Part shown: positions 1 to 34,955 of the stretch, piece after piece
Layout: every line of letters begins with the position of its first letter
Numbering within the stretch: position 1 is the stretch's first letter
Assembly: GCA_021372785.1 (NCBI GenBank)
Contig: JAJFTT010000051.1
Span: forward strand, 1 to 34,955
Length of the DNA: 34,955 bases
From: Negativicutes bacterium
GTDB taxonomy: Bacteria; Bacillota; JAAYKD01
Reading direction: 5' to 3'
The notes under the pieces: model-generated
Seen by the model: the letters and a program-made list of their open reading frames with translations, nothing else
What the model was told of the DNA's origin: nothing
The model's database searches: none
Position numbers and translations under genes: made by a program

Positions 1-420
1 CCGCAGCATAATATAATCGACCGCTTCCAGATCCTGTTCTTCCAATCGCTCCACTGCTTCCTGTAAAAGCATGGTATCGATGGAGGCATCCATATCGCTG
101 AAAGACTCTGCCCGCAGATTATTCGCTGCTTTTTCCAAAATTCGTTCTTGCTTGGCTTGCCTGGAAATCAGATCCATGAAAGCATTATGAGTCATCATGG
201 CCAAATAGGCTTTTTGCTTTTGGCTCTCTTTTTGAACCAACGCTTTGGTTATTTCGGGTTTCTTTGCTAAAATCAAAAAGACATCCTGCGCCGTTTCCAA
301 AGCGATTTCCCTATTTTGACTCAGGGTGTAAGCGACACCGAAGATATAGTTGCTATATGTCTGAACAATTTGGTCCAGCAATTTACTGTGGCTGGTTTGT
401 AACAAAACCATCACCTGCAT
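1..420 (-). CDS. ECF-type RNA polymerase sigma factor, 3' part cut off by window edge
   Basis: The minus frame is open from an ATG at 420 to base 1 (140 codons, no stop), so only the N-terminal part is present. The early sequence, around residues 8-50, reads like sigma-70 region 2: a YIFGVAYTLSQNREIALETA segment followed by QDVFLILAKKP, the usual helix pair with a D/E-x-x-Q-D-x-F core. Around residues 115-140 an LLQEAVERLEEQDLEAVDYI segment resembles the start of region 4. The short linker fits an extracytoplasmic-function type factor. No strong Shine-Dalgarno lies before the ATG at 420; another ATG at 411 is possible. No anti-sigma gene is visible because the sequence ends. Family assignment is from motif reading; target promoters are unknown. 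Confidence 0.72.
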   Translation of the reverse strand, partial: MQVMVLLQTSHSKLLDQIVQTYSNYIFGVAYTLSQNREIALETAQDVFLILAKKPEITKALVQKESQKQKAYLAMMTHNAFMDLISRQAKQERILEKAANNLRAESFSDMDASIDTMLLQEAVERLEEQDLEAVDYIMLR

Positions 421-668
421 TTCGGTTATTTTCTGTTCTATTCTTTTTGCTGGACTTAAATCCCTTTTATAGAATAAAGCAGCTATTTTATCCGCGTAGC
501 TTCTCTACCTTTCTCTCGTTCGCTGTTTCTCTTCATCAAATAGAAGGAATCCGGCAGTGTGAAATGTGCATATTATTCAGTAGATTATCCAATATTTTGC
601 TTTATTTGTGAAGAGTGCTTTGTAGATTCAGAAAAGCCTATTTGGTTTGATACCGTTGCAAGGAGAAA

Positions 669-734
669 ATGTATTATGTTGTAATTTTCTGTGATACAGG
701 AAATTTCTCTGTAAAACTTCCGTCTTATCAATAA
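669..734 (+). CDS. possible 21-aa small ORF with good ribosome binding site
   Basis: An AAGGAG sequence at 660-665 precedes an ATG at 669 by three bases, and the frame runs 21 codons to TAA at 732-734. The peptide starts MYYVVIFCDTGNF and has no recognisable family. It lies in the AT-rich space between the sigma factor gene and the gene at 886. It could be a small protein, a leader peptide or chance; the only support is the ribosome binding site. Confidence 0.2.
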   Translation: MYYVVIFCDTGNFSVKLPSYQ

Positions 735-885
735 AGCAATTTTGTTCACACTTATCTTAATGCCTGAATGTATCCTGTTTCATTAAAAATGTCTGAAGCT
801 GTCATGATGGTTCTGTATCATTTTCAAGGGTCTGTAAAAAGTCGTCTCTGCAGTAACTCAATTTGAAGAAAGAGGTGTATCTGAC

Positions 886-1173
886 ATGGTAATTTACCAT
901 CTGTGCAAGGTAATCGAAGGTCTTGCTGACTATCCCAGTAACGATGAGCGCTCATTTGGCTACTTTCTTTCCAAACAAAAAGCAGAATCCCATCCGGAGT
1001 ATCAAAAGTATATCAAAGAAGAAACTGCCATCCAAAAGAAAAAAGCGCGTTATGCAGCCAATTGGAGAATGCTCAGCGATAAAGACAAAATCGCTTATTA
1101 TCACGACCTGAATACGGAAGCAGCAAGCTGCCATTCCTATTGGTATATTCGAGAAATCAGCGTCATTGAATAA
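886..1173 (+). CDS. small protein of unknown function, weakly HMG-box-like
   Basis: A 95-residue protein with no confident family. An AGAGGTG ribosome binding site at 871-877 lies eight bases before the ATG, and codon content looks coding. The sequence is rich in charged and aromatic residues. A central KKK-containing helix is followed by NWRMLSDKDKIAYYHDL, which resembles helix III of an HMG box (W-x-x-L-S-x-x-E/D-K-x-x-Y), and FGYFLSKQKAESHPEY resembles helix I. That would suggest DNA bending, but the match is by eye and HMG boxes are rare in bacteria, so function is left open. The gene stands alone, divergent from the sigma factor gene and convergent with sdaAA. I found no convincing promoter in 735-870. 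Confidence 0.55.
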   Translation: MVIYHLCKVIEGLADYPSNDERSFGYFLSKQKAESHPEYQKYIKEETAIQKKKARYAANWRMLSDKDKIAYYHDLNTEAASCHSYWYIREISVIE

Positions 1174-1189
1174 AAAATTAATTATGCAT

Positions 1190-1236
1190 CAAAATAAAAA
1201 CTCTCCCGCAATGAACCATCGTCCATCCGAGAGAGC
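1190..1236 (-). terminator. rho-independent terminator of the sdaAB-sdaAA operon
   Basis: On the minus strand a long imperfect hairpin (arms within 1235-1201, outer pairs CTCTC/GAGAG, inner pairs closing on a GATG loop) is followed by TTTTTATTTT at 1200-1191. It lies 35 bases after the sdaAA stop. On the plus strand no U-run follows, so it does not serve the gene at 886. Confidence 0.75.
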
Positions 1237-1270
1237 CTTAATCGTTTCAGAGAGTTTTAAAAAATGAGCG

Positions 1271-2158
1271 TTATTCGTCCTCTTCCATTTTGCGGAATAT
1301 TTCATTGTTGATCTTCCTGCCGGTTTGCGTCGCGGCGATGCCACCCATGGCTGTTTCTCTTAATTGCATCGGCAGCATTTTACCGGTTCTGAACATGGCG
1401 TCAATCACCTCATCGAGCGGGATGATGCTGCGCTGACCTGCCAAGGCAAAATCGGCGCTTAACAGGGCATTGACCGCCTGAGATGCATTGCGCTGCGCGC
1501 ACGGTACCTGCACCAATCCGGCGACCGGATCACAAATCAAGCCCATGATATTCATCAGGGCAAATGCAGCCGCATGCAAAGCCGCTTCCGCTGTGCCACC
1601 GGCCAGATCAACGGCAGCGGCGGCAGCCATGGCAGCCGCCGTACCGCATTCTACCTGGCAGCCGCCTTCCGCTCCGGCCACTGTGGCATTGCGCATGATC
1701 ACGGCGCCCAAACCGGCAGAAACCAAGAGTGCGTTGAGCACAGCTTCTTTGTTGCTTTTTCTGCTTTCTGCTACCGTAATCAAAACTGCCGGAATGATAC
1801 CACAGGAGCCCGCGGTTGGTGCCGCACAAATTCGCCCCATGGCGGCATTGGTTTCCGAACAGGAAAGCGCCCTGGCCATCAGCAAATTGAGAAAACTGCC
1901 GCAAAGCGTATCGCTTGTTTGCGCATATTCATACTGGGTCTTGGCGATGCCTGTAATCAGCGACCCTACGGTGAAAAGTGGCTTTTGCAAGGCTTTGGCG
2001 GCAGATATCTGCATAATCTCATACGTCTTTTCCAGGTGCTGCATCACTTCCGCTTTGCTGCAATCGGTCAGTTTCATCTCATTTTCCAGGATAATTTCCG
2101 AAAGAGGCACTTGGCTCTCTTTCGCTTCCAACCATAATTCCGCGGCATTGTTATACAT
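1271..2158 (-). CDS. sdaAA: L-serine dehydratase, iron-sulfur dependent, alpha subunit
   Basis: This is the catalytic subunit that converts L-serine to pyruvate and ammonia using an oxygen-sensitive [4Fe-4S] cluster rather than PLP. Family features seen are the APTAGSCGIIPAVL segment, AEGGCQVECGTAAA, and CDPVAGLVQVPCAQRNA; these supply the conserved cysteines of the family. Length is 295 residues, normal for the split alpha subunit. The frame is open further upstream (to 2260), but AGGAGA at 2170-2165 gives six-base spacing to the ATG at 2158, while the ATG at 2164 is too close. That ribosome binding site overlaps the end of sdaAB, so the two genes are translationally coupled. A terminator follows at 1236-1190. 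Function is confident; the role is serine fermentation or catabolism. Confidence 0.93.
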   Translation of the reverse strand: MYNNAAELWLEAKESQVPLSEIILENEMKLTDCSKAEVMQHLEKTYEIMQISAAKALQKPLFTVGSLITGIAKTQYEYAQTSDTLCGSFLNLLMARALSCSETNAAMGRICAAPTAGSCGIIPAVLITVAESRKSNKEAVLNALLVSAGLGAVIMRNATVAGAEGGCQVECGTAAAMAAAAAVDLAGGTAEAALHAAAFALMNIMGLICDPVAGLVQVPCAQRNASQAVNALLSADFALAGQRSIIPLDEVIDAMFRTGKMLPMQLRETAMGGIAATQTGRKINNEIFRKMEEDE

Positions 2159-2168
2159 ATTCATTCTC

Positions 2169-2834
2169 CTATCTGCAATTGATGATCCGCACCCGGTAGA
2201 TTTGCGGATAATTGCATAGAATCGCATTGACTTCGGGAGGAATAAAGCTATCCGTCTCAATCATACAGGAAGCGATACCACCTTTGGCGCTGCGGTTCAG
2301 TTTCATGACACCGATGTTGATGTTGAAATGCGCCAGTACCGCAGTAACGCTGCTGACAATCCCCTTGCTGTCCTGCTGGGTGATCAAAATAGCGGGAGAA
2401 GTGGCCGTATATTCTATGGCAAAACCATCCACTTCGGTAATAATAATCCGAGCTCCACCCAAAGAGGAACCAATGATGCTGCTTTCGCCGCCTTTGCTTA
2501 AATGAAAGATCATCTTGACTGTATTTTCGTGCGCATTTTCCAATTCAATCGTCTGAAAAGTATATGAAATCCCCTGTTCTTTGGCCAATTCGAAGGAAGC
2601 AGACAAGCGCTCGTCATCTTCCCGCAAACCCAGCACACCGGCGACCAAAGCCAGATCGGTACCATGCCCTTTGTATGTTTTGGCAAACGAGCCATGCAGA
2701 TAAAAATCAACTTTTGTAAAAGGCGCATCAACAATCTGGCGCGCGACGAAAGCAAGCCTGGCCGCACCCGCGGTATGTGAGCTGGAAGGTCCGATCATAA
2801 CCGGTCCCAATACATCAAAAATACTGATATTCAT
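2169..2834 (-). CDS. sdaAB: L-serine dehydratase, iron-sulfur dependent, beta subunit
   Basis: 221 residues, the usual size of the beta subunit of the two-subunit enzyme. The N-terminus carries the family signature VLGPVMIGPSSSHTAGAARL, whose GPSSSHTAG loop belongs to the active-site region. The last 70 or so residues form an ACT domain (ILITQQDSKGIVSSVTAVL onward), a likely amino-acid sensing module. The ATG at 2834 follows a GGGGTG ribosome binding site. The gene is first in the operon, with a consensus promoter at 2906-2878, and overlaps the ribosome binding site of sdaAA. The orientation beta then alpha is common in Firmicutes. Confidence 0.93.
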   Translation of the reverse strand: MNISIFDVLGPVMIGPSSSHTAGAARLAFVARQIVDAPFTKVDFYLHGSFAKTYKGHGTDLALVAGVLGLREDDERLSASFELAKEQGISYTFQTIELENAHENTVKMIFHLSKGGESSIIGSSLGGARIIITEVDGFAIEYTATSPAILITQQDSKGIVSSVTAVLAHFNINIGVMKLNRSAKGGIASCMIETDSFIPPEVNAILCNYPQIYRVRIINCR

Positions 2835-2877
2835 CGTATTGACACCCCTTTCCCATGCAATATTTCCCTTTTCTTAC

Positions 2878-2906
2878 ATTATAAGGGTTCGCTCTGCGAA
2901 TTGCAA
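2878..2906 (-). promoter_or_regulatory. sigma-A promoter of sdaAB-sdaAA
   Basis: Minus strand: TTGCAA at 2906-2901, 17-base spacer, TATAAT at 2883-2878. The start of sdaAB is 44 bases downstream of the -10 box. Confidence 0.8.
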
Positions 2907-2968
2907 GTGAGGGAAATCTGCCTTGCGTCATTTGCTAAAGCCTAAGCCAGTTGCTGTCTGTCTCAATG

Positions 2969-3017
2969 AAAAACAGCTTCTATTCTGCCGATTTTTGGCA
3001 GAATAGAAGCTGTTTTT
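2969..3017 (-). terminator. strong rho-independent terminator of the malY/patB-like gene
   Basis: A perfect 21-base inverted repeat (2969-2989 and 2997-3017) with a 7-base loop begins and ends in runs of A and T. It starts nine bases beyond the stop of the C-S lyase gene. Because both flanks are A/T runs it could also act in the other direction. Confidence 0.9.
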
Positions 3018-3025
3018 TATAGTTT

Positions 3026-4204
3026 CTAGATCAGTTTTTTTGCTTTGGCAGCCTCGTAGAGACGCTGCAAAGCTTCTTCGATCACAAAAGTTGGGCAGGC
3101 TATGTTGATGCGTTCAAAACCGCTGCCATCATCACCGAAAATATAACCTTCATCCGTAAACCAGAGGGCATCATGTACCATAAAATCTTCCAGCGCCTGA
3201 TTATCCAAACCGAATGCCTTGAAATCGAGCCACATTAAGTAGGTGCCTTCCAGTGGAGTGACTTTGATCATCGGCATTTTAGCGGCAAAGAACTGTTCCA
3301 CTACCGCGGCATTGTGGAATATCAAAGCAATACATTCGTCCAGCCAGCCCTCCGCTCGCGAGTAAGCCAGTTCGCAGGCTTTTTTGCCCAGCATATTGAT
3401 GCCGCGGGAGGTATATTTGGCATACTGTTCGCGCAATTCCTTGTTGGGGATAATCACGTTGGAAGTCTGCAGACCGGCCAGGTTAAATGTCTTGGAAGGA
3501 GCAGTCAGGACGATGCAATGCTGGGCAGCTTCTTCGCTGATCGTAGCAAAAACAGTATGTTTCCTGCCCGGTTTGATCAAATCAAAGTGGATTTCGTCCG
3601 AAATAATCATGACATTGTGATCAATACAAATGCGGGCTACTTTGGTCAATTCCTCTTTGCTCCAGACGCGTCCCACCGGATTATGCGGGCTGCAAAGAAT
3701 AATGGCCGTATTGGCCGGATCTTTGGCCTTCGCTTCTAGATCGGCATAGTCCATCTCGTAGCGGTTACCTACGAGCCTTAAAGGGTTGTTGACCAAGATG
3801 CGGTTGTTCAGCTCAACCTGCATTTTGAACGGGTAATAAACCGGTTGCTGCACGATGACACCGTCGCCGGGTTTCGTATAAGCTTGAACTGCTGCTCCCA
3901 CGCCGCTAACCACACCGGCGCTGAAAAGAATCCAATCTTTTTCGACTTTCCAATCGTGACGGCGTTGCATCCAGTCGATCAATGCCTGGTAATAGGTCTC
4001 GCTGGTAGCCGTGTAGCCTAAAATTGTCTCACCGATATAGTCCTGTAAGCCTTGCACGATCTCAGGTGCATTCTTCAGTTCCATATCGGCAACAGACAAC
4101 GGCACAATCGTCTCCGGAACACTGGGATTCTTTGCCTTCATCCCTGCCCATTTGGATGAATCCTGGGCATGACGATTGACCAAAGTTGTAAAATCATGCT
4201 GCAT
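3026..4204 (-). CDS. MalY/PatB-type PLP C-S lyase (cystathionine beta-lyase-like)
   Basis: A 392-residue fold-type I PLP enzyme of the MalY/PatB subfamily. These cleave the C-S bond of cystathionine or cysteine conjugates to give a thiol, pyruvate and ammonia. The family opening PLSVADMEL is at about residues 35-43, followed by YYPF near 123, the SPHNPVGRVW loop near 172-181, and SDEIHFDL with Asp203 for the pyridine nitrogen. The Schiff-base lysine is Lys238 in APSKTFNLAGLQ. Length is typical (about 390). The ATG at 4204 follows a GGGAGG ribosome binding site. The gene has its own promoter and terminator, so it is a single-gene unit. Exact substrate cannot be read from sequence; in Bacillus PatB acts as a C-S lyase and in E. 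coli MalY also modulates a regulator. Confidence 0.88.
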   Translation of the reverse strand: MQHDFTTLVNRHAQDSSKWAGMKAKNPSVPETIVPLSVADMELKNAPEIVQGLQDYIGETILGYTATSETYYQALIDWMQRRHDWKVEKDWILFSAGVVSGVGAAVQAYTKPGDGVIVQQPVYYPFKMQVELNNRILVNNPLRLVGNRYEMDYADLEAKAKDPANTAIILCSPHNPVGRVWSKEELTKVARICIDHNVMIISDEIHFDLIKPGRKHTVFATISEEAAQHCIVLTAPSKTFNLAGLQTSNVIIPNKELREQYAKYTSRGINMLGKKACELAYSRAEGWLDECIALIFHNAAVVEQFFAAKMPMIKVTPLEGTYLMWLDFKAFGLDNQALEDFMVHDALWFTDEGYIFGDDGSGFERINIACPTFVIEEALQRLYEAAKAKKLI

Positions 4205-4238
4205 AGTAATTGCCTCCCGTCAAATTTCTCTATTTTTT

Positions 4239-4268
4239 TATCTAATCACTTTTTACTAGTATTGTCAA
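4239..4268 (-). promoter_or_regulatory. promoter of the MalY/PatB-like gene
   Basis: Minus strand TTGACA at 4268-4263, 18-base spacer, TAGATA at 4244-4239. A seven-base inverted repeat, TCTGCGG (4274-4280) and CCGCAGA (4297-4303), lies just upstream of the -35 box and may be a regulator site. Confidence 0.65.
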
Positions 4269-4324
4269 GTTTTTCTGCGGAGCAGGTCAATAATTACCGC
4301 AGATAAAACCCGTCCTGGCTACGC

Positions 4325-4657
4325 TCAAATCGTCAGAATAGACGCTTTGTTTTTCAGCAAGTCTGTTAAAGATTTTCCTCACGAAATTACTTCCGGATTC
4401 GGCGCCTGCAGCTGCTCAACGACAGCAAATTGAGCAGTCCCGGCGATGCAGGCAGACAGCTTCACGCCGCTTTGTCTCGTCAAAGCCATTTTATCCTGAA
4501 TGAATTGATCTTCTGCGCAAGTTTTGCCGAAACACTCAAATAATCACGGTAACTTCATTCCAAAAACCTTTTAATTTACTGTTGATCACATCGACAAAAA
4601 CCGGAAGCTGCGCCGTATTGATATCATTGGTTGTCTATAAAATATAAAGATGATCGT
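4325..4657 (-). pseudogene. decayed DsrE-family gene downstream of mtaB
   Basis: No open frame survives, but reading across frames on the minus strand gives a continuous DsrE-like protein of about 110 residues. The pieces in order are TTNDINTAQLPVFVDVINSK, LKGFWNEVTVII, SAKL, AEDQFIQDKMALTRQSGVKL, SACIAGTAQFAVVEQLQ, then GKSLTDLLKNKASILTI. Members of this family have the same pattern (FW-x-E-V-x-V-I-x-W-G-P-S-A, a GVK/A-C segment, and a PLTxxL near the end). The lesions visible are ACG at 4657 where a start codon would sit seven bases after AGGAG (4669-4665), a frameshift near 4635, TGA in place of the expected Trp of WGPSA, two more shifts in that region, and an in-frame TGA after PNPEVIS. 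It follows mtaB by 61 bases and was probably co-transcribed. DsrE proteins are linked to sulfur relay. Confidence 0.72.
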
Positions 4658-4717
4658 TCCTATTCTCCTGCCTGCCTTCTGTAGTGCTATCTATCTGACC
4701 GGAAGTAGAATTTTATT

Positions 4718-6040
4718 CTATTTTCGGATGACCACCCCTGTCAAGCCACCCTGCCGCAGACCGGTGATGCGTACCGTCACCAATTCACCGCCTTTGCCGG
4801 GTTTGCCTTCGAAGGCAGTCTGCACACGTAAATATTCGCCACTGTAGCCTTCCGCAAACCCATTGCGGTTGCTATTTTCTTCCAGCAGTACCTGCAAGTC
4901 TTTGCCGATAAAGCTTTTGGCATATGCGGCAGCCATTTTTTCAGCTAAGTCGCGCATTTGTTTGCTGCGCGCCTCCTGGATCTCTTTTGGGATCTGGTCC
5001 GGACTTTTGGCGGCAGGTGTGCCTTTGCGTGCCGAATAACGAAAAACATGCATACGGCTGAACTGCATTTCCTGACAAAAAGCCAAGGTTTCAGCGACCT
5101 CGCTTTCTGTTTCTCCGGGAAAGCCGACGATCAGATCCGTGGTCAGAGCAAGGTCAGGTAATCGTTTGCGTAAGCGGCCGACCAGCTGACGATAGTAAGC
5201 GGTATCGTAATGACGATTCATGCGCTGCAGCACGCCGTCACTGCCGCTCTGCAGCGGAATGTGCAGATGTCGGCAGAATTTCGTTTCGGCTGCCACAAAA
5301 TCAAGGAATTCCTCGCTGACATCCAATGGCTCTATAGAAGAAAGGCGCAGACGACGCAGGCCTTCCAGCTCGGCTAAGGTTTGCAATAATTGGGTCAGAT
5401 TGCTTTTTGGCGTAAAATCACGGCCCCAGGAAGAGAGGTTGATGCCGGTCAGAACCACTTCCTTATAGCCCTGCGCCGCCAGAGCAGTCGCCTCCTGCAG
5501 CACATGCTGCAGCGTCCGGCTGCGCTCCGGTCCCCGTAAATAGGGGATGATGCAATAACTGCAGTAATTATTGCAGCCTTCCTGAATCTTGATCATCGGC
5601 CGGCTGTAATCGGCTTGGTCGCTGCCGGGCAATTCTTCAAAGGATTCTGTCTGTCGGAATGGCCGCACGAATGACTGCACACTGGCATTGGCAGCTTGCT
5701 CTGCCTCCTGTTTTAGCTGCTGCAACAAACTGAGACGGTCAGCCGTGCCAACGACAAACTTCACACCGGGCATCGCGGCAATCGTTTCCGGTTCCAGTTG
5801 CGCGTAGCAGCCCATCACTACAATTTGCGCTTGTTCGTTGCGGCGATGTGCCTGGTGGATCTGCTGACGCGATTTCGCTACGGCCTGCTGCGTGACCGCG
5901 CAGGTATGTACCAGATATAAGTCCGCTTCCTCTTCCCAGGCTACCACTGCATAACCGGCGCTTTTCAACTGGCCGGCAATGCTTTCACTTTCATATTGAT
6001 TGACTTTACAACCTAAGGAATAAACAGCTGCGCGCTTCAT
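4718..6040 (-). CDS. mtaB: tRNA (t6A37) methylthiotransferase MtaB
   Basis: A 440-residue radical-SAM methylthiotransferase that adds a methylthio group to t6A37 of tRNAs reading ANN codons. The N-terminal UPF0004 domain holds its cluster cysteines at Cys11 (SLGCKVNQYES), Cys47 (HTCAVT) and Cys78 (MGCYAQ). The radical-SAM domain has Cys156-x3-Cys160-x2-Cys163 (GCNNYCSYCIIPYLRGPERS). A TRAM domain occupies the last 60 or so residues. The MtaB/YqeV subgroup, rather than MiaB, is indicated by KVNQYESE and by its place after prmA and rsmE. The ATG at 6040 abuts the TAA of rsmE (6043-6041) with no gap, implying coupled translation. No terminator is visible; a broken DsrE gene follows. Confidence 0.93.
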   Translation of the reverse strand: MKRAAVYSLGCKVNQYESESIAGQLKSAGYAVVAWEEEADLYLVHTCAVTQQAVAKSRQQIHQAHRRNEQAQIVVMGCYAQLEPETIAAMPGVKFVVGTADRLSLLQQLKQEAEQAANASVQSFVRPFRQTESFEELPGSDQADYSRPMIKIQEGCNNYCSYCIIPYLRGPERSRTLQHVLQEATALAAQGYKEVVLTGINLSSWGRDFTPKSNLTQLLQTLAELEGLRRLRLSSIEPLDVSEEFLDFVAAETKFCRHLHIPLQSGSDGVLQRMNRHYDTAYYRQLVGRLRKRLPDLALTTDLIVGFPGETESEVAETLAFCQEMQFSRMHVFRYSARKGTPAAKSPDQIPKEIQEARSKQMRDLAEKMAAAYAKSFIGKDLQVLLEENSNRNGFAEGYSGEYLRVQTAFEGKPGKGGELVTVRITGLRQGGLTGVVIRK

Positions 6041-6787
6041 TTAAAAACTCTCCATTTCGTGATAATGATACAAGACCATGGTGCAAAAAGCCATGGCTGC
6101 CGTTTCCGCCCGCAGGATGCGCGGTCCGAAGGAAACCGGGATTGCTCCGGCCCGAACGGCTGCCGCGGCTTCCTGCGCTGTCAGGCCGCCTTCCGGTCCA
6201 ATGATCAGAGCCATGTTCTGAGGCTGGGCTATCGTCTGCAGTACCGGCAGCAGACTGTTCGCCGCTTCTTTTTCCCAGGCCAATAACACGCTGTCATAAG
6301 ACGCAAGCTGCTGCAGAAAACGTTCGTAAGGTATCGCTTCCAATACAGCCGGGCATTTACCGCGCTGCGATTGTTCCGCCGCTTCCCGCACAATTTTTTG
6401 CCAGCGTTCCCGTTTCTTCTCCCGCTCAGCACTTTTGATCTGTACCACCGTGCGCTCACTGATCAGAGGCTGGAAACTGCCGACTCCCAGCTCGGTGCAT
6501 TTCTGCAGAATAAAATCCCAGCGTTCTCCTTTGGGCAAACATTGCGCCAGGGTAATCTGCAGCTGTGCTTCGCTGTTTTCCTCCGTCACCGCCACGATTT
6601 CACCGACAGCCCGGGCTGCCTCCAGTTTTTGCAGAACAACGCGATAAAGCCTTCCCTGCCCGTTGGGACAAAGAATTTCATCTCCAACTTGCAAGCGCAG
6701 CACTTTTGCCATGTGATGGGCATCTTCCGCCCCGAGGAAAACCTGGCTCCCCCTGATTTGTGCATCGGTAATAAAAAAACGTGTCAT
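6041..6787 (-). CDS. rsmE: 16S rRNA (uracil1498-N3)-methyltransferase RsmE
   Basis: A 248-residue SPOUT-class methyltransferase for m3U1498 of 16S rRNA. It has an N-terminal PUA-like segment (HHMAKVLRLQVGDEI) and a C-terminal knotted SAM site with LIIGPEGGLTAQE and GPRILRAETAA, both hallmark motifs. The open frame reaches 6817, but the start is set at the ATG at 6787 (MTRFFITDAQI) because it overlaps the TGA of prmA as ATGA, a normal coupling arrangement, and because family members begin with (M)xRFF. The stop is immediately followed by the mtaB start. Confidence 0.93.
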   Translation of the reverse strand: MTRFFITDAQIRGSQVFLGAEDAHHMAKVLRLQVGDEILCPNGQGRLYRVVLQKLEAARAVGEIVAVTEENSEAQLQITLAQCLPKGERWDFILQKCTELGVGSFQPLISERTVVQIKSAEREKKRERWQKIVREAAEQSQRGKCPAVLEAIPYERFLQQLASYDSVLLAWEKEAANSLLPVLQTIAQPQNMALIIGPEGGLTAQEAAAAVRAGAIPVSFGPRILRAETAAMAFCTMVLYHYHEMESF

Positions 6788-7725
6788 CGCGCTTTGCGGA
6801 CTGCCATGGCAACCCATTCCCCTTCCTGTCTGATTTCCAGGAGCGTCAGCTGCGCTGCCTGGATGGCGGCAGCGACATCTTCCTGACGGCCGGTTATAAT
6901 ACCGCTGGCCAATAAAATGCCTCCCGGCAACAGCACGCGCTGCAGATCAGGCAGCATAGCAATGATTGCATTCGCCACAAGATTGGCTGTGATCAGGTCA
7001 ACCGGCTGTTTGACCTGATCGGTCAGATTGCCGTGAATCAGCGTGACTTTTTCAGACAGCTGATTGAGCTTGAGATTATCTTTGGTACTGGTCACTGCCT
7101 GTTCGTCCAAATCCACCGCAATTAAACTACCGGCTCCCAGCAAAGCGGCGGCGATGGTCAGGATACCGGATCCACAGCCGACATCGAGAAAAGAACAGCC
7201 GGGCTGCAGATAATCTTCCAGTAGCTGCAGACAAAGCCGCGTGGTCGGATGGGTGCCGGTGCCAAAGGCTAAACCCGGATCCAAAGCGATCTCCAATTCA
7301 CCCGGTGTTGGCTCAACTGCTTGCCAAACCGGACGGATCAGCAGCCGTTTACCGATCCGCAATGGCTTATAATAAGCTTTCCAGGCGGTCGCCCAGTCAT
7401 TATCCAATACGATTTCGCTTTTGACCTGACAAGAACCTGCCTCGAGCCCATATTCCGGCAAACGCCGGATAGCTCGTTGAATTTGAATCACCGTTTCCGC
7501 CACCCAGTCACTTTGCCGCAGCCAGGCTTTCACAATGACTTCTCCATTCGGGTCTGAATTCTCCGGCAATTCCACATAATCCCAGCTGCCCGGCTGCAGA
7601 CTGCATTCCAACAAGGCGCGCGGATCGTCAATGGCCACTCCGGCTGCGCCCGCTTCCATCAGGATGGCTGCGGCGGCTTCCACGGCTTCACGATTGACCG
7701 AAACTGCTATTTCAATCCATTCCAT
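6784..7725 (-). CDS. prmA: ribosomal protein L11 methyltransferase PrmA
   Basis: A 313-residue class I SAM-dependent methyltransferase that trimethylates ribosomal protein L11. The N-terminal substrate-recognition domain (MEWIEIAVSVNREAVEAAA) is followed by the PrmA signature DPGLAFGTGTHPTTRLCL and the SAM motif FLDVGCGSGILTIAAALLGA, then LITANLVANAI (the NxxAN-type motif). An AGGAG ribosome binding site precedes the ATG at 7725. It is the first gene after the dnaJ terminator and overlaps rsmE by four bases. It is probably expressed by read-through from the heat-shock operon or from a weak local promoter not recognised here. Confidence 0.94.
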   Translation of the reverse strand: MEWIEIAVSVNREAVEAAAAILMEAGAAGVAIDDPRALLECSLQPGSWDYVELPENSDPNGEVIVKAWLRQSDWVAETVIQIQRAIRRLPEYGLEAGSCQVKSEIVLDNDWATAWKAYYKPLRIGKRLLIRPVWQAVEPTPGELEIALDPGLAFGTGTHPTTRLCLQLLEDYLQPGCSFLDVGCGSGILTIAAALLGAGSLIAVDLDEQAVTSTKDNLKLNQLSEKVTLIHGNLTDQVKQPVDLITANLVANAIIAMLPDLQRVLLPGGILLASGIITGRQEDVAAAIQAAQLTLLEIRQEGEWVAMAVRKAR

Positions 7726-7754
7726 CTACGCTCTCTCCTTTGCTCGTACAAAAC

Positions 7755-7830
7755 TAAAAAAGGCTGTTGTCAGACGATGCTTCAAAATCCCGTTTTGTGA
7801 TTTTGAACCATCGCTATGCAACAGCCCCTT
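7755..7830 (-). terminator. long-stem terminator between dnaJ and prmA
   Basis: An extended inverted repeat with outer arms GGCTGTTG (7762-7769) and CAACAGCC (7819-7826) and long inner pairing (GATTTTGAA against TTCAAAATC) is followed on the minus strand by TTTTTT. It begins about ten bases after the dnaJ stop. It likely ends most heat-shock transcripts and leaves prmA-rsmE-mtaB at a lower level. Confidence 0.85.
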
Positions 7831-7835
7831 TCTAT

Positions 7836-8987
7836 TTAATTGCCTTTGAATTTATCCTTCATCTTATCGAAAAAGCTTTTCCCGGCAGATAAAACCGCTT
7901 CGTCCCCCATCGCCTGGGCAAATTGATACAAAGCTTCTTTTTGCTTATCGTTCAGCTTACGAGGGATGTCCACCTTAATCTGCACCTGCATGTCGCCTCT
8001 GCCATACCCGGTGAGAGAGGGGAAACCTTTGTCGCGTAAACGGAAGAAGGTATTCGGCTCTGTCCCTTCCGGTATCTTCAGAGTAGCCATCCCTTCCAAA
8101 GTCGGTGTTTTGATCTCGCCGCCCAGTACTGCTTGGGCAAAGCTGATCGTAGCTTCACTGATCAGATCGTCGCCTTTACGGGAGAAGTATTTGTGCGGCG
8201 TTACGGTGATCACGACATACAAATCACCGTTGGGTCCGCCTTTTTCGCCCGGTTCACCTTCTCCATTCAAGCGCAGCCGTCTGCCGTTTTCAATCCCGGC
8301 CGGTACTTTCACTTTAACAGGACGGCGACGGCGGGCTTTCCCGCTGCCCTTACAATTGATGCAAGGTTCCTTGATCACTTTGCCGGTGCCGCCGCAATGG
8401 CTGCAGGTCCTGACGCTCATCATATTGCCCAGCATCGTCCTCTGTACCGTTTGCACTTGTCCGCTGCCTTTGCAGACAGGACAGGTTTCAACCTGAGAAC
8501 CCGGCTTGGCACCGCTGCCGCCGCAGGTGGGACAATTTTCTTCCCGCTGCACCTGAACTTCTTTTTCCACGCCAAAATAACTTTCTTCAAAAGAAATGGT
8601 CAGATTGATGCGCAAGTCATTGCCCTTGACAGGACCGTTACGCTGAGCGCTGCCGCGTCCACCCATACCACCGGAGAAAAACGTATCGAAAATATCACTG
8701 ATATCACCGAAGCCACTGCCGCTAAACCCGCCGCCGGGAGCGCCGCCCATATTTTGTTCCTGATCAAAGGCCGCATGACCGTATTGATCGTAAAGCGCGC
8801 GTTTCTGACTATCGGAAAGCACATCATAGGCTTCTTTAACTTCTTTAAATTTTTCCGCCGTATTGGGATCATCAGGATTGGCATCCGGGTGCAGCTCCCG
8901 AGCCAGTTTGCGATAGGCTTTTTTAATTGCCGCCTCATCAGCACTTTTATCAATGCCCAGCAGCTCATAATAATCTCGTTTTGCCAT
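7836..8987 (-). CDS. dnaJ: chaperone protein DnaJ (Hsp40)
   Basis: A 383-residue class A J-protein that delivers substrates to DnaK and stimulates its ATPase. The J domain (residues 1-70) has His33-Pro34-Asp35 ([10 protein letters not shown]). A Gly/Phe-rich linker follows ([15 protein letters not shown]). The zinc-binding region has all four CxxCxGxG repeats: [24 protein letters not shown] and CINCKGSG. The C-terminal substrate-binding domain is full length. The ATG at 8987 follows GAGG. It is the last gene of the hrcA-grpE-dnaK-dnaJ operon and is separated from dnaK by a 10-bp-stem hairpin. Confidence 0.97.
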
Positions 8988-9006
8988 AACCTCACACCCT
9001 TTAAGT

Positions 9007-9044
9007 AGCCCTGCAAGAAGAGATCAGCCTCTCATTGCAGGGCT
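9007..9044 (-). other. dnaK-dnaJ intercistronic hairpin
   Basis: Perfect ten-base arms AGCCCTGCAA (9007-9016) and TTGCAGGGCT (9035-9044) enclose an 18-base loop that itself contains GAG/CTC pairing. No U-run follows on the minus strand, so it is probably not a full terminator. It may stabilise the 3' end of a dnaK segment or mark an mRNA processing site, lowering dnaJ relative to dnaK. Confidence 0.6.
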
Positions 9045-9061
9045 GCACGTCATTGATTCAC

Positions 9062-10909
9062 TTAGTGCTTCGGGTTCTTCGGATCATCTTCATCCACAAC
9101 ATACTCGGCATCCACTACATTTTCATCCGTATCGGTACTATTCTGATTCGGTGCCTGTCCGCCGGCTGCCTGAGAAGCCTGCTGTTGCTCGTAGACTTTG
9201 GAAGAAAGTTTATAGAGATGTTCGGTCAGTTCCTCGGAAGCTTTCTTAATTGCTTCTGCATCACTGCCCTTCAACGCGTCTTTCACCTTTTGAACAGCTG
9301 TTTCCGCTTCGGCTTTTTCGGCAGCAGAAACCTTATCACCCAAGTCTTTCAAGGTTTTTTCGGTTTGATAAACCTGATTGTCGGCTTGATTGCGAATTTC
9401 AATTTCTTCCTTGCGCGCTTTATCTTCGTTGGCATGCAATTCTGCTTCTTTGATCATCTTATCGATCTGATCCTTGGAAAGATTCGTGGTAGCGGTAATT
9501 GTAATATGCTGTTCTTTGCCGGTCCCCTGGTCTTTGGCTTTGACATTGACAATGCCGTTGGCATCAATATCAAAGGTCACTTCAATCTTGGGTACACCGC
9601 GGGGCGCGGCTAAAATACCGTCCAGCATGAAACGCCCCAGTGTGGTATTACCGGCAGCCATTTCACGTTCTCCTTGCAGAATATGGATTTCCACAGAGGT
9701 TTGGCCATCGGCAGCCGTCGAAAAAATCTGAGTCTTGGAGGTTGGGATCGTGGTATTACGGTCAATCAAGCGAGTAAAGACACCACCCAGCGTTTCTAAG
9801 CCCAACGAAAGCGGAGTCACATCCAGCAATACCATCCCTTTGACTTCGCCGGCCAAGACGCCGGCCTGGATAGCCGCACCTTCGGCGACTGCCTCATCGG
9901 GATTTACGCCTTTAAAGGGTTCTTTGCCTAAGGCTTTGCGAACGGCTTCCTGCACTGCGGGGGTACGGGTCGAACCGCCAACCAAAATCACTTTGTCAAT
10001 ATCGCTGTTGGATAATCCGGCATCTTTCATCGCCTGACGGGTCGGTCCCATGGTTTTTTCGACTAAATCTTCGGTCAGGGCATCAAATTTAGCCCGGGTC
10101 AGCGTCAAATCCAAATGTTTCGGACCAGTCGCATCGGCTGTAATGAAAGGCAGGTTGATATTCGCCGATACAATACCGGACAATTCAATTTTGGCTTTTT
10201 CAGCCGCTTCTTTTAAACGCTGCAAAGCAGAACGATCTTTGGACAGATCAATGCCGCTGGTTTTTTTGAATTCAGCAACCATCCATTCCACTATACGTTG
10301 ATCAAAGTCGTCGCCGCCCAGACGGGTGTTGCCATTGGTCGCTTTGACTTCAACCAAACCTTCGCTGATCTCCAGAATGGAAACATCAAAGGTGCCGCCG
10401 CCTAAATCGAAGACCATGATGGTTTGATCGTTTTCCTTATCCAGACCGTAAGCGAGAGCCGCCGCGGTTGGTTCGTTGATAATCCGCATGACTTCCAAAC
10501 CGGCAATCGCGCCGGCGTCTTTGGTAGCCTGGCGTTGGGAGTCGTTAAAATAGGCGGGAACGGTAATCACCGCTTTGTCTACTTTTTCACCCAAGTAAGC
10601 TTCGGCGTCCTCTTTTAATTTACGCAGAATCATAGCGGAGATTTCCTGCGGGCTATAAATCTTGCCGTCGATATTTACCTTGAAATTGCTGCCCATCTCA
10701 CGTTTGATGGAACTGATCGTATGGTCCGCATTGGTAATAGCCTGCCGTTTGGCAATTTGACCAACCAGACGTTCATCGCCTTTGAAAGCGACGACAGAAG
10801 GCGTCAGGCGGCTGCCTTCCGCATTGGGGATGACAGTGGGCTGCCCGCCTTCCATGACTGCCACAACAGAATTGGTGGTTCCCAAATCGATACCGATAAT
10901 TCTACTCAT
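9062..10909 (-). CDS. dnaK: chaperone protein DnaK (Hsp70)
   Basis: A 615-residue Hsp70. The nucleotide-binding domain begins [15 protein letters not shown] and has [15 protein letters not shown], the phosphate-2 loop [12 protein letters not shown] and the adenosine motif LVGGSTRTP. The interdomain linker [11 protein letters not shown] precedes the substrate-binding beta domain, and the helical lid ends in a low-complexity Q/A/G-rich tail with an acidic end ([15 protein letters not shown]). A TTG two codons earlier could extend the frame to 10915, but the ATG at 10909 lies eight bases after GGAGTG and matches the family start. Heat-shock control comes from the CIRCE element upstream of hrcA. 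Confidence 0.97.
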
Positions 10910-10956
10910 GTTCAAAACACTCCATTTCGTTTCTTTATTTTTTCCTAAAGAGATAC

Positions 10957-11628
10957 TTATTTATGGGCAACCTGCACCATTGCGGCGCGGATTACTTTCT
11001 CTTTCATTTTATAGCCTTTCCGCAATACCATAGTGACCGTATTCTCTGCTATCCCTTCCGTTGCTTCACACTGCATCACGGCTTCATGCACATAGGGATC
11101 AAACAATTGACCGAGGGATTCAATTTCCTGCAACCCTTCTTTGGCCAGCACCTCCAGCAATTGACGGTGAATCATCTGCACGCCGGTTTTCAAACTATCA
11201 CAATGTTCGCCTTCCGGTAACGGTGCCGCCAAGGCACGCTCAAAATCATCCAAAATCGGTAAGAGAGCGCTTACTACCTTTACCGAGGCGTATTGACTCA
11301 AATCCTCCCGCTCTTTTTGGCTGCGGCGGCGGTAATTGTCAAAATCGGCCTGCAGTCTCAGGTTATAAGCCTCCAATTCTTTGACTTTTTCCGTATTGGT
11401 CAACAGCTGCTGCATTGCTTGCGCTGTCAGTACGATTGTTTCCTGCTCAGCTTTTGCTGATGTGTCTGTTTCTTCTGTCACTTCCTCAGCCTTCTCTGGC
11501 GTAGTTTCCGCTTGATTTTCTTCTGGCGTAATTTCCGTTTGGCTTTCTTCAGGCGTAATTTCCGCTTGGCTTTCTTCAGGATTTATGATGGCTTCTGTTT
11601 TCTTTTCTTCCTCCGTACTGTAAAACAT
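10957..11628 (-). CDS. grpE: nucleotide exchange factor GrpE
   Basis: A 223-residue cofactor that releases ADP from DnaK. The central long coiled-coil has [22 protein letters not shown], and the C-terminal beta domain has [12 protein letters not shown] and the signature [11 protein letters not shown] plus [18 protein letters not shown]. The N-terminus (residues 17-50) is an acidic tail made of nine-residue repeats of the type PEESQAEIT. The start is set at ATG 11628 ([10 protein letters not shown]), about ten bases after AAGGA. The frame is open a further 47 codons to 11769, and that extra part encodes a chaperonin C-terminus remnant rather than GrpE, so the long version is probably not native. 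An ATG at 11667 with AAGGAT upstream cannot be excluded. Confidence 0.93.
11500..11580 (-). repeat. three 27-bp tandem repeats inside grpE
   Basis: Three in-frame 27-base units encode [18 protein letters not shown] and PEENQAETT, followed by a degenerate fourth (PEKAEEVTE). They expand the disordered acidic N-terminal tail of GrpE. Copies differ at a few bases, so the expansion is not brand new. Confidence 0.8.
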
Positions 11629-11654
11629 TTTCTTCCATTCCTTTCTGAACCGAT

Positions 11655-12149
11655 TATTTTTTTGCTGCATTATGATATCAATCCTTGCTGCTGTGCCGGC
11701 ATTTTCTACAGATTGTGCCATGAGACGTTTCAGTACTTTAACCGGGCTGTCCAAGCCATCTGCCGGCATCCTTTTCCAGGTTGCTCCGCAGTTTCATACT
11801 CTCTCTGGCTGCCGGGACAATATTTTTTAAAATCTGTTGCTCCCTATTTTCCAACGGACAGCTGTATTGTTTGCTAGAGGGAATCGCTGCCTGACGCCAA
11901 AACGTGCTCCGCCGATCATTCGGTTGATGAAGACTCTCTTGAACAATTGTTCGGAATCCAGGCTGATCAAAGCGCCGGCAATCATCGCAGCATTTGTTGT
12001 ACCATCGCCGATTTCCTCCTGACGCGCTTTTGCCATATTGATCAATCAGCAGGCGGCAGGGTGTGTCACATATCCGTTTTCTCTAAAATGGTAACGCCGG
12101 CGGCATGGGATAATTTTTCTCCGTCTTCCCAGTCTGGTGTTATGGTTAC
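11655..12149 (-). pseudogene. remnant of a group II/III (archaeal-like) chaperonin between hrcA and grpE
   Basis: On the minus strand broken frames give, in order, AAGVTILEKTD, then a shift to PAAC, stop, LINMAKARQEEIGDGTTNAA, MIAGALI, a region of unclear frames, and finally GLDSPVKVLKRLMAQSVENA, GTAARIDIIM. In thermosome-type chaperonins the same order is NDGVTILxxMDxxHPAAxxLxxxAKxQxxEVGDGTT near residue 60-100 and xGxxxPxxVxxxAxxxAxxxAxxxxRIDDII at the C-terminus. Lesions include a TGA after EKTDM, a shift before PAA, a TGA after PAAC, and loss of most of the intermediate and apical domains: about 0.5 kb remains of an expected 1.5 kb or so. The E-I/V-G-D-G-T-T form and HPAA context fit group II/III better than GroEL. 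The C-terminal piece runs in frame into grpE. My recollection is that group III chaperonins of some Firmicutes lie in the dnaK operon. Confidence 0.75.
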
Positions 12150-12167
12150 CCTAGCCGCAAACCTCTC

Positions 12168-13196
12168 TCAACCTTTGTTAAATACTTCCGATAATAATTT
12201 ACTGACTTCCCGCACAGCGGCTACCGCTCTGGCATAATCCATGCGAGTCGGTCCCAAGACGCCGACCCATCCCATCGGCTGACCGTTCCATTTATAGACC
12301 GCAGTGACTAAACTGCAGTTTTCTACTTCCTGTATTTGATTTTCCGAACCGATGGTGACCTGAACCTGATCGGTTTGCTGCAAATTCCCCAGCATATGCT
12401 TCATATACTCGCGATGATCCAGCAGTTGAAGTATACTGCGCACCTGTTTGATATCCTGAAATTCCGGCTGTCCCAACATCCTGGCAGCTCCACCCAGATA
12501 TAAATCACTCTGATGTTCACCCAGCAAAACCTGTTGAACCAAATCGAGGACCTGGTCAAATTGACTGATTTTCTGACTGACATCAACCCGCACCTGACTG
12601 ATCCCAGCTTCCAGCATTTGATTCCAAGTTACATTGTGAAACTTCTGATTGATATAGTTCGTGATATTGTCCAGGTCATTCTGATCGATATTCGGGGGCA
12701 GGCCGATCATGCGATTGGCCACCAGGCCATTCTCTGCGACCACCACGGCCAATGCCTGGCCGGATTGAATTTCGATCATTTGCAGTTTATTCAACCGGCT
12801 GGACTGCGGCTGCGGTCCGGAAGCAATCGCCATATAATCGGTCAGAGATGCCAGTAAATGTGCCGACTGCTGAATGACATTCTCCAGAACCTGAACCTGT
12901 TGTTGATAACTTTGGCGAATGGCTTTAATTTCCTCGGGAGAAACCGCCACCTCGTCCAGCAAATGATCGACATAAAAGCGATAACCGTTCTCCGAAGGGA
13001 TTCTTCCTGCGGAAGTATGCGGCTGCTGCAAAAAGCCCATCTCTTCCAAATCCGCCATTTCATTGCGGATGGTTGCGGCGCTGACATTAAAGATGTATCG
13101 TCTGGCAATCGTACGGGAACCTACAGGTTCCGCTGTCAGGATATAGTCACGAACAATTGCCTGCAGTATACGCTTCTTGCGTTCATCCAATTCCAT
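12168..13196 (-). CDS. hrcA: heat-inducible transcription repressor HrcA
   Basis: A 342-residue repressor that binds CIRCE and is kept active by the GroE chaperonin. The N-terminal winged helix includes RKKRILQAIVRDYILTAEPV, SAATIRNEMADLEEMGFL and the family motif QPHTSAGRIPSENGYRFYVD. The C-terminal dimerisation and GAF-like region ends VLGPTRMDYARAVAAV, also a family hallmark. The ATG at 13196 follows GAGGTGAGC. The gene is first in the operon; its operator, at 13244-13270, lies just upstream. Full length. Confidence 0.96.
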   Translation of the reverse strand: MELDERKKRILQAIVRDYILTAEPVGSRTIARRYIFNVSAATIRNEMADLEEMGFLQQPHTSAGRIPSENGYRFYVDHLLDEVAVSPEEIKAIRQSYQQQVQVLENVIQQSAHLLASLTDYMAIASGPQPQSSRLNKLQMIEIQSGQALAVVVAENGLVANRMIGLPPNIDQNDLDNITNYINQKFHNVTWNQMLEAGISQVRVDVSQKISQFDQVLDLVQQVLLGEHQSDLYLGGAARMLGQPEFQDIKQVRSILQLLDHREYMKHMLGNLQQTDQVQVTIGSENQIQEVENCSLVTAVYKWNGQPMGWVGVLGPTRMDYARAVAAVREVSKLLSEVFNKG

Positions 13197-13243
13197 TCAG
13201 CTCACCTCTACCTTCCTTATTACGATGCAATATCTTCACCTGC

Positions 13244-13270
13244 TTAGCACTCTCAAGCATCGAGTGCTAA
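13244..13270. promoter_or_regulatory. CIRCE operator (HrcA binding site)
   Basis: A perfect consensus inverted repeat: TTAGCACTC (13244-13252), nine-base spacer, GAGTGCTAA (13262-13270). It begins eight bases downstream of the -10 box and overlaps the expected transcription start, so bound HrcA would block initiation. Confidence 0.97.
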
Positions 13271-13277
13271 CAAGGCA

Positions 13278-13306
13278 AAGATACACCTTGCAGAAGAAAT
13301 TGTCAA
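13278..13306 (-). promoter_or_regulatory. sigma-A promoter of the hrcA-grpE-dnaK-dnaJ operon
   Basis: Minus strand TTGACA at 13306-13301, 17-base spacer, TATCTT at 13283-13278. It sits 19 bases beyond the hemW stop, so some lepA-hemW read-through into hrcA is also possible; no terminator separates them. Confidence 0.88.
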
Positions 13307-13324
13307 GTGGAAAAACAAAAAACG

Positions 13325-14488
13325 TCAGGAAAGGTCAAAGTCTTTTTCGTCCGGTAGAAAACGCAGGAAAACTTGATTGCTCAGCGGAATGCCGCGGCTC
13401 GTTAAAGCAATTCTGTCGCCATCTTTTCGGATCCACCCTTGCTGTGTGCAGAAGGCGATTGCCTCCTGATAATATTGTAAAAAATCAATGTGAAAGCGGC
13501 GATTCAATTCGAGAACCGAAATCCCCTGCATGGTGCGCAAACCCAGCATAACCGTCTCTCCCAATTCGATCGCACGGGTCGTATATTCATTTTCAGCAAT
13601 ACACGGTTGATGGGATTGCCGCCAGGCGCGGCTATAGCGTTCGACGTCCGCCACATGAGAAAATCGATGTTTGTCCAGATAAGAATAAGCCGCCGCGCCG
13701 AGACCTAAATATTCTTGATTATGCCAGTAAATCAGGTTATGACGGCATTCCGCGCCCGGCACGGCAAAATTAGAAATTTCATATTGCTGCAGTCCGGCCT
13801 TTTCGGTCAGCTCCGCTGCCAGTTGCATCATCTGCAGCTGTTCATCTTCCTCCGGCAATTGCAATTTGCCTTCTGCCAGAAGACGACCGAACGGCGTCTC
13901 CTCTTCTACGATCAGATTATAGAGGGAAAGATGCGGCGGCTGAAAGTGTAAGGCTTTGTTCAGTGTTTCGCGCCAGTCCGCCAATGTCTGGCCGGGCAGC
14001 CCATAGATCAGATCCATGCTCCAGTTCTGCAAACCGCTTTGTTTGAGTTGCAGAATGGTTTGCTCCGCTTCTTCGGCGGTGTGGCAGCGTCCCATTGCCT
14101 GCAATAAGTGCGGCTGAAAAGCCTGTACACCCAGGCTCAACCGATTGATCCCCCGCCGCCGGATGAGCGAGATTTTTTCCGGAGTCAGGCTGCCCGGATT
14201 TGCTTCCATTGACTTTTCCGCATCCTGGCGAAAGCTGAAATTCTGCTCAATCAAGTCGAACAAACGTACCAATTCCGCTGTTTCTAAAATCGAAGGTGTA
14301 CCGCCGCCGATAAACAGCGTATCAAAGACAACGCCTTGCAGTCTGTAATCCCTGGCGTACCAGACCGCTTCCTCCGCTAAGGCAGAGAGGTAGCGCTCCC
14401 TTTGCGCCCGGCAGGTCGGGATCGAATAGAAATCGCAGTATTGACACTTGCTCTGACAAAAAGGAATATGAAGATAGAGACCTATCAT
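13325..14488 (-). CDS. hemW: HemW, radical-SAM heme chaperone (formerly HemN-like)
   Basis: A 387-residue radical-SAM protein. The cluster motif is Cys11-x3-Cys15-x2-Cys18 with Phe20 (IPFCQSKCQYCDFYS); the Phe where HemN has Cys marks the HemW subgroup, which binds and transfers heme rather than oxidising coproporphyrinogen. GGGTPS, ANPGSL and the C-terminal HemN domain (GLRTMQGI) are present. The frame extends to 14545, but GAGGTG six bases before the ATG at 14488 and the family start (MxGLYLHIPFC) fix the shorter form. It follows lepA by 66 bases and precedes the hrcA promoter. Confidence 0.92.
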   Translation of the reverse strand: MIGLYLHIPFCQSKCQYCDFYSIPTCRAQRERYLSALAEEAVWYARDYRLQGVVFDTLFIGGGTPSILETAELVRLFDLIEQNFSFRQDAEKSMEANPGSLTPEKISLIRRRGINRLSLGVQAFQPHLLQAMGRCHTAEEAEQTILQLKQSGLQNWSMDLIYGLPGQTLADWRETLNKALHFQPPHLSLYNLIVEEETPFGRLLAEGKLQLPEEDEQLQMMQLAAELTEKAGLQQYEISNFAVPGAECRHNLIYWHNQEYLGLGAAAYSYLDKHRFSHVADVERYSRAWRQSHQPCIAENEYTTRAIELGETVMLGLRTMQGISVLELNRRFHIDFLQYYQEAIAFCTQQGWIRKDGDRIALTSRGIPLSNQVFLRFLPDEKDFDLS

Positions 14489-14554
14489 CTGCTTCACCTC
14501 AATAGAAAAGCCGCGCCGGTCAGTCGTTTTCACACCTCCCGGCACAGCCTGCTC

Positions 14555-16357
14555 TTATTTGTCTATCTTTAGAACAGCCATAAATGCTTCCTGAGGCAAT
14601 TCCACATTGCCCACCATCCGCATTCGTTTCTTGCCTTCTTTTTGCTTTTCCAGCAATTTGCGTTTTCGGCTGATTTCGCCGCCGTAACATTTGGCCAATA
14701 CATCTTTACGATAGGCGGAGATGGTTTCCCTGGCGACAATTTTACTGCCCAAAGCCGCTTGAATTGGGATTTCAAACTGCTGACGCGGAATCACTTTGCG
14801 CAAGCGTTCACAAATTGCCCGACCGCGCGCTACCGCTTTGTCTTTATGCACAATCACAGCCAAAGCATCGACCGGATCTCCGCTGACCAAAATATCCATC
14901 TTCACCAAATCCGCTTCCTGATAGCCGATGAATTCATAATCCAGAGAAGCATAGCCTTTGGTGCGGGATTTTAATTGGTCGAAAAAGTCGTAGATAATCT
15001 CGGACAGCGGCAAAGTATAATAAAGTTCCACCCGGTTGGCATCAATATAGTCCATGTGATCATAAATGCCGCGTCGGTCGCGCACCAATTCCATAATGGG
15101 ACCGATATAGGTTTCCGGCGCCATGATACTGGCTCTGACATAGGGTTCCTCAATCTTTTCGATTTCGGTTGGTTGCGGTACCATGGAAGGGTTGTCCAAA
15201 CGCACCACTTCCCCGTCGGTTTTCGTGATTTGATAGATGACAGTCGGCGCCGTGGTGATGATATCGATATTGGAATGACGTTCCAAACGTTCCTGCACAA
15301 TTTCCAGATGAAGCAAACCTAAAAAACCACAGCGGAACCCAAATCCCAGGGCGGCAGAGGTTTCCGGTTCAAAACTAAGCGAAGCATCATTCAGCTGCAA
15401 TTTTTCCAGAGCATCCCGTAAATTAGGAAACTCGCTGGTCTCGGTTGGATAGATACCGCAGTAGACCATGGGAGTTGCTTTACGGTAGCCGGGCAGCGAC
15501 TGCTCCGCCGGATTTTCCGCATCGGTAATCGTATCACCAACCCGGGTATCCTGCACGCTGCGGATGGTCGCCGTGACATAACCAACTTCCCCGGCGCGCA
15601 GCGTGGGCAGAGACTGCAGATTCGGTCGGAAATCCCCGACATCATTGACTTCGTAAATTTTACCGGTCGCCATGAAGAGAATCTTCATACCGGGTTTGAT
15701 TTCCCCTTGCATCACCCGGATGTAACAGATAACACCGCGATAATTATCATAGAAGGAATCAAAAATCATCGCCTGCAGCGGTCCGTTCACATCCCCCTGA
15801 GGCGGAGGTATCAATTGAACGATTTGTTCTAAAATTTCCGGGATACCGGTGCCATCCTTGGCTGAAGCCAGGACCGCATTGGCACAATCCAAACCGATGA
15901 CATCTTCGATTTGTTTTTTCACCCGCTCCGGTTCGGCACTGGGTAAATCGATTTTATTGATGACCGGTATAATCTCCAAATTATGGTCCATCGCCAAATA
16001 GCAATTGGCTAAGGTCTGCGCTTCGATACCCTGCGATGCATCCACGACCAGAATAGCGCCTTCACAAGCCGCCAGAGAGCGGGAGACTTCATAATTAAAG
16101 TCCACATGTCCCGGTGTATCAATCAGATTCAACTGATAGGTTTTGCCATCTTTGGCTTTATAGTCAAGCCGCACGGCATGCAGCTTGATGGTAATGCCTC
16201 TTTCCCGTTCCAAATCCATTTGATCCAATACCTGGTCTTCCATTTCGCGCAGGGACAGCGTACCGGTCGCTTCAATCAAGCGGTCGGCCAGAGTCGATTT
16301 GCCATGATCGATGTGTGCAACAATGCAGAAATTACGAATCAGATTCATATAGTTCAC
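14555..16357 (-). CDS. lepA: elongation factor 4 (LepA), ribosomal back-translocase GTPase
   Basis: A 600-residue translational GTPase. G1 is [13 protein letters not shown]2 and G3 include RGITIK and DTPGHVDF, and G4 is NKIDLP. The LepA-specific C-terminal domain is present ([26 protein letters not shown] pattern). The first codon is GTG at 16357, seven bases after GGCAGG; an ATG three codons in (16348) is the alternative. It lies 27 bases after a TetR gene, so the two may share a transcript. In spore-forming relatives gpr and spoIIP usually precede lepA; they are absent here. Confidence 0.95.
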
Positions 16358-16384
16358 AAAGTAGCCTGCCTTCCAAGTTAAAAG

Positions 16385-17008
16385 CTAGCGCCGCATGCCG
16401 CTGCGCAAAATGCTCAAGAGATAATCCAGTTGATTGATGAAGCTATTATCGTCTGGGATACCAATCACCGGCTCGGTCAAAGTGAAATCCTGCAGGTTGA
16501 CCATCAGATGATTGATCAGTCTGCCCATTAATTCCACCGGGACGTCGCGGCGCAATTCGCCGCGCGCAATCGCTTGCTCAATCATATGTTCGTAATAATC
16601 AATACCTTCCACTGCATATCTCAATCCGATCGCATCCTGCAGCATGGTGTCTTCCATACGAACTCTGCGTAAGAAAGCTGCTTCGGTAGGATGGATTTGG
16701 GCAAAATCCATGATCAGTCTGCCCTGGACTTTCAGGAGAATAAAAAAATCGAGCCTGCCGACCGGGCGGATCTCCTGAAACCTTTTCTGGGCAAAGGCAG
16801 CCTGTATTCCGGCTACTTGATCCAGTACACTCAAATAGAGCTGTTTTTTATCTTCGAAGTGATGATAAAAACTGCCTTTCGACACCTTTGATTTTTTTAA
16901 AATTTCGTTTATCGAAGCAGTTTCATAACTGTGTGCCGCAAATTCTTCGAGCGCTTCGTGGTATAATTGTTCCTCATTCTTAATTTTGCTCCTCTCTTCA
17001 GCCGGCAT
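16385..17008 (-). CDS. TetR-family transcriptional regulator
   Basis: A 207-residue one-component regulator. The N-terminal helix-turn-helix is ASINEILKKSKVSKGSFYHHF followed by EDKKQLYLSVLD, the standard TetR pattern. The C-terminal ligand domain is not assignable. GAGGAGG lies eight bases before the ATG at 17008. A TATAAT-like box is upstream at 17067-17062 without a good -35. The gene occupies the place between rpsT and lepA and is in line with lepA, so it may autoregulate and influence lepA. Ligand and targets are unknown. Confidence 0.88.
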   Translation of the reverse strand: MPAEERSKIKNEEQLYHEALEEFAAHSYETASINEILKKSKVSKGSFYHHFEDKKQLYLSVLDQVAGIQAAFAQKRFQEIRPVGRLDFFILLKVQGRLIMDFAQIHPTEAAFLRRVRMEDTMLQDAIGLRYAVEGIDYYEHMIEQAIARGELRRDVPVELMGRLINHLMVNLQDFTLTEPVIGIPDDNSFINQLDYLLSILRSGMRR

Positions 17009-17074
17009 ACAGTAACCTCCTCGTACACTGATTTCCTGTTTTATTGTTAGTCATGTCGCATTATATCACCTTTC

Positions 17075-17092
17075 GGGAATAGATGCTATCCC
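17075..17092. promoter_or_regulatory. candidate TetR operator upstream of the 16385-17008 regulator
   Basis: An 18-base imperfect inverted repeat, GGGAATAG-ATG-CTATCCC, lies eight bases upstream of a TATAAT-like -10 on the minus strand. Position and symmetry suit autorepression, but this is inference from one site. Confidence 0.35.
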
Positions 17093-17247
17093 TCATACTG
17101 CAAAGTTGTGAGAATTTTGCAAATCTTTGAAAATCGAAGCGGATTTTTGCCGTGCAAGAAACCGGGTCATCACCCAGCCACGATTCAGAGCTACTTGTCA
17201 TGAATGGCTTTGCTTCAGAAAAATACAGGCAATCGTAGCAATACTCC

Positions 17248-17276
17248 TTGCAAATTGATCATAGGCATGTTACAAT
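17248..17276 (+). promoter_or_regulatory. sigma-A promoter of rpsT
   Basis: TTGCAA at 17248-17253, 17-base spacer, TACAAT at 17271-17276. It leaves a leader of about 70 bases before the rpsT start. The 230 bases between this promoter and the TetR gene hold only the TetR promoter region. Confidence 0.8.
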
Positions 17277-17355
17277 ATCTCAGTGCTATTTATCCTATAA
17301 AACTGCTGCCTCGCTGTTTTTGGATAGAATTGAAATAATGAAGGAGGTGAGACGC

Positions 17356-17628
17356 ATGGCCAACAATAAATCCGCCATCAAGCGCGTGAAAATCACCGCC
17401 AAGAAAACTGCTCGGAACAATATTATTCGTTCCAAAGTTCGAAATTCCATCCGTAAGTTCAGACTCGCTATCACAAGCGAAGCGGAGAACAAGGATGTCA
17501 TTTTGAAGAATGCTATCAGCCAGATTGATAAAGCAGTTTCCAAAGGCATTTTACACAAGAACAACGCCGCCCGCAAAAAATCACGCTTAACCAAGCGACT
17601 CAACAAAGCGACCACGCCTGTTGCCTAA
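17356..17628 (+). CDS. rpsT: 30S ribosomal protein S20
   Basis: A 90-residue basic protein of the small ribosomal subunit that binds 16S rRNA. It begins MANNKSAIKRV and has the family segment KTARNNIIRSKVRNSIRKF and the end NNAARKKSRLTKRLNK. AAGGAGGTGA lies seven bases before the ATG at 17356; the longer open frame to 17248 simply contains the promoter. It faces holA, the normal arrangement in Clostridia, and shares a bidirectional terminator with it. Confidence 0.97.
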   Translation: MANNKSAIKRVKITAKKTARNNIIRSKVRNSIRKFRLAITSEAENKDVILKNAISQIDKAVSKGILHKNNAARKKSRLTKRLNKATTPVA

Positions 17629-17670
17629 GCATCTGCTTTGGTCGAGCCGGTCTTTGTTTTCTTTGTATAA

Positions 17671-17731
17671 AATAATAACACTCTGTGCTGTTAAAGAGGA
17701 AACCCTTCAACCGCAGAGCGTTTTATTTTTG
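17671..17731. terminator. bidirectional terminator between rpsT and holA
   Basis: AACACTCTG (17677-17685) and CAGAGCGTT (17714-17722) pair with one wobble, with further pairing of GTTAAAGAGG and CCCTTCAAC inside. On the plus strand TTTTATTTTT follows; on the minus strand ATTATTTTAT follows. It can end both convergent transcripts. Confidence 0.75.
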
Positions 17732-17751
17732 TACACAACACACACATCAGC

Positions 17752-18789
17752 TTAATGAATTTTGGCTAGAAAAGAACCAACCAATATTTCCAAAGCGATT
17801 TGTTTTTCCAGTTTACCGGTCAATACCGCTTCTTCTTTTTCCACCACTTCCGCTAAAAGCTGGTAGAGATCTTCCCGCCGGAATTTCGAGGCGCCAGAAG
17901 AGATTCGCTTGATAGCGAAAGGTCTGACTCCCAACGCTTCCGCCATCTGATTTTCATCGATTTTCTGCCGCTGCCATTCTTTTACCCGCACGATTTGCCG
18001 CAACTGATAGCGCACCAGCGCCAATAATCTAACCGGATCTTCTCCGCGGCGCAGCATTTCACTCAACAAATCCATGGCTTTGCCGCCTTGTTTGGCGGTT
18101 ATTAAATCCATTAACTCAAAGACATTGATTTCCGCAGAGGCGGCCAAATAAGGCAGGGCATCTTTCAATAAAATCGCTTTAGCCGGTGAAAAAAGCAGCG
18201 ACAGTTTCTCCACTTCCTGCTCGGCAATGCCGACTTGGCTGCCGGCTAAATTGACCAGATATTCCAGTAAACCATAATCGGCTTTTAATTGATGGGCAGT
18301 AAAAAAATCCTGCACGGTACGCAGCATATCATCCCGTTTTAAAACCGGGCATTCCACAACTTTTGCCAAGGGAAGCAGCAGCTTCGTGAATTTTCTTCTT
18401 TTATCAAGACTGCCATATTCGCAAAGTACCAAAATATTGCCGCCATTGCTCAGCAGATCCAACCAGGCTTTTTCTTCATTCCCGCTGTCCGGGATCGGTT
18501 CGGCAGTTTCTTCTTCGTTTTTACTTTTCCCTTTTAATAAACGGAAATTTTCAATAAAAACAAGCTTCCGGCCTCCCAGCAAACTGACCTGAAGTTGTTC
18601 TTCCAATTCAGGCAGGTGCAGATCACTGCCATTCAGCGTAACCAAATTATATTCTTGTTCTTCTTTTGGCACCAATGCAGATAACATCTGTTTGCAGCGC
18701 TGGACCTGCCAATAATCTTCCCCATAAATCAGATATAAATCAGCAATTTTTCCTTGTTTTAATTCGTTCTTTAATTGTCTCCAGTCCAT
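17752..18789 (-). CDS. holA: DNA polymerase III delta subunit
   Basis: 345 residues, normal for the delta subunit that opens the beta clamp in the clamp loader. The start MDWRQLKNELKQGKIADLYLIYGEDYW matches the family (YLIYGEDxxL). The mid region has LLSNGGNILVLCEYGSLDKR and the C-terminal domain has DPVRLLALVRYQLRQIVRVK and a FRREDLYQLLAEVVEKEEAVLTG segment. GAGGTGAGC precedes the ATG. It follows comEC by 60 bases, the standard comEA-comEC-holA order. Confidence 0.93.
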   Translation of the reverse strand: MDWRQLKNELKQGKIADLYLIYGEDYWQVQRCKQMLSALVPKEEQEYNLVTLNGSDLHLPELEEQLQVSLLGGRKLVFIENFRLLKGKSKNEEETAEPIPDSGNEEKAWLDLLSNGGNILVLCEYGSLDKRRKFTKLLLPLAKVVECPVLKRDDMLRTVQDFFTAHQLKADYGLLEYLVNLAGSQVGIAEQEVEKLSLLFSPAKAILLKDALPYLAASAEINVFELMDLITAKQGGKAMDLLSEMLRRGEDPVRLLALVRYQLRQIVRVKEWQRQKIDENQMAEALGVRPFAIKRISSGASKFRREDLYQLLAEVVEKEEAVLTGKLEKQIALEILVGSFLAKIH

Positions 18790-18849
18790 TGCAGCTCACC
18801 TCTTTTTATCTTAATTCGCAGCAGCGGCCGCCTTATCCTGCCAACCTGT

Positions 18850-21219
18850 TCATTCTCTTGCAAGACAGGCAGTCACGGTCCACTGTCTGCCGTCGCTGCG
18901 CAACCGAATCGCACCGACCTGATTCGTAGCATAAACTGCCGCCGCCGCTTTGGCTAAGCGATTAACGGTTTCCTCTGCCGGATGACCATAGCTGTTGTTA
19001 CGTCCGGCTGAAATGACTGCAATATCCGGCTGCCAGGCAGCCAGCAGCTGAGCGGAACTGGAACCGGTGCCACCGTGATGGGCAACTTTCAACACGACTG
19101 CAGCTTTTTCTGCTGTTACGGTTGCCAGCAATTGCTGCTCGGCGGCTGCCTCGATATCGCCGGTCAGCCAGATCACCGTCTCGCCATATTGCAGACGCAG
19201 CACAACCGAATCCTCGTTACCGCCATCCTGATTCACACCACAGAGTTTGACTTCGATCTCACACTCTTTGGCAATGCGAATCCGATCCCCCTTGGCGAGA
19301 CCAATCTGTTGCTCCGCCTGAGCCCTACTCAGCCATTGCTGCAAGTCCTGCGGCAATACAGCGTTCTCGGGCAGAGCATGCAAAAACAAGCGAAAGGGAA
19401 ATACCTGATTGACCTGGATCAATCCCTGATAGTGATCGCCATGCGCATGGGTCAGCAGCACAACATCCAATTGCTGGATACCCTGACGGCGCAGGAATGG
19501 CACCACTGCTTTTTTTCCTACGCTGCTTTCACCACTGGCAGAACCGCCGCCATCAATCAGCATTGTATGTCCATCGGAGAAACGAAAAAAGAGCGCTTCT
19601 CCCTGACCAACATCAAGCATCACCATTTCCATCGCATACGGCCATGGGTGCCAAATCCAGAGCATTACCGCTGTGAGAGCCGCAGCGGCAACTGCTTTCC
19701 TGCTGATTTTACCGTTGTTAAAAGGCCAGGCGCTGAGCAGCAATAAAACAGCATAACTGAATGCCACAGCAGGCCAGCCGGGTGTGGCAATATTATAAGC
19801 GGCAAAGGGCAATCCGGCAAAAAAACCACCGATTTTGACCAACACTCCAATATAAAGGTGAGTGGCGGCATATGCCCAGGCCGCAGCAGCCGGTCCCAGG
19901 GGAGTCAGACAAACCAACAGCAAGACTAAAAAGGGAGCCGGCAGAATGAACACAGCAAAAACCAAGTTACTGAGCGGAGCAATCAAAGAAATCTGATTGA
20001 ATAATTGAATACTCAGCGGTAACACCGCCGTCTGCGCCGCCAATGTCACGGCCAGCGTTAGGGCGATCGAATTTGGCAAGTGCAACTGCAACTGTAAAAA
20101 TTGAGCAAAACGGGCGGACCAAAGCAAGATGCCGGCTACCGCCGCAAAAGATAATTGAAATCCCGCTTCATAAAGAATAAACGGGTTTTGCAGACAAAGC
20201 AGCAAAGCGGTGAGCGCCAACAGGGAAGGCCATTGCGTTCTGCGCAGGATCAGTCTGGCCAGCAAGGCGAGAATGATCATCGTTCCCGCCCTTAACACAG
20301 AATCTTCCAAACCGGTCAGCAGCATAAAAAAAATGACAGCCAACATGGAAAAGCAATATTCCAGGTTCAACGGGAGCGGCAGCCGACGCAGCAACCAGCG
20401 AATCCCGGCTAAAAAGATGACGACATTGCCACCCGACACAGCCAGTAAATGCAATAATCCAGCCACTTGAAAGGAATCATACCATTCTTCCGGTAATTCG
20501 TCTGTCACACCGATGGTCAAACCCAGCAAGAAAGCAGCCTGCTCCGGCTGCAGATAGCTGCGGCCGTTGGCTTGGATTTCGGTCATTTGCCGGTAAATAC
20601 TGTGGCGAATCTGCCAGATCGAACGGATCAAAGAAACCTGTTCTGTCGGCTGCAACGAGCTAAACCCCGTTTTACTGACATAAATTCTGCCAATCATACC
20701 GCGTCTGTGGTTTTGCAGCTGCCAGTCGGGATCACCGAAATTGTACCGACCGCTGCTGACGGACAACTTGCCTTCCGCTTGCAGGAGATCCCCGGGCGCC
20801 GGCTGCAGCAGGATGCCCGCTTCAAAATAGACCTGTAATCTGCCCGGTATCGCCTCACTTTTTCGATTATGAATGATGGTTAGGTCATTCAGGCTCAGTT
20901 GCCAGGCGCCTTCGGCATCCTGCAGCGGAAATCCGTCGACACAGCCGCTGATCCGGACGGTTTCGTCTTGCCAGGATTCATCCAGCATAGCAGGCAGCCT
21001 GGCTGCGCGCACCGTAGTAAAGCAGAAACCGCCGAGCAAAGCAAGCGCTGCGACTAGCGGCAGCATCCGCCGGGTGCGCCGCAGCAACCGCCAGGCGAGC
21101 AGCAAGCAAAACCCAATCACTGCCAGTGGCAGCCAAGCCGGTCCCCAGGCACAGCCTTGCAGAAGAATACCACCGGCAAACCCGACACCAAGCCAAAAAA
21201 CAACTGTCTGCTGCATCAT
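18850..21219 (-). CDS. comEC: ComEC/Rec2 DNA-uptake channel protein
   Basis: A 789-residue membrane protein that carries single-stranded DNA across the cytoplasmic membrane in transformation. Three parts are visible. N-terminal membrane segments and an OB-like DUF4131 region cover about residues 1-190. A competence domain with many hydrophobic helices covers about 215-500 and includes LLHLLAVSGGNVVIFLAGI. A metallo-beta-lactamase domain covers about 525-780 with VMLDVGQGEALFFRF, LIDGGG, LLTHAHGDHYQG and VAHHGGTGSS. The HxHxDH motif is intact, so the nuclease-like domain may be active. The start ATG overlaps the comEA TGA as ATGA. The gene is complete. Confidence 0.95.
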   Translation of the reverse strand: MMQQTVVFWLGVGFAGGILLQGCAWGPAWLPLAVIGFCLLLAWRLLRRTRRMLPLVAALALLGGFCFTTVRAARLPAMLDESWQDETVRISGCVDGFPLQDAEGAWQLSLNDLTIIHNRKSEAIPGRLQVYFEAGILLQPAPGDLLQAEGKLSVSSGRYNFGDPDWQLQNHRRGMIGRIYVSKTGFSSLQPTEQVSLIRSIWQIRHSIYRQMTEIQANGRSYLQPEQAAFLLGLTIGVTDELPEEWYDSFQVAGLLHLLAVSGGNVVIFLAGIRWLLRRLPLPLNLEYCFSMLAVIFFMLLTGLEDSVLRAGTMIILALLARLILRRTQWPSLLALTALLLCLQNPFILYEAGFQLSFAAVAGILLWSARFAQFLQLQLHLPNSIALTLAVTLAAQTAVLPLSIQLFNQISLIAPLSNLVFAVFILPAPFLVLLLVCLTPLGPAAAAWAYAATHLYIGVLVKIGGFFAGLPFAAYNIATPGWPAVAFSYAVLLLLSAWPFNNGKISRKAVAAAALTAVMLWIWHPWPYAMEMVMLDVGQGEALFFRFSDGHTMLIDGGGSASGESSVGKKAVVPFLRRQGIQQLDVVLLTHAHGDHYQGLIQVNQVFPFRLFLHALPENAVLPQDLQQWLSRAQAEQQIGLAKGDRIRIAKECEIEVKLCGVNQDGGNEDSVVLRLQYGETVIWLTGDIEAAAEQQLLATVTAEKAAVVLKVAHHGGTGSSSAQLLAAWQPDIAVISAGRNNSYGHPAEETVNRLAKAAAAVYATNQVGAIRLRSDGRQWTVTACLARE

Positions 21220-21845
21220 TGCACCGTGATGAATGCTGCAATGGCAGCATAGATTCCGTTCCCAATGCCGGCAACTTGCATAATGTCCTCTATTTTTTGA
21301 AAATTGCCGTTCTTTTCCCGATAAGCAATAATCGCCTGCGCACGCACCTCGCCGATTTGCGGCAAAGTTGCCAGCGTTTCGGCATCCGCCAGATTGAGAT
21401 TCACCTTGCCGTCCGAAGTGGTCTGCCTGGCGTCTGCGTCTTCTGCCGCTGTTTCTCCGACAGAGGGAATATAATAACGCTGACCGTCTTGCAAAATGGC
21501 AGCGAGATTGATCTGATCCAAATCCGCCGCCTCGGTTTCACCTCCGGCCAGCAGAATGGCTTCACCCAAACGGCTGCCCCCGGTCAGCCGCAGCAAACCG
21601 GGCTGTCTGACCGCGCCGGCCAGATGCACCACAATTTCGCCTGCTTCTTCCTTCTGAACACTCTGCCTGTCGGCGGGAGTTAGCTCGTTCCTTTCCTTCT
21701 GCGCTCCGACATCATTCTCCGCAAGATTTTGTATGACAGCAGGTTGTATCGCAGCCGCATTCCACCAGCGGAGACCGGCGGCTGAGATGATAAGGCCGCC
21801 AAGCAGACCCAGGAACATCCCTTGCCGTAACGATAATTTATTCAT
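21216..21845 (-). CDS. comEA: ComEA helix-hairpin-helix DNA receptor
   Basis: A 209-residue membrane-anchored DNA-binding receptor. One N-terminal membrane helix (GMFLGLLGGLIISAAGLRWW, about residues 9-28) is followed by a linker. An SLBB domain follows (IVVHLAGAVRQPGLLRLTGG, about 70-130), and a C-terminal helix-hairpin-helix pair begins VNLNLADAETLATLPQIGEV and ends near the C-terminus at VAGIGNGIYAAI. AGGAGG lies nine bases before the ATG at 21845. It overlaps comEC by four bases. Confidence 0.94.
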   Translation of the reverse strand: MNKLSLRQGMFLGLLGGLIISAAGLRWWNAAAIQPAVIQNLAENDVGAQKERNELTPADRQSVQKEEAGEIVVHLAGAVRQPGLLRLTGGSRLGEAILLAGGETEAADLDQINLAAILQDGQRYYIPSVGETAAEDADARQTTSDGKVNLNLADAETLATLPQIGEVRAQAIIAYREKNGNFQKIEDIMQVAGIGNGIYAAIAAFITVQ

Positions 21846-21932
21846 CCATCATCGCCTCCTTTTCAGACGCAAGTATGGATATCATTTCCAGAATAAATCG
21901 AATAAATCCTGCTTTATTAAAAAAATAAATCG

Positions 21933-21962
21933 AAAAAAAACAGACCTTTTGAAAGGCCTGTT
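21933..21962 (-). terminator. terminator of the double-GNAT gene
   Basis: Minus strand arms AACAGGCCTTT and AAGGTCTGTT with a short loop are followed by T8 (21940-21933). It separates the GNAT gene from comEA. Confidence 0.85.
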
Positions 21963-21990
21963 CCCGTTCTCGTTGAACGCGCTTCGGTGA

Positions 21991-22935
21991 TTACTGCTTG
22001 CGAATCAGCATGGCGTGACCGCGGTGCATAGAAAATCGCTCATAATAACTTTGTAATGCTTCGTCGCAAATGAGATCGATGGAAGACATCTGGCGAAGCT
22101 GGTCCAGCATGCTTTGCATCAAACGACTGCCAATGCCGTGGTGCTGCATCTCCGGCAGCACTTCCAACAGCGGCAGAAAAGCAAACCGGACGCCATCGGA
22201 TAAGGCATTGACCAAACCAACCGGTTTCTTGGTGTGAAATTCCAGTGCCAGAACGAAACGATAACTATTTTGCAGAATTTTCATTAATTCTTCCCCGCTC
22301 AGCGGTTGCTGCCAACCCACACAAAATCCATTCAGTTGCTCCGCTGTGATGCCGTTTAAATCGGTTTGATACAGCAGGATAGGATATTGACTGTATTTCT
22401 GCAGAAAGGCGGAGGCATCCAACCGAAAAGTCAACGCATCATAACTGCTGCCGCCAACTTTACGCCGGCCTACCAGACGTTCGCATTCATAAAAGCCGAT
22501 TTTCTCCGCCAAAGCAATCATCGCGAGATTACCTGACCAGGTTTGGCTGTAAATTTCCTTGATCCCGTTACTTAAAAAATAGTGGATCAGCATCAGATAA
22601 GCAAGCGTACCCAGCCCCTGTTTGCGATCCTCCGGCAGCGGGATATCGATGCCGATCGCCGGTTTGCCATTTTCCATCAGATAGGAGCTGACCCAGCCGA
22701 TGTGCCTGTTATCCGGCAAGTAGAGTTCGAAACGGGTTCGCCGCGCCGTCAGCGGCAGTCGAAGCCTTTTTTGATACAATTCGGTCAGAGCTTTTGTATC
22801 CAATGGTTCATCCAACTCCCAGGGAGCATCCCAGGCCATCCATTCAGTCTCGGTCGTATACCACCGGACATAATCCTCAATATCCGGCAAATCAATATCT
22901 TTCAGAATCAACCGATCTGTGACTAGTTGCAGCAT
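21991..22935 (-). CDS. protein with two GNAT acetyltransferase domains
   Basis: A 314-residue protein. The first half (about 1-175) is a RimJ/L-type GNAT: it starts LQLVTDRLILKDIDLPDIEDY and has a motif A of the PLPEDRKQGLGTLAYLMLIHYF type (Q/R-x-x-G-x-G/A) and NLAMIALAEKIGFYECERLVG. The second half (about 190-314) is another GNAT with VLPEMQHHGIGSRLMQSMLDQL and the end SYYERFSMHRGHAM. Both halves keep an acetyl-CoA loop, so both may be active. A GTG at 22944 could extend it, but the ATG at 22935 is chosen as the family-like start. It is a single-gene unit with its own terminator. Substrates are unknown. Confidence 0.82.
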   Translation of the reverse strand: MLQLVTDRLILKDIDLPDIEDYVRWYTTETEWMAWDAPWELDEPLDTKALTELYQKRLRLPLTARRTRFELYLPDNRHIGWVSSYLMENGKPAIGIDIPLPEDRKQGLGTLAYLMLIHYFLSNGIKEIYSQTWSGNLAMIALAEKIGFYECERLVGRRKVGGSSYDALTFRLDASAFLQKYSQYPILLYQTDLNGITAEQLNGFCVGWQQPLSGEELMKILQNSYRFVLALEFHTKKPVGLVNALSDGVRFAFLPLLEVLPEMQHHGIGSRLMQSMLDQLRQMSSIDLICDEALQSYYERFSMHRGHAMLIRKQ

Positions 22936-22944
22936 TAATCCCAC

Positions 22945-23356
22945 ACCCTTCCAGAAGATGACGCCCGCTTCGTTCCCGCTTTGATCTTTCCGGATCAGCA
23001 GAGAAAAGGCCTTTTGATATGTTCTCTTGATTCTGTTGTTATTTTATGCCGGATGCAACAGAAAAGCAAGCGCCTTCTGTTTTTTCCTTTTGCTTTGTCC
23101 CCTTTTTATTGTCTGTTCTGCGAACTCGCTTATCCCGATTCGCTTGCTTTTCATCTTGGGGGATTCCGTCTTTTTTCTTTGCTTTTTTTATGAAAACATT
23201 CTGTCTTCCCTGTTGATTGGGAAAACTCTTCCCTTCGGAATACTCTCTCTTAATTCCTTGTAATCCTGTCAGAATTAAGTCTTTTTTTTTCATCTGTCTT
23301 ATGATATACTATAAATAAAGCACCTCTGGATTTTCTCGCCGGGGTGATAAAAAATA
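22945..23356. other. gene-free stretch between double-GNAT and DUF1858 genes
   Basis: No supported gene. The region is strongly pyrimidine-rich on the plus strand from about 23030 to 23290, which yields spurious open frames on both strands without ribosome binding sites. A perfect 12-base palindrome AAAAGGCCTTTT (23004-23015) lies within a wider AGAGAA/TTCTCT repeat (23000-23005 and 23022-23027). TATACT/TATAAA-like boxes near 23304-23316 may belong to a promoter for the DUF1858 gene, but no clear -35 box is visible. Confidence 0.4.
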
Positions 23357-23367
23357 AGGAGTGATAG

Positions 23368-23571
23368 ATGATGATTACGAAAGAAATCGGTATTGTGGAA
23401 TTGGTAGAAAAATATCCTGCCGCCGCTATGATTTTAATGCAAGCCGGGATGGGCTGCCTGGGCTGTGCTGCTTCTCAGTTTGAAACATTGGAACAAGGCT
23501 GCGCTGCGCACGGTATCGACGTTGACGCCTTAGTAAATACCCTGAACGAAGAATTGGTCTCAGTGAAATAA
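23368..23571 (+). CDS. DUF1858-domain small cysteine protein
   Basis: A 67-residue protein matching the DUF1858 family seen in many anaerobes, often near hybrid-cluster proteins or as an N-terminal module. It starts with the typical VELVEKYPAAAMILMQAGMG and has Cys30-x2-Cys33 (GCLGCAAS), the likely metal- or cluster-binding pair, and ends with an EELVSVK tail. AAGGAGTG precedes the ATG at 23368. It is a single gene with a strong terminator directly behind. The biochemical role of the family is not established; a redox or sulfur role is only suspected. Confidence 0.9.
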   Translation: MMITKEIGIVELVEKYPAAAMILMQAGMGCLGCAASQFETLEQGCAAHGIDVDALVNTLNEELVSVK

Positions 23572-23576
23572 ATCCG

Positions 23577-23618
23577 AAAAAACAGGACAGGTTGAAGTTG
23601 CAGCCTGTCCTGTTTTTT
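23577..23618 (+). terminator. terminator of the DUF1858 gene
   Basis: Perfect 15-base arms (23577-23591 and 23604-23618), GC-rich at the loop side (GGACAGG/CCTGTCC), ending in T6. It can work in both directions. Confidence 0.92.
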
Positions 23619-23619
23619 C

Positions 23620-24028
23620 AATTTTCACTAGATTTGCAGGCTGAAATGCTCAAAAGTAAAACAACCGCCGCCTTGCTTTAATTTTCCGGTTTCTGCCGGC
23701 CAATTGAAAGCCGGATTGATCTCAGTAATTCAGGATGGCTCGCCCGCGAGACTATGACATGCCGGTAAAACCCGCTGGATTGCGAATTGACGCACTCTCT
23801 GAGCCGATTGAAGAAACAACAGCGGAGCCGCGCCGGGTTCAAAAGCAGACAGTGTCCCGCTATCAATCATAGAACCGGAGCAAAGATGCTGACGTTCCGC
23901 TGCGTAAGGGCAGAGATGAACCTGTGGGTGACGCATTGCATGCGGTAAACATCACAAGGGGTTTCTCCCAATGCTTGTTTTCGCTGACGGCAGAGGCAGC
24001 AGTGTCGATTTGCTCTGCGGAAAACCAG
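23620..24028 (-). other. region without an intact gene behind the esterase gene, possible decayed coding sequence
   Basis: An ATG overlapping the esterase stop (ATGA at 24030-24027) begins a frame that stops after 26 codons, and the same frame reopens from about 23936 as MRHPQVHLCPYAAERQHLC and again near 23720 as EINPAFNWPAETGKLKQGGG. The pieces share one frame interrupted by two stops, which suggests a broken gene, but I do not recognise the family. It may simply be non-coding. Confidence 0.3.
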
Positions 24029-24778
24029 TCATTGATGTTTTTCTTCCTGCTCTCTTTTGCCCAGCCAGATCAAACCCTGCGCCAAGCGATTGGGAATTTC
24101 CTTAAAATGCCCGCCTTCGTGCCATTGCAGTACCGTTTCTTTGATTCTGGGGTCCGCTGCCAGCATTTGCGCTGCCTGACGGGTTGCTTCCCCTACAGCA
24201 GCCAAGCGCGGACTGCGGGCTTTTTCTTCGCCGCGTCCCAAACTCAAGTAAAGCCGCGCATTTGCTCTGATGGTATGGGTTTTCATATAATCCAGAAAGC
24301 CTTCATACCAGAGGGATCCGGAACAGCAGGCGGCGGCTGCAAAAGCATCGGTTTGATACAAAGCCCAAAAAGCCATCAAACCGGCCAGCGAATAACCCAG
24401 AATTGCATTATGCTCCGGATCTGTCCAGACGGGATAAGATTGCTCCACTTTGACTTTTAAAACAGTCAGCAGCCAATCTAGCGTCAGAGCCGCTTTGCCG
24501 GGGAAGGCAGCTTCCGACTTAAAAACAGCCGCGGCCGGCCAGGGTGAAAAGTCAAACTGATTCTTTGCATCGGCAAATGTCACCACCAGAGAAGGTTGGC
24601 AAATTCCTTCAGCCACAGCGGCTTCTACAAGCTGCATGATCTCCGTAAATTCCGCGACCGATTCTCCACCCGAAACAGCATAGACTGCCGCATATTTTTT
24701 ACCCGGCCCGCTGCCGGCAGGAAGATAGACAAAACAGGGAATATCGTTGATTTGCATCGTTTCGATCGTACCGTTCAT
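24029..24778 (-). CDS. alpha/beta-hydrolase fold esterase (enterochelin-esterase/esterase D-like)
   Basis: A 249-residue hydrolase of the putative-esterase type. The nucleophile elbow is G-Y-S130-L-A-G within NAILGYSLAGLMAFWAL, and a likely catalytic His224 is in WHEGGHFKEIP; the acid residue is uncertain, perhaps in the GRGEEKARS region. No signal peptide is seen, so it is probably cytoplasmic. The ATG at 24778 follows GAGGTAGGGCGG. It lies downstream of the M42 peptidase gene but behind a hairpin terminator. Substrate is unknown; siderophore ester, acyl ester and S-formylglutathione-type activities are all found in related folds. Confidence 0.75.
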   Translation of the reverse strand: MNGTIETMQINDIPCFVYLPAGSGPGKKYAAVYAVSGGESVAEFTEIMQLVEAAVAEGICQPSLVVTFADAKNQFDFSPWPAAAVFKSEAAFPGKAALTLDWLLTVLKVKVEQSYPVWTDPEHNAILGYSLAGLMAFWALYQTDAFAAAACCSGSLWYEGFLDYMKTHTIRANARLYLSLGRGEEKARSPRLAAVGEATRQAAQMLAADPRIKETVLQWHEGGHFKEIPNRLAQGLIWLGKREQEEKHQ

Positions 24779-24814
24779 CCGCCCTACCTCTTTTCATGGC
24801 TGACCGCAGCCCTA

Positions 24815-24850
24815 TAAAAAACCGCCTGGTGGCAATAACAGGCTTTTTTC
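24815..24850 (-). terminator. hairpin terminator between the M42 peptidase and esterase genes
   Basis: GCCTG (24824-24828) and CAGGC (24839-24843) form a short stem; T-runs lie on both sides (TTTTTT on each strand). It lies 110 bases beyond the peptidase stop. Short stem, so moderate strength. Confidence 0.55.
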
Positions 24851-24953
24851 TCTCTCAAGCGTCAAAGAAAGCCTGCTGTGTTTTGCTCGTGATCAACGAA
24901 GTTCGCCACCGATTCGTTCGCCTTATCACTGCAGACATTGCTTCGTTGAGAAA

Positions 24954-25982
24954 CTAGGCTAAATAAGCTTGCAGCAGTTTAAAGGTATTGGCCAACCCGT
25001 CGATATGGCTGCGCTCGTAGCCATGTGAGGCATAGACACCCGGACCGATTAAACCATGACGCACGTCAAAACCGGCGCGCAGCGTGACTTCCACATCGGA
25101 ACCGTACATGGGATAAACATCCAGCGCATAATCCGCAGCGGCTCTTTGAGCGGCAGCAATCAGCTCGTTGGTCAATGCATAATGGTAAACGCCGCCGGAA
25201 TCTTTCGGGCAGATAGAAACCATACGTTCGCTGCATTTTAAGCCGCTGCCCACGCAGCCCATATCGACCGAAATCACATCTTCGATGCAGTCGGGAATAC
25301 CGGCGGCGCCGCCATGACCGACCTCCTCAAACATGGTAAAACTGAGCCAGACATTGCGGTTGGGGATCAGCTTTTCATCGGCATAATATTTAGCTATGGT
25401 CAACAGGACAGCGGAAGAGGCCTTATCATCCAGAAAGCGGCTCTTGATATAACCTTTTTTCGTCACGGTGAAGCGCGGATTCAAAGCGATAAAATCACCG
25501 TTCTGAATCCCCAAATCCTCCACATCTTTGGCGTTGGCAACAAATTCATCGAGAAGAACTTCGATGTTTGCCTTAAAATCGCGGGGATCGTTGACTTTGG
25601 GGTTGACATGCGCAGAGGCATTGGCAATTTGCAGGGTGCCTTCGTATTCCCTGCCGTCGCGCGTGATCACCGTAACCTGTTCGGTTTCGGTGTTATTCGG
25701 ATTGAGACCGCCAATGTTGGCGAGCATCAAGCCGCCGTTTGCTTTGATACCGGCCACCACGCCGCCCAAAGTGTCGACATGACCGAACAGCATCAGAGGA
25801 GAACCGCTGCCGCCTAAATCAACATTCACTCCGCCTTTGCGCAGCGTATTCGGTTGGTAACCCATTGCCTGCAATTCATTGCAGAGGAATGCCGTAATTT
25901 CTTTTGTGTAACCGGAAGGGCTCTTGATAGCCAGCATCCGTTCCAGAACATCCAACATATAATCAATATACTTCTGCTCCAT
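24954..25982 (-). CDS. M42-family (M20/M42-type) metallo-aminopeptidase
   Basis: A 342-residue dinuclear-metal peptidase. Metal-site segments are LMLFGHVDTLGG (His and Asp near residues 68-70), FLDDKASSAVLL, and the catalytic-acid region SFTMFEEVGHGGAAGIP; further ligands are in ISVDMG and in the C-terminal ASHGYERSHIDGL. Length and motif order fit M42 aminopeptidases, which form dodecameric shells that trim peptides. The ATG at 25988 directly abuts AGGAGG, while the ATG at 25982 (MEQKYIDYML) has six-base spacing, so the latter is chosen. It has its own promoter at 26045-26017. Confidence 0.87.
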   Translation of the reverse strand: MEQKYIDYMLDVLERMLAIKSPSGYTKEITAFLCNELQAMGYQPNTLRKGGVNVDLGGSGSPLMLFGHVDTLGGVVAGIKANGGLMLANIGGLNPNNTETEQVTVITRDGREYEGTLQIANASAHVNPKVNDPRDFKANIEVLLDEFVANAKDVEDLGIQNGDFIALNPRFTVTKKGYIKSRFLDDKASSAVLLTIAKYYADEKLIPNRNVWLSFTMFEEVGHGGAAGIPDCIEDVISVDMGCVGSGLKCSERMVSICPKDSGGVYHYALTNELIAAAQRAAADYALDVYPMYGSDVEVTLRAGFDVRHGLIGPGVYASHGYERSHIDGLANTFKLLQAYLA

Positions 25983-26016
25983 TTTCATCCTCCTAAAAAA
26001 TTCAGTGCCTGCCGAT

Positions 26017-26045
26017 ATTGTAGCACCGGCGGAAATGATTGTAAA
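26017..26045 (-). promoter_or_regulatory. promoter of the M42 peptidase gene
   Basis: Minus strand TTTACA at 26045-26040, 17-base spacer, TACAAT at 26022-26017. Only about 35 bases separate the -10 from the start codon. Confidence 0.65.
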
Positions 26046-26115
26046 GGATTCGAATGAGAAAAGCCGAAAAGCAGGAAACTGTCCGTTTTATTTGAGCGAT
26101 TGCCTCGATTCCCTC

Positions 26116-26146
26116 TTGACGCGCAAACGCTGATCGTGTTTACTAT
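26116..26146 (+). promoter_or_regulatory. possible promoter of the aminotransferase gene
   Basis: TTGACG at 26116-26121 is followed by TTTACT (17-base spacer) or TACTAT (19-base spacer). The divergent peptidase promoter is 70 bases away. Moderate match only. Confidence 0.45.
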
Positions 26147-26237
26147 AAATAAGCAACAGTCAAACCCCAAGAGTTTACTGCAGCAGAGCAACTCACAAAA
26201 CCGACATACCACAAGCAAGCGTAAGGAGTGATTTTTT

Positions 26238-27392
26238 TTGAATATCAAAACATTTCAAGTGGAGGAATGGATGAATGCCTATGAAACAGGCGCACGTTAC
26301 AATATTGCGGAAACCTGTGTCGATTCCCTTTCGTTGGACGAACTGTTCCTGCTGACCGGTGAAGACAAACAGACCTTTCTTAACGAATTATGCGCCCGCC
26401 GTTTGACGTATGGCGATATTTTTGGAGCGCCGGCTTTCAAAGCGGGAATCGCCCGACTCTATCAAAGTATTACTCCTCAGCAAATCATCACGACCCATGG
26501 CGCCGCCGGTGCCAATCATCATGTCTTCTATTCGCTGCTGCAGCCGGGGGACCGCGTCCTTTGCGTCTTGCCAACTTATCAGCAGCTCTACTCCATTCCC
26601 GAATCGTACGGCGCAGATGTTCAGCTCCTGCAGCTCAATGTTCAGAATGGTTATCTGCCCGACCTGGCTCAGCTTGACCGTCTGGCGATCCCCGGCACCA
26701 AAATGATTTGTCTGAATAATCCCAACAATCCAACCGGCGCTTTGATCCCACCCGCATTGCTGCAGGAAATCATTGCCATCGCGCGCCGTGTGGATGCTTA
26801 TATTCTCTGTGATGAAGTCTATCGTGGCTTAACTCAAGCCGACTGTGCTGTCGAATCAATTGCCGATCTTTATGAAAAAGGCATCAGTGTCGGCAGTATG
26901 TCAAAAGTATTTTCTCTGGCCGGGCTCCGTTTGGGTTGGATAGCCAGCAAAGATCCGGAAGTACTGGCTGCCTGCCTGTCACACCGCGATTATAATCTGA
27001 TCAGTTGCAGCATTTTGGATGAAGCGGTGGCAGGATTCGCTTTAAAGCACGCGGACCGGATCCTGGCGCGCAATCAGGCCATCGTGCGGGAGAATCTGCA
27101 TCTGCTGGATACTTGGCTGGCAAGCCAACCGCATCTGCACTATTACAAGCCGCAGGCGGGCACCACCGCGCTGCTTTATTATGATTTTGCTCTGCCTTCT
27201 TACGATTTCTGCCGGGCAATGTATGACAGCACCGGCGCTTTTGTCACACCAGGAGACTGCTTTGCTGAAGCGCACTGCCTGCGGATCGGCTATGCCTGTG
27301 ACAAAAAAACGCTGCAGGACGGCCTGCAGGCAATGGCCGCCTATTTACAGGCTTTAGAAAAATCCGGCATCCCCTTGAACACCACTCACTGA
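26238..27392 (+). CDS. PLP-dependent aminotransferase, class I/II
   Basis: A 384-residue fold-type I PLP enzyme. Seen in order: THGAAGANHHVFYSLLQPGD (cofactor loop), CLNNPNNPTGALIPP (N-P-x-N-P-T-G), CDEVYRGL with Asp192, and SMSKVFSLAGLRLGW with the Schiff-base Lys223 and a following conserved Arg. The start is TTG at 26238, nine bases after AAGGAG at 26223-26228; the next in-frame ATG (26271) has no ribosome binding site. It is a single-gene unit with a terminator. The short N-terminus and the sequence around YGDIFG resemble capreomycidine-synthase-like aminotransferases, but the substrate cannot be decided. Confidence 0.87.
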   Translation: MNIKTFQVEEWMNAYETGARYNIAETCVDSLSLDELFLLTGEDKQTFLNELCARRLTYGDIFGAPAFKAGIARLYQSITPQQIITTHGAAGANHHVFYSLLQPGDRVLCVLPTYQQLYSIPESYGADVQLLQLNVQNGYLPDLAQLDRLAIPGTKMICLNNPNNPTGALIPPALLQEIIAIARRVDAYILCDEVYRGLTQADCAVESIADLYEKGISVGSMSKVFSLAGLRLGWIASKDPEVLAACLSHRDYNLISCSILDEAVAGFALKHADRILARNQAIVRENLHLLDTWLASQPHLHYYKPQAGTTALLYYDFALPSYDFCRAMYDSTGAFVTPGDCFAEAHCLRIGYACDKKTLQDGLQAMAAYLQALEKSGIPLNTTH

Positions 27393-27410
27393 CATGAATC
27401 CAGCAAAAAA

Positions 27411-27454
27411 GCTGTCTCTCCGGTTAATACAAACCAAAGAGGCAGCCTTTTTTT
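27411..27454 (+). terminator. terminator of the aminotransferase gene
   Basis: GCTGTCTCT (27411-27419) pairs with AGAGGCAGC (27438-27446) with one G-U, inner CGGTT/AACC adds pairs, and a T7 run follows at 27448-27454. Confidence 0.88.
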
Positions 27455-27611
27455 GCTTCCCGTTTCCGGAAAGCCCATTGCGACCAACATTTAATACAAA
27501 TAATACGAACAGACAATTAAAATCCCACCCGCTAAAATGGACCAATCGATTAACCAGGCAAAAGAAAGACAAAATAACAGCGATACAATCCTTCCGATTT
27601 AAGAATTTGCA

Positions 27612-29144
27612 TTATCCACCGATATGGATGACCTGATCCACCCATTTCCGATAAAACGCTTCTTCGTGCGAAACCAGAATGATGTTGCCTTGCCAACGGA
27701 TCAGTTCGTTCTTCAATACATCCTTTGCATCCGCATCCAAATGATTGGTCGGTTCGTCTAAGATTAACAAGTTCGATTTTGTCAGCATTAAAATACAAAG
27801 TTTCACACGGGATTGCTCTCCGCCGCTTAAGGCAGAAATCGGCTGTATCACACTTTTGGCTTGAATACCGCATTGTGCCAGATGTTTTCTGATTTGACTG
27901 GCTGAGAGCCAACTGTATTTTTCGGCGATAATCTGCACCGGCGTCTGCTTTGGATTACCCCAGACCAGATCCTGTTCATAATAGCCGATTTTCATGGTGT
28001 CGGAAAATTTAAAATCACCGGACAAGGAAGGAATTTGTTTGATTAATGTCTTGATTAGAGTTGATTTGCCGATGCCGTTAAAGCCGGTAATCACAATTTT
28101 CTGGCCGGCCGCCAGCATGAAATTGATCTTCGGTAAGAGAGGATTGGTGTAACCAATTTCCAAATCTCTCACAACCAATGCTTTCTGTGTGGTGACCGGC
28201 AGCGAAGCAAATTGAAAATTCGGTTTCGCCAATGCTTTGGGCGGCTCGATGATCTCGATACGGTCTAATTGCTTCTGCCGGCCCCGTGCCATTTTAGCGG
28301 TGGATGCCCTGGCTTTGTTTTTGGAGATGTACTCTTCGAATTTTTTAATCTGCACTTGCTGAGACTGAAATTCCCGTATATAGCTTTCCCGCTTAATATC
28401 CTTCAGCTGCAAAAACTTGTTAAAGTTGCCGCTGTACTTGGTCAGTACACCAAATTCGATATCACAAATGCAATTCGTCACAAGATCCAAAAAATCAAAA
28501 TCATGGGAAATTACAATAAAAGCGCCTTCAAATTCCTTAAGATAGCCGGAAAACCACTCCACATGCTCTTTGTCCAGAAAATTCGTCGGTTCATCCAGCA
28601 GTAAAACGTCCGGTTTTTCCAATAACAATTTTGCTAAAATTACCTTTGCCCTTTGGCCGCCGCTCAGCTGACCTAAGATACTGTCCATGCCCAGGGCGGT
28701 GATGCCCAAACCGTTCGCTACCTTCATGATTACAGTTTCTATTTCATAAAAGCCTTGATATTCTAAAATCTCCTGCAGTTTCGCTGCTTTGTCAATCAAT
28801 TCTTCACTGCTGTCGGTCGTCATGCTTTCATACAATTCTATGAGTTTTGACTCAGTCTGAATAAGTTCCTGAAAGGCAGTCTTTAAATACTCAAACACCG
28901 TTGCATTATTGTCTGTTTTGGCATATTGATCTAAATACTCATAGTTCAAATTGCGCTGCCAACTGATCCTGCCCTGATCCGGAACAATACTGCCTACGAT
29001 AATATTGAAAAGCGTTGTTTTGCCTGTGCCATTATGACCGACAAGCCCCATATGCTCCCCTTTAAAAAGTTCAAAGGATGCATTTTTATACAAAACGTTT
29101 TCGCCAAAGGAATGCGATATGTCTATTACATCTAATAATCCCAT
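27612..29144 (-). CDS. ABC-F family ATP-binding protein
   Basis: A 510-residue protein with two ABC ATPase domains and no membrane segments, the layout of ABC-F proteins that bind the ribosomal E-site. Domain 1: Walker A GHNGTGKTT (residues 36-44), signature LSGGQRAKVILAKLL, Walker B LLLDEPTNFLD. Then a charged helical linker (KKFEEYISKNKARASTAKMA). Domain 2: Walker A GFNGIGKST, signature LSGGEQSRVKL, Walker B LLILDEPTNHLD. Both catalytic Glu are present. The ATG at 29144 has no good ribosome binding site, as AGGAGA is 15 bases away; an upstream 75-codon frame ends 13 bases inside, so translation may be coupled. It could be a housekeeping ABC-F or an antibiotic-resistance type; the long leader hints at regulation. 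Confidence 0.88.
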   Translation of the reverse strand: MGLLDVIDISHSFGENVLYKNASFELFKGEHMGLVGHNGTGKTTLFNIIVGSIVPDQGRISWQRNLNYEYLDQYAKTDNNATVFEYLKTAFQELIQTESKLIELYESMTTDSSEELIDKAAKLQEILEYQGFYEIETVIMKVANGLGITALGMDSILGQLSGGQRAKVILAKLLLEKPDVLLLDEPTNFLDKEHVEWFSGYLKEFEGAFIVISHDFDFLDLVTNCICDIEFGVLTKYSGNFNKFLQLKDIKRESYIREFQSQQVQIKKFEEYISKNKARASTAKMARGRQKQLDRIEIIEPPKALAKPNFQFASLPVTTQKALVVRDLEIGYTNPLLPKINFMLAAGQKIVITGFNGIGKSTLIKTLIKQIPSLSGDFKFSDTMKIGYYEQDLVWGNPKQTPVQIIAEKYSWLSASQIRKHLAQCGIQAKSVIQPISALSGGEQSRVKLCILMLTKSNLLILDEPTNHLDADAKDVLKNELIRWQGNIILVSHEEAFYRKWVDQVIHIGG

Positions 29145-29222
29145 ACTCTTTTATTCATTCTCCTGTTATCTTGAGTTACGCCTGCTCTTACCTTCTCTTC
29201 CATCGCGATCAGATGAAACAGT

Positions 29223-29422
29223 TCATCAACGGATTCGTTTTTTAGATTCGTTGATGAGCCCCTAACCGACTGATCTGCCTTATGTGGCATTGCTGCAATG
29301 CTGTCTCCTTTGCTTTCCTTTAGCGGCAGCAATCCGCTCGAAGCCATCGACGGTTTCAAGTCTTTCCATCAGATCAATCATAAACGTTATGCAAGTATAG
29401 CAGAATTATGGAAAATAAGCAA
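29223..29422 (-). promoter_or_regulatory. promoter and long leader of the ABC-F gene
   Basis: Minus strand TTGCTT at 29422-29417, 17-base spacer, TATACT at 29399-29394. Transcription would start near 29387, leaving about 243 bases before the ABC-F start. The leader holds an ATG at 29381 opening a 33-codon frame (ends 29280), then an imperfect hairpin with arms CATCAACG (29224-29231) and CGTTGATG (29249-29256), and a TTG-started 75-codon frame (29359-29132) that overlaps the ABC-F start. Upstream ORFs plus hairpins are typical of ribosome-mediated attenuation of ABC-F genes, but this is inference. From 29423 to 29539 I see nothing. Confidence 0.5.
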
Positions 29423-29539
29423 ACAAATAAACGATAGAACGACGCCTTGCTTTTATGACCGGGTACAGCCAGGCCTGGTCAGGTGTTCATGTAAAACCCG
29501 GCTTCTCGCTCGTTTTTCTGGATTTTGTTCCAACCGCCT

Positions 29540-30271
29540 TCAAACGATGATCCTGCGCGGGCCAAAAAGACCTTTTCGGATGGCAAGCGAGTAAAGATAG
29601 GGATAAGTCTTTTGCAGATTACGCATTGATTCCACCCATTCGATCAGCAGCTTTTGAAAAGCTCGCTGGATATCCAGGTTCAAATGCTGGAGGTCGGAAG
29701 CAGGCAGTGCCGTTAACGATTCCCGGCTCTGCAATTCGTCATAGACATGATAGAGCGACCAAAGCAATTCTGTAAAGCGATCGTGTTCCGCCAGATTCGC
29801 ATTTTCAAAGAGTCGCAGCAGATCGCTTTTCTTCTTGTGCAGAATCAGATTCAAGCTCAGCAAATCATCGGGTTGGACATCGGCTTTCGGCGCATATTGA
29901 TTGAGATACAGAATCAATCTCTTGAAATCCTGATCCCGCCAATCTGCCTGCAATGCCAGCTTATCTGTAATTTCACTCAGATTAACGATGGAACCGCGAA
30001 ATGCTTGAATCAATTCGATGCCTGTTTCGGCATAAAATTCATTGATCACAACGCTGACACGATTCAATTTTGCCTGGTGTTCCCGTCGAGTCAACACCGT
30101 ATTCATCCCCAGCGTAACCAATAAAACGCTGATTGGCAGAAACGCCATATCCTGCAGAAGATAAAACAAGGTTTCGTCGGGACGATGAAAAATAGTGAAC
30201 TGGCAGTAATAAATCAGAATCGAGAAAACGGCCAGAAAAATCACGAGTACTTTGCTATGTAACTTCTTCAC
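29540..30271 (-). CDS. membrane protein of unknown function, two N-terminal helices
   Basis: A 243-residue protein with two membrane segments near the N-terminus (VLVIFLAVFSILIYYCQF and a second around FLPISVLLVTLGMNTVL), then a long, mainly helical soluble domain. The C-terminal stretch LQKTYPYLYSLAIRKGLF resembles an ending I recall from conserved uncharacterised membrane proteins of anaerobic bacteria and archaea (YPYLFSLAxRTNPF). The start is GTG at 30271, six to seven bases after AAGGAG. It stands alone. No enzyme motif is visible; function unknown. Confidence 0.75.
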   Translation of the reverse strand: MKKLHSKVLVIFLAVFSILIYYCQFTIFHRPDETLFYLLQDMAFLPISVLLVTLGMNTVLTRREHQAKLNRVSVVINEFYAETGIELIQAFRGSIVNLSEITDKLALQADWRDQDFKRLILYLNQYAPKADVQPDDLLSLNLILHKKKSDLLRLFENANLAEHDRFTELLWSLYHVYDELQSRESLTALPASDLQHLNLDIQRAFQKLLIEWVESMRNLQKTYPYLYSLAIRKGLFGPRRIIV

Positions 30272-30531
30272 ATACTTCTCCTTCCTGCCTTAAAACAAAT
30301 TGCCGGAGTACTGGAAAATCAAGGGAGAATTGCGGATTAGCATTCATCTGAGCAATCCGAGACAAAATCTTTCTTTCAATACAGCAATACGGCTCTTCTT
30401 TTCTTTGGAACCAGCCGTTTTCTATCAAACACGGCACCGTTTTGCATCAAATCATTTCCGATAACCACATTTCCGGCAAAGTTCTTCGACCGCTTTTTGT
30501 TGGTAAAACCCAGAAACAGTTCATGTGCTCT
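30272..30531. other. stretch without a supported gene
   Basis: Short open frames on both strands lack ribosome binding sites and family resemblance. This is probably decayed sequence continuing from the broken GNAT gene, or upstream region of the 29540-30271 gene. Confidence 0.4.
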
Positions 30532-30925
30532 TTACTTGCGAGAATTTCCGTAAAAGATTTTTCTTTTCAGTTGCTCAAACGCATATCTTTGGCAGGCAAT
30601 CGCAGCTTCGGAAGCGTAACCCTGATGCCAATCAGCCTTCTGTAATAAATAACCGATTTCAAGTATTTGCCGCTCTTCGCAGTTCTGTACGCCGAACCCA
30701 CATTGGCCGATCATCTCATTGGTTGTTTTCAAAATAACCGTCCATAAGCAAAGCCATGCTTTTGATAACGCCTCAATTGTCTGTCAAGCCATTGCTGCAC
30801 TTCTGTATTTGTGAAAGCACCTTCATAGGCAATCATAACTTCGTCATCCTGCAGTATTTTACACAAGGCGGGAAAGTCTTGTTGCCGCATCTTTCGTAAG
30901 ATGAATCCTGCCGGTGCTCAGACAA
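30532..30925 (-). pseudogene. broken GNAT acetyltransferase gene
   Basis: Two minus-strand pieces make one GNAT protein. The upstream piece (ATG at 30890) reads MRQQDFPALCKILQDDEVMI and QWLDRQLRRYQKHGF, and then stops. A one-base shift at about 30745 gives LWTVILKTTNEMIGQCGFGV, EIGYLLQKADWHQGYASEAA and ACQRYAFEQL, ending early after GNSRK. The motif A loop (W-H-Q-G-Y-A-S-E-A) is intact. Normal RimJ/L-like members continue for about 30 more residues, so the gene has a frameshift and a truncated or diverged end. A start upstream (near 30925) is likely but unclear. Confidence 0.75.
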
Positions 30926-31019
30926 TCCCATATCTCCTGAGAAAGTAATTCAGCAATGTGACACTATTTGTATTTCCATATACTATCTTATTAAAACGCC
31001 GGAGTCAATGCTGTTTCTG

Positions 31020-31305
31020 TCTATTTTTATCATTAAAACGTGTCAACAGCGGTTCGGTGCGAACGACCAGAAGATGCCCCGGACCCCCGAGGTTTGACGC
31101 TTCGGCTTCCAGGCGGGCAACTGGTTTCAGGCAAGAGAAAAGCGACACCGTAGTGCCGCCCTTCAGCCAACCCAACAGAGTGTCCGGACCGCTCCTCAGC
31201 GTTGGCCCAGCCTCCTTGTCGGTCAAGCAGTTATTAGATGATCACGGGTCCTCCGGTTTTTGCACGGGCACCTCCGAAATTGTCCTTGACATGGGGTCCG
31301 TTTGC
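31020..31305. other. GC-rich patch without a recognised gene
   Basis: From about 31040 to 31305 the base composition turns clearly more GC-rich than the AT-rich sequence on either side. It adjoins the stop of the ABC exporter gene at 31311. Both strands have short open frames without convincing starts (for example minus 31226-31005, plus 30958-31371). I do not recognise them; the patch looks like an insertion remnant or foreign DNA. Confidence 0.4.
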
Positions 31306-31310
31306 GAAAG

Positions 31311-33695
31311 CTACTCGCTTCTCAGAGCTTCAACAGCATCCTTTCTTGATGCTATTTTTGCCGGAATATGACCGCCAAGGACAGTTAGAATAGTGCTGAT
31401 GACAACCAGCATAAACGCGTGCAAAATTTGCAGATTGGCAACTCCTTTCAGCTCGGTCATGTCGTAAAGAAGTGAGTTGATTGGTATTGTCAGCAGCCAC
31501 GCAATCCCGATTCCCAGGAGACCGGAAAATATGCCCAGGATAAAGGTTTCCGCATCAAATACACGCGTAATATCCTTTTTCCTTGCGCCTAAGGCGCGCA
31601 GTACGCCGATTTCCTTTGTACGTTCCAACACTGAAGTATATGTGATAATACCAATCATAATCAAACTGACAACCAGTGAAATGGCGGCAAAGGCGATCAA
31701 TATAATAGTTATCGCATCCATAATGCCGCCTGTCAGTTCTGACATGGATCCTGCCAAATCATTATAGATTATTTGATCATCGATTTCCTTCCCATTATTA
31801 TACGCATCTAAATAGGCAAGGACCGCATCCTTATCCTCAAAATTGTCCGGATACACCATAACCATAAAAGGAGTGGCGTTACCGCCAAGATATGCTAAAA
31901 AGTTTGCCTTTGTTTCTTTGTCCATGTCCTCCATGGTCATGATGTTTTTGTCACTCAATCGCTGCGCTTCGACAATCTTGGAATTGATTGCATTGTCAAT
32001 AACAATTTGTGACAGCTCATCGCTGTAGGCAATACCGGAACCAAGAGTACCTATGCGAACATCCTGCTTTTGACGAACAACTCCGACAACTCTCACCGTA
32101 ATGCTTTTGTCGGAGGCATACATTGCAGCGTAGTCACGACCGGGAAGATAGGTTCCCATCCCCGTTTTGACATAATAATCATCATTGGAAATTATTTTGA
32201 ATTCCGTACCGAGAATATCTTTAAATTTGATGCTTTTCATGTTTTCGGTGTCAAAGCCAAGGCCTTTGAGAGTATTAAAGTCAATTCTGTTCTTAGAGTC
32301 TATAACAAGAACTAAATCGGTTGCACTTTTTGGATATTCTCCTGAAAGTAATTCATAGTTTTTTAACAGATAGGACTCATCGCCCTCTTTTAACTGCTTG
32401 GGATAGGATGAAAGCCCTATGGAGTCCATACTTTGTAAATTCGCCATGTTTGACAAGTTGGAGATGCTCATACCTTCTCCCATGGACGACATAATATTAT
32501 GAAACATCACAGGTTGAATGGTATTATTTACAGCGCGCAGCATGTTCATGCCGACAATACGGGTGTAGCCAATACTGTTGCATATTTCAGGATCAATCTT
32601 ATTCAGATAATCCATGTATTCATCGGTAAAATTATTTTTGTGTGCAATGCTGGTTTTCGCCGGATCATAAAGAAACACTTCATCGGAATCAGCATATTCC
32701 TCCGTACCAGTCATTTTTTCTTTCATCAGGTTCTGCACACTGGCCATGTTTTCTGTATTTAACTGCATGGATGATTGAGATATTATTATCGGAAACTCAG
32801 ACATAGCATCACTTTGGAAAGTATCTATCTGCGCTTGAAACCCGGTCGAAAGGCTGAGAATAACCGCGATGCCTATAATCCCGATGCTGGAAGCCAGCGC
32901 GGTTAAAAAGGTTCTGCCTTTTTTGGTCCTTAGATTGGTAAATGAGAGCTTTAACGCCATGAAAAAGCTCATGCTGGTTTTCTTGAGAACAAAGCTATCC
33001 GGCTTTGGTTTTTCCTGATAGGGATGACTGTCGGAAATAATTTTGCCGTCTTGAAACCGAATAATTCTGTCCGCATATTTGTCGGCAATCTCAGGATTGT
33101 GTGTGACCACAATGACCAGGCGATCCTTCGCTACTTCTTTAATTAAATCCATGATCTGAATGCTGGTGACAGTATCCAGGGCGCCTGTTGGTTCGTCGCA
33201 TAGCAGGATTTCGGGGTTATTGGCAAGCGCTCTGGCAATGGCAACGCGTTGCATTTGGCCGCCGGATAGCTGATTCGGTTTCTTATGCAGGTGATCTTTC
33301 AGTCCTACTTGCTCTAAAACCTCAAGCGCTCTCTTGTGTTTTTCCTCAGCCGGTACACCGCTCAGCGTCATGCCAAGCTCAACATTGGCAATAATGCTTA
33401 AGTGTGTAATCAGGTTATAGTTTTGAAATACAAAACCGATCGAATTGTTGCGATAAGCGTCCCAGTCCTGGTCTTGGAAATCGGAAGTCTTCTTCCCTTT
33501 AATTATCAATTCACCCGAATCGCAATGGTCAAGACCGCCGATGATATTCAAGCATGTGGTTTTCCCGGAACCACTCGTGCCAAGAATTGCCACGAACTCT
33601 TTTTCGCGAAATGCAACGCTGATATCATCAAGCGCTTTGGTTTCTATCCCTCCCACATAATAAGTCTTTTTGATATTTTTAAATTCAAGCACCAT
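31311..33695 (-). CDS. MacB-like ABC exporter, fused ATPase and FtsX-type permease
   Basis: A 794-residue fusion. Residues 1-230 are an ABC ATPase of the MacB/LolD type: Walker [10 protein letters not shown] (39-47), signature [14 protein letters not shown] (143-156), Walker B ILLCDEP (163-169), H-loop [11 protein letters not shown] membrane helix follows at about 268-290 ([17 protein letters not shown]), then a large extracytoplasmic domain (about 290-650). Three more helices near the C-terminus form the FtsX/MacB permease core, including [20 protein letters not shown]. Such proteins pump peptides, antibiotics or signals outward, or act mechanically across the envelope. AAAGGAGTG precedes the ATG at 33695. 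The gene is directly behind a TetR gene whose stop overlaps this ribosome binding site. Confidence 0.92.
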
Positions 33696-33699
33696 AATT

Positions 33700-34317
33700 T
33701 CACTCCTTTTTTTTCATGAAGCCGCGTCTTAATAGTTGAAGCTTCTGTAGATATTTTTGTTTTACCAGCTCGTAGTCCGAAATTCTTAGAAAAATCTCTG
33801 CGGTTGCGTCCCTGCAGATCGAAAAGAGGATATCGATCATATTTGTCAAATCGTCTTCCTGACGCAAATCGAGCAGTTCCAAGTTAATCCAGGGTTTCAA
33901 TTCTTCAAAAATTTTCTTTTCGGCTGCATTTTTTGGCATTTTTAAGTAGAATTTGCTGTTGACTTTAATATCCGCAAACAAGTTCATACAAAAGCCGTTC
34001 CCTTTTTCTTTTGTGACAAAATGAACAGTAAAATCGAGAATATCTCTGATCATAAAAAATATATCACCATTGTTTTCACGAAGGCTTATTTTTACCTGTT
34101 CGATCATCTGTTGCCGATAGTCCAAAAGAATAAACTCAAGCATATCATTTTTATCGTTGAAATATTGATAGAAGCTTCCTCTCGGTATCTCTGCCGCGTG
34201 TACTATCTTATTGATAGACGCTTTATCAAACGGCACCCTAGAAAACTCATCTTTGATTGCGCAAACTAATTTCCTCCTTTTTTCTTCCGGTAAATTAAAA
34301 AAAGTGGATGTTGGCAC
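33700..34317 (-). CDS. TetR-family repressor of the MacB-like exporter
   Basis: A 205-residue TetR regulator. The helix-turn-helix is ASINKIVHAAEIPRGSFYQYF followed by NDKNDMLEFILLDY. The C-terminal ligand domain is not assignable to a known inducer. The start is GTG at 34317 with GGAGGTGA eight bases upstream. Its stop overlaps the ribosome binding site of the exporter gene (stop 33702-33700, next ATG 33695), so both are made from one transcript. A palindrome fits exactly into the promoter spacer upstream, pointing to autorepression and control of the exporter. Confidence 0.92.
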   Translation of the reverse strand: MPTSTFFNLPEEKRRKLVCAIKDEFSRVPFDKASINKIVHAAEIPRGSFYQYFNDKNDMLEFILLDYRQQMIEQVKISLRENNGDIFFMIRDILDFTVHFVTKEKGNGFCMNLFADIKVNSKFYLKMPKNAAEKKIFEELKPWINLELLDLRQEDDLTNMIDILFSICRDATAEIFLRISDYELVKQKYLQKLQLLRRGFMKKKE

Positions 34318-34515
34318 AAAATCACCTCCCCAGTTTCAGAATGTCAGAGCCAGTCAGCACGGCTATGCGGGTTTTAAACTTGATGGTTTCTGTAAACACC
34401 GAACCCGCTGGCAGGGTAAGTATGTTGCAGTTTAAGCCGAAGATGGTTACTCCGGAGGCTGTCATGTAAAGCAGAACCTCTTGACTCTGCTTAGCTGACT
34501 TTATAGCAGGCTTTC

Positions 34516-34544
34516 ATTATACATGACAACCTGTCATGTGTCAA
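34516..34544 (-). promoter_or_regulatory. TetR-exporter promoter with operator in the spacer
   Basis: Minus strand TTGACA at 34544-34539, 17-base spacer, TATAAT at 34521-34516: a perfect consensus. The spacer is itself a palindrome, CATGACA-GGT-TGTCATG, extended by one base each side (34521-34539). A matching half-site TGTCATGT recurs at 34460-34467. The leader to the GTG is about 190 bases and contains a 7-bp hairpin (AAGCAGA 34469-34475, TCTGCTT 34486-34492). Confidence 0.85.
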
Positions 34545-34758
34545 TTGATTTTTTAAATGAGATGCGAGATGGCGGAAAATGCCAGAACCCTCAAGGCCTC
34601 TTCGCATTTGCAATTTCCTTTCAGAGCGCCGTTATTCATAAAACTGTATGTACCTACGCTCCCACCTAAACTTTATAACTACAACCAGCTATACTCGTAG
34701 AAACTTCGGAAAGTGCTGTGTTTCTGCATAAAAACACTATATTTTGGCATAAAAACAA

Positions 34759-34799
34759 TTGACTTTTCCGGGAATTGTAGTTATAATTATTATAACTAC
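34759..34799 (+). promoter_or_regulatory. promoter of the transposase gene with palindromic -10 region
   Basis: TTGACT at 34759-34764, 17-base spacer, TATAAT at 34782-34787. The -10 box lies in an 11-bp perfect inverted repeat, 34777-34799 (GTAGTTATAAT, T, ATTATAACTAC). The arm TTATAACTAC occurs again at 34673-34682. GCATAAAAACA is repeated 21 bases apart at 34726-34736 and 34747-34757. These repeats may be the element's end region or an operator. Confidence 0.7.
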
Positions 34800-34814
34800 G
34801 GTGGAGGTGGTTAG

Positions 34815-34955
34815 ATGAGTTATGTCATAGAGCAAAAGGTTGGAAAGTATACATACATGTACGAATGCACTGCCTACAGAGATAATGATGGCAACCCACG
34901 GAACAAACGAGTAATCATAGGAAAGATTGACTTGAAAACTGGGCTACCTGTATAC
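34815..34955 (+). mobile_element. IS1634-like transposase, 5' end only (cut by window edge)
   Basis: The frame opens at ATG 34815 after GGTGGAGGTGG and runs 47 codons to the window edge. It reads MSYVIEQKVGKYTYMYECTA, then YRDNDGNPRNKRVIIGKIDL and KTGLPVY. This opening (a basic beta-strand segment with K-x-G-K/N-Y-x-Y-x-Y and a P-R-N-K-R-x-x-I-G-K-I/L-D motif) is the N-terminus I recognise from IS1634/IS4-group DDE transposases in Clostridia. The catalytic domain lies outside the window. The left boundary of the element is not certain; it may lie near 34670. Confidence 0.7.

Follow-up and report, generated by a model that had tools for sequence, protein, structure and literature searches.

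Decayed Group III chaperonin gene between hrcA and grpE in the dnaK operon of a Negativicutes bacterium

The window analysed here, a stretch of 34,955 nucleotides, corresponds to contig C51 of a draft genome of 2.10 Mb (74 contigs, 97.5% complete). It carries the genes of a dnaK operon, all on the minus strand. A CIRCE operator, the binding site of the HrcA repressor, is located upstream of hrcA at positions 13244-13270 (exact TTAGCACTC-N9-GAGTGCTAA; 0 exact matches are expected in shuffled sequences). It is followed by hrcA (12168-13196), which encodes an intact heat-shock repressor of 342 amino acids (PF01628, E = 3.3e-62), a spacer, and intact grpE (10957-11628), dnaK (9062-10915) and dnaJ (7836-8987) genes. 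The start of grpE is placed at ATG 11628, behind a GAAAGGA sequence. In the sole other genome of the family that was compared (G001), HrcA is 72% and DnaK 82% identical to the proteins of the window. Two further exact CIRCE cores are found in the genome. One lies on contig C24, upstream of an intact groEL gene, and the other on contig C2 (5117-5137, L191), away from both groEL and the dnaK operon.

The spacer between hrcA and grpE was described in the first-pass annotation as containing chaperonin blocks distributed over several frames, and three-frame translation of the minus strand recovered these motifs where they had been placed. AGVTILEKTD is encoded in one frame (12104-12072 region), THPAAC-stop-LINMAKARQEEIGDGTTNAAMIAGALISL... 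in another (12066-11893, with an in-frame TGA at 12048-12046), and MPADGLDSPVKVLKRLMAQSVENAG...RIDIIMQQK at 11769-11659. The recognisable chaperonin sequence extends over positions 11656-12122 of the minus strand. A whole-genome Pfam search found only two places matching PF00118: the intact GroEL on C24 and the spacer on C51 (11920-12069, minus strand, E = 2.9e-7, a match that contains one TGA). The proposed profile search gave a significant hit, and among the NCBIfam models those for thermosomes rank first. In tblastn searches with Group III proteins of relatives, E values down to 2e-16 were observed at the spacer. The best query was the G001 protein, with 57% identity over 61 amino acids together with a second block, and in addition a C-terminal block with 56% identity over 27 amino acids. 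A frame-aware local alignment of the spacer with the G001 chaperonin reached a score of 255, compared to 33.6 (sd 4.5, maximum 44) for 40 dinucleotide-preserving shuffles. When the best preserved stretch (block B, see below) was compared with natural PDB chains, the best match was 5x9u (E = 2e-11), which we take to be the Carboxydothermus Group III chaperonin, with Mm-cpn behind at about 2e-7. Crystal structures of the Carboxydothermus Group III chaperonin have been described (PMC5635000). The G001 protein itself scores under the curated NCBIfam thermosome cut-offs and far over the GroEL models, consistent with Group III.

To locate the lesions, the spacer was mapped onto the 520-codon open frame of the G001 chaperonin, whose codon numbers are used here. 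No recognisable chaperonin sequence was found in the spacer before about codon 50-57 in this alignment. Block A (12072-12122, minus strand; codons 57-73, GEKLSHAAGVTILEKTD) is identical at 11 of 17 positions. The frame shifts between 12072 and 12066, and the next stretch, block B (11893-12066, minus strand; codons 75-132), covers the ATP-site region with the GDGTT motif, with 34 of 58 residues identical, and is interrupted by the TGA. A further frame change near 11893 leads into a third frame at 11777-11893 (minus strand), which aligns weakly in two parts, block C down to 11819 (codons 133-157) and the short block C2 at 11818-11777 (codons 404-417). Within this stretch about 246 codons (158-403) are deleted, presumably the greater part of the intermediate and apical domains, as judged from the general architecture of chaperonins. 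Another frame change precedes block D (11695-11775, minus strand; codons 418-444, KRMPADGLDSPVKVLKRLMAQSVENAG; 15 of 27 identical). About 60 codons (445-504) are missing between block D and block E (11656-11685, minus strand), where comparison with G001 shows the C-terminal tail, RIDIIMQQK and neighbouring residues at about codons 505-515, with the tail pattern RID-II---K. Blocks A and D each scored above all of 5000 mononucleotide shuffles. RIDIIM of block E taken on its own gives p = 0.03. For the weakest stretches (11893-11777), significance is reached only in register, not singly. C, C2 and E are convincing by position only, and the C-terminal tail has probably been retained.

Taken together, the remnant has at least three frame changes, an in-frame TGA and three deletions (about codons 1-56, 158-403 and 445-504). 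About 500 bases are left of about 1560 in G001, corresponding to roughly a third of the gene; the pieces that remain lie in several frames, and no start is left. The earlier statement that the middle is lost is borne out by the deletion of codons 158-403, but the loss is wider: the N-terminus is missing too, and there are three deletions instead of one. The remnant has no full-length frame covering the equatorial, intermediate and apical/lid domains, and the regions for the nucleotide-sensing loop and the built-in lid are deleted or too decayed.

The remnant is decayed and not just divergent. Of the positions found to be near-invariant among 91 intact proteins, 14 of the 38 covered by the remnant are changed, compared to 1 of 134 in the G001 protein. 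G001 is the best match of the remnant, with 52% identity over the 140 retained residues. Genome pairs with a similar divergence of DnaK (79-85%) show 75% identity at the retained codons (minimum 57%), and pairs with a similar divergence of HrcA (67-77%) show 81% (minimum 69%). Disabling lesions are combined with a relaxed constraint relative to the intact orthologue. In block B, 42 of 72 nucleotide differences from G001 fall on third codon positions, a bias that would fit selection for some of the period after the two lineages separated. A working protein cannot be made from the remnant, and a lack of expression is to be expected. An assembly or sequencing error that breaks a gene intact in the cell might be considered, given that the genome is a draft of 74 contigs and that single frameshifts are known in such assemblies. 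However, one error cannot account for the several distinct frame changes, the stop, the three deletions and the substitutions at so many near-invariant sites, and the adjoining hrcA, grpE, dnaK and dnaJ are intact. We regard such an error as extremely improbable.

A decayed copy of GroEL (Group I) was weighed as another source of the spacer sequence. The GDGTT motif also occurs in GroEL, and the frame-aware score of the genome's own GroEL against the spacer, 53, exceeds GroEL's own shuffles. This value is nevertheless far below the 255 obtained with the Group III protein. The best matches are those to Group III and not those to GroEL. Sixteen GroEL queries gave a best E of 0.17 at the spacer in tblastn, compared to 2e-16 for Group III, and no GroEL model matched the remnant at E ≤ 0.01 in the NCBIfam search. 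The position is also that of Group III genes. A GroEL origin is ruled out by the score difference, and its probability is practically nil. It also seems very unlikely that the remnant is partly alive, with its last 45 or so codons extending the N-terminus of GrpE or with its transcript acting as a regulatory leader or spacer. A frame is open from 11793 into grpE with an ATG at 11769, so that the listed grpE ORF starting there reaches back into the remnant, and a promoter-like match is located at 11681-11653. On the other hand, ATG 11628 and its GAAAGGA ribosome-binding site correspond to G001, where the start codon is TTG. Because the grpE start is conserved, a fusion of GrpE with the remnant is unlikely, and promoter-like matches occur at chance number (4 versus 3.1). 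The spacer is, in our reading, almost certainly what is left of a once intact Group III chaperonin gene between hrcA and grpE that decayed in this lineage. The remnant is nearer to Group III proteins than to either GroEL or the archaeal thermosomes, its sequence is not that of a Group I chaperonin, and like the genes of relatives it lies in the dnaK operon between hrcA and grpE. On these sequence comparisons the spacer is confirmed to hold the pseudogene of a chaperonin of Group III, the archaeal-like type of bacteria.

Comparison of the hrcA-grpE gap in relatives, as the first-pass annotation had suggested, agreed with its reading. In G001, the nearest relative compared, the gene order is hrcA, intact chaperonin, grpE, dnaK and dnaJ. 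Its chaperonin (L011/L112) is the orthologue at the same locus. Unlike the remnant, it is full length with a single open frame and keeps 133 of 134 near-invariant residues. Among the 40 closest relatives compared, 14 more carry a chaperonin at this position; that of G018 is broken. Where the contig is long enough, the same arrangement is seen in Heliobacterium, Desulfofundulus, Pelotomaculum, Carboxydocella, Thermincola and others; as an exception, L088 has dnaJ instead of grpE next to the chaperonin. In G002 and G003, the other two members of the order that were compared, hrcA is directly followed by grpE and no chaperonin trace was found. No credible remnant was detected in the hrcA-grpE gaps of relatives without the gene; weak matches there came from only one query, whose open frame extends upstream across hrcA. 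What looked like an insert in L040/L197 is a run of N. The loci were collected with a self-composed Group III-like N-terminal query, and the later tests use sequences of actual genomes.

A tree of HrcA, DnaK and DnaJ places the genome of the window and G001 as sisters with full support (100). G002 and G003 join next (100), followed by G021, G065 and the JPNG genome (98), all of which have an intact gene. As the copy of G001 is intact and that of its sister is eroded, the gene was in the common ancestor and was lost on the branch leading to the genome of the window, in line with the earlier proposal that the ancestor had the gene and this lineage lost it. The gene was thus present in the ancestor of the family, and very likely in that of the order. 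The operon tree and the presence of the gene point to a clean loss in the family of G002 and G003 in addition to the erosion described here. Only two genomes of the family were compared, and the loss is therefore dated only coarsely. Over the whole operon tree at least 10 changes between presence and absence are needed. Taken alone, these changes do not tell gains from losses, whereas the scar gives the direction. The link between the remnant and G001 rests on best identity and synteny, since the branch of the remnant in trees is very long (4.5-5.1). Few branches are supported in the Group III tree built without the remnant, and this tree alone is no proof of vertical descent everywhere. The G001 protein is nearest to those of some genomes (G065, JPNG) that adjoin G001 in the operon tree. 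In the Group III tree, the branch of the G001 chaperonin (L112:6801-8360) is long, 1.06 compared to a median of 0.48. This perhaps reflects a relaxed constraint before the loss in the order, although its near-invariant residues are kept.

The Group III chaperonins of the dnaK operon were reportedly established in a founding paper by Techtmann and Robb in 2010. The first-pass annotation had mentioned them for a few Firmicutes, in the dnaK operon. Their place in the operon holds, but they are not few: a strong match (E < 1e-50) was found in 126 genomes out of a phylum sample of 399, about a third. An et al. (2017) counted 195 Group III chaperonins, located in the dnaK operon with one exception (PMC5635000). 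The remnant resembles these genes in family sequence, operon place and CIRCE/HrcA setting (PMC5635000), and differs from them in its reduced length, its several frames and its missing start.

Other broken copies were seen in the phylum sample. In G391 (L195:5620-6350), a deep Group III remnant lies between hrcA and grpE. Like the remnant of the window it was eroded in place, with the N-terminal part and the C-terminal tail kept and the middle deleted, and its N-terminal part carries a frame change. It belongs to a distant lineage in another family of the phylum and has other breakpoints, and represents an independent event. The chaperonin of G018 (L126:4345-5953) is in two open frames, split at an AT-repeat run (HIYIYIY) at about codon 349, which could reflect slippage, a switch, early decay or an error. 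In G341 (L199:4787-6310), a Group III chaperonin has one frame change near the C-terminus that may be early decay, slippage or a sequencing error. Both G018 and G341 are single-contig genomes. In G171 (L196:4327-5405), the chaperonin is interrupted near codon 46 by about 1.08 kb of non-chaperonin sequence, which contains a long open frame.

We propose that the ancestral gene was whole, stood between hrcA and grpE and was controlled by CIRCE/HrcA, and that selection on the chaperonin lapsed in the lineage of the window after the split from G001. The gene would then have acquired the frame changes, the stop and the three deletions. With the deletions it lost about two thirds of its length, namely the start region, the greater part of the intermediate and apical domains and the bulk of the C-terminal segment. 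Selection would have been maintained on the operator, on the flanking genes and on the ribosome-binding site of grpE. The homology, the decay, the intact orthologue in the relative and the intact flanks and GroEL are seen directly, whereas the timing and order of the lesions can only be suggested. Without a chaperonin product, the cell would rely on its intact GroEL and DnaK systems, and redundancy with these is presumably the reason for the loss. Both chaperonin types have been reported to be under HrcA regulation (PMC5904260). Given the CIRCE upstream of hrcA, the remnant presumably still forms part of the operon transcript, as an untranslated spacer.

The family and the locus are known, and the value of the finding is the scar, which gives direction to a patchy distribution. 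A limited literature search found no earlier report of such a scar. It is debated whether Group III chaperonins are a relic of an ancestral chaperonin or the result of a later transfer from archaea to Firmicutes (PMC5635000; PMC12696368). Both views must account for their patchiness. An eroded copy together with an intact orthologue in a sister lineage can tell gain from loss, which presence and absence on a tree cannot. The scar shows that the patchy presence of Group III chaperonins among these bacteria is at least partly due to loss. We are inclined to think, with some reserve, that they were lost repeatedly in place across the phylum and that much of the patchiness is loss from ancestors with the gene in the dnaK operon, with scars such as those of the window and of G391 giving the direction. 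The lineage also provides a natural experiment in which the capacities of GroEL and DnaK can be observed in the absence of the Group III machine.
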